Positions 1-64,000 are shown, numbered from the stretch's first letter. The stretch is 64,000 bases of DNA from Synechococcus sp. PCC 7502 (GCF_000317085.1 NC_019702.1:712394-776393); one strand, 5' to 3'. Numbers and translations: made by a program. The notes: generated by a model from the letters alone, not told the origin.

Positions 1-1
1 C

Positions 2-268
2 CACAGGCAGCCTCTATACCGCTTAGGATTTAAACTCCTAGATTATCTCAACGCTCCTCCTGCGGTTTATTTACTCCAGTTTGATATAGTTCCTCTATTT
101 GAAAATGAGGTTGAGAATGATGGGAAGTTTTTATTTGATCGCCTAATCCCATTTCCCGATCAACCTGCGATCGCTTCTGTCGGAGTGCAAGAACCAAATT
201 TATACGAGTGCCATCTTCTTTGTACGACTAACCAGCCTATCTACGATCTGGTGATTAAAGCCAAATAA
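2..268 (+). CDS. C-terminal part of an unknown protein
   Basis: An open frame runs in from the left edge and stops at TAA 266-268, giving 88 codons of a C-terminus. It begins HRQPLYRLGF and ends YDLVIKAK. It has no membrane segment or motif I recognise. The TAA lies 17 bases from the convergent stop of the next minus-strand gene. The upstream part is outside the window, so no function is assigned. Absence of internal stops over 264 bases is the main support. Confidence 0.6.
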   Translation, partial: HRQPLYRLGFKLLDYLNAPPAVYLLQFDIVPLFENEVENDGKFLFDRLIPFPDQPAIASVGVQEPNLYECHLLCTTNQPIYDLVIKAK

Positions 269-285
269 TTACTTGGTTTGATAAT

Positions 286-1197
286 TCAGTTTGGTGACTC
301 AATAACTTCAGGTTTCGATTCAGGAGTAACAGGCGGATTTAACTTTGGTGATGTGATTGGGGTAGCAGTCGGCTTAGTTGCCACACTAGATTGAGGTCGA
401 GACTCAGGTAAAGCTAGTTCAATTTGATCCAGATTATCCACAGGTGCGGTTTTGGCGATCGCTGGCACAACAGGTTCTACTTTTTTAGCTTTTTTCTGGA
501 CTTTGACTTCAGGTTCGACTCGAATTGGTGGCTCAAATGACCGACCAGTCGTTGGTGGAATTAGCGGCATTAAGGGGCGTAAAACTTGTGCGGATATTCT
601 CTGGGCATCTTGGGATTTAGTAACAGCAAAATCCACAAAGGGCAGTTGCTCTATTTTTTCAGAACTATTTTTAGCTTCAGGAGGGAATAACTCTAGGTTT
701 TGAATCGTACTAGATTTAGTATCATCTTTTGCTGGTTTAATTAACCGATTTAGTCCCGAAGGATCAACCCACAGATAACCAATGGTTGCACTGGAAATCA
801 GCAGTAGGATCATAGAGATAATTCCCACAGGACTGAGCAACTTAAATGTTGATTCTGGCGATTCTTGAGAATATTCTGGAGAATTTTGCTGATATTGATC
901 TTCTAATTCTGATCTGGGGAATATGTCTGTAAACTCTGTAGTGATTAGGTCTTGAAACTCTTCATCTAGGGTATTTTCTAAACCCGTTGGTTGTTGATCG
1001 TCCAAGTAGGATAAATCTAAATTTTGCGTATTTGGCTCTGAATCTGGTTCTAAATATAAGTTGAAATCTGAGTTTGCAACTGTATTTGGATGAATGTTAG
1101 TTAAACTAGCTTCACCTTTATATCTGGCTAGTTCTTGATCAAGATTAAGCTCTAAACCAGCAAGAGCTGTCTTTAATATAGGATTTACTGATGTCAT
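286..1197 (-). CDS. Single-pass membrane protein, possible regulator partner of the adjacent sigma-like factor
   Basis: 303 residues. The N-terminal ~120 residues are acidic and include LDQELARYKG, a motif I associate with cyanobacterial membrane-anchored proteins of unknown function. One hydrophobic segment at about 125-148 (GIISMILLLISSATIGYLWV) follows. The rest is a Pro/Lys/Glu-rich periplasmic-type tail. The topology (cytoplasmic acidic N-terminus, one helix, extended tail) and its position 48 bases downstream of a sigma-like gene on the same strand resemble a sigma/anti-sigma pair. No anti-sigma domain is recognisable, so that role is inference. The likely operon order is sigma-like gene then this gene. 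Confidence 0.75.
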   Translation of the reverse strand: MTSVNPILKTALAGLELNLDQELARYKGEASLTNIHPNTVANSDFNLYLEPDSEPNTQNLDLSYLDDQQPTGLENTLDEEFQDLITTEFTDIFPRSELEDQYQQNSPEYSQESPESTFKLLSPVGIISMILLLISSATIGYLWVDPSGLNRLIKPAKDDTKSSTIQNLELFPPEAKNSSEKIEQLPFVDFAVTKSQDAQRISAQVLRPLMPLIPPTTGRSFEPPIRVEPEVKVQKKAKKVEPVVPAIAKTAPVDNLDQIELALPESRPQSSVATKPTATPITSPKLNPPVTPESKPEVIESPN

Positions 1198-1245
1198 AGC
1201 TTCATAAAAAAATTTATAATAAAACTTCTAATGATTCTGAAAAGC

Positions 1246-1884
1246 TTAGGCTTTGACCATACCTGATAATAGATAAATTTCTTGAATATCCTGTGGTAAA
1301 AGTTCTGTAATCGCCAAACTTGCCCTAGCAATCAATGCCTCAATATCTTTAACTTGATACCCCTCCCCCTCGGAGCGTAAATAGGCAGCAATGCGACTGG
1401 AACTCCAATCAAAGGTCTGGGATAAAACTAGCACTAACCGTAAATCCTTTGGTAATGCTGCTAATGCTTGATCCAGATACCATAAAAATGGCGGGGAAGT
1501 CAAAGCTGGGTTATAGTCCATTACGTTGTTATTTTTAGTGGCGGTTTTAATGTTTTTAATATTGTTGCGATCAAATTCGTTAATTACCACGGCGGCAATG
1601 TCTGTCAGAAAGCTTTGCAAAGAGTTACTAATTTCTAGATCAATTAACCTTAGCTCTTGAAAAATTCGCTTCCATACCTGTACAAATAAATAATCTGCCT
1701 CTATGGGCGATCGCTCTACATCATGGGTCAAGGTATAAATAATCTGTCCATATCGACAAAAAATTAAGACTAAATATTTCCCCGACTGTGGCTCTGCCCG
1801 AAATGAAGTCAGAAGTTCTTGATCTGTTTTTCCAATAAGAGGCTTAACCAATGGATGATTAGTTTCTATAGGTTTAAACACCAT
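1246..1884 (-). CDS. Sigma-70-like (ECF-type) RNA polymerase sigma factor, divergent
   Basis: 212 residues. The first ~90 residues (TDQELLTSFRAEP, then the VQVWKRIFQEL helix) resemble sigma region 2. Residues ~130-200 (LDQALAALPKDLRLVLVLSQ, then an HTH-like IAAYLRSEGEGYQVKDIEALIARA) resemble region 4.2. There is no region 1 or 3, which fits a group IV factor. It would direct RNA polymerase to a specific promoter set. It probably forms an operon with the membrane protein just downstream. The region 2 match is weak, so it could be a sigma-derived protein of altered function. The start ATG at 1882-1884 fits the family length. Confidence 0.65.
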   Translation of the reverse strand: MVFKPIETNHPLVKPLIGKTDQELLTSFRAEPQSGKYLVLIFCRYGQIIYTLTHDVERSPIEADYLFVQVWKRIFQELRLIDLEISNSLQSFLTDIAAVVINEFDRNNIKNIKTATKNNNVMDYNPALTSPPFLWYLDQALAALPKDLRLVLVLSQTFDWSSSRIAAYLRSEGEGYQVKDIEALIARASLAITELLPQDIQEIYLLSGMVKA

Positions 1885-2037
1885 ATATATCGAACCAAAT
1901 TACTAACTTTAATCATAAATCTAATCCAATAAACAGGCAGGCAAATTTGCACCAGATTAGGCTATATTCACATACCCATTGATCAAATAATAGATTAAAT
2001 AACTTAATTCAATAATTTTAATAAGTAAGCTTAAGCT

Positions 2038-2751
2038 ATGGAAAATTCTAACTTTCACCCCCTAATCATCCAACTTAGCGATCGCATTGAAGCAATCTGG
2101 CACCAATATCTAAATATCTCCGACTATGAAATGCCCGCAGACCTGGGCTATGTGGAAGGCAAACTGGAAGGAGAAAGACTAACAATCCAAAATCGCTGTT
2201 ATCAAGCTCCCCAATTTCGCAAACTCCACATCGAGCTAGCACAAGTCGGTAGCAATCTCGATATTCTTCACTGTGTTATGTATCCTCAATTTAACTATCC
2301 TTTACCAATATTTGGAGCAGATTTAATTGGTGGTAAAGCGGGAATTAGTGCAGCGATCGTGGATATTTCACCTACAGTAACTATTCCTGACACCATCAGT
2401 GAGCCAATTAGAGCATGGCAAGCATCCCAACCCCAGTTTAGCCAGCCTCGAGAACTACCTGCATGGGGGAAAAATATTTTTTCAGAATTTTGTATATTTG
2501 TCCGACCTCAAGGGCAGCTAGAAGAAAATTTATTTTTGCAAACCCTCGAAAAATACTGCACCCAAGTTTGTACGGTTGCTTCTGAATTAGAGTCTGTTTC
2601 AGAAGAGATCAAAACCATCATTCAAGATCGTCACCGCCATTACTGTCAGCAGCAGCAACAAAATGATAAAACTCGACGCATTCTCGAAAAAGCCTTTGGG
2701 AAAGAATGGGCTGACCGCTATATGAACACAGTTTTATTTGATGTGGTCTAA
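2038..2751 (+). CDS. pcyA: Phycocyanobilin:ferredoxin oxidoreductase
   Basis: 237 residues, the usual PcyA length. The enzyme reduces biliverdin IXalpha to phycocyanobilin using four ferredoxin electrons and supplies the chromophore for phycobilisomes and phytochromes. Sequence support: DLGYVEGKLEGERL near residue 35, NRCYQAPQFRKLHIEL at 52-67, ILHCVMYP at 76-83 and FGADLIGG at 92-99. Glu66, His78 and Asp95 align by motif with the catalytic Glu76, His88 and Asp105 of Synechocystis PcyA. The C-terminus (QQQQNDKTRRILEKAFGKEW) is also characteristic. It is a single gene with about 190 bases before ftsZ on the same strand. Confidence 0.97.
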   Translation: MENSNFHPLIIQLSDRIEAIWHQYLNISDYEMPADLGYVEGKLEGERLTIQNRCYQAPQFRKLHIELAQVGSNLDILHCVMYPQFNYPLPIFGADLIGGKAGISAAIVDISPTVTIPDTISEPIRAWQASQPQFSQPRELPAWGKNIFSEFCIFVRPQGQLEENLFLQTLEKYCTQVCTVASELESVSEEIKTIIQDRHRHYCQQQQQNDKTRRILEKAFGKEWADRYMNTVLFDVV

Positions 2752-2945
2752 CTCAATTTCTATAAATTTATATTTGAGTTCATAAAAATTAAAAAATAAT
2801 TGAGACAGCACCCTCAAGACTGTTTGGCAAACCTTGACTAGATAGTTTATATTTAGTTGAACAGAAAAACTTAATTAGATTTAATATTTAGTTAAGCTTA
2901 ATATTAAAGCAGCATTACCACCACTAACATACTGCCGTAGTCACA

Positions 2946-4169
2946 ATGATTAAAGATAATGTTTTAGAGCTAGGCAATCATAGCTCTCGAGATGAGAAAG
3001 CAGCTTTGGCAGCAGATGCCGAACAAATTACCCGTCGCCAAGTCACTCCATCCCGTAATAACACTATCACCAGTACAAGGCAGCAGGTATTACCCGATTC
3101 CGAAACTGAAAATATCATGCTTAGTAGCGCAGCTAAAATTAAAGTGATTGGTGTTGGCGGTGGTGGTGGCAATGCAGTCAACCGTATGATTGCCAGTGAA
3201 ATTAGTGGCGTTGAGTTTTGGTCACTTAACACTGATGCTCAAGCTTTACTGCAATCTAGCTCACCCAAACGCTTTCAAATTGGGCAAAAAATTACTAAAG
3301 GGCTTGGTGCTGGTGGCAACCCTGCGATCGGACAAAAGGCAGCAGAGGAATCAAGAGCCGAAATTGCCCATGCCCTCGAAGGAGCCGACCTAGTATTTAT
3401 TACTGCGGGAATGGGTGGTGGAACTGGGACTGGTGCTGCTCCAGTAATTGCAGAAATTGCCAAAGAAGCAGGGGCATTAACCGTTGGGATTGTGACTAGA
3501 CCCTTTACCTTTGAAGGAAGAAGAAGACTTCAGCAGGCTGAAGAAGGCATAGACGCGCTGCAAAGCCGAGTTGATACTTTAATTATTATTCCCAACAATA
3601 AATTACTATCGGTCACAGCAGAACAAACCCCAATCCAAGAGGCTTTTCGAGTTGCTGATGACATTCTGCGCCAAGGCGTACAGGGTATATCAGACATGAT
3701 TACTATCCCTGGGTTAGTTAATGTGGACTTTGCCGATATTCGAGCAGTGATGGCAGATGCAGGTTCTGCATTACTAGGTATTGGTATCGGTTCTGGTAAG
3801 TCTCGGGCAAGGGAGGCAGCGATGACAGCAATTTCCTCACCGTTACTAGAATCTTCCATTGAGGGCGCAAATGGTGTGGTGTTCAATATTACTGGTGGCT
3901 CTGACCTTACTCTTCACGAAGTTAATGCTGCTGCCGAAATTATTTATGAAGTGGTTGATCCCAATGCCAACATCATATTTGGGGCAGTAATCGACGAAAA
4001 AATGGCAGGGGAAGTAAGAATTACCGTTATAGCCACAGGATTTAGTAATAACCCTGATGGTTCAACGTACCGCAGGTCTTCGACTTTAGGTGGATTTGAT
4101 GCGAAAAATACTAAGCCTAGTTTGGATATTCCCGACTTTTTGCAACGCCGTCGTCCTAATCGCTCTTAG
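2946..4169 (+). CDS. ftsZ: Cell division protein FtsZ
   Basis: 407 residues. This tubulin-like GTPase polymerises at mid-cell and recruits the divisome. The GTPase core begins near residue 65 with [16 protein letters not shown], and the tubulin signature [10 protein letters not shown] lies at 157-166. The synergy loop region is also present. The extreme C-terminus [10 protein letters not shown] is the conserved tail that binds divisome partners. A polar N-terminal extension of ~60 residues precedes the core, as is common in cyanobacteria, and supports the first ATG as start. The following prs gene begins 50 bases downstream. Confidence 0.98.
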
Positions 4170-4218
4170 CTAATATGCAGTTAAGATATTAAATAATAAT
4201 TATCTGGATTTATATAAG

Positions 4219-5208
4219 GTGATTCAATCAACTAAGGCTAAGTATCAATCAAGATTTATCCCTGTTGCAGGAACAGATGATCGGCTCAGGCTATTTGCTG
4301 GTTCTGCAAATATTCCATTAGCTCAAGAAGTAGCTCGGTACTTAGGAATGGGACTTGGTCCAATGGTGCGTAAAACCTTTGCCGATGGAGAAATCTATGT
4401 CCAGGTACAAGAATCTATCCGTGGTTGTGATGTTTACTTAATTCAGCCTACTTGCCGCTCAGTTAATGATAATTTAACCGAGTTGTTAATTATGATTGAT
4501 GCCTGTCGTCGTGCCTCTGCCCGTCAGATCACTGCAGTCATGCCCTACTATGGCTATGCCCGTGCCGATCGCAAAACCGCAGGTAGAGAATCTATTACTG
4601 CCAAATTGGTGGCAAACTTAATTGTCAAGTCTGGGGCGGATCGGATTATTGCCATGGATTTGCACTCAGCCCAAATTCAAGGATATTTTGATATTCCCTG
4701 CGATCATGTTTATGGTTCACCGGTTTTATTTGATTACCTTTTGAGTAAGAATTTACCTGATATTGTTGTGGTTTCTCCAGACGTAGGTGGGGTGGCTAGA
4801 GCTAGGGCATTTGCTAAAAAGCTAAATGATGCTCCGATCGCAATTATTGATAAACGTCGTCAAACCCATAATGTGGCTGAGGTCATGAATGTTGTCGGTG
4901 ATGTGGCGGGGAAAACAGCAGTATTAGTCGATGATATGATTGATACGGCGGGGACTATTCATGAGGGTGCTAAAATTCTCAGAAAAGAAGGTGCGCGCCA
5001 AGTTTATGCCTGTGCTACCCATGCGGTATTTTCGCCCCCAGCGATCGAGCGGCTATCGGGAGGTTTATTTGAAGAAGTAATTGTCACGAATACGATTCCT
5101 TCGGATGCTCAATTCCCACAGCTTAAAGTTTTATCCGTAGCTAACTTAATTGGCGAAACAATTTGGCGGGTACATGAAGATACTTCCGTAAGTAGTATGT
5201 TTCGTTAA
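4219..5208 (+). CDS. prs: Ribose-phosphate pyrophosphokinase
   Basis: 329 residues starting with GTG. The enzyme makes PRPP from ribose 5-phosphate and ATP for nucleotide, histidine and tryptophan synthesis. Family marks are the metal/ATP segment DLHSAQIQGYFDIPCDH, the PRPP-type segment VVSPDVGGVARARAFA and the 13-residue PRPP loop VLVDDMIDTAGTI. The N-terminal RLFAGSANIPLAQEVARYLG and FADGEIYVQVQESIRG are also typical. Length equals the family norm with this GTG; no in-frame ATG lies close by. It may be co-transcribed with ftsZ, but that is inferred from spacing alone. Confidence 0.97.
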   Translation: MIQSTKAKYQSRFIPVAGTDDRLRLFAGSANIPLAQEVARYLGMGLGPMVRKTFADGEIYVQVQESIRGCDVYLIQPTCRSVNDNLTELLIMIDACRRASARQITAVMPYYGYARADRKTAGRESITAKLVANLIVKSGADRIIAMDLHSAQIQGYFDIPCDHVYGSPVLFDYLLSKNLPDIVVVSPDVGGVARARAFAKKLNDAPIAIIDKRRQTHNVAEVMNVVGDVAGKTAVLVDDMIDTAGTIHEGAKILRKEGARQVYACATHAVFSPPAIERLSGGLFEEVIVTNTIPSDAQFPQLKVLSVANLIGETIWRVHEDTSVSSMFR

Positions 5209-5231
5209 TTTAACCTTGCCATTCTAGAGTT

Positions 5232-5369
5232 ATGACTAAACCCAAACCTAAATATATTTCCTCGGAGCATTATCGACAGATGTTAGTTCGGGATGGCGAT
5301 CGCCGCTTTCAGGAATGGCATAGTAAGTTCTTAAAATATCAAAAAGATTTTATTAATCGAACTAAATAA
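5232..5369 (+). CDS. Small basic protein, 45 aa, unknown
   Basis: ATG 5232 to TAA 5367-5369 encodes [20 protein letters not shown] and a further 25 residues ending FINRTK. It is very basic and hydrophilic. It follows prs by 23 bases on the same strand, so it could be its co-transcribed tail gene. Its last 8 bases overlap the pyrB stop on the opposite strand. No function is assigned; the reading frame, position and coding-like composition are the only evidence. Confidence 0.5.
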
Positions 5370-6339
5370 TTCGTTCACCACTGGATGCGCCCATTAGATA
5401 AAGTAGGCTCATGCGGGTAGCAACGCCATTGGTTACCTGTTTATCAATTAGGCTCAGGCGGGGATCATCCATCAAATCTGAACTAATTTCTACGCCTCGG
5501 TTCACTGGTCCAGGGTGAAGAACTTGTACTTTAGGGGAGCATTTAACTAGGCGATCGCGGTTAATGCCAAATTGAGTATGATATTCCCGTAGGCTAGGTA
5601 CTAGAAACTGCCCCATGCGCTCAGTTTGCAGGCGTAAAGTCATAATGAAATCCGCATCTTCTAAAGCGGGTGCTAGGGTGTGATGAATAGTTACCCCATA
5701 GCTACTAAAATCTGCAGGTAGTAAAGTTGGGGGAGCGACTAAATGCACATCAGCCCCCAAGGTAACCAAGCAATAAAGATTAGAACGGGCAACGCGGGAA
5801 TGGAGTATATCGCCAACAATCAGAATTTTTTTGCCTTTTAGATCATGGACGGATGGATATCCCAGGTTTAAGTAACTAGTTAATGTAAATAAATCGAGTA
5901 AAGCCTGACTGGGATGCTCATGTTTGCCATCACCTGCATTTAAGACTCCCACATTACCACTTAGTTTATCCATATCCTGAGCGATCGCTAGTGGTACTCC
6001 TGAAGCTTGATGCCGAATCACCATAATATCGGTACCCATTGCCAGAAATGTGCGGGCAGTATCTAAGATCGTTTCACCTTTAGATAAAGAAGAACTACCC
6101 GGGGCAAAATTTAACGTGTCTGCTGAAAGTCGTTTTGCTGCTAACTCAAAGCTGTTGCGAGTGCGGGTAGATGGCTCAAAAAATAAATTAGCAACGACCT
6201 TACCTTGGAGAGTTGGAACTTTTTTGTTGCGCCGAGATAAAACTTCCCTAAAGGAGCAAGCTGTTTGGATTACCAATTCATAATCAGATACCGTAAAATC
6301 CTCTAAGGAAATTACATGTCGCCAAGTTCTTGTACTCAT
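5362..6339 (-). CDS. pyrB: Aspartate carbamoyltransferase catalytic subunit
   Basis: 325 residues. It catalyses carbamoyl phosphate + L-aspartate to N-carbamoylaspartate, the committed step of pyrimidine synthesis. The carbamoyl-phosphate loop [12 protein letters not shown] lies at residues 53-64, [11 protein letters not shown] contributes to the active site, and [11 protein letters not shown] lies near residue 275. It is the last gene of a minus-strand run, and its ATG overlaps the stop of a 48-residue membrane peptide gene (ATGA), which suggests translational coupling. No regulatory pyrI is adjacent, as expected for cyanobacteria. Confidence 0.97.
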
Positions 6340-6482
6340 TCAGTTAAATTAATAATCACTCCTACTGGCGCAGGCAGAACCATATCACTGGGTAAAAAGG
6401 TGCGAGATGTTACTAGAACTAGGGTAAAGATAAAAATCACAAAAATAATTATGGGAGCAATGTACTGACGGAAGAATTGCAT
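6336..6482 (-). CDS. Small single-span membrane protein, 48 aa
   Basis: Reading from ATG (complement of 6480-6482) gives [20 protein letters not shown] and a further 28 residues ending VGVIINLTE. Residues ~8-25 form one hydrophobic helix and a short polar tail follows. The TGA stop overlaps the pyrB ATG in an ATGA junction. Its start lies 4 bases after the stop of the preceding 123-residue gene. Tight packing on both sides argues for a real gene. The family is unknown to me; it may be a membrane-tethered accessory peptide. Confidence 0.6.
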
Positions 6483-6486
6483 AGGT

Positions 6487-6858
6487 TTAGAAATCAGTGT
6501 GTTGTTCTAGGTATTGGTTTATATCTTCAATTAAACGGCTCAACTCAGCCTCTGTGGTAAGTCTAATCCGATCATCCCTAAGGGTAATTAAAACTTTGGC
6601 GGCATAGGGATTAGCCCAAATATTAGGATTACAGAAAATTTCTAAAAATACCTCGCCCGTATGTTGATATTCCAGATTGGGTTGGGGAGATGATTTGGTT
6701 TTTGCTACATCCCCACTGGGCTTTACCGCCACTAGTCGCAGTCTTTCCATCAGTTGATTAATGTGCGATCGCAACTCACGGGCAGACTCGGGCGAAAAAT
6801 TAATATCAACGGAACCTTCTTGCAGATTAATCTTGAATTTAGGTAGCGGTCGAGGCAT
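6487..6858 (-). CDS. Conserved-looking hypothetical protein, 123 aa
   Basis: A soluble protein beginning MPRPLPKFKINLQEGSVDIN. It has an N-terminal beta/helix region with a RELRSHINQLMERLR helix, a low-complexity linker near 50-60 and a C-terminal alpha/beta segment (VLITLRDDRIRLTTEAELSRLIEDINQYLEQH). It sits between an LptF/G-type permease gene and the 48-residue membrane peptide, all on the minus strand with short gaps. I do not recognise a named domain. Neighbour spacing makes an operon likely but gives no function. Confidence 0.75.
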   Translation of the reverse strand: MPRPLPKFKINLQEGSVDINFSPESARELRSHINQLMERLRLVAVKPSGDVAKTKSSPQPNLEYQHTGEVFLEIFCNPNIWANPYAAKVLITLRDDRIRLTTEAELSRLIEDINQYLEQHTDF

Positions 6859-6896
6859 AGAAACAAACTTTATAGTCTCAACATTTTATAGCAGTT

Positions 6897-8084
6897 TTAC
6901 TGAACCCGACTAAGTAAAAATAGTCCTGCCCCTAAACCAATTAAATTAGGCAACCAAGCTGCTGCGATCGCACTTAAAATTTCCACCTGCCCCAAGGCTC
7001 CACAGATAAATAGCAACAAATAGTAGCCAAAGATAATCAAAATACTTAACCCAAATCCCCTCGCAGCACTGGTTCGTTGCGGACGCATACCCAAAGGGGA
7101 ACCAACCATAGCAAAAACCACACAAATAAAGGGTAAGGCATACTTTTGCTGGAGGCTTACCTCTAGTTTTTTTACCTCCTTGTAATTACCTGATGCTCTG
7201 ACTAGCTCAATATGGTTTGCCAATTCACTAATATTCATTTCAGCGGAATTACGCTGCTCATTTGCCAAATCCAAGGGCGCACGGGGTAATCTTAGTTGTT
7301 GGCGATCAAATCTCAAAATGCTGCGATAGGAACCATCGGTACCAATTAAATAGGTCGTACCATTTTCTAAATCCCAGACATTGCGATCGGGTAGCCAAAC
7401 GGCGGATTCTGCTGATAAGACCTGCTGTAAAGTACCTTGGGAAAAGTCTAGGATCGTCAACCCTAACATCTTAGTGCCATCAAAGCGACGGGCATAAAAA
7501 CTGCGAATTAAACTTTGCTCTTTACCTCCATTAGGTTGGATAACTTCCCCATACTGCTGGTAAAAAATATCCTTGCTCTTAAACTGGGGATTATCTTGTT
7601 TTAAGGCAGACTTTAAAATAGTTTTAGCTTGCCAATTGGCAGATGGCACCACCACTTCACTAAATAAAAAAGTCATCCCCGAAATAAACAAACTGAGGAC
7701 AAGGGCTGGAACCACTAAACGATAGGGGCTTACACCCGAACTTCTTAAAGCTGTAGTTTCGCCATCCGTAGAAAGCCGACTATAGGAAATAAGAGTGCCC
7801 AGTAACACGGACATCGGAAAGGAATACATCATGAATTGGGGTAGCTGCAAGGCAAAAATCTGAAGTGCCGTCACAATACCTAAACCTGCATCGGTAATTA
7901 ACCGTACTAACTCAAATAGTGAACCAATCACAAGGGCGATCGAGGAAAAAGCCCCAACTCCAAATAAAAATGGAGCTACCATTTCATTACTTAAGTAGCG
8001 ATCCATGATCGAAATATAGGGAACCCAGTGCCTATGGCTTGATGACTTAATTTTGGTACGAGTTGATTTAGTTACGCTTGCCAT
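6897..8084 (-). CDS. LptF/LptG-family permease (YjgP/YjgQ)
   Basis: 395 residues. This family forms the inner-membrane part of the lipopolysaccharide exporter with LptB. The layout is typical: three transmembrane helices in the first ~130 residues (SNEMVAPFLFGVGAFSSIAL; FPMSVLLGTLISYSRLSTDGETTALRSSG is the family loop), a periplasmic beta-rich domain at about 140-300, and three C-terminal helices. Only one such gene is seen here, and cyanobacteria often carry a single YjgP/Q-type protein. The ATPase gene lptB lies 84 bases upstream on the same strand, which supports a shared complex. Confidence 0.88.
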   Translation of the reverse strand: MASVTKSTRTKIKSSSHRHWVPYISIMDRYLSNEMVAPFLFGVGAFSSIALVIGSLFELVRLITDAGLGIVTALQIFALQLPQFMMYSFPMSVLLGTLISYSRLSTDGETTALRSSGVSPYRLVVPALVLSLFISGMTFLFSEVVVPSANWQAKTILKSALKQDNPQFKSKDIFYQQYGEVIQPNGGKEQSLIRSFYARRFDGTKMLGLTILDFSQGTLQQVLSAESAVWLPDRNVWDLENGTTYLIGTDGSYRSILRFDRQQLRLPRAPLDLANEQRNSAEMNISELANHIELVRASGNYKEVKKLEVSLQQKYALPFICVVFAMVGSPLGMRPQRTSAARGFGLSILIIFGYYLLLFICGALGQVEILSAIAAAWLPNLIGLGAGLFLLSRVQ

Positions 8085-8168
8085 TATCTAGCACAAAAGT
8101 TTATAGAATTTTATATGAATACTAATATTAATAATGAGTAGTTTGGGATAAACCCTTAAACCTGAAGT

Positions 8169-8888
8169 TTAAAACTGAAAGTTTTCACCTAAGTAGTATT
8201 TGCGAACTTCAGGATTACTGGCAAGTTGTTTGCTGGTACCTGCAGCTAAAATTTCTCCATCTCTAAGGATATATGACCGATCAGTAATTGCTAGGGTTTC
8301 CCGAACATTGTGATCTGTAATTAGTATGCCAATATTGCGATCGCTCAGTTTGGAGATAATTTCTTGAATTTCCGCCACAATAATTGGATCAATGCCAGCG
8401 AATGGCTCATCTAGTAGTAAAAACTTAGGATGAATCGCTAAGGCTCTGGCAATCTCGGCTCTACGTCTTTCTCCGCCTGAAAGTTGAATGCCTTTACTAT
8501 TGGCTACAGATGTCAGTCTAAATTCCTCTAATAGTAAATTAATTTCAGCTTGTCTTTGGCGCAGGGGAATATGAGCTTGTTCCATCACTAATAACAAATT
8601 ATCACGCACGGATAAGTTCTGAAAAATAGTTGGTTCCTGTGCCAAATATGCCATGCCCAGTCTTGCCCGTTGATGAATCGGGAGGTCGGTAATATTGCGA
8701 TCGCCCAAAAATACTCTTCCCTGATCTGGTTGAACCAAACCAGTCGTGATATAAAAGCTGGTGGTTTTCCCCGCTCCATTGGGACCTAATAAACCTACGA
8801 TTTCCCCTTGATCAACATTAAAACTAACTTGATGTAAGACTTGGCGTTGACCATAAACCTTACTAACATTGTCAAGGGCGATCTTCAT
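8169..8888 (-). CDS. lptB: LPS export ABC transporter ATP-binding protein LptB
   Basis: 239 residues, the LptB size. Walker A is GPNGAGKTT, the signature is LSGGERRRAEIARAL, and Walker B is FLLLDEPFAGIDPI. GIDP and the LITDHNVRETL H-loop are characteristic of LptB among ABC ATPases. It powers extraction of lipopolysaccharide from the inner membrane. The partner permease gene follows downstream. The DUF3095 gene ends 20 bases upstream, so the cluster is probably one transcript. Confidence 0.93.
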   Translation of the reverse strand: MKIALDNVSKVYGQRQVLHQVSFNVDQGEIVGLLGPNGAGKTTSFYITTGLVQPDQGRVFLGDRNITDLPIHQRARLGMAYLAQEPTIFQNLSVRDNLLLVMEQAHIPLRQRQAEINLLLEEFRLTSVANSKGIQLSGGERRRAEIARALAIHPKFLLLDEPFAGIDPIIVAEIQEIISKLSDRNIGILITDHNVRETLAITDRSYILRDGEILAAGTSKQLASNPEVRKYYLGENFQF

Positions 8889-8908
8889 TTTTTTATTTTT
8901 ATGCCTAT

Positions 8909-10078
8909 TTATACCTTAAACTTTGCCTTCATTACCTTAGCAGCATAAGCATAGCCCCCATCAGCTCCATCGATAAAATGTACCTGCCGACCATTGCGCT
9001 CAAATACTAAACAAGTCATCAACGCCCGATCAGAAACATGAAACCCATACACTAATCTACCATTCACATATTCTGTCTCCAAATAATTTAGCAGTTGTTT
9101 CCTTTGCGCTGTAGTACTAGAAATCACCATCCTTAATAAATCATCAAACTTGCGGTAATCAGTGGCATCTGTAACTATATTTTTATAATCACCCCAATCA
9201 ATATCCGTAGTTTTGAGCTTAAGTTTGATCACAATCCATGCCAATAAGTTCTCAAGGGTAATTTTTAATAGATAAGACTGCCGACCTAGCCAACTAGTTT
9301 TTTTTGATTTGGCTTTGGTTTCCGAGGATAGTTGCTTTGGACTAAAACTCAGATTTAATCGCTCAGGACTCACAGGGTTAAGTTTATGCTCTGCTCCATA
9401 AATTTTACTAATTTTTGTAATTACCCGTTTATATACCTGATCCGATTGGGATTGATTTGCGGTAGTAGCTTGCACAATTAAACTCAAAATCTCACCATGC
9501 CTACCATTAATATCCTGCCAACGACATTCTAAGCCTGCAAAATTTGTCACTCCATCACTGCTGTGATGTTTGAGTTGATAGGTATCTGAATCCTTGACTA
9601 AGCGTGTAGCATAGGTTAATCCCCCACCTTTGAAAATGGCTTGACTATAGTTGGGTGAAACTTGCAACTTTGCAACCCTAATTTCATGTTCACGCATAAC
9701 TTTGGCAACGGGAATAATTCCTACCCTTAGATCAATGGCAAAACTGTCTTTGACTAGATTTTGGATGTTAATCAAGGCATTCTGCGCCGATACCAATAGG
9801 TTTGCAGGAATTAAGATCGAGGCTCCATCGCCACCAAATACAAAGGGGATGTCAATAGGATCAGCAATATTTAACATTGCCACAATTGTACAGGCACCCA
9901 CTAAGTTCACATTTTTATAATGTCCCGTTTCTATCAGGATAGTGGAGTTGACAATATCAGTAATAATAATGAACCAACTAGACGGCATTGACGCAAAATT
10001 AGCCAACTCTGTAATGTCGATAAACTCATGGATATAGGGTAAGTCACTGTAAAAGCTTTCCTGTAAGTCTGATGTCAT
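8909..10078 (-). CDS. DUF3095 protein, class III nucleotide cyclase-like
   Basis: 389 residues. The N-terminus contains IITDIVNST at 38-46 and FGGDGASILI at 81-90. These resemble the metal-binding and substrate segments of class III adenylate/guanylate cyclases, as known for DUF3095. Whether it makes a cyclic nucleotide cannot be decided from sequence. The C-terminal third (DYRKFDDLLRMVISSTTAQR, then CLVFERNGRQVHFIDGADGGYAYAAKVMK) is the conserved second part of the family. It lies between the FGGY kinase gene (21-base gap) and lptB (20-base gap) on the same strand. Confidence 0.85.
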   Translation of the reverse strand: MTSDLQESFYSDLPYIHEFIDITELANFASMPSSWFIIITDIVNSTILIETGHYKNVNLVGACTIVAMLNIADPIDIPFVFGGDGASILIPANLLVSAQNALINIQNLVKDSFAIDLRVGIIPVAKVMREHEIRVAKLQVSPNYSQAIFKGGGLTYATRLVKDSDTYQLKHHSSDGVTNFAGLECRWQDINGRHGEILSLIVQATTANQSQSDQVYKRVITKISKIYGAEHKLNPVSPERLNLSFSPKQLSSETKAKSKKTSWLGRQSYLLKITLENLLAWIVIKLKLKTTDIDWGDYKNIVTDATDYRKFDDLLRMVISSTTAQRKQLLNYLETEYVNGRLVYGFHVSDRALMTCLVFERNGRQVHFIDGADGGYAYAAKVMKAKFKV

Positions 10079-10099
10079 ATTTTTACACTTTTGAGTTTA

Positions 10100-11404
10100 T
10101 TACCTTACACCCCTTAAGGCTAAGATCGCACTACCATAGGCTGCTTGATTATGCTGAGGTTTAATTATTTCGGTATCCAGATACTTTTGGCGAATTACCG
10201 TCCATAGCGAATTATTGGCACCTCCACCCGTGGTCAATATTTTTGTCGGAGCAGATGCACCAAGTTCTTGCAAAAGTTGATAGCCATCTCCTTCAATCTT
10301 GGCAATCCCATCGAGTAAACCATAGAGAAATTCATGATTACTGGCAGGGCGGGGTGTGATCCTTGGCAGCATTTGGGGATCATTAATGGGAAACCTTTCG
10401 CCCATTTGAGGCAATGGATAGTAATTCAGATTAGTTTTAGGATTATTTTGTAAATCATTGAGTAAATCGCTATTGCTGACAATATCTAGGCTGAGACTTG
10501 CTAATTCGGCATCAGTAAAAAACTGCTTTAGAACTGCCCCGCCAGAATTTGATGCCCCGCCAACTAACCATAAATTCCCGAAGCGATGACTATAGATACC
10601 ATAATCAGAATTTGTGATCGGCTTGGGACTAAGGATTTTTAATACTAAAGTGGAACCTAACGAAGTTACAGCTTCACCCACAGATTTGGCACCACTGGCA
10701 ATAAATGAGGCAGTACTATCGGTTGTACCCGCACAGATTAAACATTGGGGATTAATTTCCCACTTAGTAGCAGTTGCTGGTTGAATTTTGGTGATCGCTT
10801 GACCGGGGATTAAAACTTCTGGTAATAACTTGCTAATTTGCAGACTAGTTTTCAGACTAATTTCTAAACCTTGGAGCCAATCGGGATATTGTAAATTTTG
10901 GGGATCATAGCCCAGCTTTAGAGCATTGTGGTAGTCACTAATTCCCAGTTGTCCGTGCAGTAGATAAGATAGCCAATCTGCCTGATGAAGAAAATAATAA
11001 TTTTGCTCTTTAAAGTTTAGATTAAAGTCTAAATTTTTAACTAGCCATAACAGCTTTACTAGACTCGATGTGGAACTAATCGTAATATTCCCCACTGGAG
11101 CGATCGCTCTTAATTCTGCTAAGACCTCACTACCTCGTGTGTCATTGTAAAGTAAAGTTGGATAAATTGCTTGTCCCAAGGAATTACAAATTAGCACCGT
11201 AGAAGAAGTACCATCAATAGCGATCGCTTGCAGCTTTTGTCTAACTTCTATAGGGATTTGACTAATTACAGCTTTTAGTGCTAACTCCCAACTTTGAATA
11301 TTATTAATTTCATAACTGGTTCTAGTTTCAGCGACTATACTTTGGTCATTATTAATGGCGATCGCCCTTACCCCCGAAGTACCAAAATCTATCCCTAAAT
11401 ACAT
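10100..11404 (-). CDS. FGGY-family carbohydrate kinase, xylulokinase/D-ribulose kinase-like
   Basis: 434 residues. The N-terminal phosphate-1 motif YLGIDFGTSGVRAIAI and the C-terminal adenosine motif TTGGGANNSLWTVIRQKYL are clear. The central CAGTTDSTASFIASGA segment belongs to the FGGY fold. It is shorter than classic xylulokinases (~490 aa). It resembles the short cyanobacterial/plant sugar kinases of which one Synechococcus member phosphorylates D-ribulose. The exact sugar is therefore uncertain. It is the first gene of the minus-strand run ending with pyrB. Confidence 0.88.
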   Translation of the reverse strand: MYLGIDFGTSGVRAIAINNDQSIVAETRTSYEINNIQSWELALKAVISQIPIEVRQKLQAIAIDGTSSTVLICNSLGQAIYPTLLYNDTRGSEVLAELRAIAPVGNITISSTSSLVKLLWLVKNLDFNLNFKEQNYYFLHQADWLSYLLHGQLGISDYHNALKLGYDPQNLQYPDWLQGLEISLKTSLQISKLLPEVLIPGQAITKIQPATATKWEINPQCLICAGTTDSTASFIASGAKSVGEAVTSLGSTLVLKILSPKPITNSDYGIYSHRFGNLWLVGGASNSGGAVLKQFFTDAELASLSLDIVSNSDLLNDLQNNPKTNLNYYPLPQMGERFPINDPQMLPRITPRPASNHEFLYGLLDGIAKIEGDGYQLLQELGASAPTKILTTGGGANNSLWTVIRQKYLDTEIIKPQHNQAAYGSAILALRGVR

Positions 11405-11498
11405 GCCAAATATTCCTGTGAGATCTTAATAACTCCATTTATCATTTTCTACCAAATCATGACAAACTTAGTTACAGAGAATCACAGGATTATTGATT

Positions 11499-12755
11499 AT
11501 GGCAAATGAAGAACATCTTGCCCTCATTCACAAGGGTGTAGCAACTTGGAATCTGTGGCGACAATCCCATCCCCATATTCAAGACCTAGACCTTTCCGAT
11601 TGTGATTTTACAGGAGCTAATCTGAGTGAAGTTGACTTTGCAGGTACAGACTTACAAAAAGCAAATTTTTCAGGGGCAGACCTCAGCAGAGCTAAACTAC
11701 GGCGGGCAACCTTTGGTGAGACCAATTTCAGTAATACTAACCTCAGTGAAGCCGATTTACGCCGAGTTAACCTGTCAGGGGCAGATTTACGGGGAGCAAA
11801 TCTTAGTACCGCCGACTTAATTGGCGCCGATTTACGACGAGCAACTTTGGAAGGAGCAATTTTAGCTGAAGCAGATTTAAGCCGCACTAACTTAGTTGGA
11901 ACAAATATGACCGATGCCAATCTGAGTATGGCAAATTTTACGGGTTCAGATTTATCGGGTGCTATTATGATCCGTGCCGATTTAAGAAGGGCAAATATTA
12001 GCCGTGCCAACCTCAATGAAGCCGATATTAGTAGAGCAGACCTATCTGGTGTGGATTTTAGCGGTTCTAATCTCAGCCAAGCTAATTTTGAGGAGGCGAA
12101 TTTCCTTGGCACTAATTTTAGTCGGACTAATCTGATCGAGGCAAATTTTAGTAACACTAATTTTAGGGAAGTTGACCTAAGTGGGTCTGATCTAATTGGG
12201 GCTGATTTAAGCAATGCTAACTTTGCTGAGGCTGATCTACGCCGTGCTAACTTGGTGGGTGCCAATTTTAATAATGCTAATCTTAAGGAAGCTGACCTCA
12301 GTGGTGCCTATTTAATTGGAGCAACTCTTGTTAATGCCAATATTGTCAGAGCAGATTTTAGGCGTGCCAATTTAATTGGGGCAGATTTAACGGGAGCAGA
12401 TTTAACGGGAGCAGATCTAGTGGGAGCAAACCTCAGCGGAGCAAACCTCAGTGACTGCAATTTAACCTCCGTGAGTTTAACTAGTGCCGATTTAAGTATG
12501 GCAAACTTTGCGAACTGTGACCTTACCAATGCTAATTTATCCCGAGTTCAGGCTTTATCAACTAATTTTAGTGGGGCAATGTTGACAGGGGCAAATTTAG
12601 AAGACTGGAGCGTTAATTCTAAGACTAAGTTGGATGATGTGGAATGTGATTACATATACTTGCGTGCCAACCAAGAGCAACGACTTCCAAGTATTGGCAT
12701 ATTTGCCCCCGGTGAATTTACCCAACAGTTTATGATGCTTACTGATCGCCCATAA
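11499..12755 (+). CDS. Pentapeptide-repeat protein
   Basis: 418 residues from ATG 11499; an in-frame TTG lies two codons earlier and is less likely. After a ~30-residue helical N-terminus (EEHLALIHKGVATWNLWRQS), about 65 pentapeptides of the A(D/N)LxX type run to residue ~360. These should fold as a long right-handed quadrilateral beta-helix. A non-repeat C-terminus of ~55 residues follows. Such proteins are abundant in cyanobacteria and mostly of unknown role. No signal peptide is visible, so it is probably cytoplasmic. Confidence 0.93.
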   Translation: MANEEHLALIHKGVATWNLWRQSHPHIQDLDLSDCDFTGANLSEVDFAGTDLQKANFSGADLSRAKLRRATFGETNFSNTNLSEADLRRVNLSGADLRGANLSTADLIGADLRRATLEGAILAEADLSRTNLVGTNMTDANLSMANFTGSDLSGAIMIRADLRRANISRANLNEADISRADLSGVDFSGSNLSQANFEEANFLGTNFSRTNLIEANFSNTNFREVDLSGSDLIGADLSNANFAEADLRRANLVGANFNNANLKEADLSGAYLIGATLVNANIVRADFRRANLIGADLTGADLTGADLVGANLSGANLSDCNLTSVSLTSADLSMANFANCDLTNANLSRVQALSTNFSGAMLTGANLEDWSVNSKTKLDDVECDYIYLRANQEQRLPSIGIFAPGEFTQQFMMLTDRP

Positions 12756-12864
12756 TGCACTGCATTCCCTATAAAAATTTCACTATTCTTAACAATAAAT
12801 TTTGAGTTCCAGTTTTCGGGTATATTGCCATTTGAAGCATACTGTAAATTAATTAACAATTTTT

Positions 12865-14496
12865 ATGCAAGCGATCGCTAAATTCTTCGGGCAAATCTTA
12901 AAACTGCTACAGCAATCTTGGGCAGAACTTGGTCAAGCACCTAGGAGATTATGGGTTTCTGTAGTGGCGATCGCTCTAGTGGTAAGTTTAGGAGCCTGCA
13001 GTAGTAATAGCTCAGAGATTACTCCCCCACCTAAGCATAATTTAAATGCCATTAAGCCAGCACCCACTAAGATCACAATTACGGAAGTTTCACCACCCCT
13101 CGGAATTCAAAAACTCAGTCGATATTTTGATGCCTACGAGCCTCAGGTTAAGATTGTAGAACCCAAATCCGATCAAGTACTTATGGATACAAAGGTTGCC
13201 ATAAAATTTGACGTTAAGGACTTACCAATCTTTAAGAATCCAGATTTAGGTTTGGGTACGCATATCCATGTCATTCTCGATAACCAAGAATATAAAGCGA
13301 GTTACGATCTGAATCAACCCGTAGTCTTTGAGAATCTGACCGCAGGCACCCACACAATTAGAGCCTTTGCTTCCCGTCCTTGGCATGAAAGCTTTAAAAA
13401 TGAGGGAGCCTTTGCTCAAACTACTTTTCATGTCTATACCAAAACTAGTGAAAATACCCCCAATCCTCAATTACCATTGCTAACCTATAGCCGTCCTGTG
13501 GGTAACTATGGGGCTGAGCCAATTATGTTAGATTTTTACTTAAAAAATACGCCTTTGCACGCTGCCCTACTAGATGAAGACCCAGCTAAGGACTGGCAAA
13601 TTCGGGTTACAGTTAATAATCAAAGCTTTAATATCGATCAATGGCTACCGATTTATATTAAGGGCTTAAACCCTGGTTTAAATTGGGTCAAACTAGAGTT
13701 CCTTGATGCCGCAGGACATGTGGTTCCTAATCAGTTTAATAGCACTGCCCATTTAATAAACTATCAACCCGGTGGTACTGATACTTTGTCTCGCTTAGTA
13801 AGAGGAGAAACTATCGAAGGGATTGAAGCGATCGCTGACCCCAACTATTTCCCCAATGACTCTAAAAAAGCTAAGGAACCTGAAGCCAAGGAGCTTAAAT
13901 CTGAACCTACGGTACCTAAGCCGACACAAGAGCCTACTCAAGTAGTTGCCCCCAAAATCGAACCCCTTGAACTCAGTACACCCAAGCCTGAAACTCCTAT
14001 AGCCAAAGAAACGCCCGTTAAACTTCCCGAAATTCCTAAAACTATCCCAACACCTAAAGTAGTTATTCCTGAAGTTATTTCAACTCCAGTTACGCCAATT
14101 ACTAAGTTGAAAATTTCTGAGCCTACTGATACTGAGGATTTCCAACCTGTAGAACAAATCGCTAAGCCCACAGTTACGGAAGTTAAACCAGTTACTCCAG
14201 TTATAATTGCACCCAAGTCCCCTGAGCCTGAACCTGCTGTTGAGCTTTCTAGTCCTGCTACTTCAGAACCTGCCGTTAAACCCATAGAATCAGAATCATT
14301 ACCTAAACCATCAAAAGGATTGGATAGTCTAAATTTAGGTGAAAGATTAAAGCAGGCACGGCAGAAAAAAGTTACTATCACCGATCCCCAAACCAAGCCT
14401 GAAGCTGACCTAAAAGTTAATTTGAAAGAAGAAGTAAAAGCAGATGTGGAGATTGATCCCCAAATCAATACTAAGACTGAGCCAAAGCTTGATTAG
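12865..14496 (+). CDS. Proline/glutamate-rich putative lipoprotein with Ig-like region
   Basis: 543 residues. A hydrophobic segment at ~29-44 ends in SLGAC with Cys45, a lipobox-like site behind an unusually long N-region. Residues ~90-310 form a beta-rich region (THIHVILDNQEYKASYDLNQ, FENLTAGTHTIRAFASRPWH) seen in other cyanobacterial exported proteins. Residues ~320-543 are a low-complexity Pro/Lys/Glu/Val tail, probably disordered and periplasm-spanning. It is transcribed toward fructokinase with a 36-base gap. No enzymatic motif is seen. Confidence 0.8.
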   Translation: MQAIAKFFGQILKLLQQSWAELGQAPRRLWVSVVAIALVVSLGACSSNSSEITPPPKHNLNAIKPAPTKITITEVSPPLGIQKLSRYFDAYEPQVKIVEPKSDQVLMDTKVAIKFDVKDLPIFKNPDLGLGTHIHVILDNQEYKASYDLNQPVVFENLTAGTHTIRAFASRPWHESFKNEGAFAQTTFHVYTKTSENTPNPQLPLLTYSRPVGNYGAEPIMLDFYLKNTPLHAALLDEDPAKDWQIRVTVNNQSFNIDQWLPIYIKGLNPGLNWVKLEFLDAAGHVVPNQFNSTAHLINYQPGGTDTLSRLVRGETIEGIEAIADPNYFPNDSKKAKEPEAKELKSEPTVPKPTQEPTQVVAPKIEPLELSTPKPETPIAKETPVKLPEIPKTIPTPKVVIPEVISTPVTPITKLKISEPTDTEDFQPVEQIAKPTVTEVKPVTPVIIAPKSPEPEPAVELSSPATSEPAVKPIESESLPKPSKGLDSLNLGERLKQARQKKVTITDPQTKPEADLKVNLKEEVKADVEIDPQINTKTEPKLD

Positions 14497-14532
14497 GTAG
14501 ATTTAGGTAAATTCAATTTTTGATAAATACCA

Positions 14533-15504
14533 ATGGCTAAAGTTTTATGTTTAGGAGAAATCCTAGTAGATCAAATTGCATCTCCAAGTAGCGAAAAGAT
14601 CAGTAAGTATTATGGTGGTGCACCTGCAAATGTTGCCTGTGGTTTGGCTAAATTGGGTACAACTTCGGCTTTTATTGGTTGTATTGGGACAGATCAAATC
14701 GGAATCGAGTTATTAGAAGTTCTAAATAATAATGGGGTCGATACATCAGGAGTGCAAATTCACCCCTCCGCTCCTACAAGGCAAGTTTATGTGCAGCTTG
14801 ATCAAAATGGCGATCGCCACTTTAAAGGCTTTGCGGCTCAAACGGATAATCGCTTGGATGATCAAAAAACAGTATTTGCCGATGCTTTGCTGAATGCTGC
14901 CGATTTACCTGTTAGATTATTTGAAGATGCTGAATTTTTGGTGTTAGGGACATTAGGACTTGCTTCCGCAGTGACGGCAAAGGCAGTACATCGGGCATTA
15001 GATTTAGCTGAGGATAACTTTATAAAAGTAATCGTTGATGTTAACTGGCGACCAATATTCTGGTCAAATCCCGATCAAGCCCCTAAACTAATTAATGACT
15101 TAATTTTACGGGCTGACTTTGTCAAATTTTCCGCAGAGGAGGCAGAGTGGCTGTATCAAACTTCTAATCCAAGAGCGATCGCCCAAGAATTCGATCATCT
15201 TGAAGGTGTAATTGTGACCAATGGAGATCAGTCATGTCGCTATTATCTGGGAGAATATACTGGGCAGGTTTCTGCTTTTAAGGTGGAGGTTGTAGATGCA
15301 ACTGGAGCAGGTGATAGCTTTTTGGCGGGTTTTTTACATCAAATTTGCCAAATTAACTTAGATCTGCTTGCCGATCCACCAATTAGTAGTGAAATTATCC
15401 GATACGCATCTGCGGTTGGTGCCATTACGACTATGGGTATGGGGGCGATCGCTGCTCAACCCAATGGTTTACAAGTACAAAATTTTTTAAAGGAAAGGAT
15501 ATAA
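14533..15504 (+). CDS. PfkB-family sugar kinase, probable fructokinase
   Basis: 323 residues. The N-terminal PfkB signature KYYGGAPANVACGLAKLG and the C-terminal anion-hole/catalytic motif VVDATGAGDSFLAGFL (near residues 254-269) are both intact. CLGEILVDQI at the start and FIGCIGTDQIG are typical of bacterial fructokinases, which phosphorylate fructose released from sucrose. Substrate is inferred from family resemblance and could be another ketose. A DUF4259 gene begins two bases after its stop, suggesting co-translation. Confidence 0.88.
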   Translation: MAKVLCLGEILVDQIASPSSEKISKYYGGAPANVACGLAKLGTTSAFIGCIGTDQIGIELLEVLNNNGVDTSGVQIHPSAPTRQVYVQLDQNGDRHFKGFAAQTDNRLDDQKTVFADALLNAADLPVRLFEDAEFLVLGTLGLASAVTAKAVHRALDLAEDNFIKVIVDVNWRPIFWSNPDQAPKLINDLILRADFVKFSAEEAEWLYQTSNPRAIAQEFDHLEGVIVTNGDQSCRYYLGEYTGQVSAFKVEVVDATGAGDSFLAGFLHQICQINLDLLADPPISSEIIRYASAVGAITTMGMGAIAAQPNGLQVQNFLKERI

Positions 15505-15506
15505 AT

Positions 15507-15908
15507 ATGGGCGTTTGGGGCGTAGATAGTTTTGAAAATGATGATTCCGCCGATTGGATCACCGAGTTTATCGCACAGCCCAGTATTACTGCGGTGATTG
15601 ATACCTTGACCTTAGCGGCAGAAGCGGGCAATGATGACTATTTAGAGTTGGCTGAGGATGCGGCTGTAATTGCGGCGGCAGAAATTGTGGCGGCTCTTAA
15701 CCACCAACCCAGTGCCGATTTACCCGATGAAATTGCTGAGTGGGTTGCTAGTCAAAATGAGATCGATACGGATTTAATTGATTTAGCTCTACAGGCGATC
15801 GCCAGAGTTAAGAGTAATTCTGAACTCCAAGACCTATGGCAAAACAGTACTAGCTTAGATGAGTGGCTGACAGCCGTAAGTAACCTAGAGGAACGTTTAA
15901 AATCCTAG
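15507..15908 (+). CDS. DUF4259 family protein
   Basis: 133 residues. The opening MGVWGVDSFENDDSADWITEF is the hallmark of DUF4259. The family is a small helical, acidic, cytoplasmic protein with no known function. The ATG follows the fructokinase stop after two bases, and the frame is fully open. The protein is Ala/Asp/Glu rich with several amphipathic helices. It shows no catalytic motif. Confidence 0.85.
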   Translation: MGVWGVDSFENDDSADWITEFIAQPSITAVIDTLTLAAEAGNDDYLELAEDAAVIAAAEIVAALNHQPSADLPDEIAEWVASQNEIDTDLIDLALQAIARVKSNSELQDLWQNSTSLDEWLTAVSNLEERLKS

Positions 15909-16020
15909 GTTTTAATTTTGTAGTCAGTTATTTACCCAGCTATTTAAAAGCTTATTTAATCAGTTATCAATAATCAATTAGTTTAATTTCTCCATTAATT
16001 CATCTTTTAATTTATCTAAA

Positions 16021-16968
16021 ATGTCCAAGCTCAACATCACCATCGGTTCCCGCAAAAGTCAACTAGCATTAGTCCAAAGTCATTGGGTACAGGCAGAACT
16101 CCAACAAGCATATAGCGATCGCACCTTTACAGTTCAAACCATGAACACCCAGGGCGATAAAATTCTGGATGTGGCACTATCTAAAATTGGGGATAAAGGG
16201 CTATTTACCAAAGAACTAGAAGATGCCATGCTCTCGGGAGAAGTGGATTTTGCTGTCCATAGTCTTAAGGATTTACCGACAAATTTACCCGATGGGTTAA
16301 TGTTAGGTGCAGTAACAAAGCGAGAAAACCCTGCGGATGCCCTCGTCATTAATGCTAAATACAAAGACCACAAGTTAGACTCTCTGCCTGCGGGTGCTGT
16401 CATTGGCACTTCATCGTTACGGAGGTTGGCACAGTTACGGCATTACTATCCCCATCTAAGTTTTAAGGATATTCGTGGTAACTTAAATACCCGTTTAGCA
16501 AAGCTTGATGCAGGGGAATACGATGGCATTATTTTGGCAGTGGCGGGATTAGAACGATTGGGTATGGGCGATCGCGTTGATGAAATTATTAGCCCAGATA
16601 TTTCCCTTCATGCCGTAGGACAGGGAGCTTTAGGGATTGAATGTCGCACTAATGATGAGGAAATTTTAAATCTGTTTGCCCCGATCGCCGATGTGGAAAC
16701 CACCCAAAGATGTTTAGCAGAACGGGCATTTTTACGCGAATTAGAAGGCGGCTGTCAAGTTCCGATTGGTGTAAATACTGCTATTGAGGCGGAAACCCTC
16801 ACCTTAAAAGGTATTATCGCTACTTTAGATGGAAAAACCCTAATTAGAGGGGAAGTGACGGGGGGAGTTAAAGATGCAGAAGCGATCGGCATTGAACTAG
16901 CTAATCAACTTAAGGGTAAAGGCGCACAAGCAATTTTAGATGTAATTATTGCCGAGAATAGAAGCTAA
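16021..16968 (+). CDS. hemC: Hydroxymethylbilane synthase (porphobilinogen deaminase)
   Basis: 315 residues. It joins four porphobilinogens into hydroxymethylbilane in tetrapyrrole synthesis, which feeds chlorophyll, heme and bilins. Visible marks are [12 protein letters not shown] at 8-19, catalytic Asp84 in [17 protein letters not shown] near 151-159 and the dipyrromethane-cofactor cysteine Cys245 in [10 protein letters not shown]. Length matches the family. It stands alone with about 110 bases upstream and the PIN pseudogene convergent downstream. Confidence 0.97.
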
Positions 16969-17083
16969 GTCAGAAATCTTTTATGGGTTTGTGTAAGGGG
17001 GTACAGGAGCGCAACTCCAGATTAGAATTTGTGTAATCCGATTAATCTTACGCAGAATTGCCTAAAATGATTGCAAACAGGTT

Positions 17084-17527
17084 CTATAAATCTACGGGAT
17101 TAACAGCGACTATCCCCTCACCAGCATATCGATTAAAATCAACTGTATTTAACGTCAGAATATGGGTAATTCCATACACCTTCATAACAGCAACAAGATG
17201 AGCATCATGAACCTGAATGCCCATAACCTTAAAAGTATTAGTTAACCGCCTCCATTCAGGATAAACAGCTTGAACATCTGGAAGAATCGGGAAAAGACGC
17301 TCTACAAGTCGTAAAAGCTTATCTGCTTGTTCAGAACTTAGACCAAACCCATTGCGATCACAGGGTCATGTAGCAACATTTCTAAACTCAATACAATTCT
17401 GTGATGCAACTTGCAGTCTAATCCCATCAGTTTGTAGATTACGAATAGCAGTGCGAATAGTTTCGTGAAGAGAATGATTGCGGTCACATAGACGCAGCAA
17501 AATATTAGTATCAACTAAATACAACAT
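17084..17527 (-). pseudogene. VapC-like PIN-domain toxin with an in-frame stop
   Basis: Read on the minus strand from ATG 17525-17527, the frame starts MLYLVDTNILLRLCDRNHSL, a PIN-domain opening with the first catalytic Asp. Codon 54 is TGA (complement of 17366-17368), in EFRNVAT-stop-PCDRNGFGLS. Many cyanobacterial PIN proteins read ATRP here, so a CGA-to-TGA change is the simple explanation. The frame then stays open to TAG at 17084-17086 (147 codons in all), including VMGIQVHDAHLVAVMKVYGI with the distal acidic residue. A single nonsense change or a read error are both possible. Confidence 0.8.
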
Positions 17528-17529
17528 AC

Positions 17530-17712
17530 CTAAAGATGCTCTTCATAAATTCCATCACGGCTTACCACATAGTCTGATAGTAGAGGGATACCCTCAGTAA
17601 TAGTAACAAGTTCATCAATTAGGCGATCGCTTAGTTCTTGGCTTTCATTAAGGTTATGTGTTTCTTGCCAAGTCAGATATTCCACAAAATCTAAAATCTC
17701 ATGTAATCTCAT
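17530..17712 (-). CDS. Small putative antitoxin paired with the PIN toxin
   Basis: 60 residues, MRLHEILDFVEYLTWQETHN and so on, acidic, ending two bases before the toxin ATG. This spacing and order (antitoxin first) are typical of VapBC-type pairs. No clear DNA-binding fold is visible at the N-terminus, so it is named by position. The start codon lies inside a 10-base tandem repeat, which makes the exact start uncertain and may be a slippage hot spot. Confidence 0.65.
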   Translation of the reverse strand: MRLHEILDFVEYLTWQETHNLNESQELSDRLIDELVTITEGIPLLSDYVVSRDGIYEEHL

Positions 17713-17730
17713 GTAATCTCATGTAATCTC
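17701..17730. repeat. Three tandem copies of ATGTAATCTC
   Basis: The 10-base unit ATGTAATCTC occurs three times head to tail. On the minus strand it reads GAGATTACAT and covers the antitoxin start codon and its immediate upstream sequence. Because 10 is not a multiple of 3, gain or loss of a unit would move an ATG between frames. Confidence 0.95.
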
Positions 17731-17976
17731 AGTGGCGAAAGCCTACTTATTTTGCTAGTAATGTTGTCGTGGTGTCCATAGCATTTATACTCAAGTTCAT
17801 CTCATTGTTTAAGTATACCTAGTAGATGAGCATAGATAATTTGGCAGTTGAAACGAAGTTATGGGCAAGGCTTATTCAAACTGTTTTGTCGGTCAATATT
17901 TATTTGCTTTACTATCTACTAGCCCAATATTCCCTCCAAAGGAATGTGATTACTTAGAGTGAACGTCTTGAAGAAT

Positions 17977-20900
17977 TTATTTGCTTAAATTAGTCGCTTG
18001 AATTATGCATAATCCCTGCCCCACGGATACCATTTCTCCTTCAGTGCAAAGAAGATCAATTACTGTTCCTGCCACATCAGCCACTATATTCATTTCCATT
18101 TTCATCGATTCTAAAATCATAAGGCGATCGCCTACTTTTACTTCTTCACCTTTTTTTACAAGAATTTGCCAGACATTTGCAGGAATATGAGATACCACTA
18201 GTTCGCTGTTGGGTGGTAAGTCAATACTTGTTTGATCCGATGGCACTTCAGCAGAAGTATTCTCATCCATTAATAGATCATCAGCAATCCACCGTTCTCG
18301 CTCTGCCTCAAATGCAGCCTGTTGATTAGCTTTAAATGCTGCGGCTTCAGGGGCGATCGCTGCTAGGAATTCATTATATTTACTCAGGCTAAAAGTCTCA
18401 TGTTCAATGCGTAACTTAAATCTGCCGTGGATAAAGTCCCGACGATGCTGGAGTAATTCTGCCTCAGACACTGGATAAAACCGAATTTGATCAAAGAAGC
18501 GTAACAACCAAGGTTTTCCTGCTTCAAAGTCTTCAGTTTGGGAACTATCATAGCGATAGGTATTCCACATTTGAATTGTGCGCCCAAAAAACTGATAGCC
18601 TCCTGGTCCTTCCATGCCATAAACACACATATATGCCCCCCCAATACCCACTGCATTTTCAGGAGTCCAAGTCCGAGCAGGATTATACTTAGTTGTCACT
18701 AGGCGGTGACGAGGATCAATGGGAGTGGCAACGGGTGCGCCTAAGTAAACATCTCCCAAACCTAGGACTAGATAGCTGGCATTAAAGATAATTTCTTGCA
18801 CTGCTTCGATGCTTTCCAGTCCGTTAATGCGGCGAATAAACTCAATATTGCTAGGACACCAAGGAGCTTTAGGATTGACCGATCGCACATATTTTTCAAT
18901 TGCCAACTGCGTTGAAGGATCATCCCAAGATAGAGGTAGATAGACAATTCGAGTGGGAACTTCCATGTCAGCGATCGCAGGTAGTTCAGATTCGGCATTG
19001 ATCAGAGTTTCTAATAGGCGTTCAAGGGATAGGAGCCGATGATCGTAATGAATTTGTAATGATCTAATCCCCGGAGTTAAATCCAGAATTCCTGCTAATG
19101 GATGTGCCTCTAACCACGACATCAAAGCATGAACCCGAAACCGCAGATTCAAATCCAGTACCATTTCGCCATATTCAATTAAGATATTATCATCTCCCGA
19201 ACGGCGATATTTTACGGCAATTTGATCATTAGAACCATCAATCTTATGGAGAACTGCCTCTGTATTTAGAGAATTTAGGTTCAGGAAAGGAGAAGAGAGT
19301 GGAATAGATTTTGTCTTTACGGCTTGTAAGGTCGTAATTTCTTGATCCTGTTGTGATTTTAGTTGTAGTGCCTGTTCGTGGGTGATGCGAATGAATCGAA
19401 CGGTATTACCCGGTTTAAGTTGTCCAATTTTCCATATTTCCCCAAGGGCAATCGTGGCGGGACAAACGAATCCTCCCAAACTCGGACCATCCACCGCTAG
19501 AATAATTGGCATATCGCCAGTAAAATCGATCGCTCCGATGGCATAGGCATTATCGTGGATATTGGAAGGATGTAAACCTGCTTCACCCCCATCTTTTCTT
19601 GCCCACTGGGGTTTAGGTCCAATTAATCGAATGCCAGTGCGGGCGGAGTTATAGTGAACTTCCCAATCCGTGGAAAAGAACATTTCTATATCTTCAGGGG
19701 TAAAGAAATCAGGAGCACCGTGGGGACCGTACAATACGCCAATTTCCCAATGTTCAGGATATACAGGGATAAGATTGCTAGATAAAGATGAAGGGGCGAT
19801 CGCCTGATCAGGATTATTAATAGAATTTAGTTTGAGCACATCCCCAACTCGTAAAATTCTGCCACAATGTCCGCCAAATTTACCTAAAGTGAAAGTAGAT
19901 TTACTGCCTAAATAATCAGGAACATCAATTCCATTCCGCACAGTTAAATAGGCACGCAGTCCATTGCCGATGATACCTTTAATCTTTAAAATACTACCCC
20001 TGCTCACAGAAATTGCTTGCCAAAACGGAATAGAATTACCGTCTATTTCCGCCTCCATTCTTGCCCCTGTGAGACAGATAATCGTATCTGTATTAAATCG
20101 TAAAGTTGCCCCATTGATCGTGAATTCTAAACCTGCTGCTGATTCAATATTTCCCACTAAGCGATTGCCATAGCGTAAAGCTAAGGTATCCATTGCCCCC
20201 GAAGGTGGCACCCCAATATTCCAATAGCCCACTCGTCCAGGGTAGTCTTGAACAGTGGTAAAGGTTCCTGCCGCTAAAACATCTATGGTCTGAGGAAGAT
20301 AGGCAAAGGAATTGAGAAAGCGGGTATTCAGATTTCCTGACGCAAACCTCGGATCGGCTAAAATTTGGCGCAAATAATCTAGGTTAGTTTCTATGCCTGC
20401 AATCTGACTATGTGCCAAAGCTGACTGCATCTGAGTGATCGCCTCGGTTCTGGTCTCTCCATAGACAATTAATTTTGCCAACAAAGGATCGTAGTAAGGT
20501 GTAACTTCTGTTCCTCTTTCAATCCAGCGATCGCACCTTATCTCTTTACCTTCATTAAAAATCTCTTCAGGAAATCTCACATCAGTTAAAATCCCCGAAC
20601 TAGGCTGAAAGTTTTTCGTAGGGTCTTCAGCATAAATCCGCACTTGAATCGAATGCCCTTGGGGTGAATGTTGATAGGTGTCAAAAAAGCTACTATCCCC
20701 TGCTGCCAGCCTAATCATCCACTCGACTAAATCAACACCCGTGACCGTTTCCGTAACTCCATGCTCGACTTGCAAACGGGTATTCACCTCTAAAAAATAG
20801 AATTCTTGGCGATCGCAATCAAACACAAATTCTACGGTTCCTGCCGATTGATAATTAACCGACCGACCAAGCCTTAACGCTGCCTCGTATAGTTCTTGCC

Positions 20901-21651
20901 GTTGTTCATGCGTAATTTCTGGGGCAGGAGTTTCCTCTATCACTTTTTGGTTACGTCGTTGCACCGAACAATCGCGATCGCCCAATGCTAAAACTCGACC
21001 TTCACCATCACCAAAAATCTGCACCTCAATATGCCGAGCAGTTTCTACAAATCTCTCTAAATAAATGGCACTTTGCTTAAAGTTATTCTGACTCAACCTT
21101 TGTACTGTAGCATATAGTTGCGGCAATTGTTCTTGACTGCGACAAAGCTGTAACCCAATCCCGCCACCTCCTGCGGAACTCTTGAGCATCACTGGATAAC
21201 CAATCTGCTCTGCTGCTGTTAGTGCTTCTTCTACACTACCTAAAAGTCCAGTACCAGGTAATAAAGGTACTTGATTTTGTTCTGCTAATTCACGGGCGGT
21301 ATGCTTTAGGCCAAAACTTCGCATCTGTTCTGGAGTAGGCGCAATAAAAATAATTCCTTCTCTGGCACAAGCTTCCGCAAATTCCGCATTCTCACTCAAA
21401 AATCCATAGCCCGGATGAATCGCCTCTGCTCCCGTTTGTTTTGCCGCCTCTAAGATTCGTTCCCACCGTAGATAGCTTTCCGATGCTAAAGCCCCACCGA
21501 TCGCTACTGATTCCCTTGCCATCGACACATGCAGACTATAGGTGTCCGCCTCAGAATAAACTGCCACGGTTGATATGCCTAAGCGATCGCATGTTCGTAT
21601 AATCCGACAGGCAATTTCACCACGATTAGCAATAAGAATTTTAGAGAACAT
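17977..21651 (-). CDS. Biotin-dependent urea/guanidine carboxylase
   Basis: 1224 residues. Residues 1-~450 are a biotin carboxylase domain ([23 protein letters not shown]-grasp loop [14 protein letters not shown]). About 460-780 is the KipA/allophanate-hydrolase-2-like carboxyltransferase half. About 830-1060 is the KipI-like half ([20 protein letters not shown]). The C-terminal biotinyl domain carries ESMKME with biotinylated Lys1184. The family carboxylates urea or guanidine with ATP and bicarbonate. A guanidine-I riboswitch and two DUF1989 genes head the same strand, so guanidine is the more likely substrate. No allophanate hydrolase domain or gene is present nearby. Confidence 0.92.
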
Positions 21652-21706
21652 AGTAATTAAGTAGTCAGGTAAAAATGAGAATATATGAAAAGGATAACTT
21701 TTACCC

Positions 21707-22156
21707 TCAAAACTCTATCCCAATATCGTCAGGGAAATTAGAATCAAGTAATTCTGTTAAGCTATAAGGGCAGACATCAGGTAATACTTTTTTGCTAATC
21801 GGTGTTTCACTTAAAACCTGTGCTAATCCCAGTCGAAAGCCCTGTAGCAATGCTTTATCTAAGTAAGACTTCAAGCTAGGATTGTCTTGTAAAAGGTCAT
21901 AAATTTCTTGTCGTTGCAATTGAATTGTTACCTGCCAGCTTCGAGTTCGCTTTTCTGATTGATACTGCCATTTTAAGAGATGTCCGATTAGCAGACCTAA
22001 ACGATTTCTAAGTTCTTGTTGTTGCTGCTTACCCAAAGATGTGATCTCCTCTATTAAATTGTCAAAGTCTAAATGATCTAGCTTTCTTCGTTGCAAAAGC
22101 TCTGTCTGCTCAATTGTCCAAGCGTAAAAGTCTGATTCATATAAATTAGTTTGCAT
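21707..22156 (-). CDS. DUF29 family protein
   Basis: 149 residues. [40 protein letters not shown] and [12 protein letters not shown] are the usual DUF29 blocks. DUF29 proteins are multi-copy, mobile-looking helical proteins of cyanobacteria with no established function. This gene interrupts the carboxylase operon. On its far side lies a degraded copy of the carboxylase 5' end, so it seems to be a late arrival rather than a pathway component. Confidence 0.9.
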
Positions 22157-22196
22157 ATATTCCTAATTCCTCTTTGTTATAATTATCACATTAAGT

Positions 22197-22271
22197 TTAG
22201 TCCTGATCGCAAGTCCGAATTATCTGACAGGCAATTTCACCACGATTAGCAATTAAGATTTTAAAGAACAT
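22197..22271 (-). pseudogene. Remnant copy of the first 24 codons of the carboxylase gene
   Basis: On the minus strand ATG 22269-22271 begins [20 protein letters not shown] and stops at TAA after 24 codons. The intact carboxylase starts [20 protein letters not shown]. At DNA level about 59 of 68 bases match between the two copies, including a 28-base identical stretch (21606-21633 against 22226-22253). It is a partial duplication flanking the DUF29 gene, not a functional gene. Confidence 0.85.
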
Positions 22272-22340
22272 AAGTGAATAGTTGATATTATCAGTAGAAA
22301 GTCTTGGGCGATAGCGAAAGTTATGGTTCCATTAGAAAAT

Positions 22341-23084
22341 TTAAGTCTGATTATTTATTACAGAATTTGCTATCTCAATAACAGTTTTTTTCTTGCCTAA
22401 TTTAATTGCAACCGTATATAAATACCCATTCTGCTCCCACGAAACATGGCTGAAATTTCCATGACAATTTGCTCCACAAATTCCCGCAACATAATAGCCG
22501 TCTACTCCTTTAGTGAGTGATACAGCACCACTTTCAGAATAAGATTTTTCATAACGCCTAGGTTCAAGATTAGATAAGCCTCGAAGATCCGATATGGATT
22601 TTTTAAAACGAATAGCTAAACTAGGCGAACTGGAAGTTAGTTTTTCTCCACTGAAGAAAGCAACATTTGTCTGATAACGCTCTAATAGCCCCCAAGTTAT
22701 TCCTATAGAATATCTATTAGTATTAGTTCCATAAGCATCTATGTAGGCATAATGTTTTCTATCTTTTAGATATGAAGGAATTGGTACTGTTGAAGGAAAA
22801 ATAAGCGGCACTTTGGTCATCTTTAGTAACTTGGAGATACATGGCCTAAAAATTGGATCGACTTTTTTTAGTGCTAGCTTTTTATAAATATCTGAGCTAT
22901 CGCTACAAAATTTGGCATCTTCAGTATCAGCTAATTTCCCAATTTCTTCTAGACTAAATGATTTCAATCGATCTTCAGCGATAGTTTGCTTTTCGGGGAT
23001 TTGGACTTCAACTTTTGGTGTGTTGTATTTAAGTTGTAGAGTTGCGGATAAAAGTGTAAGGATAACTAATTCTTGTATTTGCAT
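22341..23084 (-). CDS. Unknown putative exported protein in the guanidine operon
   Basis: 247 residues from ATG 23082-23084. An upstream in-frame ATG at 23135 would overlap the ACT gene, whereas the chosen start leaves a 4-base gap. The N-terminus MQIQELVILTLLSATLQLKY looks like a short signal peptide or anchor. The mature part has beta-rich segments and a Cys-containing C-terminal region (GYYVAGICGANCHGNFSHVS). I recognise no family. Its place between the ACT gene and the carboxylase suggests a link with that pathway, but function is unknown. Confidence 0.65.
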   Translation of the reverse strand: MQIQELVILTLLSATLQLKYNTPKVEVQIPEKQTIAEDRLKSFSLEEIGKLADTEDAKFCSDSSDIYKKLALKKVDPIFRPCISKLLKMTKVPLIFPSTVPIPSYLKDRKHYAYIDAYGTNTNRYSIGITWGLLERYQTNVAFFSGEKLTSSSPSLAIRFKKSISDLRGLSNLEPRRYEKSYSESGAVSLTKGVDGYYVAGICGANCHGNFSHVSWEQNGYLYTVAIKLGKKKTVIEIANSVINNQT

Positions 23085-23088
23085 AAAA

Positions 23089-23472
23089 TTATCGCAATAA
23101 CTCCATAGCCTTATCAGCTTGAGCCACTGGCACAAATAGATGATCGTGGTAGTAAGCTGAAACTGGATTAGTACTAATATTATGCTCGGAAAGTTTGGTG
23201 GCGATCGCTGCGATAAATCCTACGGCTTCCAGACTAGAATGCACTGACAGCGTAATCATCCTAAATACCGAGTTATAGGAAAGTGCAGCCTTATCAGCAT
23301 GTTGGCGGAGCAGAATTAAACTTATACCTTCATCTTCTTGAAATAGGCATACAGGATTGAATTTGATCAGATCCTCCAACTTTTGATTAACGGTACAAAA
23401 TACATACTCACCATCTCGCAGGACGGGCTGCATTGACTTCAATAATACCGACAGATTAGTTTCACCAGACAT
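23089..23472 (-). CDS. ACT-domain protein
   Basis: 127 residues. The first half (LSVLLKSMQPVLRDGEYVFC, EDEGISLILLRQHADKA) and the second half (FRMITLSVHSSLEAVGFIAAIATKLSEHNIS, then YYHDHLFVPVAQADKAMELL) match the small ACT-type ligand-binding proteins built from two ACT-like repeats. Such stand-alone proteins probably sense amino acids or related ligands. It starts 10 bases after the second DUF1989 gene ends, in the riboswitch-led operon, which hints at sensing a nitrogen metabolite. Confidence 0.82.
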   Translation of the reverse strand: MSGETNLSVLLKSMQPVLRDGEYVFCTVNQKLEDLIKFNPVCLFQEDEGISLILLRQHADKAALSYNSVFRMITLSVHSSLEAVGFIAAIATKLSEHNISTNPVSAYYHDHLFVPVAQADKAMELLR

Positions 23473-23481
23473 TTTTGTATT

Positions 23482-24132
23482 TTAAGAATCTGCATCCCAA
23501 ATCAGTAATTGAATCGGTGTAGGATTATAGGCATTGCAAGGATTATTAATCTGAGGACAATTAGAAATCAGGAATAGTACATCCATCTCAGCCCGCAGAT
23601 CGACAGTGCTACCAGGATCAGAAATTCCATCCACAATCTCTAAAGTGCCATCTTCACTGACAGGAACATTCATAAAGAAATTGATGTTACTGACCAGATC
23701 CTGTTTCCCCATGCCATAATCCTTCAGAGCATAAAGATAGTTCTCCACACAGGCATGAAGCCACTTCTTATCCAATCCATACCGCACGGAATTACTCTCC
23801 CGACTGCAAGCCCCACCAGATGTGTCATGCTTACCGCAAGTATCATTCAGAACTGTCATTAGAACATTGCCATCACTGGAATAGAGCTTTGTCCCTGTTG
23901 TGATAAAAATATTGCCTTGATTTCTAATTGTATCAGGCGCACTATAGCGATCGCTGGTATCCGCCGCATTATAAATCAATACATCCACTGCCTGATTTCC
24001 ACCTAAATCAACTATTCTCAAGGTTTGACCTTTTTTAATTAATTGCATCCACGGACGACGGGCGGGTAGCACCTGATCATAAATCGCTTCTTTGGGATCG
24101 AGTGCTTTAAGTTCAATTGATGTAGCTAACAT
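23482..24132 (-). CDS. DUF1989 protein, UAAP2-type carboxyguanidine deiminase subunit
   Basis: 216 residues. DUF1989 (urea carboxylase-associated) proteins carry a conserved metal-binding cluster, here Cys99, His102 and Cys109 in NDTCGKHDTSGGACS. SNINFFMNVPVSEDG and GSTVDLRAEMDVLFLISNCPQINNPCN are further family blocks. Homologous UAAP pairs have been shown in other bacteria to deiminate carboxyguanidine to allophanate. The paralogue directly upstream is the other subunit, with a 52-base gap. Control by the guanidine-I riboswitch at 25036-25168 is likely. Confidence 0.9.
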   Translation of the reverse strand: MLATSIELKALDPKEAIYDQVLPARRPWMQLIKKGQTLRIVDLGGNQAVDVLIYNAADTSDRYSAPDTIRNQGNIFITTGTKLYSSDGNVLMTVLNDTCGKHDTSGGACSRESNSVRYGLDKKWLHACVENYLYALKDYGMGKQDLVSNINFFMNVPVSEDGTLEIVDGISDPGSTVDLRAEMDVLFLISNCPQINNPCNAYNPTPIQLLIWDADS

Positions 24133-24184
24133 AATTTAATTCTCTAATTCTCTAAATTTCTCTAAATACGTGGTTTCTATGTAA

Positions 24185-24937
24185 TTAACGGGATAGGATT
24201 GATAACTCGGCAAAATAAGCATCAGTATTTTGGAAGCCTCGTACTGCTTCTGGACAACTGGTTCGACAAAGATCGTCACTCATAGGCTCAGGGGAATTCC
24301 AAACCGTAACTTTAATGGGACTTGGATCGTAAACAGGATTAGGGTCAAGTACATGGGGCGTATTAGAAAGCACTGCTAATACATTCATCTCAGCCCTCAA
24401 GTCAATAAAATCACCCGCCTGCGCTACTTTCTCCGCCCAGATCAAGTTACCATTACCATCCACAGCTACATGGGCAAACCAATTTACATTGGGCATAATA
24501 TCTCGCTTGCCCATATTCCGCTTTGCTAATGCCAGTAAAAAATTATCACGGGAACTGCGATAAAAACTATCTTCACCATACTTAGCAGAATTCGTAGCAA
24601 CATTACTACAGCCTGACAAGGTATCGTGATGACGGCAGGTATCTTCTGTAATCGAGAACAAAACTCTTCCCATATCAGAATATAAGAGCTTTCCTTTTTT
24701 TAGAAACGCATTAAATTGAATCTTGGCGGTATCGGCGGCATTGTAGCGTTCAATTACGTTGTCAGCATTGTAACAAAGAAAGGAAATACCCCTAGAACCT
24801 TCGGGAGCAGCTATTCGCAATGTAGTTCCCTTTTTAATAATTCTTGACCAGTATGTTCCTCCAGGAATTACTTCATCCCAAATAACTAAGGCGGGATCTA
24901 GGTCAGTATTAAGATCAAATAGTGGCTTTGTCAGCAT
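24185..24937 (-). CDS. DUF1989 protein, UAAP1-type carboxyguanidine deiminase subunit
   Basis: 250 residues, paralogous to the next gene. The metal cluster is Cys101, His104 and Cys110 in EDTCRHHDTLSGCS. PNVNWFAHVAVDGNGNL and GDFIDLRAEMNVLAVLSNTPHVLDP match the family. The ATG is preceded by AAGGAG about 7 bases upstream (complement of ~24944-24951). It is the first gene after the minus-strand guanidine-I riboswitch. With the second DUF1989 protein it should form the heteromeric deiminase that acts after the carboxylase. Confidence 0.9.
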   Translation of the reverse strand: MLTKPLFDLNTDLDPALVIWDEVIPGGTYWSRIIKKGTTLRIAAPEGSRGISFLCYNADNVIERYNAADTAKIQFNAFLKKGKLLYSDMGRVLFSITEDTCRHHDTLSGCSNVATNSAKYGEDSFYRSSRDNFLLALAKRNMGKRDIMPNVNWFAHVAVDGNGNLIWAEKVAQAGDFIDLRAEMNVLAVLSNTPHVLDPNPVYDPSPIKVTVWNSPEPMSDDLCRTSCPEAVRGFQNTDAYFAELSILSR

Positions 24938-25035
24938 GATTTACTCCTTGATGAATTAATTACGAAGCGCATGTCTGCAATAGCGAAAGCCCAGGAAGCC
25001 CCGAACAAGTCGCCATTAAGACTCCTGTTGGTTGA

Positions 25036-25168
25036 CTCTCCCGGGCTTTTATCCCGCCGTGTGACTAATTGATCAAATTGATCAAGTTTTACAAAAACTT
25101 TTTTTAATTAGCTGCTTCTCTCGGACCAGCCTTAAAGTTGTTTACACCTTAATCGGAACCCTAGAAGC
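25036..25168 (-). promoter_or_regulatory. Guanidine-I (ykkC subtype 1) riboswitch, minus strand
   Basis: Read on the minus strand: TTCTAGGGTTCCG, then CTGGTCCGAGAG, then ACACGG joined to CGGGATAAAAGCCCGGGAG. These are the conserved elements of the ykkC/guanidine-I aptamer in the right order. The variable arm (AAGTTTTTGTAAAACTT region) forms a hairpin. The 3' CCCGGGAG can also pair with CTTCCTGGG (complement of 24990-24998), giving an alternative fold. That hairpin is not followed by a run of T, unlike the plus-strand switch. It precedes the first DUF1989 gene. Confidence 0.93.
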
Positions 25169-25188
25169 TAATATTTATTAATGTTTTA

Positions 25189-25232
25189 ATCATAATCCTA
25201 AAAATGCTAATCACTTCTGTATTCATTAATAC
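25189..25232 (-). promoter_or_regulatory. Candidate NtcA-activated promoter for the guanidine operon
   Basis: GTA-N8-TAC (GTATTCATTAATAC) lies at 25219-25232. On the minus strand it is followed, after 24 bases, by TATGAT at 25189-25194, a good -10 box. This is the layout of class II promoters activated by NtcA, the global nitrogen regulator of cyanobacteria. The site is palindromic and lies in the shared divergent promoter region, so it could serve either side, but spacing fits only the minus strand. Predicted from sequence alone. Confidence 0.5.
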
Positions 25233-25394
25233 ATTTAAGATATTTATAAAATATTTGACAAAATTTAAGATTGGTATCTACAGGCACAAAAGTTTTTAGA
25301 CTAAGTTGATAGGTTACGCCTGTATCTGAACCCATACAATTAAGAGTTTTATAAAAGTTTTAAATTTATAGGTTCAAGTTAAAAATTTGTTTGC

Positions 25395-25519
25395 TTCTAG
25401 GGTTCCGATTTGACTGTCCATTTCAAATGCTGGTCCGAGAGAGGCAGGGTAATTCTAAGGTAGCTATAGAATAATGTTGCTTTAGAGTTACTTACACGGC
25501 GGGATAAAAGCCCGGGAGG
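25395..25519 (+). promoter_or_regulatory. Guanidine-I (ykkC subtype 1) riboswitch, plus strand
   Basis: Conserved blocks in order: TTCTAGGGTTCCG at 25395-25407, CTGGTCCGAGAG at 25430-25441, then ACACGG and CGGGATAAAAGCCCGGGAG ending near 25518. The last block is identical to that in the minus-strand copy, while the variable arms differ. It lies 75 bases upstream of the first ABC importer gene. The genes downstream (NMT1/SsuA-type transporter) are a known association of this riboswitch class. Confidence 0.95.
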
Positions 25520-25566
25520 AGCTTCAGCTGTTGCTGCTGGATGTTTCTTCTGGGTTTTTGTTTTTT
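25511..25566 (+). terminator. Intrinsic terminator overlapping the guanidine aptamer
   Basis: CCCGGGAG at 25511-25518 can pair with CTTCTGGG at 25547-25554 over eight base pairs (two G-U). An inner CAGC/GCTG hairpin sits between them, and a T-rich tract (TTTTTGTTTTTT) follows at 25555-25566. Since CCCGGGAG is part of the aptamer, ligand binding and termination should exclude each other. That predicts guanidine turns the importer genes on. Confidence 0.85.
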
Positions 25567-25594
25567 AAGATTATTCACCTAACCTAAAATCTCT

Positions 25595-26638
25595 ATGAAA
25601 TTGCGATCGCTCCTTTCCTCTCTTCTCCTGTTCATTGCCACCCTAACGCTGACAATTAGTTGTACCAACCCCGCAACTAATGTGGAAACCAAACCTCCCG
25701 TAGCATCAACTCCAGATAAAGTGCAGGTTCGTCTGGGATTTAGTGCTTGGCCCGGCTGGTTCCCGTGGCAGGTTAGCCAAGAACAAGATATATTTAAACA
25801 AAATAATGTAGATGTCGATTTGAAATGGTTTGACGGTTATTTAGAATCCATAAGTACATTAACCGCAGGACAAATTGATGCCAATAGCCAGACTCTAGGA
25901 GATACGGTTAGCTCAGTTGCTGGTGGTGCTGATCAGGTAATTGTTTTAACCAATGATAACTCTACGGGTAACGATAAAATTATTGTGCGTAAGGGTATTA
26001 ATTCCATCGCCGATCTAAAAGGTAAAAAAGTTGCAGCGGAAGAAGGAACAGTTGATCACTTTCTGCTTTTACTAGGACTCCAAAAATCTGGCTTAACTCC
26101 TAAGGATATTGAATTTGTACCTTTAGAAACTGGTAAAGCTGCAACAGCCTTTGTGGGTGGTCAAGTCGATGCAGTGGCTGTATTTGCCCCCTTCACTACT
26201 CAAGCTCTAAAACTAGCGGGTAGTAAGGAGCTATTTAGCTCTAAGGATTTTCCAGGTTCAATTTCCGATCACTTGGTATTCACGCGTAAATTTGTGGATG
26301 CCCATCCTGATCAAGTACAAGCAATGGTAGATTCTTGGTTTGCAACTTTGGACTATATCAAAGCTAATCCTGCTAAAGCTAATGAAATTTTAGCTAAACG
26401 GGCAGGCGTATCTCTGGATGAATATAAACAGTATGCTGATGGTACCAAGATTTTTACAATTGAAGAAAATCTAAAGGCATTTGAAGATGGCAAAGATCGA
26501 ACTTCTTTGAAATTTGCGGCAAGAGAGATGAGTAAGTTTCTATTTGATATTGGTTTAGCTAAATCAACCCCAGATGTAGATAAATTATTTGACGATCGCT
26601 TTGTCAAGGCATACGCTCAAAAAGCCAAGAAGGCTTAA
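25595..26638 (+). CDS. ABC transporter substrate-binding lipoprotein, probable guanidine importer
   Basis: 347 residues. Signal peptide of ~22 residues ending LTISC with lipidated Cys23. The mature protein is NMT1/SsuA-like (VRLGFSAWPGWFPWQVSQEQ, WFDGYLESISTLTAGQIDAN, VGGQVDAVAVFAPFTTQAL), the fold used for nitrate, taurine, sulfonate and related small ligands. The guanidine-I riboswitch directly upstream makes guanidine the most likely ligand, though that is inference. The permease and ATPase genes follow on the same strand. Confidence 0.9.
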   Translation: MKLRSLLSSLLLFIATLTLTISCTNPATNVETKPPVASTPDKVQVRLGFSAWPGWFPWQVSQEQDIFKQNNVDVDLKWFDGYLESISTLTAGQIDANSQTLGDTVSSVAGGADQVIVLTNDNSTGNDKIIVRKGINSIADLKGKKVAAEEGTVDHFLLLLGLQKSGLTPKDIEFVPLETGKAATAFVGGQVDAVAVFAPFTTQALKLAGSKELFSSKDFPGSISDHLVFTRKFVDAHPDQVQAMVDSWFATLDYIKANPAKANEILAKRAGVSLDEYKQYADGTKIFTIEENLKAFEDGKDRTSLKFAAREMSKFLFDIGLAKSTPDVDKLFDDRFVKAYAQKAKKA

Positions 26639-26671
26639 TTATTGTGGAAATTTAGATTAACTACAAATGCT

Positions 26672-27526
26672 ATGAATGAAAGCCATGAGGAGCAGAGATC
26701 AATTAGGGAGTTTATCCGACCCCAAAAAGTTAACTCCAGTGTGTTTTGGCAAATTGCTGAAGATATCCCCCCCCGTTTAAAGATGGTTTTCACCATTACT
26801 TCCATTGCTCTTCCTTTTTTGTTATGGTGTGGAGTTAGCATCTTTGGACAGATTGATAGTAAGTTTTTACCTTCTCCTTGGCAAGTATTCATAGCATTTG
26901 GAAGACTGTGGAATAGTGGAGAACTGCAAAAAGATACAATCGCTAGTCTATGGCGGGTAGGAGTTGGTGCCTTATTAGTAGCCCTATTTTCGATTCCAAT
27001 TGGGGTTTTGATGGGGAGTTTTGCTAGTATTCGTGCCTTGCTAGAACCTCTATTCGGATTGGTGCGGTATATGCCTGCTCCCGCCTTTATTCCGTTACTA
27101 ATTCTCTATTTAGGAATTGGCGAAGAACCTAAAATTATGCTGATTTTTATTGGCGTATTTTTCTTTAATTCTTTAATGGTGATGGATACAGTTAAATTTG
27201 TACCAAAGGAATTAATTGAATCGACTTATATTCTTGGTGGGAACCGAACTTCAACCCTATTTCAAGTAATATTTCCCTATGTGACCCCAGGAATTCTAGA
27301 TGCCTGTAGAATTAACTTAGCCGCCGCTTGGCAGTTAGTAATTGTGTCTGAGTTAATTGCCGCCACTGAGGGACTAGGACGAAGAATTAGCGTGGCAGGT
27401 AGATTTCTTAAAACCGATGAAATTTTTGTGGGATTGATTGTAATTGGCGTGATTGGTCTATCCTTTGACTTGTTTTTTCAAGCCATGATTCGCTTTTCCT
27501 GTCAGTGGGCAAGCCAAAAACGCTAG
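26672..27526 (+). CDS. ABC transporter permease, probable guanidine importer
   Basis: 284 residues from ATG 26672; a TTG 30 bases earlier is possible but less likely. It has about six transmembrane helices. The family loop (LIESTYILGGNRTSTLFQVIFPYVTPGILDA, near residues 185-215) matches the EAA-type coupling segment of SsuC/TauC/NrtB permeases. It follows the binding-protein gene closely and precedes the ATPase gene by 57 bases. The three proteins should form one importer in the inner membrane. Confidence 0.9.
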   Translation: MNESHEEQRSIREFIRPQKVNSSVFWQIAEDIPPRLKMVFTITSIALPFLLWCGVSIFGQIDSKFLPSPWQVFIAFGRLWNSGELQKDTIASLWRVGVGALLVALFSIPIGVLMGSFASIRALLEPLFGLVRYMPAPAFIPLLILYLGIGEEPKIMLIFIGVFFFNSLMVMDTVKFVPKELIESTYILGGNRTSTLFQVIFPYVTPGILDACRINLAAAWQLVIVSELIAATEGLGRRISVAGRFLKTDEIFVGLIVIGVIGLSFDLFFQAMIRFSCQWASQKR

Positions 27527-27583
27527 GCTTCTAAATTAACTCAGTTTTTCTACCGTGTACTTGATTTACTATGTGCTGGTTTT

Positions 27584-28348
27584 ATGTATTTGCAAATAAA
27601 AAATCTCTATAAAAGTTTTCCAATTAAGTCGGGAGAATTATTAGTCCTCAAAGATATAAACATGACGATCTCCCAAGGTGAATATATTTGTGCTGTGGGA
27701 GCATCTGGATCTGGCAAATCCACACTGTTACGTCAAATTGCTGGACTAGACCGTCCGACTACTGGGGAAGTCAGAATTGATGGTCAGCTAATTACTGCAC
27801 CTGGACATGATCGCGGCATGATTTTTCAGCACTATACCCTTTATCCTTGGATGTCGGTTTTAGAAAATACAGAATTTGGACTGAAGTTATTAGGTGTGCC
27901 TAAGAAATTACGCCGTGAGCAAGCTAGTTACTATTTAAGTGTGGTCGGATTAACCAATTTTGCCCAAGCTTTACCGAAACAATTATCTGGTGGCATGAAA
28001 CAACGAGTAGCGATCGCCCGTGCCTTAGCCTCGGAACCCAAGGTATTACTAATGGATGAACCTTTCGGGGCATTGGATATTCACACAAAAGAATCTATGC
28101 ATGAGTTCATGATTGATCTCTGGCAACGTACTAACATTACAATTTTTATGATTACCCATGATGTGGAAGAGGCAGTATTTTTGGCAAATCGCATCTATGC
28201 CCTTGGCTCTCGTCCGGGTACTGTCCGCAAAGAAATTACAGTGGAATTGCCTGATCGCAGCTTTGCCGTTAAGCGTCATCCGATCTTTCACGATTACCGT
28301 GATGAATTAATGGAACTACTGCGTCAGCATGGTAAAGAAGCGATGTAG
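27584..28348 (+). CDS. ABC transporter ATP-binding protein, probable guanidine importer
   Basis: 254 residues. Walker A is GASGSGKST, the Q-loop region is IFQHYTLYPWMSV, the signature is LSGGMKQRVAIARAL and Walker B is VLLMDEPFGALD, followed by the MITHDVEEAVFLA H-loop. This is the SsuB/TauB/NrtD subgroup. It is the last of three importer genes behind the plus-strand guanidine-I riboswitch. No clear terminator is seen after it before the convergent aldolase gene. Confidence 0.92.
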   Translation: MYLQIKNLYKSFPIKSGELLVLKDINMTISQGEYICAVGASGSGKSTLLRQIAGLDRPTTGEVRIDGQLITAPGHDRGMIFQHYTLYPWMSVLENTEFGLKLLGVPKKLRREQASYYLSVVGLTNFAQALPKQLSGGMKQRVAIARALASEPKVLLMDEPFGALDIHTKESMHEFMIDLWQRTNITIFMITHDVEEAVFLANRIYALGSRPGTVRKEITVELPDRSFAVKRHPIFHDYRDELMELLRQHGKEAM

Positions 28349-28414
28349 AAAATATGATTTAGATAATCACCATCTTTGAACAATTTGAATTTGCATAAAA
28401 ATCATATAAAAACA

Positions 28415-28442
28415 TAAAAAAAGGATAGCCCTCAGACTACCC
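28415..28442 (-). terminator. Rho-independent terminator of the aldolase gene
   Basis: On the minus strand GGGTAG (28437-28442) pairs with CTATCC (28423-28428) around an 8-base loop, with one G-U pair. A run of seven T follows at 28416-28422. It lies 49 bases beyond the aldolase stop codon. Confidence 0.7.
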
Positions 28443-28490
28443 CGAACTTTATTCTAAGTTGTTAAAACTGTAAAAAATTAGTCTATAGAC

Positions 28491-29570
28491 TTACACAGAT
28501 ACAGCTACACGCACAGGAGCAGCATAAATACCTTTAGCATACTTAGCTGCAAATTCATCTAAGGATACAGCCTTAATCTTGCTGGCATTACCGGCAGTAC
28601 CAAATTGGTTATAGCGATCGGCGCAAACTTTCTGCATATACTTAATAGATGGCTTCAGGAAGTGACGAGGATCAAACTCCGCAGGAGCAGTAAACAATGC
28701 CTCACGCACAGCCGCAGTAATTGCTAAACGGCAGTCGGTATCAATATTAACTTTGCGTACCCCATTTTTAATGCCTTTTTGGATTTCTTCCACAGGTACA
28801 CCATAGGTTTCAGGAATTTCGCCACCGTACTGGTTAATTAATTCTAGTAAATCTTCAGGCACAGAGGAAGAACCATGCATTACTAAGTGAGTATTGGGCA
28901 AGCGGCGGTGAATTTCAGCAATGCGATCCATAGCCAAGATTTCGCCTGTGGGCTTGCGGCTAAACTTGTAGGCACCATGACTAGTACCAATCGCCACCGC
29001 CAGAGCATCCACTCCAGTTTGATTAACGAAATCGACAGCTTCATCGGGATCGGTTAACAGTTGATCATGGGAAAGTGTGCCTTCAAAACCATGTCCATCT
29101 TCCTTATCACCCTTGCCAGTTTCTAAGGAGCCAAGACAACCTAATTCGCCTTCAACGCTAACACCTACAGCATGTGCCACTTCAACCACAGAACGGGTTA
29201 CTTCCACGTTATACTCATAGCTAGATGGAGTTTTAGCATCTTCTTTTAATGAGCCATCCATCATCACACTGGTAAACCCATGACGAATTGCCGAGAAGCA
29301 AGTTGCAGGTCCATTACCATGATCTTGATGCATAGCAATAGGAATATTCGGGTAGGTTTCTACTGCTGCTAGAATTAAATGCTTAAGAAAGTATTCACCT
29401 GCATATTTACGGGCACCACGGGAAGCTTGCAAAATGACTGGACTATCAGTTTCGGCTGCGGCTTGCATGATGGCTTGGATTTGCTCCATGTTGTTAACGT
29501 TGTATGCTGGGATGCCATAACCATTTTCGGCGGCATGATCCAACAAAAGACGTAATGGGACGAGTGCCAT
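28491..29570 (-). CDS. fbaA: Class II fructose-bisphosphate aldolase
   Basis: 359 residues. Zinc-dependent aldolase that makes fructose 1,6-bisphosphate (and sedoheptulose bisphosphate in the Calvin cycle). Family marks are [21 protein letters not shown], the zinc and catalytic region [53 protein letters not shown] and [20 protein letters not shown]. Length matches the photosynthetic class IIB form (~359). It is monocistronic, with a terminator 49 bases downstream. Confidence 0.97.
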
Positions 29571-29675
29571 ATAGAATTCTCCTAAAGTTCTTGAAAAGTC
29601 GGTAATTCGATTAATTAAAATCTTAAGACATTTTGATCAATTCTTAACTATAGATATTTTTCTGCATACAAATTT

Positions 29676-31121
29676 ATGACTGCTATCTCCATCGTCTGGC
29701 ATCGTCGGGACTTACGCTTACAGGACAACCCTGCTCTGGCAAAAGCAGCCGTAATCCCCAATAGTGAAACCGTAGGAATCTTTATTTTTGATCCAGATAT
29801 TCTTAAAAGCCCAGAAACTGGTGGAGGCAAAGTTGACTTTATGTTGGGATGCCTCAAGGAACTACAACAGAGCTACAGAGAATTAGGAAGCGAGTTACTA
29901 TGTTTTTATGGTAACCCTAAAGAAGTCTTAGCCAAGTTGGCACAAGTCCTAAAACCCCAAAGACTATTTTTTAATCAAGATGTTGAGCCTTCAGCAATTA
30001 AAAGAGATCAAGCAGTAATCCAAGAATTATCGGCAATTGGGATTGAGGTTAAAGGATTTTTAGATATTGCCTTACATGCTCCACAGGCGATCGCCACCAA
30101 ATCAACGGGTGAACCATACAAAGTATATAGTCCCTTTTGGAAAAACTGGATTACCCAACCTAAGCCTTCTCCTTTACCTAAGCCCCAAAAACTCCTAGGT
30201 TTAAAAAACTGTGATGGACTCGATGCCATACCATTACCCAGTCTTGCTGAGTTAGGATTTAGCCATAATCAAACCATACCTGCATCGGGTGAAGAGATCG
30301 CCCAAAAGTTATTAACAGAATTTTGTGACTCTCAAAAACTATATAACTATAAAAAAGATAGAGACTTTCCTGCGATCGATGGCACTTCTAACCTCAGCCC
30401 ACATTTACGATTTGGTACGATCGGGATCAGAGACTGCTGGGCAGCTACAGTGGCTGTAATGATAGATGCAGAGGCAGATATTACATCAGAACAGGATCAA
30501 AGAAATGCTCAAAAATTGGAAGGTATTCAAACTTGGCGACAGGAACTAGCATGGCGGGAATTTTATCAGCATGTATTATTTCATTTTCCCCAACTTAGTC
30601 AATCTGCCTATCGTCCCCAAATGCAAAGATTTGCATGGGATCAAAACCATGAATATTTCCAAGCATGGAGTAATGGACGCACAGGTTATCCCATTGTCGA
30701 TGCCGCAATGCGTCAGTTAAACCAAACTGGATGGATGCACAATCGCTGTCGAATGATCGTAGCAAGTTTTCTGACCAAAGATTTAATCCTTAACTGGCAG
30801 TGGGGAGAATTATATTTTATGCAAAAGCTGATCGATGGAGATTTAGCAGCCAATAATGGCGGTTGGCAATGGAGTGCATCCAGTGGCATGGATACTCAGC
30901 CTTTAAGGATTTTTAATCCCAGTTCTCAGGCTTTAAAGTTTGATCCTGAAGGGACATACATACGCAGATGGTTACCAGAATTAGTACATTTAACTACTGC
31001 TGAATTGTTAAGCGGCAATATCTCTAACTATCAATTGCAGAAATCTAATTATCCTGCTCCTATAGTTGATCACGCTATTCAACAACGCAAATTTAAAGAG
31101 CGTTATCAGTTGTGTAAATAA
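29676..31121 (+). CDS. phrA: Cyclobutane pyrimidine dimer photolyase
   Basis: 481 residues. Light-driven repair of UV-induced cyclobutane dimers. The N-terminal Rossmann domain starts ISIVWHRRDLRLQDNPALAK and binds the antenna chromophore. The C-terminal FAD domain includes GIQTWRQELAWREFYQHVLF, AMRQLNQTGWMHNRCRMIVA, FLTKDLILNWQWGELYFMQ and NNGGWQWSASSGMD, matching class I CPD photolyases. The stop codon lies 11 bases before the IS1-family element, so the gene is intact. Confidence 0.95.
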   Translation: MTAISIVWHRRDLRLQDNPALAKAAVIPNSETVGIFIFDPDILKSPETGGGKVDFMLGCLKELQQSYRELGSELLCFYGNPKEVLAKLAQVLKPQRLFFNQDVEPSAIKRDQAVIQELSAIGIEVKGFLDIALHAPQAIATKSTGEPYKVYSPFWKNWITQPKPSPLPKPQKLLGLKNCDGLDAIPLPSLAELGFSHNQTIPASGEEIAQKLLTEFCDSQKLYNYKKDRDFPAIDGTSNLSPHLRFGTIGIRDCWAATVAVMIDAEADITSEQDQRNAQKLEGIQTWRQELAWREFYQHVLFHFPQLSQSAYRPQMQRFAWDQNHEYFQAWSNGRTGYPIVDAAMRQLNQTGWMHNRCRMIVASFLTKDLILNWQWGELYFMQKLIDGDLAANNGGWQWSASSGMDTQPLRIFNPSSQALKFDPEGTYIRRWLPELVHLTTAELLSGNISNYQLQKSNYPAPIVDHAIQQRKFKERYQLCK

Positions 31122-31220
31122 TGGATAGCCTGGTAGTGCATCAAAGTAATGTAGCATAGCAAAAAATATAAAATGCTTATTGTGTAGTCATCATAAAGTT
31201 CATGGACATAATACTTAGGT

Positions 31221-31707
31221 ATGAATGTCCTAAATGCAAAAAAAACATTTGTAGAGACTTTTGACACGATTTACTATCATCGGCATATAGGTGTAGAAAA
31301 GATTCATTTAGTCTTGCAAAGCCAAAGTGAAGGAGTAAGCTTGCGTGGAATTGCCCGATTAAGTGGATTAGCATACAACACAATAGTAAGCATCATTAGG
31401 CAAGCCTCGCAGAAAGCTCAAAGGATTCATAATCAGGAGGTTAAATCAGTAGTGATGAAATGTGGTCGTTCGTGGAAAAAACAGAAAAACTCCTTACCAA
31501 CAGAACTTGAGTCACAAGACTGTTGGATTGGGGTAAGCATAGCGGATAATAGTGGATTGATTTTAGCGGTAAGAGTCGGAAAATATACTGATGAGTAAAT
31601 CGAGGAAATAGTCGTAAGTACTGAAGGTAAAACGGATTACCAGCATTGGAATACAGATGGATGGGGAGGATATGAGAGAGTATTGACAGAAGAAGTAGAG
31701 CATTATA
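31221..31707 (+). pseudogene. IS1-family transposase, 5' part, truncated and with nonsense codon
   Basis: From ATG 31221 the frame includes GVSLRGIARLSGLAYNTIVS (InsA-type HTH) and DCWIGVSIADNSGLILAVRV (DDE core). The usual zinc-ribbon start is damaged: ECPKCKKN is present but in another frame, so a deletion or shift lies near 31240. A TAA at 31596-31598 stops the frame at GKYTDE. Beyond it the same frame continues (VVSTEGKTDYQHWNTDGWGG) to the IS5 insertion point. Confidence 0.88.
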
Positions 31708-32597
31708 GAGCCTGTTTCATATCTATTATGAGCAAGATTTATGATGCTTAGAAAATGCTAAATCCATACTCAAGTAGCCTAACAGATAAAGAATGGGAAA
31801 TTATAGAACCATTGCTCCCAAAGAAAAAGCAAACTAGACCGCCAACTTGGACAAAAAGACAAATTTTAGACGGCATACTCTACCAACTCAAAAACGGTTG
31901 TAATTGGCGAGATATGCCCCGAGACTTACCACCATTCTCTACAGTGTATCGATACTACAAAGAGTGGAAAGATACAGGTACATTTACTGCGATTATGGAA
32001 GCTTTACATGCAACAGCCCGTGAACAGTCAAAAAAAATCAAAATGGACAACTTTAATCATCATTGACTCACAAGCAGTGAAAAATACTTGTAATGCAAGT
32101 ATAGAATCCAAGGGCTTCTGCTCCTACAAAGCAACTAACGGGATCAAAAGACATTTAGCCGTTGACACTCTGGGATTTCCTTTCTTTACCTATTTAACAA
32201 GAGCAAATGTATCAGATGACCAAGGACTGATTGAAATGTTAACGATTAACATTGATTACTTCAAATCGAAGCCAGATGACATTACCCTAACTACGATATT
32301 GCTGGATAGTGGTTATCATATCGAAAAATTGACGACTGATTTACAGAAGGTTTATCCTGAGATTATGACTAAGATTAGGTTTGAAATTTCTCCTAAGGTA
32401 TCAAAGCAACAGAAGGCAGAAAAAGGTCTGTCTGGGTTTGTAGTTGTGCCGACAAGGTGGGTACTTGGGTTGAAAGATGCAAAATCTTAGTTAAGAACTT
32501 TGAGAGAACTCTCGTTAATGCTACAGCTAAACTCAATCTTTGCTTTATTCGCTTGATGCTAAAAACAATTGCTACTCATGAGATATGAAACAGGCTC
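31708..32597 (+). mobile_element. IS5-family insertion sequence inside the IS1 element, 890 bp
   Basis: Terminal inverted repeats start GAGCCTGTTTCATATCT at both ends (31708-31724 and the complement of 32581-32597), 17 of 17 identical. TATA flanks both sides (31704-31707 and 32598-32601). Removing the element and one TATA restores the IS1 reading CAT TAT ATT GGC (HYIGKDRTQK), which proves the order of insertion. It carries a decayed two-part transposase. Confidence 0.92.
31755..32588 (+). pseudogene. IS5-family transposase, frameshifted and missing the catalytic Glu region
   Basis: First segment 31755-32066 encodes MLNPYSSSLTDKEWEIIEPL and so on, the N-terminal domain, ending REQSKKIKMDNFNHH. 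The second segment (to 32490) continues one base forward at a run of eight A: TLIIIDSQAVKNTC with the first Asp, and TTILLDSGYH with the second. At GFVVVPTRWVLG the frame is lost. The usual VVER..W block with the catalytic Glu is deleted, and the tail (CKILVKNFERTLVNATAKLN) continues in another frame to TGA 32586-32588. The A-run shift might be programmed; the later deletion is not. Confidence 0.88.
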
Positions 32598-32601
32598 TAT
32601 A

Positions 32602-32855
32602 TTGGCAAGGATCGTACTCAAAAAATAGAGAGGACTAATAGTATTTTGAGTCAACAGACAGGAAGATTTCATCGACGACAGAATAAATTTAGCAAGCTAT
32701 GGAAGTGGGCAGAAATTGTAGTGAGATTTTTGGTTACTTTCGTGAATTGGATTTGGGTTGATTCTCGGAAAAATACAACTGCTTCCCAGAGAGCCAACTT
32801 AACTACCGAAAAGTGGAATTGGGGTAACGTTTGCTCCTACAGCACTCTATATTGA
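32602..32855 (+). pseudogene. IS1-family transposase, 3' part
   Basis: Continues the IS1 frame after the IS5 insertion: IGKDRTQKIERTNSILSQQT, then GRFHRRQNKFSKLWKWAEIV and VNWIWVDSR, the standard IS1 C-terminus with the final catalytic-region residues. It ends at TGA 32853-32855 just inside the right inverted repeat. It has no start codon of its own. Confidence 0.88.
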
Positions 32856-33002
32856 CGCACTACCGATAGCCTTGTATAAATTAAAATTTTATTGATTTTT
32901 TATCGATATAAAGTTACTGAAAACTATTCGATCAAACATGGGGCTTGTATAATCTCCACAACCAAGTAAAATTACACCAACACCACACTGCCAACCTAAA
33001 CC

Positions 33003-34283
33003 ATGTTCAAAAGTATAACCTCAAAGATCATTGCTTCCTGTTTAGGATTAATAACTTGCTTCTGGATCGTAGCTTGTCAACCAGAAACTCCAACTCCCCC
33101 TACAGCAACTGTGGCGACCGATCAACTTCGGTTGGGTATCGTCCTTCCTGCCACTGGTGACTTAGCCTCTATTGGCGCACCTATGGTTAAAGGGATTGAC
33201 TTTTTAATTGATACTGTCAATAACTGTGGTGGAGTGTTAGGCAAACCTATTCAAGTATTTAAAGAAGATGATCGGACGGAACCAACAGCGGGTGCAGAAG
33301 CAGTAACTAAACTAGTACAAGTTGATAAAGTTGGAGCGATCGTAGGTTCTTTTGCTAGCAGTGTCTCGACCGCAGGCATTGCCGTAGCAGCCCCCAATAA
33401 GGTGGTCATGATTTCCCCCGGCAGTACAAGTCCAGTATTTACAGAAAGAGCAAAAAAAGGTGACTTTGATGGTTATTGGTACCGTACTGCTCCACCTGAC
33501 ACCTATCAAGCTGCTGCCCTTGCTAACTTGGCATATAAAAAGGGATTTCGTAAAGTTTCTACGGTCGTAATTAATAATGACTATGGGGTCGGTTTTGAAA
33601 AAGTGTTTGTGGCAAAATTCAAGGAACTTGGAGGTCAAATCTTAAATGAAGCTAAACCAACTCGCTATGACCCTAAAGCTACTACCTTTGAAGCAGAGGC
33701 AAGAAGTGCGTTCGGTGGTAAACCTGACGCTGTAGCGGCGGTACTTTATCCTGAAACTGGAGCCCCACTAATCAAATCCGCCTACGAACAAGGATTAACC
33801 GAGGGTGTCACAATTATGTTAACCGATGGTGTGCAAACCGAAGATTTTCCCAAGGCGATCGGGAAATCTGCAAGTGGCAAACTGATTTTAGAGGGTGCTA
33901 TTGGCACCGTTCCCGGAGCTAGTGGCAAGTCCTTAGATACTTTTAGTAAAGCATTTACCGCAAAGACTAGTGAGTCCGTAGGAGCATTTGTTCCCCATTC
34001 TTACGATGCTGCTGCCTTAGTAGCACTTGCGGCTGAATCTGCTAAAAGTGGATCGGGCGAGGCAATTAAGTCTAAAATTCGTGAAGTTGCTAACCCTCCT
34101 GGTACCGAAGTTACAGATGTATGCGAAGCTTTAAAATTGGTTAAGGCAGGGACAGAAATTAACTACCAAGGGGCGAGTGGTAATGTTGACCTTGATGAAC
34201 TTGGTGATGTGAAAGGTAGCTATGATGTATGGACAGTTGAACCAACAGGTAAAATTAAAGTAATTGATAAGGTATCCCCATAA
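33003..34283 (+). CDS. LivJ-type ABC substrate-binding lipoprotein, orphan
   Basis: 426 residues. A signal peptide ends IVAC with lipidated Cys25, followed by a short Pro/Thr linker. The mature Peripla_BP_6 fold shows LRLGIVLPATGDLASIGAPM, VGAIVGSFASSVSTAGIAVA and NNDYGVGFEKVFVAKF. The family binds branched-chain or other amino acids, or urea. No permease or ATPase gene is nearby, so the partner transporter is elsewhere or it acts as a receptor. It starts 138 bases after the nested IS elements. Confidence 0.88.
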   Translation: MFKSITSKIIASCLGLITCFWIVACQPETPTPPTATVATDQLRLGIVLPATGDLASIGAPMVKGIDFLIDTVNNCGGVLGKPIQVFKEDDRTEPTAGAEAVTKLVQVDKVGAIVGSFASSVSTAGIAVAAPNKVVMISPGSTSPVFTERAKKGDFDGYWYRTAPPDTYQAAALANLAYKKGFRKVSTVVINNDYGVGFEKVFVAKFKELGGQILNEAKPTRYDPKATTFEAEARSAFGGKPDAVAAVLYPETGAPLIKSAYEQGLTEGVTIMLTDGVQTEDFPKAIGKSASGKLILEGAIGTVPGASGKSLDTFSKAFTAKTSESVGAFVPHSYDAAALVALAAESAKSGSGEAIKSKIREVANPPGTEVTDVCEALKLVKAGTEINYQGASGNVDLDELGDVKGSYDVWTVEPTGKIKVIDKVSP

Positions 34284-34288
34284 AGAAT

Positions 34289-34684
34289 ATGGCACTAGAC
34301 ATTCAAGCGGCACCTACAGGTGATGTTGTATTGTACTTACCCTATTGTAAAAGGGAGCAGCAACAGGCATTACCCTACGCTATTAGCCTTTATAAAGTTG
34401 GCAACTTACAAGGGGAAAGGCAAGTAGAGGGGGCTCCATCCGTTCCTTTCTCTGCTTTTTGGAAGGTTTCAACTTTACCTGTAGACCCCATTATTTGTAC
34501 GGTTATATTCACAAATGAAGTAAATGAAGAATACAAATATGAACTGGAGATGCAAAGTCTTGAACTTGTAAGGTATTTAATTGAAGTTATCCTTGTAGAT
34601 CGAGAAACACAGATAGTCGATTTTCCCCAAGCTTTTTACGCAAAATTATTTAGGTTAAAACTTGATGCGTTTGAAGGCAATTAA
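34289..34684 (+). CDS. Hypothetical protein, 131 aa
   Basis: MALDIQAAPTGDVVLYLPYC begins a soluble alpha/beta protein with a beta-rich first half and a helical YELEMQSLELVRYLIEVILV segment. It starts 5 bases after the binding-protein stop. The stop TAA (34682-34684) shares its last A with the ATG of a possible 45-residue ORF. I do not recognise the family. Tight spacing suggests co-transcription with the neighbours. Confidence 0.65.
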   Translation: MALDIQAAPTGDVVLYLPYCKREQQQALPYAISLYKVGNLQGERQVEGAPSVPFSAFWKVSTLPVDPIICTVIFTNEVNEEYKYELEMQSLELVRYLIEVILVDRETQIVDFPQAFYAKLFRLKLDAFEGN

Positions 34685-34821
34685 TGTATAATCCTGAGCT
34701 TAACAAGGGATTAAATCGAATTACTAAAATTATTACTGAGAGATTAATAAAGTGTCGTACACTACTTCAAAACGTTCTGAAAGACAAAAGCAAATCACCA
34801 ATATTGATTCGTTGGTTTTAA
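34684..34821 (+). CDS. Possible small ORF, 45 aa, overlapping the next gene
   Basis: ATG 34684 overlaps the previous stop (TAATG) and encodes MYNPELNKGLNRITKIITER and 25 more residues to TAA 34819-34821. It overlaps the start of the next ORF in another frame. It could be a coupled small gene, or the true N-terminus of the next protein joined by a -1 shift. The stop-start junction is the only support. Confidence 0.3.
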   Translation: MYNPELNKGLNRITKIITERLIKCRTLLQNVLKDKSKSPILIRWF

Positions 34822-35000
34822 AAATAGCTAGACAGGTGTATAGGTTGTACCAAGAGTCTTATCCTGAATTACCAACTCCCTACGGCATCGCAGTTAATCG
34901 TGGAACTATGACTGGTAAACTTATTTACTCTCATCCTATTCTTTTGCCGACGGAAATCTTTGTGCCAATTGAAATTATTGAATCAAGTGAATATCACTAG
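34752..35000 (+). CDS. Hypothetical protein, 82 aa
   Basis: Starts with GTG at 34752 and ends at TAG 34998-35000. The sequence SLVLKIARQVYRLYQESYPE has one amphipathic helix, followed by a short beta-type C-terminus (KLIYSHPILLPTEIFVPIEI). No motif is recognised. The start is weak: no ATG exists in frame before the coding part, and an overlapping ORF in another frame precedes it. It belongs to the same small cluster as the flanking unknown genes. Confidence 0.5.
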   Translation: MSYTTSKRSERQKQITNIDSLVLKIARQVYRLYQESYPELPTPYGIAVNRGTMTGKLIYSHPILLPTEIFVPIEIIESSEYH

Positions 35001-35034
35001 TTTGTACCTCAATTGCACTTAATTTTTACTTAAA

Positions 35035-35490
35035 ATGAGGCGATTCTATAGGTTATTTTTAGTTGTTTATTCTCTATTATGGGTATTACCTGCTCATGGG
35101 GATACTTCTAGTAAATGTCCAGATTCTTTTCAGGATTTAGCGATCTCCCTTAGTCAAGACTTACCAAGCTATCTAAATCGTACCTACACCAGGCTAAAAA
35201 TTAATCAGCAAGCTATAGTTGCGAGCTTACCAGACCTTAATCCCTTACCCTTAGTAACTGGTGATAGGAATTTACCTTCGCCCTCACAAATGTTTATATC
35301 TGTCTTAAGTGGGAAAGTCGGGCAAACTAAAAGTGAGACTCATCCCTACTGGTTATTTATAGTGAAGACAGAGAAAGGATGGCGGTTAGCAATGGCTTTT
35401 ACTAAAACTGGTAATGCTCCTATTCAAGATATTAGTGATGGGGCGATCGCTGACGCTACAAGCACTTGGCTTAGGGATCGTTGTCATTAA
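35035..35490 (+). CDS. Putative exported protein, 151 aa
   Basis: A signal peptide is clear: MRRFYRLFLVVYSLLWVLPAHG, with cleavage likely after AHG at residue 22. The mature part has a helical segment (CPDSFQDLAISLSQDLPSYL) and a beta-rich C-terminus (PYWLFIVKTEKGWRLAMAFT, TSTWLRDRC) with two Cys that could form a disulfide. The family is not recognised, though the pattern looks conserved rather than random. It lies 58 bases before petB on the same strand, with no evident functional link. Confidence 0.7.
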   Translation: MRRFYRLFLVVYSLLWVLPAHGDTSSKCPDSFQDLAISLSQDLPSYLNRTYTRLKINQQAIVASLPDLNPLPLVTGDRNLPSPSQMFISVLSGKVGQTKSETHPYWLFIVKTEKGWRLAMAFTKTGNAPIQDISDGAIADATSTWLRDRCH

Positions 35491-35548
35491 CTTGAGATTG
35501 TGAATTAGTGTTAATATTTTAAGTACAAACTACTGCAATTTTAAGTTC

Positions 35549-36196
35549 ATGAGTAAAGTTTATGAATGGTTCGATGAGCGACTAGAAATAGGTGCTCTAG
35601 CTGAGGATGTTACGAGCAAATACGTTCCTCCTCACGTTAATATTTTTTATTGTTTGGGTGGAATTACCCTCACTTGCTTTTTAATTCAATTTGCTACAGG
35701 GTTTGCCATGACCTTTTACTACAAGCCCACTGTGGAAGAAGCATTTGATTCCGTTCGCTACATCATGACCGAAGTTAATTTTGGATGGTTAATTCGTTCT
35801 ATTCATCGCTGGTCAGCCAGTATGATGGTGTTGATGATGATCTTGCATACTTTCCGAGTTTATTTAACTGGTGGATTTAAGAAACCCCGTGAGTTAACTT
35901 GGGTAACAGGCGTAATTCTTGCAGTTATTACTGTTTCCTTTGGGGTAACAGGATATTCCCTACCTTGGGATCAAATTGGCTACTGGGCAGTAAAAATTGT
36001 ATCTGGGGTACCAGAAGCAATCCCTATAGTTGGCGGTACACTAACTGAACTACTTAGAGGTGGAGCTAGTGTGGGACAAGGCACATTAACACGTTATTAC
36101 AGTCTCCATACCTTTGTATTACCTTGGTTAATTGCTGTATTCATGTTGTTACACTTTCTGATGATTCGTAAACAAGGGATTTCTGGTCCTTTGTAG
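35549..36196 (+). CDS. petB: Cytochrome b6
   Basis: 215 residues, exact family length. It forms the core of the cytochrome b6f complex in thylakoids, passing electrons from plastoquinol. The four b-heme ligands are His86, His100, His187 and His202. Cys35 (NIFYCLGG) attaches heme c_i covalently, as in b6f complexes. Four transmembrane helices are visible. petD follows after 36 bases, the conserved cyanobacterial operon. Confidence 0.99.
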
Positions 36197-36232
36197 TTTT
36201 TAGCTATAATTTAGTTCAAATGGAGAATTTTT

Positions 36233-36718
36233 ATGTCCAAAATCGAAAAACTACCAGATTTGAATGATCCAGTACTTTTGGCTAAATTAGCTAAAAACAT
36301 GGGTCATAACTATTATGGTGAGCCTGCTTGGCCCAATGATTTACTTTATATTTTTCCTGTGGTAATTTCGGGCTCGATCGCTTTGTGTGTTGGTTTGGCT
36401 GTTCTTGATCCCGCTATGATTGGCGAGCCTGCTAATCCCTTTGCTACGCCTTTAGAGATTTTACCCGAATGGTACTTATATCCTGTTTTTCAAATTTTGC
36501 GTACTGTACCTAATAAACTTTTAGGTGTATTTCTGATGACGGCTGTACCCCTAGGTTTACTGGTTGTACCCTTTATAGAAAATGTCAATAAGTTTCAAAA
36601 CCCCTTCCGCCGCCCGGTGGCAATGGCAGTATTTCTCTTTGGTACAGCTTTCACCTTATATCTCGGTATCGGTGCTACCTTACCAATTGATAAATCGTTA
36701 ACCTTAGGGTTGTTCTAA
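36233..36718 (+). CDS. petD: Cytochrome b6f complex subunit IV
   Basis: 161 residues. It pairs with cytochrome b6 to complete the b-type core and the quinol oxidation site. The PEWY motif is present in [15 protein letters not shown] near residue 78. Three transmembrane helices are visible. [20 protein letters not shown] at the N-terminus is strictly typical. A terminator follows about 40 bases after its stop, so petB-petD ends here. Confidence 0.99.
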
Positions 36719-36758
36719 ATTTTTTCATACATATTGAGACTTTAATATTAGAACGTTG

Positions 36759-36791
36759 GGAAGATTAAGTTAATTAGTCTTCCTTTTTCTT
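36759..36791 (+). terminator. Terminator after petBD
   Basis: GGAAGA (36759-36764) pairs with TCTTCC (36778-36783), with TTAA/TTAA-type extension possible inside the loop. TTTTTCTT follows at 36784-36791. It lies 41 bases after the petD stop and fits a rho-independent terminator. Confidence 0.7.
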
Positions 36792-36906
36792 GCGTAAAAT
36801 TTTTTTTAATAAAGCTTGAATAAGACTAAATCATTAAAGTGAGGAGCAATTATAGTTTAGCAAGACAGATTTAAACTAAAATTTGGGTAGAAGCATCTTA
36901 GGGTTA

Positions 36907-37311
36907 ATGGCAAAGAAAATTGTACGAGTTGGAGTAGCAATCATCTGGAATAGCGATCGCTCTAAGATTTTAATTGATAAACGCTTACCCAAAGGCGAAT
37001 TTGGTGGTTTTTGGGAATTTCCAGGTGGCAAACTTGAGGAAAATGAAGATGCGATCGCCTGTATCCATCGTGAAATCCGTGAAGAATTAGGCATTGAGAT
37101 TGTAGTGCATGAGCATTTAGTCACCGTAGAACAAAACTATGGCGATCATTTTTCCTTAAATCTAATTGTGCATCAGGCAGGCTATATTAGTGGTGAGCCT
37201 CAAGCTTTAGAATGTGCCGAGATCAGGTGGGTAGGTTTGCATGAACTACATGAATACGCCTTACCCCCTGCTAACTCTGAAATTGTGGAGGCATTACTTA
37301 AACTTGGCTAA
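36907..37311 (+). CDS. mutT: Nudix hydrolase, MutT-type 8-oxo-dGTP diphosphatase
   Basis: 134 residues from ATG 36907; an in-frame TTG eight codons earlier is less likely. The Nudix box is complete: GGKLEENEDAIACIHREIRE then ELGI, fitting G-x5-E-x7-REUxEExGU. KGEFGGFWEFPGGK is typical of MutT proteins, which cleanse oxidised dGTP from the nucleotide pool. Some relatives act on other nucleotides, so the substrate is family-based. Its 3' end overlaps the convergent phosphatase gene by 18 bases. Confidence 0.9.
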   Translation: MAKKIVRVGVAIIWNSDRSKILIDKRLPKGEFGGFWEFPGGKLEENEDAIACIHREIREELGIEIVVHEHLVTVEQNYGDHFSLNLIVHQAGYISGEPQALECAEIRWVGLHELHEYALPPANSEIVEALLKLG

Positions 37312-38139
37312 TACCTGCACTAATTTGGGTAAATATAAATCCACATACTGTGACCATCCCACCACCACATCCTGTTGATGTGCCAAATTAACTGGATCAA
37401 TGACATCGGGCTGATATTGAATTACTGCCCCATCTAAATCACAGACAGTTACACTTGCAAATTTTGCCATTGCCATCGGTGCCACGGTATCCCATAGTTT
37501 CACCCGCCGATTGAGATAAAAATATAGTTCGGTATTACCCATCAGCACTTCCATGACCTTTAAGCCAAATCCGCCCATATTATAGAATTCAGTTTCAGGA
37601 GCTAAGTTTTGGATTTCTTCACCATATTTACGTTGATCTTTGTCCCCGATTAATAACCTGTGGCGATCGCGCAAAGGCGGAGTTTTCGGAATAAGCTGAA
37701 TGGGGTAGTTATCTCCCGTTTGGGTAAATAGCCCCCCGATCGCACTGCCACCATAAAACATCAAATCTCGTTCTGGGGCATAGATCCAACCCATACTTGG
37801 CTGATTATGTTCTAATAAACCCACCATGACCGCATAGTTTTCGCCACCAGCAATAAAATCATCGGTACCATCAATGGGATCAATCAACCACAGACGATCA
37901 TGATCTTGCTGCCAAATCTGCATTGAGTCGGGATTTTCTTCGGTAATGATGCCATCGTCAGGGAACCATGCTTGAAATTGAGCCGTACAAATTTGATCGA
38001 TAGTGCGATCGACCGTAGTCACATAATCTAAATGCCCCTTTTGGATCACCTCGAACTTATCTTGGCGTAGTTGTTTTGCCTTTTGTCCAACTTGGCGAAT
38101 AAATGCTCGAACTTGATCAAATTCAGTAATGGGATTCAC
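37294..38139 (-). CDS. Inositol monophosphatase-family phosphatase (CysQ-like)
   Basis: 281 residues. The lithium-sensitive phosphatase motifs are present: TEEN (metal ligand Glu), WLIDPIDGTDDFIAGG, and LWDTVAPMAMA near the C-terminus. The family includes CysQ (3'-phosphoadenosine 5'-phosphate phosphatase) and inositol or sugar phosphatases. The GTDDF variant and length suggest a cyanobacterial subgroup, and the exact substrate is open. It overlaps the upstream desaturase/dehydrogenase gene by 17 bases, so the two are probably co-transcribed. Confidence 0.85.
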   Translation of the reverse strand: MNPITEFDQVRAFIRQVGQKAKQLRQDKFEVIQKGHLDYVTTVDRTIDQICTAQFQAWFPDDGIITEENPDSMQIWQQDHDRLWLIDPIDGTDDFIAGGENYAVMVGLLEHNQPSMGWIYAPERDLMFYGGSAIGGLFTQTGDNYPIQLIPKTPPLRDRHRLLIGDKDQRKYGEEIQNLAPETEFYNMGGFGLKVMEVLMGNTELYFYLNRRVKLWDTVAPMAMAKFASVTVCDLDGAVIQYQPDVIDPVNLAHQQDVVVGWSQYVDLYLPKLVQVLAKFK

Positions 38140-39358
38140 GGTTTACTCCATGGGAAAGGTGACTAGGGGGAGCATCTTTGGAAAATAAACGAAAATATAG
38201 CGATCGCCCCAATTCTTTAATCGGGAAAATTAAATAGGTAAAAGGATTAAAGGTGACAATAATATCTCGAAAATCTCGTTTTGCCAGTCCTAAAATCGCC
38301 CAAGCCACAAAATCGGGAGACATAATACCAATGGGGTTGAGATTACTTTTAAATGCCCCTAATACTAACTTACGCACTACACAGGGCGCATCTAACCGCC
38401 GTAGGGTAATTAGATCACCCAGGGTACGCTTAGACATCTCATACAAAGGACTAAATGCAGGATTGACTTCAGCTTCAGAGGTATTGATCCAGACTTCTTT
38501 CAGTGCTTTATGTTTGGATTGCTGTACCGTCTCAAAAAATATCTCCATCAGTCTCCATGCCGAGAATGTATTAATCTCAAAGGATTTTTGAATTGCCTCA
38601 GGGGTGCGATCTCCGTGGGCATTAGCACCATGATTAATAATTAAAATATCAACTTTTTGTAAGCGTTGAGTTAATTCCGCTTCGTGACCCACTGACCATT
38701 TAACTACTTCCACATTTTCGCCGAATTTCTCGCCAAATTTAGGGTCACTACTAGTTAAAGCAATCACCCTTGCTCCTTGAGTTTGTAACTGAGCTACAAG
38801 CGATCGCCCCAAAGACCCATTGGCACCAGTCACAGCGATAGTTTTACCTTTTAATGCCAAAGCTGTACCTAAAAGCTTATCTATTAATGTAAAGGTACTG
38901 CAAAAATATGCCTCGCCGCGATCAAAATGATGCCGCCAGTGATAGGTGCGGTTTACTGTCCACTCCGTTGGAATTGTGGTTAAATCTCCGGGTTTATGGG
39001 TTAAATCCGTCGCCAGCAACCATCCTCCTGCCCTAGCGATACTAGTAGTGAGAAATAATAAAGAATAAAGACAGCCAATTACTAAACCGTAACTCTGCCC
39101 GAACCAGTAACCTAAATAGGCGATCGCCCCTGTCAAGATCACCATTACCATAGCTTCAGGAACGTCATTATGCCACTGTGCCTGACGGTATGCTTCAATG
39201 CTAACCATACTTAGATCAGCGCGATAGGCTTTATGGTGTAAAAGATGCCCTGCTTGAAGGGGCTGCCAGTAGTGACCAGCAATGTGATATAAGTCACGAA
39301 TAACTTCGGCTATGACTATGGAAACAACAGCTAAAATTAACTCTACAGAGTAATTCAT
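38123..39358 (-). CDS. Fused fatty-acid hydroxylase/sterol desaturase-like and short-chain dehydrogenase
   Basis: 411 residues. The N-terminal ~165 residues are a membrane domain with several helices and His clusters (AGHLLHHKAYRADL; TYHWRHHFDRGEAYF) like di-iron hydroxylases. From ~172 a short-chain dehydrogenase fold follows, with GKTIAVTGANGSLGRSLVAQ (nucleotide-binding GxxGxxG) and a YxxxK-type PLYEMSKRTL. This bifunctional architecture occurs in cyanobacteria, and its substrate is not established. Its stop region overlaps the phosphatase gene start. Confidence 0.87.
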   Translation of the reverse strand: MNYSVELILAVVSIVIAEVIRDLYHIAGHYWQPLQAGHLLHHKAYRADLSMVSIEAYRQAQWHNDVPEAMVMVILTGAIAYLGYWFGQSYGLVIGCLYSLLFLTTSIARAGGWLLATDLTHKPGDLTTIPTEWTVNRTYHWRHHFDRGEAYFCSTFTLIDKLLGTALALKGKTIAVTGANGSLGRSLVAQLQTQGARVIALTSSDPKFGEKFGENVEVVKWSVGHEAELTQRLQKVDILIINHGANAHGDRTPEAIQKSFEINTFSAWRLMEIFFETVQQSKHKALKEVWINTSEAEVNPAFSPLYEMSKRTLGDLITLRRLDAPCVVRKLVLGAFKSNLNPIGIMSPDFVAWAILGLAKRDFRDIIVTFNPFTYLIFPIKELGRSLYFRLFSKDAPPSHLSHGVNRESHY

Positions 39359-39459
39359 GAGTCTAAATACGGCTTAACAATCGCTTCATGATTCTACATC
39401 TTTAGTAGGAGGATTAATCACCTTGGGTAAACAATCCGAATAACTGTGGTGCTGCTCAA

Positions 39460-40107
39460 CTAAATTACGCTGGGAGTTTCTACTACTTCTAATGTTCCAA
39501 TATTGGGAAAAAAACGCCCAACTGTAGCGGCATATTGCAGATAGCGATCGCCATGCACCTTAATTAAGGCTGCTTCTTCGTAACGAGTTTGCAGAGAAAT
39601 TAATAAAGTAAATTGACACCAACCCATCACTAGCCAAGGGCAGGGAGTTAAAAGTAAATATGCCCCTAAAGTGGTAAGCATGCCTGTGTAAATGGGATTA
39701 CGGCTAAATTGAAATAAGCCACTTGTTACTAATCCAGTGGGTTGCGGATCAACTCCCATCCGCCACGATAACCCCATTTGTGCCTGTCCTGTAATTGTCA
39801 ACCCTAGACCTAAGCTTAAAACTACCCAACCGATACTTTGAATTGTTACAGGTAGTTCCCATACTCCTAAAGCTGAATCACCTAGAACTGCATAGAAAAT
39901 TGCCCAAACACAAAAAGCGGTCATGTAAAAGGCGATCGCTGCTCCCACTAGTTTTTGAATCGGATCACGGTTACGGCTAAATGCCATGGCAAAGGTTCCA
40001 GTTTGCAACCATAGTCTTACTAAGGGTAAAACAAAACCACTTAAAAAAAAGATCAGTACACTTACAGGCACTAAGGAATTAGTCATTATTTTTGTCAGTA
40101 TTTTCAA
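39460..40107 (-). CDS. Isoprenylcysteine carboxyl methyltransferase-like membrane protein
   Basis: 215 residues, about five transmembrane helices. The C-terminal half carries the ICMT/PEMT signature: GLVTSGLFQFSRNPIYTGML, then TRYEEAALIKVHGDRYLQYA. These proteins use S-adenosylmethionine on membrane-embedded substrates; in bacteria the substrate is usually unknown. It is the middle of three minus-strand membrane-protein genes here, 42 bases after the next upstream one. Confidence 0.85.
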   Translation of the reverse strand: MKILTKIMTNSLVPVSVLIFFLSGFVLPLVRLWLQTGTFAMAFSRNRDPIQKLVGAAIAFYMTAFCVWAIFYAVLGDSALGVWELPVTIQSIGWVVLSLGLGLTITGQAQMGLSWRMGVDPQPTGLVTSGLFQFSRNPIYTGMLTTLGAYLLLTPCPWLVMGWCQFTLLISLQTRYEEAALIKVHGDRYLQYAATVGRFFPNIGTLEVVETPSVI

Positions 40108-40149
40108 TAATTATTTAATTAAGTGAATTTAATTTAATGGGTTTAATGA

Positions 40150-40821
40150 TCACAACAGATAATTTTCCATACTAATTTGTGCTTGAATCTGATTAGCTGT
40201 AGTACAGAAGCCTGCAATCAGGATAACTTCGACCCCTGAACACAAAATAGCTCCTGACACCTTCTGGGGAATTGCGCCGCCAATAAACATAACTAGGCTA
40301 GATACAAATAACCAGGGAAATCCTAATTGTTGCCAGATCAGCCCACCAATAATCCCCACAATAATTGTCGTTATAATCGATGCTACGGGAAGGCATTTGT
40401 AAGCACTATTGGTGTAGCGGAGGATGGCATGATCCCAAACCGCCTTGGGCTTAAACTCTTTGTAGTAGGTTAAAACTTCGGCTGTAATTAATACGAGTGT
40501 TGCCAACCATACCCCCACTACGATAACTGGCTGAGATGCCCATCCTAAACCCGATTGATAGCAAAAACTAAAGGCAGCAATTACGGAAAGCGGAGTTAAA
40601 AGAACATGACCAAAAAAACGAGGCTGACTCAGCAACAGCAATATTTCTCCTTCCCCAATCCATCGCCCGATGCTGACAATAAAGTTATCGTAGGTAATAG
40701 CTACAATAATAATCATCAAAACAACCAGACCTAGTTGATGGGACTGCTGATAGAGTAAGAAAGTCCAACCCAAAAGAACTAGATGGCATATAGTAAAAAT
40801 TGGAAAAAGAACCGCTGCCAT
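40150..40821 (-). CDS. Polytopic membrane protein, unknown
   Basis: 223 residues with about six hydrophobic segments (FPIFTICHLVLLGWTFLLYQ, VVLMIIIVAITYDNFIVSI, VIVVGVWLATLVLITAEVL, ASIITTIIVGIIGGLIW and others). It resembles conserved cyanobacterial/plastid membrane proteins of unknown role. The C-terminus (ISMENYLL) is polar. It is divergent from the Rieske oxygenase gene across a 384-base gap and lies upstream of the methyltransferase-like gene. Confidence 0.75.
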   Translation of the reverse strand: MAAVLFPIFTICHLVLLGWTFLLYQQSHQLGLVVLMIIIVAITYDNFIVSIGRWIGEGEILLLLSQPRFFGHVLLTPLSVIAAFSFCYQSGLGWASQPVIVVGVWLATLVLITAEVLTYYKEFKPKAVWDHAILRYTNSAYKCLPVASIITTIIVGIIGGLIWQQLGFPWLFVSSLVMFIGGAIPQKVSGAILCSGVEVILIAGFCTTANQIQAQISMENYLL

Positions 40822-41205
40822 GTTTAATCCTTAAATTTTGTAAAATCTGGGAACTATTGCTTTATACCTTATCAATCAATTTTTAAGCAATATCAAGAAT
40901 CACAAAAAAAATAAACTTTATATTTTCATTACATTTTTGCCAAATTTGCCTAGTAATAGCTATTTCTCAGCTTTAAATCTTAATTTTTATATTAAAGAAA
41001 CAATACTTTTTGTAACGAATTGCAAATCAAAAATAACTAGCAAGTTTAAACAATAAATCATTAAGAAATTATGAATAAATAGCGATCGCTACAAAACTCT
41101 TAAGAAATTCCACAAACTTAAAATTGCTGCATTAGAATTGCTGCTAACGTAATTCCAAAATTAACTGTAAAAATTAATCTTTATTTAATTCTCTATTTAA
41201 TTCCG
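40822..41205. other. 384-base divergent intergenic region
   Basis: AT-rich spacer between the unknown membrane protein (minus) and the Rieske oxygenase (plus). It contains one HIP1-related GCGATCGC near 41084 and several A/T runs. I see no ORF, RNA fold or repeat that stands out. It presumably holds the promoters of both genes. Confidence 0.8.
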
Positions 41206-42240
41206 ATGGTAGCAAGCACTCAACCCCCACAAATTGATACTTCGCAAACGACATCTCAGACCAAAATACTCAAAAATTTCTGGTATGGCATTGAGCATAG
41301 TGCCAGTGTTTCTACTAAGCCCAAATCTATAACGTTTATGGGGCATGACTTGGTACTTTATCGCGGTAGTAATGGACAGGCGATCGCCCTAGATGGACGT
41401 TGTGTACATAGGGGTACAGACCTAGGTGCAGGTTGGGTGGAAGGTGATTGTATTCATTGTCCCTATCACGGCTGGAAATATGAATCTAACGGTGCTTGTA
41501 GTCTTATTCCTGCTAATCAACCCGGTGTAGTGATTCCCCGACGGGCAAAATTACAGTCCTATCCAGTTCAAGAAAAGTATGGTTTGATTTGGCTTTTTTG
41601 GGGAGACTTACCACCAGAAGAATGCCCTTCAATTCCCATATTGCCCGAGTTTGATCAAGCCGGTTGGCGGAGTATCCACGGAGATTTTAATTGGGAAGGT
41701 CATTACAGTCGAGTTATTGCCAATACCATTGATATGGCTCATGCTCCCTTTGTCCATGCCAGTGCCTTTGGGCGTAAGGATTCACCTGCAGTACAGGCAT
41801 ATAAACTAGAGTCGGGGGCATGGAGTGCCAGTGGTTTTATTACCTTTGAAACTAAACCAGCTTACTCACTTAAATTTATTTTGGGTAACGATCCGCCCGA
41901 TGGCATTTTTAGGGCGACTTTTTATATGCCTAATGTCTCTAGGGTAGATTTACAATTTGGCAGGTTTCAGTTTGTATTATTCTTGGTGCATCTACCTGTA
42001 AGCGATCGCCAAACTATTACCAAATGGCTACATATCCGTAATTTTATTCTGACCCCTTTAGTGGATGGCTTTATGCGGCGAGATGTGGTCAAAACCTTTG
42101 TTCAAGATAATCAAGCTGTCAAAATTCAGGCAGGGGCAGCACCCGATGACCTCACAGTCGAAATTCATGCACCCTCGGATGCTTTAGAACTGGCATATCG
42201 CAAATTTTATAATCAAGCGGTGGAGATGGGATGGGTTTAA
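41206..42240 (+). CDS. Rieske 2Fe-2S ring-hydroxylating oxygenase
   Basis: 344 residues. The Rieske ligands are Cys66, His68, Cys85 and His88 (CVHRG then CIHCPYHGW). The catalytic domain has NTIDMAHAPFVHAS near residues 171-184, the 2-His segment of the mononuclear iron site. It resembles the family of pheophorbide a oxygenase, Tic55 and choline monooxygenase. No C-terminal transmembrane anchor is obvious. Substrate unknown; in cyanobacteria this group often acts in pigment or aromatic metabolism. Confidence 0.87.
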   Translation: MVASTQPPQIDTSQTTSQTKILKNFWYGIEHSASVSTKPKSITFMGHDLVLYRGSNGQAIALDGRCVHRGTDLGAGWVEGDCIHCPYHGWKYESNGACSLIPANQPGVVIPRRAKLQSYPVQEKYGLIWLFWGDLPPEECPSIPILPEFDQAGWRSIHGDFNWEGHYSRVIANTIDMAHAPFVHASAFGRKDSPAVQAYKLESGAWSASGFITFETKPAYSLKFILGNDPPDGIFRATFYMPNVSRVDLQFGRFQFVLFLVHLPVSDRQTITKWLHIRNFILTPLVDGFMRRDVVKTFVQDNQAVKIQAGAAPDDLTVEIHAPSDALELAYRKFYNQAVEMGWV

Positions 42241-42282
42241 GGAGTTTTTCCCTTTCATTTTCATCTCATGAGGATTGAATTC

Positions 42283-44322
42283 ATGAATCATCTTGCGGAA
42301 ACCCAAAGTCTTTATTTGCGGAAACATGCGGAAAATCCAATTAACTGGTGGTATTGGTGCGATCAGGCTTTGGAATTGGCGCGATCTCAGGACAAGTTAA
42401 TATTTCTATCCATAGGCTACTCTAGCTGTCACTGGTGTACGGTGATGGAAGAAGAGGCATTTTCCGATACCGTGATTGCCAACTATATTAACGAACACTT
42501 CATTGCGATTAAAGTTGATCGAGAGGAACGCCCTGATCTGGATAGCATTTATATGCAGGCGTTGCAAATTATGGGGGAAAATGGCGGCTGGCCCCTCAAT
42601 ATGTTTTTAACCCCCGATGATTTAATTCCTTTCTATGGTGGTACCTACTTTCCCATTGAAGCTCGCTATGGTAGACCTAGTTTTCTGCGGGTTTTACAAT
42701 CTTTGCATCAGACCTATACAAATAAACGGCAAGAACTACTAACCTATAAGTCGCAGATTATGCAAAATTTGCAGGCTATTAACCAACTCCAGCCGTCACC
42801 TATTCCCCCACAGGAGATTTTAAATCTGGGAGTGCAGAAATGTAGTGAAGTTGTGCAGAATCGGGGACAGGGAAATTGTTTTCCGATGATTCCCTATGCT
42901 GATTTAGTCCTACGTCGCAGTCGATTTCAGGATGCGGATATTTTAGGAAGTAAAGCGAAGCAGAGAGGATTAGATTTAGCTTTGGGCGGAATTTTTGATC
43001 ATGTGGCAGGAGGATGGCATCGCTATACCGTCGATTCAGATTGGACTGTACCGCACTTTGAGAAAATGCTCTACGATAACGGACAGATTATGGAATATCT
43101 GGCAAATCTTTGGTCTGCAGGGATAAAGGAAGATGGCATCAAAGTGGCAATTGCTCGCACTGTGGAATGGTTGCAAAGGGAAATGACTGCTGAAGAGGGA
43201 TATTTTTATGCTTCCCAAGATGCCGATAGCGAAGGGCGAGAAGGAAAATTTTGGGTATGGAGTTATCAAGAACTAGAGCGAATTTTGACAAAATCAGAAC
43301 TCCAAGCTCTAACAAAGGAATTTACAATCACGCCCGCAGGTAATTTTGAGGGTAATAATGTTCTAAAACGCAGATATGGATCGCGGTTATCATCTAACAC
43401 GGAATCAGCCTTGGATAAGCTATTTAATCATCGCTACGGTCAAAATTTAGCACGAACGGATATCTTTCCTCCCGCCTGCGATCGCCAAGCTATTAAAAAT
43501 CGGATTTGGCAAGGTCGAGTTCCCCCAGTTACCGATCCCAAAATGATTGTGGCTTGGAATGCGTTGATGATTTCAGGTTTAATACGGGCATATATAGTAT
43601 TTGATCAGGAAATTTATCGTCAATTAGCCGTAAATGCGATCACATTCATTTTGCAAAATCAATGGCAAGTTCCGCCTCAAACCCAAACTGCCAACCTTAA
43701 AACTAGACTGCATCGAGTTAACTATGGCGGTAATCCTGCGGTTTTGGGACATTCAGAGGATTATGCTTTATTGATCAAGGCACTTTTAGACCTTACCCAA
43801 GCCTGCCCTAATAGTATTTACCTTAATCATGCCATACGGGTACAGGCGGAGTTTGATCAATATCTGTGGGATGCCGATCACGGCGGCTATTTTAATACGG
43901 ATATCAATCCCGATCTGCTAATTCGAGAAAAAACCTACATGGATAATGCTACCCCTGCTGCTAATGGCATTGCGATCGCTAATTTAATTCGGTTGAGCTT
44001 ACTTACAGAAAATTTAGAATATTTGGATCGAGCAGAAAAAGCCCTTCAGGTATATGCAGGGGCGATCGCTAATAGTCCAATTGGTGTCCCTAGTTTAATC
44101 ACAGCCCTTGATTGGTGGTATAACCAAACCCTTGTCCGCACCACTAAAAAACTATACCTAGAGCTTCAAGCTAATTACAATCCTGTGATTATACTGCAAG
44201 AGGTGAATGAGTTACCCCAAAGAGCGATCGCTATGGTATGTAGAGGATTAGCCTGCCTAGCACCCGCCACTAATATTGATATGTTCAAGTCACAGGTTGC
44301 CATTACCCAAACCCGCACTTGA
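42283..44322 (+). CDS. Thioredoxin-like DUF255 / YyaL (SPATA20) family protein
   Basis: 679 residues from ATG 42283, which has GAGG 9 bases upstream; another in-frame ATG lies at 42268. N-terminal ~170 residues are a thioredoxin-like domain with SSCHWCTVMEEEAF. The rest is an (alpha/alpha)6-barrel like a glycosidase/epimerase (GGIFDHVAGGWHRYTVDSDW, VPHFEKMLYDNGQIMEYLAN, SQDADSEGREGKFWVW). The family is highly conserved across bacteria, plants and animals but poorly understood. It ends 450 bases before the DUF2811 gene. Confidence 0.93.
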   Translation: MNHLAETQSLYLRKHAENPINWWYWCDQALELARSQDKLIFLSIGYSSCHWCTVMEEEAFSDTVIANYINEHFIAIKVDREERPDLDSIYMQALQIMGENGGWPLNMFLTPDDLIPFYGGTYFPIEARYGRPSFLRVLQSLHQTYTNKRQELLTYKSQIMQNLQAINQLQPSPIPPQEILNLGVQKCSEVVQNRGQGNCFPMIPYADLVLRRSRFQDADILGSKAKQRGLDLALGGIFDHVAGGWHRYTVDSDWTVPHFEKMLYDNGQIMEYLANLWSAGIKEDGIKVAIARTVEWLQREMTAEEGYFYASQDADSEGREGKFWVWSYQELERILTKSELQALTKEFTITPAGNFEGNNVLKRRYGSRLSSNTESALDKLFNHRYGQNLARTDIFPPACDRQAIKNRIWQGRVPPVTDPKMIVAWNALMISGLIRAYIVFDQEIYRQLAVNAITFILQNQWQVPPQTQTANLKTRLHRVNYGGNPAVLGHSEDYALLIKALLDLTQACPNSIYLNHAIRVQAEFDQYLWDADHGGYFNTDINPDLLIREKTYMDNATPAANGIAIANLIRLSLLTENLEYLDRAEKALQVYAGAIANSPIGVPSLITALDWWYNQTLVRTTKKLYLELQANYNPVIILQEVNELPQRAIAMVCRGLACLAPATNIDMFKSQVAITQTRT

Positions 44323-44469
44323 TTTTAGATTTGATCCAATACCGATCTGCTTTGGTACCTACCAGATTATTGAAATATTCCAAAAATATACCAAGATTGA
44401 GTTAAAAGTTAGCAAGTGTTAACAATCCCATCACTGCCAAAATAAATTTTTAGATATTTCTGAAAATAA

Positions 44470-44599
44470 TTTTCCACAGAGTTTTCCACAACTTTAGCAA
44501 AGTTTTCCACAGGTTAACCATGGGTTTCCACAGGTCTAAATTTGATGATCTGATGCTAGCTATGGGCTAAGGGGAAAGTGCGATCAGGGTTGGGGAAAA
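44470..44599 (+). other. DnaA-box cluster: candidate replication origin or DnaA-binding locus
   Basis: Three exact TTTTCCACA boxes at 44470-44478, 44482-44490 and 44503-44511, and one GTTTCCACA at 44524-44532, all on the plus strand. A one-mismatch reverse copy (TTTTCCCCA) lies at 44591-44599. TTTTCCACA is the DnaA box reported for cyanobacterial origins. The ~110 bases just upstream are AT-rich (runs such as AAATAAATTTTTAGATATTT). The whole gene-free interval is 44323-44775. No dnaA or dnaN gene is in the window, so origin status is unproven. Confidence 0.6.
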
Positions 44600-44775
44600 C
44601 AATGTAAAGCATGAAAATTATTGCCAAATGTAACAATAACAGCTTGAAAATATCGATTATAAGCTGTCAAGTCCCCTAAAAAGCTCTAAAATCCTACTAG
44701 GCGATCGCATTGACAAGCCCGATAATAAGCCACAAAATGTAAAGCCTATTAGCCCATTAAGTCCAAGTCATCATT

Positions 44776-45000
44776 ATGAATTCTAATGTCAGCATTTTGG
44801 CGGAAATCCCTGAAGAACTCCATGAAACTCTAAAAAACTATCTTGAAACGCACCCCGACTGGGATCAAGATCGAGTATTTGCTGCTGCCTTATCTTTGTT
44901 TCTATTGCAAAATGGGAACTGTGAGACCGTCAACTCATCCAGAAGCTATCGCAGTGCAGCTAAAGTGTACTTGAATAGCCTGTTTCAGCATTCTGCCTAG
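44776..45000 (+). CDS. DUF2811 family small protein
   Basis: 74 residues. SILAEIPEELHETLKNYLET then HPDWDQDRVFAAALSLFLLQ is the DUF2811 signature found across cyanobacteria. The fold looks like a ribbon-helix-helix or short helical DNA-associated protein, but function is not known. It lies directly downstream of the DnaA-box cluster. Confidence 0.88.
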   Translation: MNSNVSILAEIPEELHETLKNYLETHPDWDQDRVFAAALSLFLLQNGNCETVNSSRSYRSAAKVYLNSLFQHSA

Positions 45001-45079
45001 AATTAGCTTTAACAAGTTAAAGACAAGTTAGAATATTAGCCAGTAAATTTCTGCGAATGACAATAAAAGACTAAAGACT

Positions 45080-45595
45080 ATGGAAGGAATTGATTCGCTG
45101 TTTTCAACTCAAGCCATAATGATCATGCTTTTGGGTGCTTACGGTGTCGCCATGTGGATGTTTTTAAGTAGTGCGCCTAAGGTACATACGGTGATGGTGT
45201 CGGACTTGGAGCAAGCCAGAATCTTTTATGAAAGTCAGCTAGAATTACCGATCGCTGATATACCGCTGCATTATTACGGTTATGAGCAGACCCTTAGTAC
45301 TACGATTGATCCCATTTATTTACCCAATGAAGGTCGCCGCAGTCGCAAAATTAAACCTGAAGGACTCTGGTACCAGCTAAAAAAGAATACGCAACTACAT
45401 ATTGTTCCGGGTGCTAATCAGGGCGATCGCAATCGAGACCGTCACATGTGTTTTAATCGGGACTGCGTGGAACAGGTACTATTACGGATTCAAATGCGAG
45501 GAATCAAGCATAAAATTCGCAGTGAAAAGCCCCTCCAGTTTTTAGTTAAAGATTTTGATGACAAGGTGATTGAAATTGCTGAAGTTGTAAGCTAA
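45080..45595 (+). CDS. VOC/glyoxalase-fold protein with N-terminal membrane anchor
   Basis: 171 residues. One hydrophobic helix at ~12-30 (IMIMLLGAYGVAMWMFLSS) precedes a vicinal-oxygen-chelate-like domain (VHTVMVSDLEQARIFYESQL, LHIVPGANQG, then FLVKDFDDKVIEIAEV). VOC proteins include glyoxalases and dioxygenases; the metal ligands cannot be assigned with confidence. The next gene starts two bases after its stop, so co-transcription is likely. Confidence 0.8.
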   Translation: MEGIDSLFSTQAIMIMLLGAYGVAMWMFLSSAPKVHTVMVSDLEQARIFYESQLELPIADIPLHYYGYEQTLSTTIDPIYLPNEGRRSRKIKPEGLWYQLKKNTQLHIVPGANQGDRNRDRHMCFNRDCVEQVLLRIQMRGIKHKIRSEKPLQFLVKDFDDKVIEIAEVVS

Positions 45596-45597
45596 TT

Positions 45598-47076
45598 ATG
45601 GAATTTAGGCGATGGCAGCCCCTAGATCGATTGGCGATCGCTTTAATTGCAGTTTTGACTGTATTAATTGGGTTATTACTTCTCAATGGTGATCAAACTG
45701 TTCCCTATGTGCGTAATTTTAGCTGGGATCAGCAGCAGATTAGTGCCAATGATCAGGCTTTTACCATTACCTTTAGTCGTCCGATGGCGCATCAAAGTGT
45801 GGAGCAGCACCTAAAACTAGAGCCACCTGTAGGGGGTAAATTTAGTTGGTCAGGACGAAAAATGGCTTATACGGTTACCACTCCTCTTATCTATGGTCAA
45901 ACCTATAAACTCACCCTAGACAATGCCCACGATGCCTTTGCCAGTAAGTCTGTAATTAAACCCTTTAATAGTAGTTTCTCTACACCTGATCCTGCTTTTG
46001 CCTACATTGGCTTATCCGCAGATGAGATCGGGCGTTTAGTTATTTATGATCTACCTAAAAATACCAAACAAATTTTAACTCCTGCTAACCTAACGATTTT
46101 AGACTTCAGAATCTATAGCGATCGCTCCAAAATCTTATTCTCGGCTGTACCTAAAACCTCTGGGTTTATTAATCCGTTAGAACAAAGACTTTATACAGTT
46201 AGCCTATCTTCTAGCAATGAAGTCAATAAGCCTAAACTAGTTTTGGATTCAGGAGATTTCCAAAATCTAAAATTTGATCTGTCTAGTGATGGTAAGGCGA
46301 TCGTGGTACAAAGATTAAGTCGAGTTAAAATCGGACAATATGGGCTATGGGTAATTCGGGATGGAGAAGAACCAAAATCCTTAGATAATCAACCAGGTGG
46401 AGATTTTTTAATTGCCCCAGATAATGAATCCGTAGCGATCGCCCAGGGGGAAGGTGTAGCGATATTACCTTTACAGGAAGGCGGTACCCCTTTAGATTTT
46501 TTACCCAGATTTGGTACGGTTTTGAGCTTCAGTAAGGATGGGGCAGAGGCAGTAATGGTAAAGTACAACAAAGATTACACGCGATCGCTATTTCGAGTCA
46601 CAAATCAGGGAGTGCAAACTGAAATTTTGAAAACTAAGGGATCGATTCTATCCGCCGAATTTGATCGGGCTAAGCAAAATATTTATGGCATCTTTACCGA
46701 TGTTAAACAAACCGCAACTAGCTATCAAGAAACTCCATATATCGGCACCATTAATCTTAAAACTGGTCAATTACAAAGATTACAAAATCTCCCACTATGG
46801 CAAAGAGATACTAAGCTCAGCCTTGCCCCCGATGATACAGCGCTGCTATTTAATCAAGCGTTAGAGGCATCAGCTAATCCCTTTAGTCCAAGAACTAAGA
46901 TCGATTTTCTGGCTCTGCCTGATAACTTGTCTAATAATCCTAATCATAAAGATAGGGTATTAAGTGAAAATCCAACGGAGAATTCTGAAAATAAAATTGC
47001 TCAAGTTACATCTAAAAGCCAGTTATCCGATCGCTTTCCTGAAATTCTCGGTACCCATCCTGAGTGGCTTCCCTGA
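45598..47076 (+). CDS. Membrane-anchored Ig-like/beta-propeller protein, unknown
   Basis: 492 residues. An N-terminal helix at ~13-30 (IALIAVLTVLIGLLLL) anchors it. Residues ~45-120 resemble an SbsA-type Ig-like domain (AFTITFSRPMAHQSVEQHLK, LIYGQTYKLTLDNAHDAFAS). The remainder has repeated beta blades with TolB/WD-like pattern (SSDGKAIVVQ, APDNESVAIAQGEGVAILPL). It probably acts in the periplasm. Its function is unknown, and the two-base gap to the VOC gene suggests a common role. Confidence 0.75.
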   Translation: MEFRRWQPLDRLAIALIAVLTVLIGLLLLNGDQTVPYVRNFSWDQQQISANDQAFTITFSRPMAHQSVEQHLKLEPPVGGKFSWSGRKMAYTVTTPLIYGQTYKLTLDNAHDAFASKSVIKPFNSSFSTPDPAFAYIGLSADEIGRLVIYDLPKNTKQILTPANLTILDFRIYSDRSKILFSAVPKTSGFINPLEQRLYTVSLSSSNEVNKPKLVLDSGDFQNLKFDLSSDGKAIVVQRLSRVKIGQYGLWVIRDGEEPKSLDNQPGGDFLIAPDNESVAIAQGEGVAILPLQEGGTPLDFLPRFGTVLSFSKDGAEAVMVKYNKDYTRSLFRVTNQGVQTEILKTKGSILSAEFDRAKQNIYGIFTDVKQTATSYQETPYIGTINLKTGQLQRLQNLPLWQRDTKLSLAPDDTALLFNQALEASANPFSPRTKIDFLALPDNLSNNPNHKDRVLSENPTENSENKIAQVTSKSQLSDRFPEILGTHPEWLP

Positions 47077-47122
47077 TATACTGCTTTCCATTAATTACAA
47101 CTAATTAAAACCAGTAAAAACT

Positions 47123-47431
47123 ATGATTCCCGGTGAATACTTTGTCGAAGTAGGAGAAATAATCCTCAATGCCGATCGCCCCACTACCAGACTAACCGTG
47201 GCAAATACAGGCGATCGCCCCATCCAAGTTGGATCACATTTTCATTTTTATGAAGTTAATGATGCCCTAGAATTCGAGCGAGAAATTGCCAAAGGAAAAC
47301 GTTTAAACATTCCTGCTGGCACTGCTGTTCGCTTTGAACCGGGAGATCAAAAGGAAATTATCATAGTACCCTATGCAGGTCTTCGAGAAGTCTATGGATT
47401 TAATGCCAGAGTGGAAGGCAAACTAGACTAA
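47123..47431 (+). CDS. ureB: Urease subunit beta
   Basis: 102 residues. [53 protein letters not shown] and [10 protein letters not shown] are the conserved blocks of the urease beta chain. It is a structural subunit of the nickel enzyme that hydrolyses urea. It stands apart from ureA, ureC and the accessory genes, none of which is in the window; scattered urease genes are common in cyanobacteria. Confidence 0.96.
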
Positions 47432-47487
47432 GTAAACCTGTGAAGACTTAGGTTTGATCAAGTGCTGGGAACTGATCGTAATTGTAA

Positions 47488-48138
47488 TTAAGCTAGGGTT
47501 TCAATCACATCAGAAATAGGAAAGCGCACCTTTGCCAATTCAGCATACTTATCATCACTGGCACGATACCCAGCTGCACAGGCTACCACCGTGGCATAAC
47601 CCTTAGTAGGCAGTTCCAGCACCTTATCATAATTAGCTGGCTCTATGCCTTCCATAGGGCAGGTATCCACACCCACAAGAGCGGCAGCCGTCATAAAGTT
47701 ACCCAAGGCAATATATACCTGTCGAGTTGCCCACTCATTTACAGTCAGACTTCTAGGTCCATTTACCACATCACTGACTATGATATTACGATAGCCACTC
47801 AAAGACTCTGGAGCAACACCTCGTACTTCTGCTGTTCTTTTGATAAAACTATCAACATGATCAGTAGTCAAATTTTTCTTGATCGTAAACACCACAAAAT
47901 GTGAACAATCAGTTACTTGGGATTGATTCCATGATACAGGCTTCAGCTGTGCTTTAATCTCAGGATTAGTAATTACCAAAAATTTCCAAGGTTGTAAGCC
48001 ATAAGAAGAAGGGGTCAAAAGTAAAGATTCACTTAATGCCTCCCATTTGGACTCAGGGATAACTTGATTAGGATCAAATTTTTTCGTTGCATACCGCCAT
48101 TTAAGGGATTCTAGAAGTTGAGAAGTACCTATGGACAT
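47488..48138 (-). CDS. NAD(P)H-dependent nitroreductase-family oxidoreductase
   Basis: 216 residues, flavin-binding nitroreductase fold: LESLKWRYATKKFDPNQVIP at the start, LLTPSSYGLQPWKFLVITNP, then ATRQVYIALGNFMTAAALVG with CPMEGIEP. This matches the NfsB-like group with FMN and broad substrates (nitro compounds, quinones). Physiological role uncertain. It is convergent with ureB, 56 bases apart. Confidence 0.9.
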   Translation of the reverse strand: MSIGTSQLLESLKWRYATKKFDPNQVIPESKWEALSESLLLTPSSYGLQPWKFLVITNPEIKAQLKPVSWNQSQVTDCSHFVVFTIKKNLTTDHVDSFIKRTAEVRGVAPESLSGYRNIIVSDVVNGPRSLTVNEWATRQVYIALGNFMTAAALVGVDTCPMEGIEPANYDKVLELPTKGYATVVACAAGYRASDDKYAELAKVRFPISDVIETLA

Positions 48139-48343
48139 AGACTTTACTCTTATAAATTTGGAGCTTTCATGTACTCGATTAGTTTAGCAAAATTTTCGGA
48201 ATCATAGACAATATTCTCGAACTATCGAACAACTGACTGAATTTGTAAACTGAATTGTAAAAAGAGCTAAATTTGCAAAAACAAACCTATATTTAGGTTA
48301 TATCTCCACACTCTCTTGCAGAGACTATAAACTTTAGAGTTTT

Positions 48344-49153
48344 ATGCCTAATCTACTTGATAATTATCTATCCCATGCTCAGTTAGTTCCCGATCAGGTA
48401 TATTCATTTGCGGATTTAGCATTCCCCACTGACGGAATCAAGTTTGAGTACCAATCTCAAGTTTATACCCGCCCTTACATCATTTTTAATATGGTGTCTA
48501 GTGTTGATGGCAAAGCTACGACTAATCACGGTGAACTGACAGGCTTAGGATCAAGAATGGATCGGAAAATCATGAACCGTCTGCGATCGCAAGTAGATGC
48601 GGTTTTAGTGGGTGGGGAAACTCTAAGGGTTGATCCATTTATTCCGACCATACCCCCAGAGCTTTTAGATGAGAGATGGCAAAACTTTTCAGGGCAGCCC
48701 TTAGGCATTGTGATTAGTAATAGTGGAAATTTACCCTTAGATCATCGTTTTTGGCAGGCAGGCAAAGAATTACGGATTGTATTTCTTGGGGTACCAGCTA
48801 GTTTAGAGGCAGAGAAACTATTGGCAGAGAAAGCACAGGTATTTAGACTGTCAGATACAGGTATAGCAGGGATGTTAGATTTCCTATGGCAGCGATTTTC
48901 TGTAAAAAGACTTATGGTAGAGGGTGGTGCCAGTGTGAACTACGAATTTATTTCCCACGGTTGGAGTGATGAGATATTTTTAACTTTATGTCCTAAGTTA
49001 GTGGGCGGGATCAAAAATACCTCGATTTTGGGCGGAAATGACTATGGATTATCAGATGCCCTTGGAGTTTTGCCTGATTTAGAATTGCGATCGCTCTATC
49101 ATCATGAAAACGAGTTATATTTACGCTACAAAATTGAATTTGCTCAAGGCTAA
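48344..49153 (+). CDS. RibD C-terminal/dihydrofolate reductase-like reductase
   Basis: 269 residues. The RibD reductase-domain pattern is visible: PYIIFNMVSSVDGKATTNHG near 45, MNRLRSQVDAVLVGGETLRVD near 78-98, and LMVEGGASVNYEFI near 190. There is no deaminase domain, so it is a stand-alone pyrimidine reductase-type enzyme. It could serve riboflavin synthesis or a related reduction using NADPH. Confidence 0.88.
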   Translation: MPNLLDNYLSHAQLVPDQVYSFADLAFPTDGIKFEYQSQVYTRPYIIFNMVSSVDGKATTNHGELTGLGSRMDRKIMNRLRSQVDAVLVGGETLRVDPFIPTIPPELLDERWQNFSGQPLGIVISNSGNLPLDHRFWQAGKELRIVFLGVPASLEAEKLLAEKAQVFRLSDTGIAGMLDFLWQRFSVKRLMVEGGASVNYEFISHGWSDEIFLTLCPKLVGGIKNTSILGGNDYGLSDALGVLPDLELRSLYHHENELYLRYKIEFAQG

Positions 49154-49171
49154 TATTTATTACAACTGCAC

Positions 49172-49381
49172 TTAAACTGGGCAGCGATTTTGCATGGTAT
49201 TTCTCCGAGCTTGATAGGCATTTCTTCGTTCTTGGGCAATCGCTTTTTGGCAGAGATTAGTAGTTCTTTTAAGCTGAGTTATAACCTTAATCACACCGAC
49301 ATTCCCAGTTGATTGCAAGATCGGGATACTTTGGTAGGACTGTGCCGAAATCTTTTGTAAATAAAGTGTGGTGTTAGGCAT
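49172..49381 (-). CDS. Small hypothetical protein, 69 aa
   Basis: MPNTTLYLQKISAQSYQSIP begins a basic protein with a helical C-terminus containing LCQKAIAQERRNAYQARRN. It has no membrane segment. The composition and the Cys/Arg-rich helix look like a real small cyanobacterial protein, but I cannot name a family. It lies between the RibD-like gene (convergent) and the high-light-inducible gene. Confidence 0.45.
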   Translation of the reverse strand: MPNTTLYLQKISAQSYQSIPILQSTGNVGVIKVITQLKRTTNLCQKAIAQERRNAYQARRNTMQNRCPV

Positions 49382-49422
49382 TGGCTAAATTTAAGAATTA
49401 CGCTACACCATAACCATAGCAG

Positions 49423-49457
49423 ACAAAAACAGGCTCTCACTGTTGTCAGTAAGAACC
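49423..49457 (-). terminator. Rho-independent terminator of the high-light-inducible gene
   Basis: On the minus strand GGTTCTTACTG (49447-49457) pairs over 11 positions with CAGTGAGAGCC (49432-49442), allowing G-U pairs, around a 4-base loop. TGTTTTTG follows at ~49424-49431. It lies 26 bases beyond the hli stop. Confidence 0.85.
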
Positions 49458-49482
49458 TTGAATCCTAGTTATAAACTTAATA

Positions 49483-49635
49483 CTAGATAATTCCCCAAAA
49501 GTGAAGAACACCTTGTCCAGTTATCAATTCAACAGCGATCGCAGCTACGAAGCCGATCATAGCAAGACGACCGTTCCAGTTTTCAGCACCGTTAGTAAAT
49601 CCAAAAGTCCAAGCGTTACGATTATCGTCTGACAT
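49483..49635 (-). CDS. hli: High-light-inducible protein (chlorophyll-binding, single helix)
   Basis: 50 residues from ATG 49633-49635 ([20 protein letters not shown]). A longer ORF begins at 49701, but its extra 22 residues are not family-like. The helix [20 protein letters not shown] carries the ExxNGRxAM chlorophyll-binding motif of the LHC superfamily. These proteins bind chlorophyll and carotenoid and protect photosystems during assembly and light stress. A strong terminator follows, so it is monocistronic. Confidence 0.95.
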
Positions 49636-49772
49636 ATTTTTTAGCTCTGTTAATTTGTTAACACTAAGAAATGTAACATAATGTTGAGCGGTTTGCAACA
49701 TATTTATCTAATCCCATTGCAAATATCTAAAGAAAAACTTAAATATTAGCTGCTTGATCACGTTCTGAGCTA

Positions 49773-50618
49773 CTACTCTACTGAGCTAATAGTCAAAGCA
49801 ATTTGATAAAGCTGACGGCGGGGTAATTTTGTCACTTCTGCTAGTTGCCGACTTGCCTGCGATCGCGATATGCCATCTGCCATAATTGCTATGAGTTCTG
49901 ATTTAAGCTGCATTTCTGTCCACACTTTGGTATCACTAATAGGTAGTCCCGCTATAACTAGGGTAAATTCGCCTCTGGGAGCATGATTACGATAGTGGGA
50001 GATCGCCTCTAATAAATTTCCTCGCCAAAATTCCTCATGGAGCTTGGTTAATTCTCTGCCGATCACGATTTGCCGATTTTCACCTAAAGCATTGATCAAG
50101 TCTTGTAGAGTTTTAATTAGCCTATGGGGAGCTTCATACAAAATCATGGTGCGTGGTTCCAGTCCCAGTTGTTCTAGTTGCGATCGCCGTAATTGGGAAT
50201 CTGTTGCTAAAAAACCAGCAAAGGTAAAACTGCTAGTCCCCAAACCTGAAGCCACCAAAGCTGTGGTACAGGCACTAACTCCAGGAATTGGAATTACGGC
50301 AATATTTGCTCCTATGCAGGCTTGAACAATCTCTAACCCCGGATCAGAAATACTGGGCATCCCTGCATCACTCACAACTGCAATATTTTTACCTTCCTGT
50401 AAAAGGGCTAAAAGTTCAGGAATGCGACCTTGACTATTATGACTGTGATAACTAATTTGCGGAGTTTGAATCTGAAAGTGATGTAGGAGTTTACCCGTAT
50501 GGCGAGTATCCTCGGCGGCAATTAGATCGACATTTTGTAGGGTCTTGATCGCCCGCATGGTCATGTCCTCAAGGTTACCGATGGGAGTTCCTACTAAATA
50601 AAGTGTACCTAACGCCAA
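49773..50618 (-). CDS. rsmI: 16S rRNA (cytidine1402-2'-O)-methyltransferase
   Basis: 281 residues. It methylates C1402 in the decoding centre of 16S rRNA. The tetrapyrrole-methylase fold is clear: LYLVGTPIGNLEDMTMRAI at the start, then AAEDTRHTGKLLHHF, VVSDAGMPSISDPG, PIPGVSACTTALVASGL and RELTKLHEEFWRG, all RsmI-specific. It overlaps the upstream phasin-like gene by 10 bases, so the two are likely translated together. Confidence 0.96.
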   Translation of the reverse strand: MALGTLYLVGTPIGNLEDMTMRAIKTLQNVDLIAAEDTRHTGKLLHHFQIQTPQISYHSHNSQGRIPELLALLQEGKNIAVVSDAGMPSISDPGLEIVQACIGANIAVIPIPGVSACTTALVASGLGTSSFTFAGFLATDSQLRRSQLEQLGLEPRTMILYEAPHRLIKTLQDLINALGENRQIVIGRELTKLHEEFWRGNLLEAISHYRNHAPRGEFTLVIAGLPISDTKVWTEMQLKSELIAIMADGISRSQASRQLAEVTKLPRRQLYQIALTISSVE

Positions 50619-50932
50619 TTTTTATTCTCCAACTCTCTGACCTGTCGTTCTAGGCGATCGATCCGCCCTCTCAGTTCATCCACCTCATTTTGTCTTGGCA
50701 CACCTAAGTCCTGTAGGGTATTGCGAATTTGCTTTTGAATTAGGGTTTCAAAATTTACCTGTTCTGACTTAAAGCGATCAGCAAAGTCATTAATAAATTC
50801 CGAAGCTTGATCCGAGTTAATTTTGCCATCTTTGACATATTCATCGGCAACTTCTTTCAGTTTCTCTACCATTAAAGAAGTAGTACCAACCCCAATCATT
50901 AAAAGTTGCTTGAGTAGATTATTGTTGTCCAT
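50609..50932 (-). CDS. Phasin-like coiled-coil protein
   Basis: 107 residues, mostly helical: LKQLLMIGVGTTSLMVEKLK, DEYVKDGKINSDQASEFIND, and a C-terminal coiled coil (NEVDELRGRIDRLERQVREL). It resembles the small phasin-family proteins of cyanobacteria that can coat polyhydroxyalkanoate granules. Function here is inferred. Its stop lies within the start of rsmI. Confidence 0.7.
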   Translation of the reverse strand: MDNNNLLKQLLMIGVGTTSLMVEKLKEVADEYVKDGKINSDQASEFINDFADRFKSEQVNFETLIQKQIRNTLQDLGVPRQNEVDELRGRIDRLERQVRELENKNWR

Positions 50933-51117
50933 AGTGCCGATAGTTCCTAAGTCAGTGAGCCGATATTACCTACAATTCTGCCTTAAATTCTGCATTAGGT
51001 TGAGAGAGAGTTTAGGGTGATCGCCTCATAGTTAGATCGGTTTTCTTCCCCAAGTTTAGCGATCGCAGTGCCAGAATATATGAATCTTTATGAACTCTAA
51101 CCGAGGAACTATCCAAA

Positions 51118-51474
51118 ATGTTTGAAATTCAAGATACAGGTTCTAATAATGCCTTACTAACATACTTAAAAAGTCAATCTCCAGAAGCTATTGAGTTAGC
51201 GGCAAAAGGCGTTAGTCCAGAAATTCGCCAAATTATTAATCATAATATTCAAGGTTTAGTGGGAATGTTGCCACCGCAGCAGTTTCAGGTCTCTATAACC
51301 ACCACCCATGAAAATCTCGCTAATCTGATTGGGTCAGCGATGATGACAGGCTATTTTTTAAGCCAAATGGAAACTCGGATGAAACTTGATTCAGCTTTTG
51401 GTAATAGCTTTTCCCTCTCAAACCCAGAGCAGATTAATGAATTTAATGAAGTAGATAAACCTGCCGCCGAATAG
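51118..51474 (+). CDS. DUF760 family protein
   Basis: 118 residues. LLTYLKSQSPEAIELAAKGV, SPEIRQIINHNIQGLVGMLP and LANLIGSAMMTGYFL match DUF760, a family conserved in cyanobacteria and chloroplasts with no firm biochemical role. The protein is soluble and helical. It is convergent with crtR, stops only 5 bases apart. Confidence 0.9.
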   Translation: MFEIQDTGSNNALLTYLKSQSPEAIELAAKGVSPEIRQIINHNIQGLVGMLPPQQFQVSITTTHENLANLIGSAMMTGYFLSQMETRMKLDSAFGNSFSLSNPEQINEFNEVDKPAAE

Positions 51475-51479
51475 TCATA

Positions 51480-52358
51480 CTACTTATGCCCGTGAAACCT
51501 AATTCCTAGGAATATATCGTATAAAAATCCACCAAAATCATTAAGCTTTAGTAGTCCTAGGCTTTGGGGGGCATCATTAGCATCTAGTAACGGCTTCATT
51601 TGACTGTAGGCACTTTTATAGTTATACCAAGGGACAGAGGGCCACAGATGATGGATAAGATGGTAGTTCTGTCCTAAGAGTAGGATATTTAGTAAGGCAC
51701 TAGGATAAACTCTGGCATTTTTCCAACGGGAAGTTTCCTTAAAAGGTCGGTGGGGCAGATAGTCAAAAAATAAACCCAAAGCTAAGCCCATGATTGCAGC
51801 TGGGACAAACCAGAAATTGAGAATATAGCTTAAAAAGTGAAATTCATACCCTGCAATTAATACACATACCAATATTAATCGGCTAATACCCCATTCTGCC
51901 AATTCATACTTGCGCCAGAGTTTTCTTTGAAAGAAAAATACTTCATGGTAGAAAAATCGCACGGCAATTAACCAAAGTGGTCCGCCTGTGGAAACAAAGT
52001 GATCGGGATCATTCTCTGGGTCATTAACATTGGCATGGTGCTGCATATGTACCCTTGTAAATACAGGATAGACAAATCCCTGCAATACGGCAGAAATATG
52101 TCCCATAGCGGCATTAACAATGCGATTGCGGTGAGCTACTCCGTGGGAAGCATCATGAATAACTGTGCCTAAAACGTATAAAGAAACAAAATTTGCGATA
52201 AACACTAGCCAATGCGCCCAATGCCAGACCCAATAGCCAGTAGTTGAGGCGATCGCTAGAATAACAGAACCAATCAGTAGGCATAAAGTGGGATTAAAGC
52301 CTTGAGGAGCTCCCATTAGACTAATTGGTACAGTCAGGGTTTTCCCTGTCTGCTGCAT
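51480..52358 (-). CDS. crtR: Beta-carotene hydroxylase
   Basis: 292 residues, membrane fatty-acid-desaturase fold with three histidine boxes: HDASHGVAH near residue 67, HMQHHANVNDPENDPDHF near 105, and NYHLIHHLWPSVPW near 237. These bind the di-iron centre. CrtR hydroxylates the beta-ionone rings to give zeaxanthin and related xanthophylls. About four membrane segments are visible. It is monocistronic, with 284 bases before the divergent ABC ATPase gene. Confidence 0.92.
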   Translation of the reverse strand: MQQTGKTLTVPISLMGAPQGFNPTLCLLIGSVILAIASTTGYWVWHWAHWLVFIANFVSLYVLGTVIHDASHGVAHRNRIVNAAMGHISAVLQGFVYPVFTRVHMQHHANVNDPENDPDHFVSTGGPLWLIAVRFFYHEVFFFQRKLWRKYELAEWGISRLILVCVLIAGYEFHFLSYILNFWFVPAAIMGLALGLFFDYLPHRPFKETSRWKNARVYPSALLNILLLGQNYHLIHHLWPSVPWYNYKSAYSQMKPLLDANDAPQSLGLLKLNDFGGFLYDIFLGIRFHGHK

Positions 52359-52642
52359 GTTTACACTCCTTAAGTTATCTAAAGTTATCTAATAAAAATG
52401 TCTAATAAAGATTAGAGTTTGGATAAATAGTTTGTACAAAAAATATAAATGGAAAGCTGATCCAAGTTAATGGAAACTTCCTTTCGTAGTATAGGTTAAT
52501 CCTCGGTCATTATATATAGATTTGTAAAGGATTTGGTGTGGTTATAACTAATTTCAATAGGTTTAGGAATTGAGTTCAAGATTAAAGTAGTAGTTGGGAT
52601 TAGTAATAGATTAGTAATTCTTAATCAAAAAAAGCTGTAATT

Positions 52643-53761
52643 ATGGCACAGGTTAAATTAGAAAAAATTTTTAAGCGTTGGTCATCAACCGATGGAGTAG
52701 AGTCAATTAACTTAGATATTGCCGACGGCGAGTTTGTGGTTTTAGTCGGACCTTCAGGCTGTGGTAAGTCTACGATTTTACGCATGATCGCTGGCTTAGA
52801 ACAACCAACCTCTGGCAATTTATATATTGGAGATCGCCTTGTCAATCAAATTCCCGCCCGACAACGGGACGTGGCTATGGTGTTTCAGAACTATGCTCTC
52901 TATCCCCACATGACGGTGGCAGAAAATCTGAGTTTTGGGTTGAAAATGCGAAAAATTGGCGATCGCACTGCAATCAATCAACGCATTCACACTGTCGCCG
53001 CATCTCTGGGCATTGAGCAATTACTCACCCGCAAACCTGCCCAACTATCGGGAGGACAACAGCAAAGGGTGGCATTAGGTCGAGCGATCGCCCGTGAACC
53101 CCAAGTATTTTTACTAGATGAACCTTTATCTAATTTGGATGCTCAACTGCGAGATGACACCCGTGGTGAACTGAAACTACTCCACCAAAAACTAGGTATC
53201 ACCATGATTTATGTCACCCACGATCAGACTGAAGCTATGACCCTTGCCGATCGCATAGTTGTCCTTAATCGGGGCAGAATTCAACAGGTGGGCAGCAGTA
53301 GCGAAATTTATCATAACCCCCAGAATTTAATGGTTGCCACATTTTTGGGTAGTCCTCCCATGAATATTCTGACCGTCGTTTATCGTAATCACTCATTTGT
53401 AGTGGATAGTAATACAGGTGGCAGTAATGGAGCTAGTCAAGTTATAGATTGTCCAGAAACCATGCGATCGCTGTTAATCTCAGCAGAGGGACAGTCGCTA
53501 AAATTGGGAATCCGCCCTGAACATTTACAGCCTTTAGTCCCCCACGGACAAGGCACTCGTATAGATTTAAAAATAGTGATTGTTGAGGCTTTAGGCAATC
53601 GAACTTTGATTAAAACTTGTTTAGTTGATGATCCTGAGCAGTTTATATATTTAGAGGATCGTACTAATCGGCTTTGGCATGCAGGTGACTCAGTATGGGT
53701 AGAGTTTAAGCCAGAGCATTTATTTCTGTTTGATCCCACCAGTGGCGATCGCATTAGTTGA
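52643..53761 (+). CDS. Sugar-type ABC transporter ATP-binding protein (MalK/UgpC-like)
   Basis: 372 residues. Walker A is GPSGCGKST, the Q-loop is VFQNYALYPHMTV, the signature is LSGGQQQRVALGRAI and Walker B is VFLLDEPLSNLDAQLR. The C-terminal ~130 residues are the TOBE/regulatory extension of the MalK group (LKLGIRPEHLQPLV, VWVEFKPEHLFLFDP). This class commonly energises several carbohydrate importers. No permease gene is adjacent, so its partner is encoded elsewhere. Confidence 0.9.
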   Translation: MAQVKLEKIFKRWSSTDGVESINLDIADGEFVVLVGPSGCGKSTILRMIAGLEQPTSGNLYIGDRLVNQIPARQRDVAMVFQNYALYPHMTVAENLSFGLKMRKIGDRTAINQRIHTVAASLGIEQLLTRKPAQLSGGQQQRVALGRAIAREPQVFLLDEPLSNLDAQLRDDTRGELKLLHQKLGITMIYVTHDQTEAMTLADRIVVLNRGRIQQVGSSSEIYHNPQNLMVATFLGSPPMNILTVVYRNHSFVVDSNTGGSNGASQVIDCPETMRSLLISAEGQSLKLGIRPEHLQPLVPHGQGTRIDLKIVIVEALGNRTLIKTCLVDDPEQFIYLEDRTNRLWHAGDSVWVEFKPEHLFLFDPTSGDRIS

Positions 53762-53772
53762 TCCTACTAGTA

Positions 53773-55278
53773 TTAGTTGCAAGTATTTACAATTGCTTGA
53801 GCTAATCCCTCTAGGGTAAATTCCTGTGCCTCAATATCGACTCTACCTAATAATTCTCTACAGGCGATCGATGTTTGCGTGCCAATAGAGGCGATCTGGA
53901 CTGAGTCTAATAGTTGATCCCATTCGTCTGGTAAGGCTTTAGAAATTAACTGATGGAAGTTTCTAACGGTTTTGGAACTGGCAAAGGTAAGAATATCGAT
54001 TTGGTGAGTTTGGAGCGATCGCAATGCAATTTCATCTATATCCTGAGGACAACCCGACTCGTAGGCAGGAACAGCATCAACTTTTGCCCCTTTCTGTTCA
54101 AGTTCGGTAATTAACACTTCTCTGCCGCCCGATTGTACCCGTGGGAATAAAATCCTTGAGTTCACACATTCAGGAAACCTAGCAACTAGAGAGTCGGCAA
54201 TAAAATCTGAGGGAATTAAGTCGGGAATAAGACCTTGGATTGATAACAGTTCGCCAGTTTTGCGACCAACCACAGCAATTTTAAGATGATGTAAGCTGCG
54301 ACTATCTAAATTATGAGCATGGAGGCGTTGGAAGAAGAATTCTACGGCATTGGCAGAGGTTAAAATTAACCAGTTGTAGGTTCCAATTTGGGCGATCGCC
54401 TGATCCAGAGGTTCCCAGCTAGCTGGCGGAGTAATTACTAAGGTCGGTACTTCCACAACTTCTGCGCCTTGATGTTCTAGGAGTTGTCTAAACTGGCTAG
54501 ATTGCCCTGCGGCTCTAGTAATCAAAATTGTTTTTCCTGCTAAGGGCTTAGGTTTAAGAGGCTGATAGAGCCATTCATGATACTTAACCACATCACCCAC
54601 AACAATTACGGCGGGGGAAAGCTGAGTTGGAAGTTTTAACTGAATATCCGCCAAGGTACCTGTCCAGATGCGTTGATTAGCTCTACCTGCCCATTGAATT
54701 ATGGCGATCGCTGTTTCTGGGGATTTATACTCTTTTAACTTAGCCAACAGGCTGGAAAAATTAGCTGTCCCCATGAGAATCACTAGGGTTGGGATTTGTC
54801 CTAAACCCTGCCAAGGCAAAATTTCTAAATCATGTCCAGTTAACACACTAAAGCAAGAACTCAAGTCGGCATCAGTAACTGGAATACCTGCCAACATCGG
54901 CGCAGCGATCGCTGAAGAAATCCCCGCCACAATCTCGAATTCGCAATTTGCAGCATGGAGGGCAGTCACCTCGGAAACCGTCCGCCCAAAGATCATCGGA
55001 TCACCACTTTTTAGCCTTACTACTTGATAATTCTCTGAATGATTAGCCAGACATTCTGTAACTAAAATTTGATTAATTTCTGCCTGGGTAATTGCCGTCT
55101 GTCCGCCCCGTTTGCCCACAGGGATTAACTTACATGACTTGGGGACTATTTCCAGAAGCTTTGGATCGGCAAGGGCATCATAAATTAATACTTGCGCTGT
55201 GCTGAGAATCCTATGTGCCTTGAGCGTTAAATATTCAATCCCACCAATACCTGCCCCGACAATAAAGACTTTTCCCAT
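53773..55278 (-). CDS. cobA-hemD: Uroporphyrinogen-III C-methyltransferase/uroporphyrinogen-III synthase fusion
   Basis: 501 residues. Residues 1-~240 are the SAM-dependent methyltransferase (VFIVGAGIGGIEYLTLKAHR, PVGKRGGQTAITQAEINQIL, RLKSGDPMIFGR), which makes precorrin-2 for siroheme/B12. Residues ~250-501 are a HemD-type synthase (ILITRAAGQSSQFRQLLEHQ, LTSANAVEFFF, FASSKTVRNFH), which cyclises hydroxymethylbilane. The fusion puts two consecutive enzymes in one chain. It starts 15 bases after the peptide-binding lipoprotein gene ends. Confidence 0.94.
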   Translation of the reverse strand: MGKVFIVGAGIGGIEYLTLKAHRILSTAQVLIYDALADPKLLEIVPKSCKLIPVGKRGGQTAITQAEINQILVTECLANHSENYQVVRLKSGDPMIFGRTVSEVTALHAANCEFEIVAGISSAIAAPMLAGIPVTDADLSSCFSVLTGHDLEILPWQGLGQIPTLVILMGTANFSSLLAKLKEYKSPETAIAIIQWAGRANQRIWTGTLADIQLKLPTQLSPAVIVVGDVVKYHEWLYQPLKPKPLAGKTILITRAAGQSSQFRQLLEHQGAEVVEVPTLVITPPASWEPLDQAIAQIGTYNWLILTSANAVEFFFQRLHAHNLDSRSLHHLKIAVVGRKTGELLSIQGLIPDLIPSDFIADSLVARFPECVNSRILFPRVQSGGREVLITELEQKGAKVDAVPAYESGCPQDIDEIALRSLQTHQIDILTFASSKTVRNFHQLISKALPDEWDQLLDSVQIASIGTQTSIACRELLGRVDIEAQEFTLEGLAQAIVNTCN

Positions 55279-55293
55279 AATTTTAAGTTTTCG

Positions 55294-57084
55294 TCAATTC
55301 GCCGATAAGGTCAGTTCATCTAGGTTCCATAATGCTCCACCAATGGGGGAAAACTTCACGCCTTGAATGCGATCGCGAACCGCAGAAAGAGATAACGGTG
55401 TAACTAAGTGAATTAGGGGTAATTGTTCCTGTACTAATTGTTGAAACTGGGCATAAATTGCCTTGCGCTTATTTTCATCCACCTGTTGTGAGGCATCAAT
55501 CATTAAATTCTCAATTTGCTTTTCCCAATCTGCCACTTTATAACCGGGAATGGGTGGTTGTCCTTCATCTGCACCTTTATTAAACATGTGCAGGTTACCC
55601 GTAGTTGACCACAGGTTAATACTGCCGTGGGGTTCAATCCCACCTGTAAAGCCTAGAATTATGGCATCCCATTGCTTAGAGTTATCCAGCTTATCAACCA
55701 GAATATTAAAATCAATGCCCGTGAAATCTACAGTAATGCCAATGTTTTCCAGATCATTTTTGATTTGCGATCCCACCTGTCCCCGCACAGGATTACTACC
55801 AGCATTAGTGAGTAGGGTAAATCTCACTAAATTTCCGTCAGCATCCAATAGTTGATTTTGAGAATTATAACGATAACCAGCATCCGTGAGGATTTTCTTT
55901 GCTTTGGTAGGATTATATTCGTAAACCTTTAAGCCTTTAGCAGGAGATAAATAGTAGGGACTAGGTACAGAGATTGGGGAATTTTGTTCTTCTCCTAACC
56001 CCACATAGAGATTTGTAACCATCGTTTGTCGATCTATGGCATGGGCGATCGCTCTACGGAAATTGACATCATTAAACCATTTAGATTTTTTAGGTTCCAC
56101 GAAGGGTTGATTAGTCTTTGCGTCTCGCCCTTGATTAAGGTTAAACATCACAAATAGTTCCCCCGTGGCAGCACCGCCATTATAGATTTTAAATTTATCC
56201 CTTGCCTCGGCGGATTTAAGCAGTTGAAAATCTTTGACTCTGGCACCAAGATCAAAAATATCTAACTCCCTAGAGCGGAATTTTAAGAGGGCAGTATCAC
56301 TAGAATCGAGAATTTGCAGAACAATATTTTTAATAAATGGTTTAGGTTGATCCCAGTAGTTGGGATTGCGTTTATAGATAAATCTTTCGCCCGGACGATA
56401 ATCAGCAAACATATAGGAACCACTGCCCACAATCTGATCTAAGGGAGTCTTGATCGACCACGTTTCTAGGAATTTAGGCTTGCCTGCGGCATCATTTTCC
56501 TGAAGCGTTTTTTCTAAAATATGTTTTGGTAAAATACTGGTACCACCCATATACCGCACAAAGGGGGCAAAGGGTTCAGAAATAGTGAACTTGATCCTTC
56601 GGGCATCCAACTTTTCTAGTTTAGGTAATTCTCGCTTTTTGCCAACTCTCAAGACATCTCGGCTGCTAGTGGGAATCCTCTCATCGAAAATTAGATTAAA
56701 AGTGAAGACAACATCATCAACGGTTAAGGGCTGACCATCTGACCATTTTAGGTTATCCCGCAATGTAAAAGTTACCTCTAAGCCATTGGGAGCAACTGCC
56801 CATGATTCTGCTAATTCTGGTTCTAACTCCGCCGTCAGTCCATTGGTTTTGAGTAAGCTGCTAAAAATATAACCTAGCACTCCAGAACTGGTAGCATCGG
56901 TGGTCAAAATTGGATTGAAAGTTTTGGGGTCTTGGACAATAAAATCGACGAGGCGATCGCTCCGACTAGAATTAACTGCAGGGGAACCACAACCAATAAT
57001 AAAAATTGAACAGACAGCCGTTAGCACCAATAATAAAATAACTTGAAACTTTTTACTGACTTGGCGTTTACGGTATCTACTCAT
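55294..57084 (-). CDS. Peptide/nickel-type ABC substrate-binding lipoprotein
   Basis: 596 residues. The signal peptide ends FIIGC with lipidated Cys32. The mature SBP_bac_5 domain shows LAESWAVAPNGLEVTFTLRD, WSDGQPLTVDDVVFTFNLIF, PNYWDQPKPF, and NDVNFRRAIAHAIDRQTMVT. These proteins deliver oligopeptides or metal complexes to a Dpp/Opp-type permease. No permease or ATPase gene is nearby. It precedes the cobA-hemD gene on the same strand. Confidence 0.92.
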   Translation of the reverse strand: MSRYRKRQVSKKFQVILLLVLTAVCSIFIIGCGSPAVNSSRSDRLVDFIVQDPKTFNPILTTDATSSGVLGYIFSSLLKTNGLTAELEPELAESWAVAPNGLEVTFTLRDNLKWSDGQPLTVDDVVFTFNLIFDERIPTSSRDVLRVGKKRELPKLEKLDARRIKFTISEPFAPFVRYMGGTSILPKHILEKTLQENDAAGKPKFLETWSIKTPLDQIVGSGSYMFADYRPGERFIYKRNPNYWDQPKPFIKNIVLQILDSSDTALLKFRSRELDIFDLGARVKDFQLLKSAEARDKFKIYNGGAATGELFVMFNLNQGRDAKTNQPFVEPKKSKWFNDVNFRRAIAHAIDRQTMVTNLYVGLGEEQNSPISVPSPYYLSPAKGLKVYEYNPTKAKKILTDAGYRYNSQNQLLDADGNLVRFTLLTNAGSNPVRGQVGSQIKNDLENIGITVDFTGIDFNILVDKLDNSKQWDAIILGFTGGIEPHGSINLWSTTGNLHMFNKGADEGQPPIPGYKVADWEKQIENLMIDASQQVDENKRKAIYAQFQQLVQEQLPLIHLVTPLSLSAVRDRIQGVKFSPIGGALWNLDELTLSAN

Positions 57085-57282
57085 GGTGACAAATCATAGG
57101 GACAAAATGCGGAATTAACCTAATTATGATTGACCTAATTATAGAGAGTCTTAAGTAAATTGTGTAAAGGTAAATTCTGTAGAGGTTGCAGATGAAAGTT
57201 AGAGATGAAAGTCATATTGCGATCGCAGTCCCGTATGATCGATCAGTAAGTATGCTTGACCTCATTTTGATTCCTACTATCC

Positions 57283-57921
57283 ATGATTACCGTTGCACTG
57301 CCCAAAGGCTCTTTACTCAAAGATTCGATCGCTATTTTTCAATCAGTTGGTTTAGACTTTAGTGCCTTTCTTGATCCCGCTAGTCGGCAATTACAAATTA
57401 CTGATCCCACAGGCGTAGCACAGGCATTATTAGTCAGGGCGCAGGATGTTTCGGTATATGTGGAATATGGACAGGCACAGCTTGGAATTGTGGGAGAAGA
57501 TGTTTTACGGGAAAAAATGCCCAAGGTGGCACGGTTACTAGATTTAGGATTTGGTAAATGTCGGATGTCGATCGCTGTTTCTAATCAAAGCCCCTATCGT
57601 TCTGCCCTGGATTTACCGCCGCATTCCCGCATCGCTTCTAAATCCGTAAGAATTGCCCGTGAATATTTTCAAAGCCTAGATTTACCCGTAGAAATTATTC
57701 CCCTCTATGGTTCGGTGGAATTAGGTCCAATTACAGGCATGTCGGAGGCGATCGTGGACTTAGTATCCACGGGTAGAACCCTCAAAGAAAATGGCTTAGT
57801 GGAAATCGAAGTTTTATTTGAAAGTACCGCCAGATTAATTGCCCATCCTTTAAGTTATCGAGTTAACAGCGATCGCCTTAGTGATTTAGTCAACAAACTA
57901 AAAATTACAGCAGCGAACTAA
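57283..57921 (+). CDS. hisG: ATP phosphoribosyltransferase, short form
   Basis: 212 residues. It joins PRPP to ATP, the first step of histidine synthesis. [20 protein letters not shown] at the start, [20 protein letters not shown], and [20 protein letters not shown] (the PRPP-loop-like segment, [11 protein letters not shown]) are typical. It is the short HisG lacking the regulatory C-terminus and should need HisZ, which is not in this window. Confidence 0.96.
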
Positions 57922-57973
57922 AAAAAGGTTATATTCTACTATAACTGTACAAAAACATGCTTTCCGCTCTTGT

Positions 57974-59713
57974 ATGCCTGAGCCTGACATTAGTCTTTAC
58001 AGAAACCAAATTTTGCAGCTAGAAGCAGAATTAAATTATGTTAAAGCTCAGTTGGCGCAAGTAACACAACCTGGTAGTAATTGTGGGCTGACCTGTGATG
58101 ACTATGTGCAGTTACTATTTGAGGTTGCCTTTGAGGGTTTATGTATTCATACCAATTTTGTAATTGTTGATGTTAATGCTGCCATCTGCAAACTCTGGGG
58201 CTATGAGCGGCATGAAGTAATTGGCACGAATGGCTTAAACTACATTGCGCCTGAATACCACGAGATCGTTAAAACACACATTAGGAATAACTACCCCCAT
58301 ACCTACGAAGTTGAAGGGATCAAGCGAGATGGTTCAAGGTTTCCTATGGAGGTTCAAGGTAAATCTATTCAGTGGCAAGGACAAACAGTTCGCGTAACCG
58401 CCGTTAGAGATATTAGCGATCGCCAAAAAATAGAAGCTGCCCTCATTGACGCAAAAATCAGGTATCAAGCTCTGTTTAACCATAAATCTGAAGCTGTATT
58501 TATTAATAGTTTTACAGAAACAGGAAGACCTAGCCAATTTATCGAAGTTAATGATACTGCCTGTAAAAGCTTAGGATACACCCGTGCAGAGCTTCTGAAT
58601 ATGAGTCCTAGTGACATCATGCCCAAGGATTTCTTTTGCAAAAGGGAGGTGATTGAAACCCTGCGTAGTCAAAAGTATGCAACCGAAGAAATTTTACACC
58701 AAACCAAGGATGGCAGAATTTTCCCTGTAGAACTGAGCCTGCATGAAATAGAAACTGTTGAAGGTAAACCGATTGTGATTGCCTTTGCCCGTGATATTAG
58801 CGATCGCAGGGAAGCCGAAACCGCCTTAATCGAAGGGGAAAAAAGGTATCAGGCTTTATTTGACGCCAAGGCAGAATCCGTATTTATTCATAATTTCAAC
58901 CATGAAGGCATACCCAGTAATTTTATTGAAGTGAATGAAGCTGCTTGTATAAGTTTGGGTTACACCAAAGCAGAATTGCTGCAAATGTCGCCACGGGATA
59001 TTACCCCCAAAGGTTATAAACCACCCATTAACATTCCCCAAAAATTAGCTCTGGATCAATTTGCAATCTTTGAAGCTCAACACCAAACCAAGGACGGCAA
59101 AGTTGTTCCCGTAGAAGTTAGAGCAGTTTTACTCGAGTCCACTGAAAATTTAGTTATAGATTTTGTGCGGGATATTAGCGATCGCAAAGCTATGGAGATG
59201 GATTTAGAACTAGTAGCATCCTTAGACTATTTAACCAAAATTCCCAATCGGCGACAGTTCGATCATTTTTTAGAAATAGAGTGGCGGCGCAGTTGTCGAG
59301 AGCAAACAAACATATCGTTAATTTTGGCGGATATTGATTTCTTTAAGCCCTATAACGATTACTATGGACACCAAATGGGGGATGAATGTCTGCAGCAGGT
59401 TGCCCAAGCGATCGCCCAAACCATCAAACGCCCCGGAGACCTAGTGGCAAGGTATGGTGGTGAAGAATTTGGCATTATCTTACCAACGACTAATCGAGAT
59501 GGGGCAATTTTTGTTGCTGAAAACATCAGACAGGCTGTTAAGGATTTAGGCATTAAACATGAACGATCAACTATTAATCCCTATGTGACCCTAAGCTTAG
59601 GTATAGCTACTTTGACTTCCACCTCCGATCAGTTCTCAATTTTAATTAAAGCTGCCGATCTCGCCCTTTATAATGCCAAGCAATCAGGTAGAGATCGCTG
59701 CTGTACTAACTAA
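57974..59713 (+). CDS. PAS-PAS-PAS-GGDEF diguanylate cyclase
   Basis: 579 residues, no membrane segment. A short N-terminal helix (LYRNQILQLEAELNYVKAQL) is followed by three PAS domains at about 45-150, 160-275 and 285-405, each closing with a VRDISDR-type coil. The GGDEF domain occupies the last ~165 residues. The active site is GGEEF near residue 495, and RPGD five residues upstream is an intact inhibitory I-site. It should make cyclic di-GMP in response to a PAS-sensed signal. No heme or flavin pocket can be assigned. Confidence 0.95.
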   Translation: MPEPDISLYRNQILQLEAELNYVKAQLAQVTQPGSNCGLTCDDYVQLLFEVAFEGLCIHTNFVIVDVNAAICKLWGYERHEVIGTNGLNYIAPEYHEIVKTHIRNNYPHTYEVEGIKRDGSRFPMEVQGKSIQWQGQTVRVTAVRDISDRQKIEAALIDAKIRYQALFNHKSEAVFINSFTETGRPSQFIEVNDTACKSLGYTRAELLNMSPSDIMPKDFFCKREVIETLRSQKYATEEILHQTKDGRIFPVELSLHEIETVEGKPIVIAFARDISDRREAETALIEGEKRYQALFDAKAESVFIHNFNHEGIPSNFIEVNEAACISLGYTKAELLQMSPRDITPKGYKPPINIPQKLALDQFAIFEAQHQTKDGKVVPVEVRAVLLESTENLVIDFVRDISDRKAMEMDLELVASLDYLTKIPNRRQFDHFLEIEWRRSCREQTNISLILADIDFFKPYNDYYGHQMGDECLQQVAQAIAQTIKRPGDLVARYGGEEFGIILPTTNRDGAIFVAENIRQAVKDLGIKHERSTINPYVTLSLGIATLTSTSDQFSILIKAADLALYNAKQSGRDRCCTN

Positions 59714-59745
59714 CTTAATAACTTATTAACTTACCCCTGCCTTCA

Positions 59746-59771
59746 TCAGGTCTTACATTCAGGTCTTACAT
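59746..59771. repeat. Tandem 13-base direct repeat
   Basis: TCAGGTCTTACAT occurs twice in a row at 59746-59758 and 59759-59771, in the gap between the PAS-GGDEF gene and pdxA. No function is apparent; replication slippage is a sufficient explanation. Confidence 0.9.
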
Positions 59772-59880
59772 AAAGTTTTAAATTTGGCAGATTTTAAGCT
59801 CAGAATTATAAACAACTAAGCTGTTCATTAAATCAGGCTTACAGGAATTTCAATCTAAACCCCAATTATATAAGTGACCT

Positions 59881-60921
59881 ATGACTCAACCCAAATTGGC
59901 AATTACCATTGGCGACCCTGCAGGCATTGGCACGGAAATAGTGCTTAAGGCTTTGGCAAAAGTTTCCCATGATCTTGCTAGTTTTACAGTGATTGGCGAT
60001 CGCTCGGTAATTACTAGCACCTATCAACTCCTTAAAAAATATGATCTCCAACTAGCCGATCCCGACTCCCTAGAAATATTAGATACCAATACCCATCTGC
60101 CAATTACTTTAGGTGAAGGCAATCAAAATAGCGGAGAAGCAAGTTTTCATTATCTGGATACAGCGATCGCTCAAACCCTAACAGGTAAATTTCAAGGTAT
60201 AGTCACCGCCCCCATTGCCAAATCCGCATGGAAATTAGCAGGACATTACTACGCAGGGCAAACCGAACTGTTAAGTGAACGCAGTGGTAGTAAAGATACA
60301 GGAATGTTATTTGTCGCCCGATCACCTCATACAAACTGGGTAATGAGAACTTTACTAGCAACCGTCCATATTCCTTTAGCTCAGGTGCCAAAAGTTTTAA
60401 CCCCGCAGTTAATTGAACAAAAATTAGAATTACTCAGACGATCGCTATGTACAGATTTTCAACTTACAACTGCAAAAGTGGCGATCTCTGGACTAAACCC
60501 CCACAGTGGCGAACAAGGACAACTAGGTACGGAAGAACAGGAATGGCTAAACCCGTTAATCGAGAGCATACATCAATCATGGAGCGATCGTAATTCTAAA
60601 TTTGAACTGATCGGGGCAATTCCCCCTGATACCCTGTGGGTAAATCCCAATTTAGCTTGGCATAATCCTCATAAAGTTCATCTTGGCTATGATGCCTATG
60701 TAGCCCTATACCATGATCAAGGCTTAATTCCTGTCAAGCTGCTGGCATTTGATCAAGCCGTTAACACCACAATTGGACTCCCATTTATTCGCACTTCCCC
60801 CGATCATGGTACTGCTTTTGATATTGCAGGAAAAGGTATTGCCAAATCAGATAGTTTAGAAGCAGCGATCACCACTGCCATAGAACTAGTTCAAGTTAGA
60901 GTTGTAAATAATCCAAATTAA
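59881..60921 (+). CDS. pdxA: 4-hydroxythreonine-4-phosphate dehydrogenase
   Basis: 346 residues. It oxidises 4-phosphohydroxy-L-threonine in DXP-dependent pyridoxal phosphate synthesis. [48 protein letters not shown] (metal-binding His region), [12 protein letters not shown], and [20 protein letters not shown], then [15 protein letters not shown] are PdxA hallmarks. Length is standard. It is the last gene before the ribosomal-protein operon, 209 bases upstream of rplC. Confidence 0.96.
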
Positions 60922-61130
60922 ATACTAGACAGGCTCTAATAATTAAGCTATATTTAATTTCCGTGTAAAAAAGGATACTGAAAGTTTGTGCTTTTAAGTC
61001 CTTGCAGGTGAGTAGTAAATCGCAGCCCTACCGCATTAAGTTTCTGAGAGCTAGGCTTTACCCAAAGTTCTAAACATTACGTCAGAAAGTTCTACATTCA
61101 TCTTCGTATTGAAGTAAGAGGATTATTTTC

Positions 61131-61778
61131 ATGTCTGTTGGTATTCTTGGTACAAAACTTGGTATGACCCAAGTCTTTGACAGTAATGGTAATGCTGTTC
61201 CAATCACAGTGGTTCAAGCTGGTCCATGCACAATTACGCAAGTTAAAACTCCTAGCAAAGAAGGCTACAGTGCCATCCAAATTGGCTATGGGCAAACAAG
61301 AGCAAAATTAGTTTCAAAGCCAGAATTAGGACATCTTAAAAAGTCCGACTCTTTGCCAGTCAAGCATTTACAAGAATATCGAGTTGCAGACACATCCAGC
61401 TATCACCTTGGGCAAGAACTCAATGTTAGTCAGTTTTCCGAAGGGCAAGTAGTAGATGTAATTGGTACCAGTATTGGTAAAGGTTTCGCAGGCTATCAAA
61501 AACGTCATAACTTTAAGCGTGGACCAATGGCTCACGGCTCCAAAAATCATCGTGCTCCTGGTTCTACTGGTGCAGGTACAACTCCTGGTAGGGTTTATCC
61601 TGGTAAGCGCATGGCAGGTAGATTGGGTGGCAAGCAAATCACCACTAAAAAGCTAATTCTTGTCCAAGTAGATACGGAAAAGAACCTACTTTTAATTAAG
61701 GGTGCTTTACCTGGTAAACCTGGAGCATTAGTGAATATCGTACCTGCAAAAGTTGTAGGCAAGAGGAAGGAAAAATAG
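61131..61778 (+). CDS. rplC: 50S ribosomal protein L3
   Basis: 215 residues. [20 protein letters not shown] at the start and [20 protein letters not shown], then [20 protein letters not shown] are the conserved L3 blocks, including the loop reaching the peptidyl-transferase centre. AGAGGA lies 13 bases before the ATG as a ribosome site. It opens the cyanobacterial S10-type operon, which lacks rpsJ here as usual in the phylum. The rplD ATG follows its stop directly. Confidence 0.98.
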
Positions 61779-62447
61779 ATGATTACTGTACAAGACTGGG
61801 ATGGTAATAATACTGGTGAGATTAGCCTAGACCTTAAAACAGCTAAGGAAACAACAGCTAATGGTATTGTTCACCGAGCTTTGATTAGACAACTAAATAA
61901 CCAACGTCAAGGCACTGCATCCACTAAAACTCGTGCTGAAGTTAGAGGTGGAGGACGTAAACCTTGGAAGCAAAAAGGTACTGGTAGAGCCAGAGCAGGT
62001 TCTAACCGATCGCCCCTGTGGAGAGGTGGAGGCGTTATATTTGGACCTAAGCCTAGGGATTTTGACATTAAGATGAATCGCAAGGAAAGACGCTTAGCCA
62101 TAACCACTGCACTAGCAGGAAGAGCAAGCGATCTAGTAGTAGTTCAAGACTTTAATGGGCAACTACCAAAGCCAAAAACCAAAGATTTGGTAAATGCTCT
62201 AAGTCGATGGGGTGCAGAGCCACGTAAAAGAACTCTTTTGATAACCGATCAAAAGCATGAAAACATTGAACTGTCTGCTCGCAACGTTAGAAACTTAGTT
62301 TTAATTACAGCTGATCAGTTAAATATCTTTGATATAGTCAATGCTCACAAACTAATTGTCACAGCGACTGCCCTCGATAAAATTCACTCTATCTATTCAG
62401 CTAAAGTCACAAATAACGTACAACAAGAGGTAGAAAGTCATGGGTAG
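61779..62447 (+). CDS. rplD: 50S ribosomal protein L4
   Basis: 222 residues. [40 protein letters not shown] and [20 protein letters not shown] form the extended loop of L4 that lines the exit tunnel. Its ATG abuts the rplC stop and its own stop overlaps the rplW start by 8 bases, so the three are translationally coupled. Confidence 0.98.
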
Positions 62448-62757
62448 AAAGCTTCAAAAAGTTTTTGATCAAAGAAGACTGCCAGATGTGATCCGTCGTC
62501 CCCTAATCAACGAAAAAGCTACACTTTTACTTGAAAATAATCAATACACCTTTGACGTTATTCCTGACGCCAATAAGATCGAAATCAAGGTGGCTGTTGA
62601 AACTCTGTTTTCAGTAAAGGTCAAATCTGTAAATACTCACACCCTTCCTGCTAAAGCTAGACGTGTCGGTAAATTTGCTGGCAAACGACCTCAATACAAA
62701 AGAGCGATCGTGACCCTTGCTCAAGGCGACAAAATAACTCTATTCCCAGACGTATAA
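62440..62757 (+). CDS. rplW: 50S ribosomal protein L23
   Basis: 105 residues. [20 protein letters not shown] then [20 protein letters not shown], and the extended loop ([20 protein letters not shown]) are typical of L23, which sits at the tunnel exit and docks trigger factor and SRP. Its start overlaps the rplD end by 8 bases. Confidence 0.97.
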
Positions 62758-62768
62758 GGAAAAAATCA

Positions 62769-63632
62769 ATGGGCATCCGCATATACAAACCCTATACTCC
62801 TAGCACCCGAGGGCTAACGGTATCCGACTTTAGCGAAATCACTAAATCAGAACCAGAAAAATCTCTAACCAAACATATTCACCGTGCGCAAGGACGTAAT
62901 AACCGAGGAGTTATTACCAGTCGTCGCCGAGGTGGAGGTCATAAACGGCTCTATCGTATCATTGACTTTAAGCGCAACAAAACTAGTATCCCCGCCGAAG
63001 TTCTCGCCATTGAATATGATCCCAACCGTAATGCTCGTATTGCTTTAGTATCCTACGCAGATGGCGAAAAGCGATACATCCTTCATCCCAAAGGGCTACA
63101 AGTCGGAGCATCTATTCAATCTGGTGAATCTGCTCCCCTCGAAGTTGGGAATGCCTTGCCACTATTCAGTATTCCCCTAGGTACCATTGTTCATAATGTC
63201 GAACTGGTTCCTGGTAAAGGTGGGCAGTTGATTAGAGCTGCGGGTGGTGGTGCACAAATTGCCGCAAAAGAAGGTAACTTCGTTACGCTTAAACTCTCTT
63301 CTGGGGAAGTACGAATGATCCGAAGAGAATGTTACGCCACAATTGGACAGGTAGGTAATACCGAACAAAGTAACTTCACCTTGGGTAAGGCAGGGCGCAA
63401 TCGCTGGAAAAATCGCCGCCCAATGGTTCGTGGTTCAGCTATGAACCCTGTGGATCACCCCCATGGAGGTGGTGAAGGTTGTGCTCCAATCGGTCGTCCT
63501 GGACCAGTTACACCTTGGGGTAAACCAGCCCTAGGCTATAAGACTAGGAAGAAGAAAAAACTTAGTAGCTCATTGATTGTGCGTCGTCGCCGCAAGGGTT
63601 CCAAACGTGGTAAAGGAGGACGTAATGCTTAG
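62769..63632 (+). CDS. rplB: 50S ribosomal protein L2
   Basis: 287 residues. [20 protein letters not shown] at the start, [20 protein letters not shown], and the C-terminal [20 protein letters not shown] motif with the conserved peptidyl-transferase-region His are L2 signatures. AAGGA lies 8 bases before the ATG. It is followed by rpsS after a 60-base gap. Confidence 0.98.
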
Positions 63633-63692
63633 TAGTTTTGACAAACTTTTTGACAAATTTATGATTTTTAATCAAGACTTGAGGATACTTTT

Positions 63693-63971
63693 ATGTCTCG
63701 TTCGTTAAAGAAAGGTCCATTTGTGGCTGATAGTCTCCTTACTAAAATTGAAAATCTCAATGCTAAGGGTGAAAAAACGGTAATTAAAACTTGGTCGAGA
63801 GCTTCTACGATCTTGCCTCAAATGATTGGACATACTATCGCTGTTCATAATGGGAAACAGCATGTTCCAGTCTTTGTAACAGAGCAAATGGTTGGACATA
63901 AACTCGGAGAGTTTTCCCTAACTCGTACATTTCGTGGTCACGCTAAAGGTGACAAAAAGGCAAGGAGATAA
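63693..63971 (+). CDS. rpsS: 30S ribosomal protein S19
   Basis: 92 residues. [60 protein letters not shown] and [14 protein letters not shown] are the full S19 pattern. It binds the head of the small subunit with S13. The next gene starts 5 bases after its stop. Confidence 0.98.
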
Positions 63972-63976
63972 AATAT

Positions 63977-64000
63977 ATGATCTTATCTGAGAATGAAGTT
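63977..64000 (+). CDS. rplV: Start of the next ribosomal-protein gene, probably L22 (cut by window end)
   Basis: ATG 63977 with AAGGAG 10 bases upstream begins MILSENEV and is cut by the window edge. Position after rpsS in the conserved ribosomal operon makes rplV (L22) the expected gene. Only eight codons are visible, so the identity rests on gene order. Confidence 0.6.

Follow-up and report, generated by a model that had tools for sequence, protein, structure and literature searches.

How can a cyanobacterium control both the uptake and the breakdown of free guanidine from a single intergenic region? Guanidine is toxic and rich in nitrogen, and what it does in photosynthetic organisms is only beginning to emerge. 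In Synechococcus sp. PCC 7502, two Guanidine-I riboswitches diverge from one short gap, one in front of predicted breakdown genes and the other in front of an ABC importer. We analyzed this locus within a stretch of 64,000 nucleotides, hereafter called the window. Its features are best explained by a module with which a Pseudanabaena-like cyanobacterium would scavenge nitrogen from free guanidine, in agreement with the photosynthetic host assumed in an initial annotation of the locus. We infer, with a probability of about 0.78, that the locus as a whole is a divergent module that would respond to guanidine.

Detection and geometry of the riboswitch pair

All Rfam models were run against the window (cmscan). 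Two matches reached gathering level, which is 63 bits for the Guanidine-I family RF00442; both belong to this family, lie on opposite strands, and diverge (Table 1). A search of the 3.58-Mb genome recovered just these two copies of RF00442 and no Guanidine-II riboswitch. Within the gap between the aptamers, the only match to another Rfam family was a non-significant one to a miRNA. The initial annotation had proposed, from the sequence alone, two Guanidine-I copies on opposite strands with an identical core and different variable arms, and had named a low covariance score of either copy as a result that would speak against it. The scores of 78.8 and 69.8 bits bear out both the pair and its riboswitch class, and the core ACACGGCGGGATAAAAGCCCGGGAG is the same in the two aptamers, whose variable arms differ. 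The separation of the copies had also been recognized, but it amounts to 210 bases by the Rfam boundaries rather than about 230.

The aptamers themselves are ordinary members of RF00442, and the interest of the locus is in its architecture. Two arms within one genome have a mean identity of 0.63, which is lower than the 0.73 and 0.69 of orthologous arms, so a recent duplication or gene conversion of the arms is not supported.

Table 1. Coordinates of genes, RNA elements, and putative promoter elements at the guanidine locus, counted from the first nucleotide of the window
Feature	Position	Strand	Evidence and remarks
Guanidine carboxylase, predicted (annotated urea carboxylase)	17977..21651	-	TIGR02712 1890 bits, cut-off 1304; full-length
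DUF29 protein	21707..22156	-	PF01724 163 bits; absent from relatives' operon
Uncharacterised protein	22341..23084	-	no family match
ACT-domain protein	23089..23472	-	PF10000 and PF13840; absent from relatives' operon
Second carboxyguanidine deiminase subunit (DUF1989, UAAP2 type; here cgdB)	23482..24132	-	TIGR03424 344.8 bits, cut-off 285
Carboxyguanidine deiminase subunit (DUF1989, UAAP1 type; here cgdA)	24185..24937	-	TIGR03425 303.6 bits, cut-off 206; PF09347
Predicted hairpin hiding the cgdA start region (Shine-Dalgarno AAGGAG and AUG)	24927..24984	-	ligand-free state
18-codon upstream ORF (MATCSGLPGLSLLQTCAS)	24960..25016	-	sequence; overlaps OFF hairpin
Predicted ON hairpin, catabolic arm	24973..25022	-	AAUGGCGA : UCGCUAUU; forms when the aptamer retains its 3' end
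OFF hairpin, catabolic arm	24986..25049	-	aptamer AAAGCCCGGGAG : CTTCCTGGGCTTT; no U-run after it
Guanidine-I (ykkC subtype 1) aptamer, catabolic arm	25036..25175	-	RF00442 69.8 bits, E 2.3e-10
Candidate -10 box TATGAT	25189..25194	-	24 nt downstream of NtcA-type site, 13 nt before catabolic aptamer
NtcA-type palindrome TGTATTCATTAATACA (GTA-N8-TAC)	25218..25233	.	between the aptamers; perfect palindrome
Guanidine-I aptamer, importer arm	25386..25520	+	RF00442 78.8 bits, E 2.4e-12
Intrinsic terminator, importer arm	25501..25564	+	long hairpin using the aptamer 3' core (GGGATAAAAGCCCGGGAG), U-rich tract at end
Substrate-binding protein, candidate guanidine importer (NMT1/SsuA type)	25595..26638	+	PF13379, PF09084, TIGR01728; context
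ABC permease	26642..27526	+	PF00528; relatives align from about an internal Met, 26672
ABC ATPase	27584..28348	+	PF00005

Genes of the catabolic arm

The catabolic arm starts with genes for two distinct DUF1989 subunits of the UAAP1 and UAAP2 types, each scoring above the curated cut-off of its model. Proteins of these types are now recognized as carboxyguanidine deiminase subunits. Approximately 3.4 kb further along, the same strand encodes a carboxylase. Guanidine carboxylases are distinguished from urea carboxylases by an aspartate at the position equivalent to residue 1330 of the K. lactis enzyme, and an aspartate at position 1584 is also required (PMC11410670). As counted on phmmer alignments to 5i8i and 3va7, D709 of the window carboxylase is aligned to K. 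lactis N1330 and D967 to D1584, the latter close to where the alignment is truncated. Because the two residues fit the published two-aspartate signature, the enzyme is predicted to act on guanidine.

Three unrelated genes, encoding the ACT-domain, uncharacterised, and DUF29 proteins, separate the carboxylase from the deiminase genes. The start of the uncharacterised protein is likelier to be the ATG at 23084 than the mechanically assigned TTG at 23135. The interrupting genes were seen in the window genome alone, and cgdA, cgdB, and the carboxylase gene are contiguous in most relatives that have the full operon. In G001, the only other member of the genus among the genomes, the carboxylase gene is on a different contig from cgdB, and the carboxylase contig ends 33 bases upstream and is thus uninformative as to linkage; the genes that follow cgdB there are, from their sequence, presumably involved in alkane biosynthesis. 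Since three genes and a 184-nt gap intervene in the window, and since the carboxylase of G001 is not beside cgdB, it is uncertain whether the riboswitch reaches the carboxylase and whether the genes are co-transcribed. Of the catabolic genes that had been placed behind the aptamer, the DUF1989 genes keep this assignment, whereas control of the carboxylase is uncertain. The span 24185–28348 originally given for the whole module omits the carboxylase gene.

The cluster contains no allophanate hydrolase, and the pathway is thus incomplete at this locus. This enzyme is specified at a distance of about 2 Mb by two adjacent genes, for an amidase (TIGR02713, 595 bits, above the cut-off) and a protein with an AH_C domain, which are not behind any Guanidine-I aptamer. 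In two other genomes (G050 and G052) such a split pair directly adjoins the cgd operon and its aptamer, which supports a role of the pair in the pathway. The description of the locus as a "self-contained island" does not hold, because the last enzyme is distant and unrelated genes interrupt the catabolic operon.

Importer arm and the ligand of the module

The importer arm encodes a binding protein, a permease, and an ATPase, and so carries the NMT1-type ABC importer that had been assigned to it. Judging from its context, this ABC system is likely a guanidine importer. It could instead carry another nitrogen or sulfur compound, such as nitrate, taurine, sulfonate, or urea, and merely adjoin the catabolic operon. 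The binding protein has its best score with the aliphatic sulfonate family TIGR01728 and reaches 159.7 with the carboxylase-linked family TIGR03427, below the cut-off of 333.9, and the solved chains closest to it are of proteins that bind nitrate, sulfonate, and taurine. However, the importer has a guanidine aptamer with a terminator of its own, and orthologues of the binding protein with at least 67% identity, found in 12 of 44 genomes, all have an RF00442 match no more than about 3 kb away, although in G053 the aptamer points away from the orthologue. Resemblance to SsuA is also a property of Sll1080-1082, the importer of the Synechocystis guanidine operon, which is raised in guanidine-producing strains (PMC8390497). 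A different substrate is therefore unlikely. The neighboring genes bear also on the ligand of the aptamers. The ykkC subtypes share a common fold and are distinguished by a few bases of the pocket (PMC6031431), and one or both aptamers could accordingly be subtype 2 variants that sense ppGpp or PRPP. The subtype-1 pocket is marked by an adenosine at the place of a pyrimidine in subtypes 2a and 2b. A sensor of ppGpp or PRPP is highly improbable, given that both copies match the strongly conserved letters of the RF00442 consensus, to which the comparison was made, that no other riboswitch family was matched at E values up to 1, and that the adjoining genes are guanidine genes.

Recurrence of the paired layout in cyanobacteria

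The paired layout is not unique to the window genome. Among 145 genomes searched, the aptamer is present in 70, and 11 of these, the window genome included, have a head-to-head pair separated by at most 700 bases. The pairs fall into four families (f1, f7, f13, and f16), and the named relatives are Pseudanabaena species, Lyngbya, Leptolyngbya, and one Gloeobacterales genome. At least two further head-to-head genomes are among the matches listed in a survey of the class covering 390 genomes. In f1 and in the f16 genomes G096, G145, and G273, cgd genes are on one arm and the importer on the other; the contig of G096 ends after the binding protein. Two other genomes (G043 and G081) have on one arm a guanidinase-type member of the arginase family, and in G043 an ABC importer is on the opposite arm. 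G032 lacks the importer beside its aptamer, and the core of this aptamer is degenerate (56.3 bits), as would be expected if the aptamer were maintained for the importer.

Different predicted readouts of the two leaders

Folding gave an anti-aptamer hairpin, mutually exclusive with the aptamer, on each arm. The hairpin of the importer arm is 64 nt long, with a free energy of -36.3 kcal/mol and a z-score of -7.6, and none of 200 shuffled sequences was as stable. Importer arms of relatives have variants of the same design. The readout of the importer arm seems to be a strong transcription terminator of the classic type, as modeled by folding.

The OFF hairpin of the catabolic arm, with a z-score of -3.3 for the region, is kept in eight related leaders and is followed by UUUCGCUAUU, preserved as such in all seven aligned leaders. 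Downstream, a predicted hairpin would hide the start region of cgdA in the ligand-free state. The competing ON hairpin, predicted by constrained folding, has core pairs that are invariant in the seven aligned leaders. When the 3' end of the aptamer was blocked to model the bound state, the computed accessibility of the cgdA AUG increased from 0.01 to 0.55, and that of the Shine-Dalgarno sequence barely shifted, from 0.49 to 0.54. The AUG changed in the same direction in all eight leaders of this type (from 0.00–0.01 to 0.31–0.63), and the importer arms of the same family have no such change. Shuffling of the leader middle reproduced the AUG change in 0 of 300 sequences for the window, 11 of 300 for G001, and 24 of 300 for G031; the change combined with ligand-free hiding was found in 0, 0, and 1 of the 300, respectively. 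The cgd leaders of other lineages have no swing from fully hidden to open, with a partial one, from 0.24 to 0.65, in L060. The catabolic arm is thus predicted to be read out by release of the start codon rather than by a U-run terminator, with less certainty than attaches to the module as a whole. The suggestion that the two arms "respond together" appears simplified, as the leaders look like different expression platforms. In genome G036, the hairpin that would hide the start has a long inverted-repeat insertion in its loop, and its stem is intact.

Both arms might nevertheless be plain termination switches, with a weak terminator, short of a proper U-run, in the catabolic leader and incidental pairing of the start codon, and we give this possibility somewhat less than even odds. 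It would agree with the usual function of Guanidine-I as a transcriptional ON switch (PMC12186494), with the occurrence of the anti-aptamer hairpin in every cyanobacterial arm examined except the decayed one of G032, and with the five to six U in eight nucleotides of most cgd arms from other lineages. Furthermore, compensatory changes that back the start-codon switch are few, because leaders of this type are available from just three lineages. The constancy of the tract past the catabolic hairpin and the hidden-to-open AUG in all eight leaders, with no match among the shuffled window sequences, argue against plain termination. The same leader contains an upstream ORF of 18 codons, with AGGAG just before its ATG and a stop 22 nt ahead of the cgdA start, and hairpin-coupled translation of this ORF could regulate cgdA in a manner resembling attenuation. 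AUGGCG and the peptide SGLPGLSLL are preserved in G001 and Pseudanabaena, but relatives lack the Shine-Dalgarno sequence, the position of the stop codon varies, and the codons that are conserved fall on the equally conserved strands of the pairing, so that their conservation is explained without translation. Control by the upstream ORF is accordingly improbable, and the ORF is probably a by-product of RNA pairing, as far as can be read from the sequence.

NtcA-type box between the aptamers

The gap between the aptamers contains an NtcA-type palindrome. Canonical NtcA promoters have a box centered near -41.5 and a -10 box of the form TAN3T (PMC3898017). As in a class II NtcA promoter, for which a spacing of about 20–24 nt was taken, GTA-N8-TAC is followed here by a candidate TAN3T box, at 24 nt. 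The start predicted from this arrangement is just before the catabolic aptamer, near 25182–25184, which would place the center of the site approximately 42–44 nt from it. GTA-N8-TAC occurs eight times in 13 inter-aptamer gaps, compared with 0.5 expected from its density at the same loci (Poisson 7e-8). In dereplicated gaps it occurs five times against 0.3 expected (2e-5). Of 2000 composition shuffles, 1 gave such a result; the enrichment was computed after the site in the window had been seen. Across the whole window, the motif is no commoner than expected by chance. The site is missing from several homologous gaps, its position varies, and it is 153 nt from the importer aptamer. A scan for the sigma-70 consensus found promoters no better than chance. 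The guanidinase operon of Synechocystis is repressed by ammonium (PMC10094980). The NtcA-type box probably confines transcription to nitrogen shortage, which is less certain than the module itself. Three features were absent from the initial annotation: the box, the apparently different readouts, and the repeated occurrence of the paired layout.

Proposed mechanism and comparison with known systems

In the proposed mechanism, two divergent transcription units would start within the gap between the aptamers, and the NtcA-type box would probably limit their transcription to nitrogen shortage. As long as guanidine is absent, each aptamer would pair through its 3' end with a downstream strand. In the importer arm this pairing would build the intrinsic terminator. 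The hairpin built in the catabolic arm would have no U-run, and the cgdA start region would stay locked in the second hairpin. With guanidine bound, the aptamer would retain its 3' end. The importer terminator could then not form, and in the catabolic arm the alternative helix AAUGGCG:CGCUAUU would free the start codon of cgdA. Guanidine taken up by the importer would be converted by the carboxylase and the two-subunit deiminase to allophanate, which would be broken down by the split hydrolase encoded elsewhere.

The aptamers have the sequence and fold of other Guanidine-I members, and the importer arm appears to follow the same ON logic, with a 3' core common to aptamer and terminator. In contrast to those members, two copies are arranged head to head here, and the catabolic arm appears, from the folding models, to hide a start codon rather than to end in a U-run terminator. 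The locus resembles those of Raoultella, Klebsiella, and Pseudomonas syringae in its carboxylase, two-subunit deiminase, ABC importer, and riboswitch control. Enterobacteria also have two riboswitches per guanidine locus, for uptake and breakdown (PMC12186494). However, theirs are one Guanidine-I and one Guanidine-II on adjacent units, whereas here two Guanidine-I riboswitches diverge, and the allophanate hydrolase is split and unlinked. The gdmH-ghaAB-sll1080-1082 operon of Synechocystis PCC 6803 likewise serves cyanobacterial guanidine use behind a Guanidine-I riboswitch and includes an SsuA-type ABC importer. It encodes a nickel guanidinase instead of a carboxylase and unites the enzyme with chaperones and the importer in a single operon, unlike G043 and G081, in which a guanidinase-type gene is combined with the divergent layout. 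The literature searched, outside which lies a 2025 PNAS paper on cyanobacterial guanidine riboswitches, describes no divergent Guanidine-I pair, mixed readouts, or NtcA-type box of this kind.

The recurrence of the head-to-head layout in several families, with either of the breakdown pathways on one arm, suggests selection for separate control of uptake and breakdown. We tentatively propose, while considering it rather doubtful in its entirety, that a single ligand is read in two ways, with uptake governed by termination and breakdown by release of the start codon, and that both arms share a nitrogen-control box. If so, the locus would compute "nitrogen-short AND guanidine present", with dose or timing tuned separately for the import and for the degradation of a nitrogen source that is toxic. 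If the arms differ in readout, two platforms attached to one aptamer class could be compared side by side in a natural setting, and the locus may serve as a compact inducible bidirectional part for cyanobacteria.

Gene content and leader variation at the guanidine loci

The ACT-domain, unknown and DUF29 gene insertion in the window's catabolic operon was not seen in the operons of relatives. The amidase/AH_C split of allophanate hydrolase is also present in the related genomes G050 (L085) and G052 (L084), where the two genes lie next to the cgd operon. In G001, the sister genome, the gene pair after cgdB, judged by eye, presumably encodes proteins resembling aldehyde-deformylating oxygenase and acyl-ACP reductase. 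The additional genes at the guanidinase-type locus of G043 were likewise taken by eye to be metallo-hydrolase-, creatininase-, glutamine-synthetase- and isochorismatase-like.

Locations of the features (G000, genome containing the window)
Feature	Genome	Location	Strand	Context
Allophanate hydrolase as two genes	G000	C3:2701323-2702989 (L004/L086)		Amidase gene and adjoining AH_C-domain gene
ACT-domain, unknown and DUF29 genes	G000	window 21707-23472	-	Inserted between cgdB and carboxylase
Transposase-like ORF fragments	G000	window 31221-32490	+	Few kb past importer operon
Two genes	G001	L039 5285-7994		After cgdB, in the carboxylase's place
Further genes	G043	L048 10202-15023		Between and after importer genes
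Second Guanidine-I aptamer	G032	L044 7812-7959		No adjoining importer genes
Long perfect inverted repeat	G036	L045 about 7340-7440		Inserted in cgdA leader

The second aptamer of G032 is decaying, with a score of 56.3 bits and an altered core. The inverted repeat in G036 appears to be a small mobile element; it is positioned within the loop of the hairpin predicted to hide the start region.
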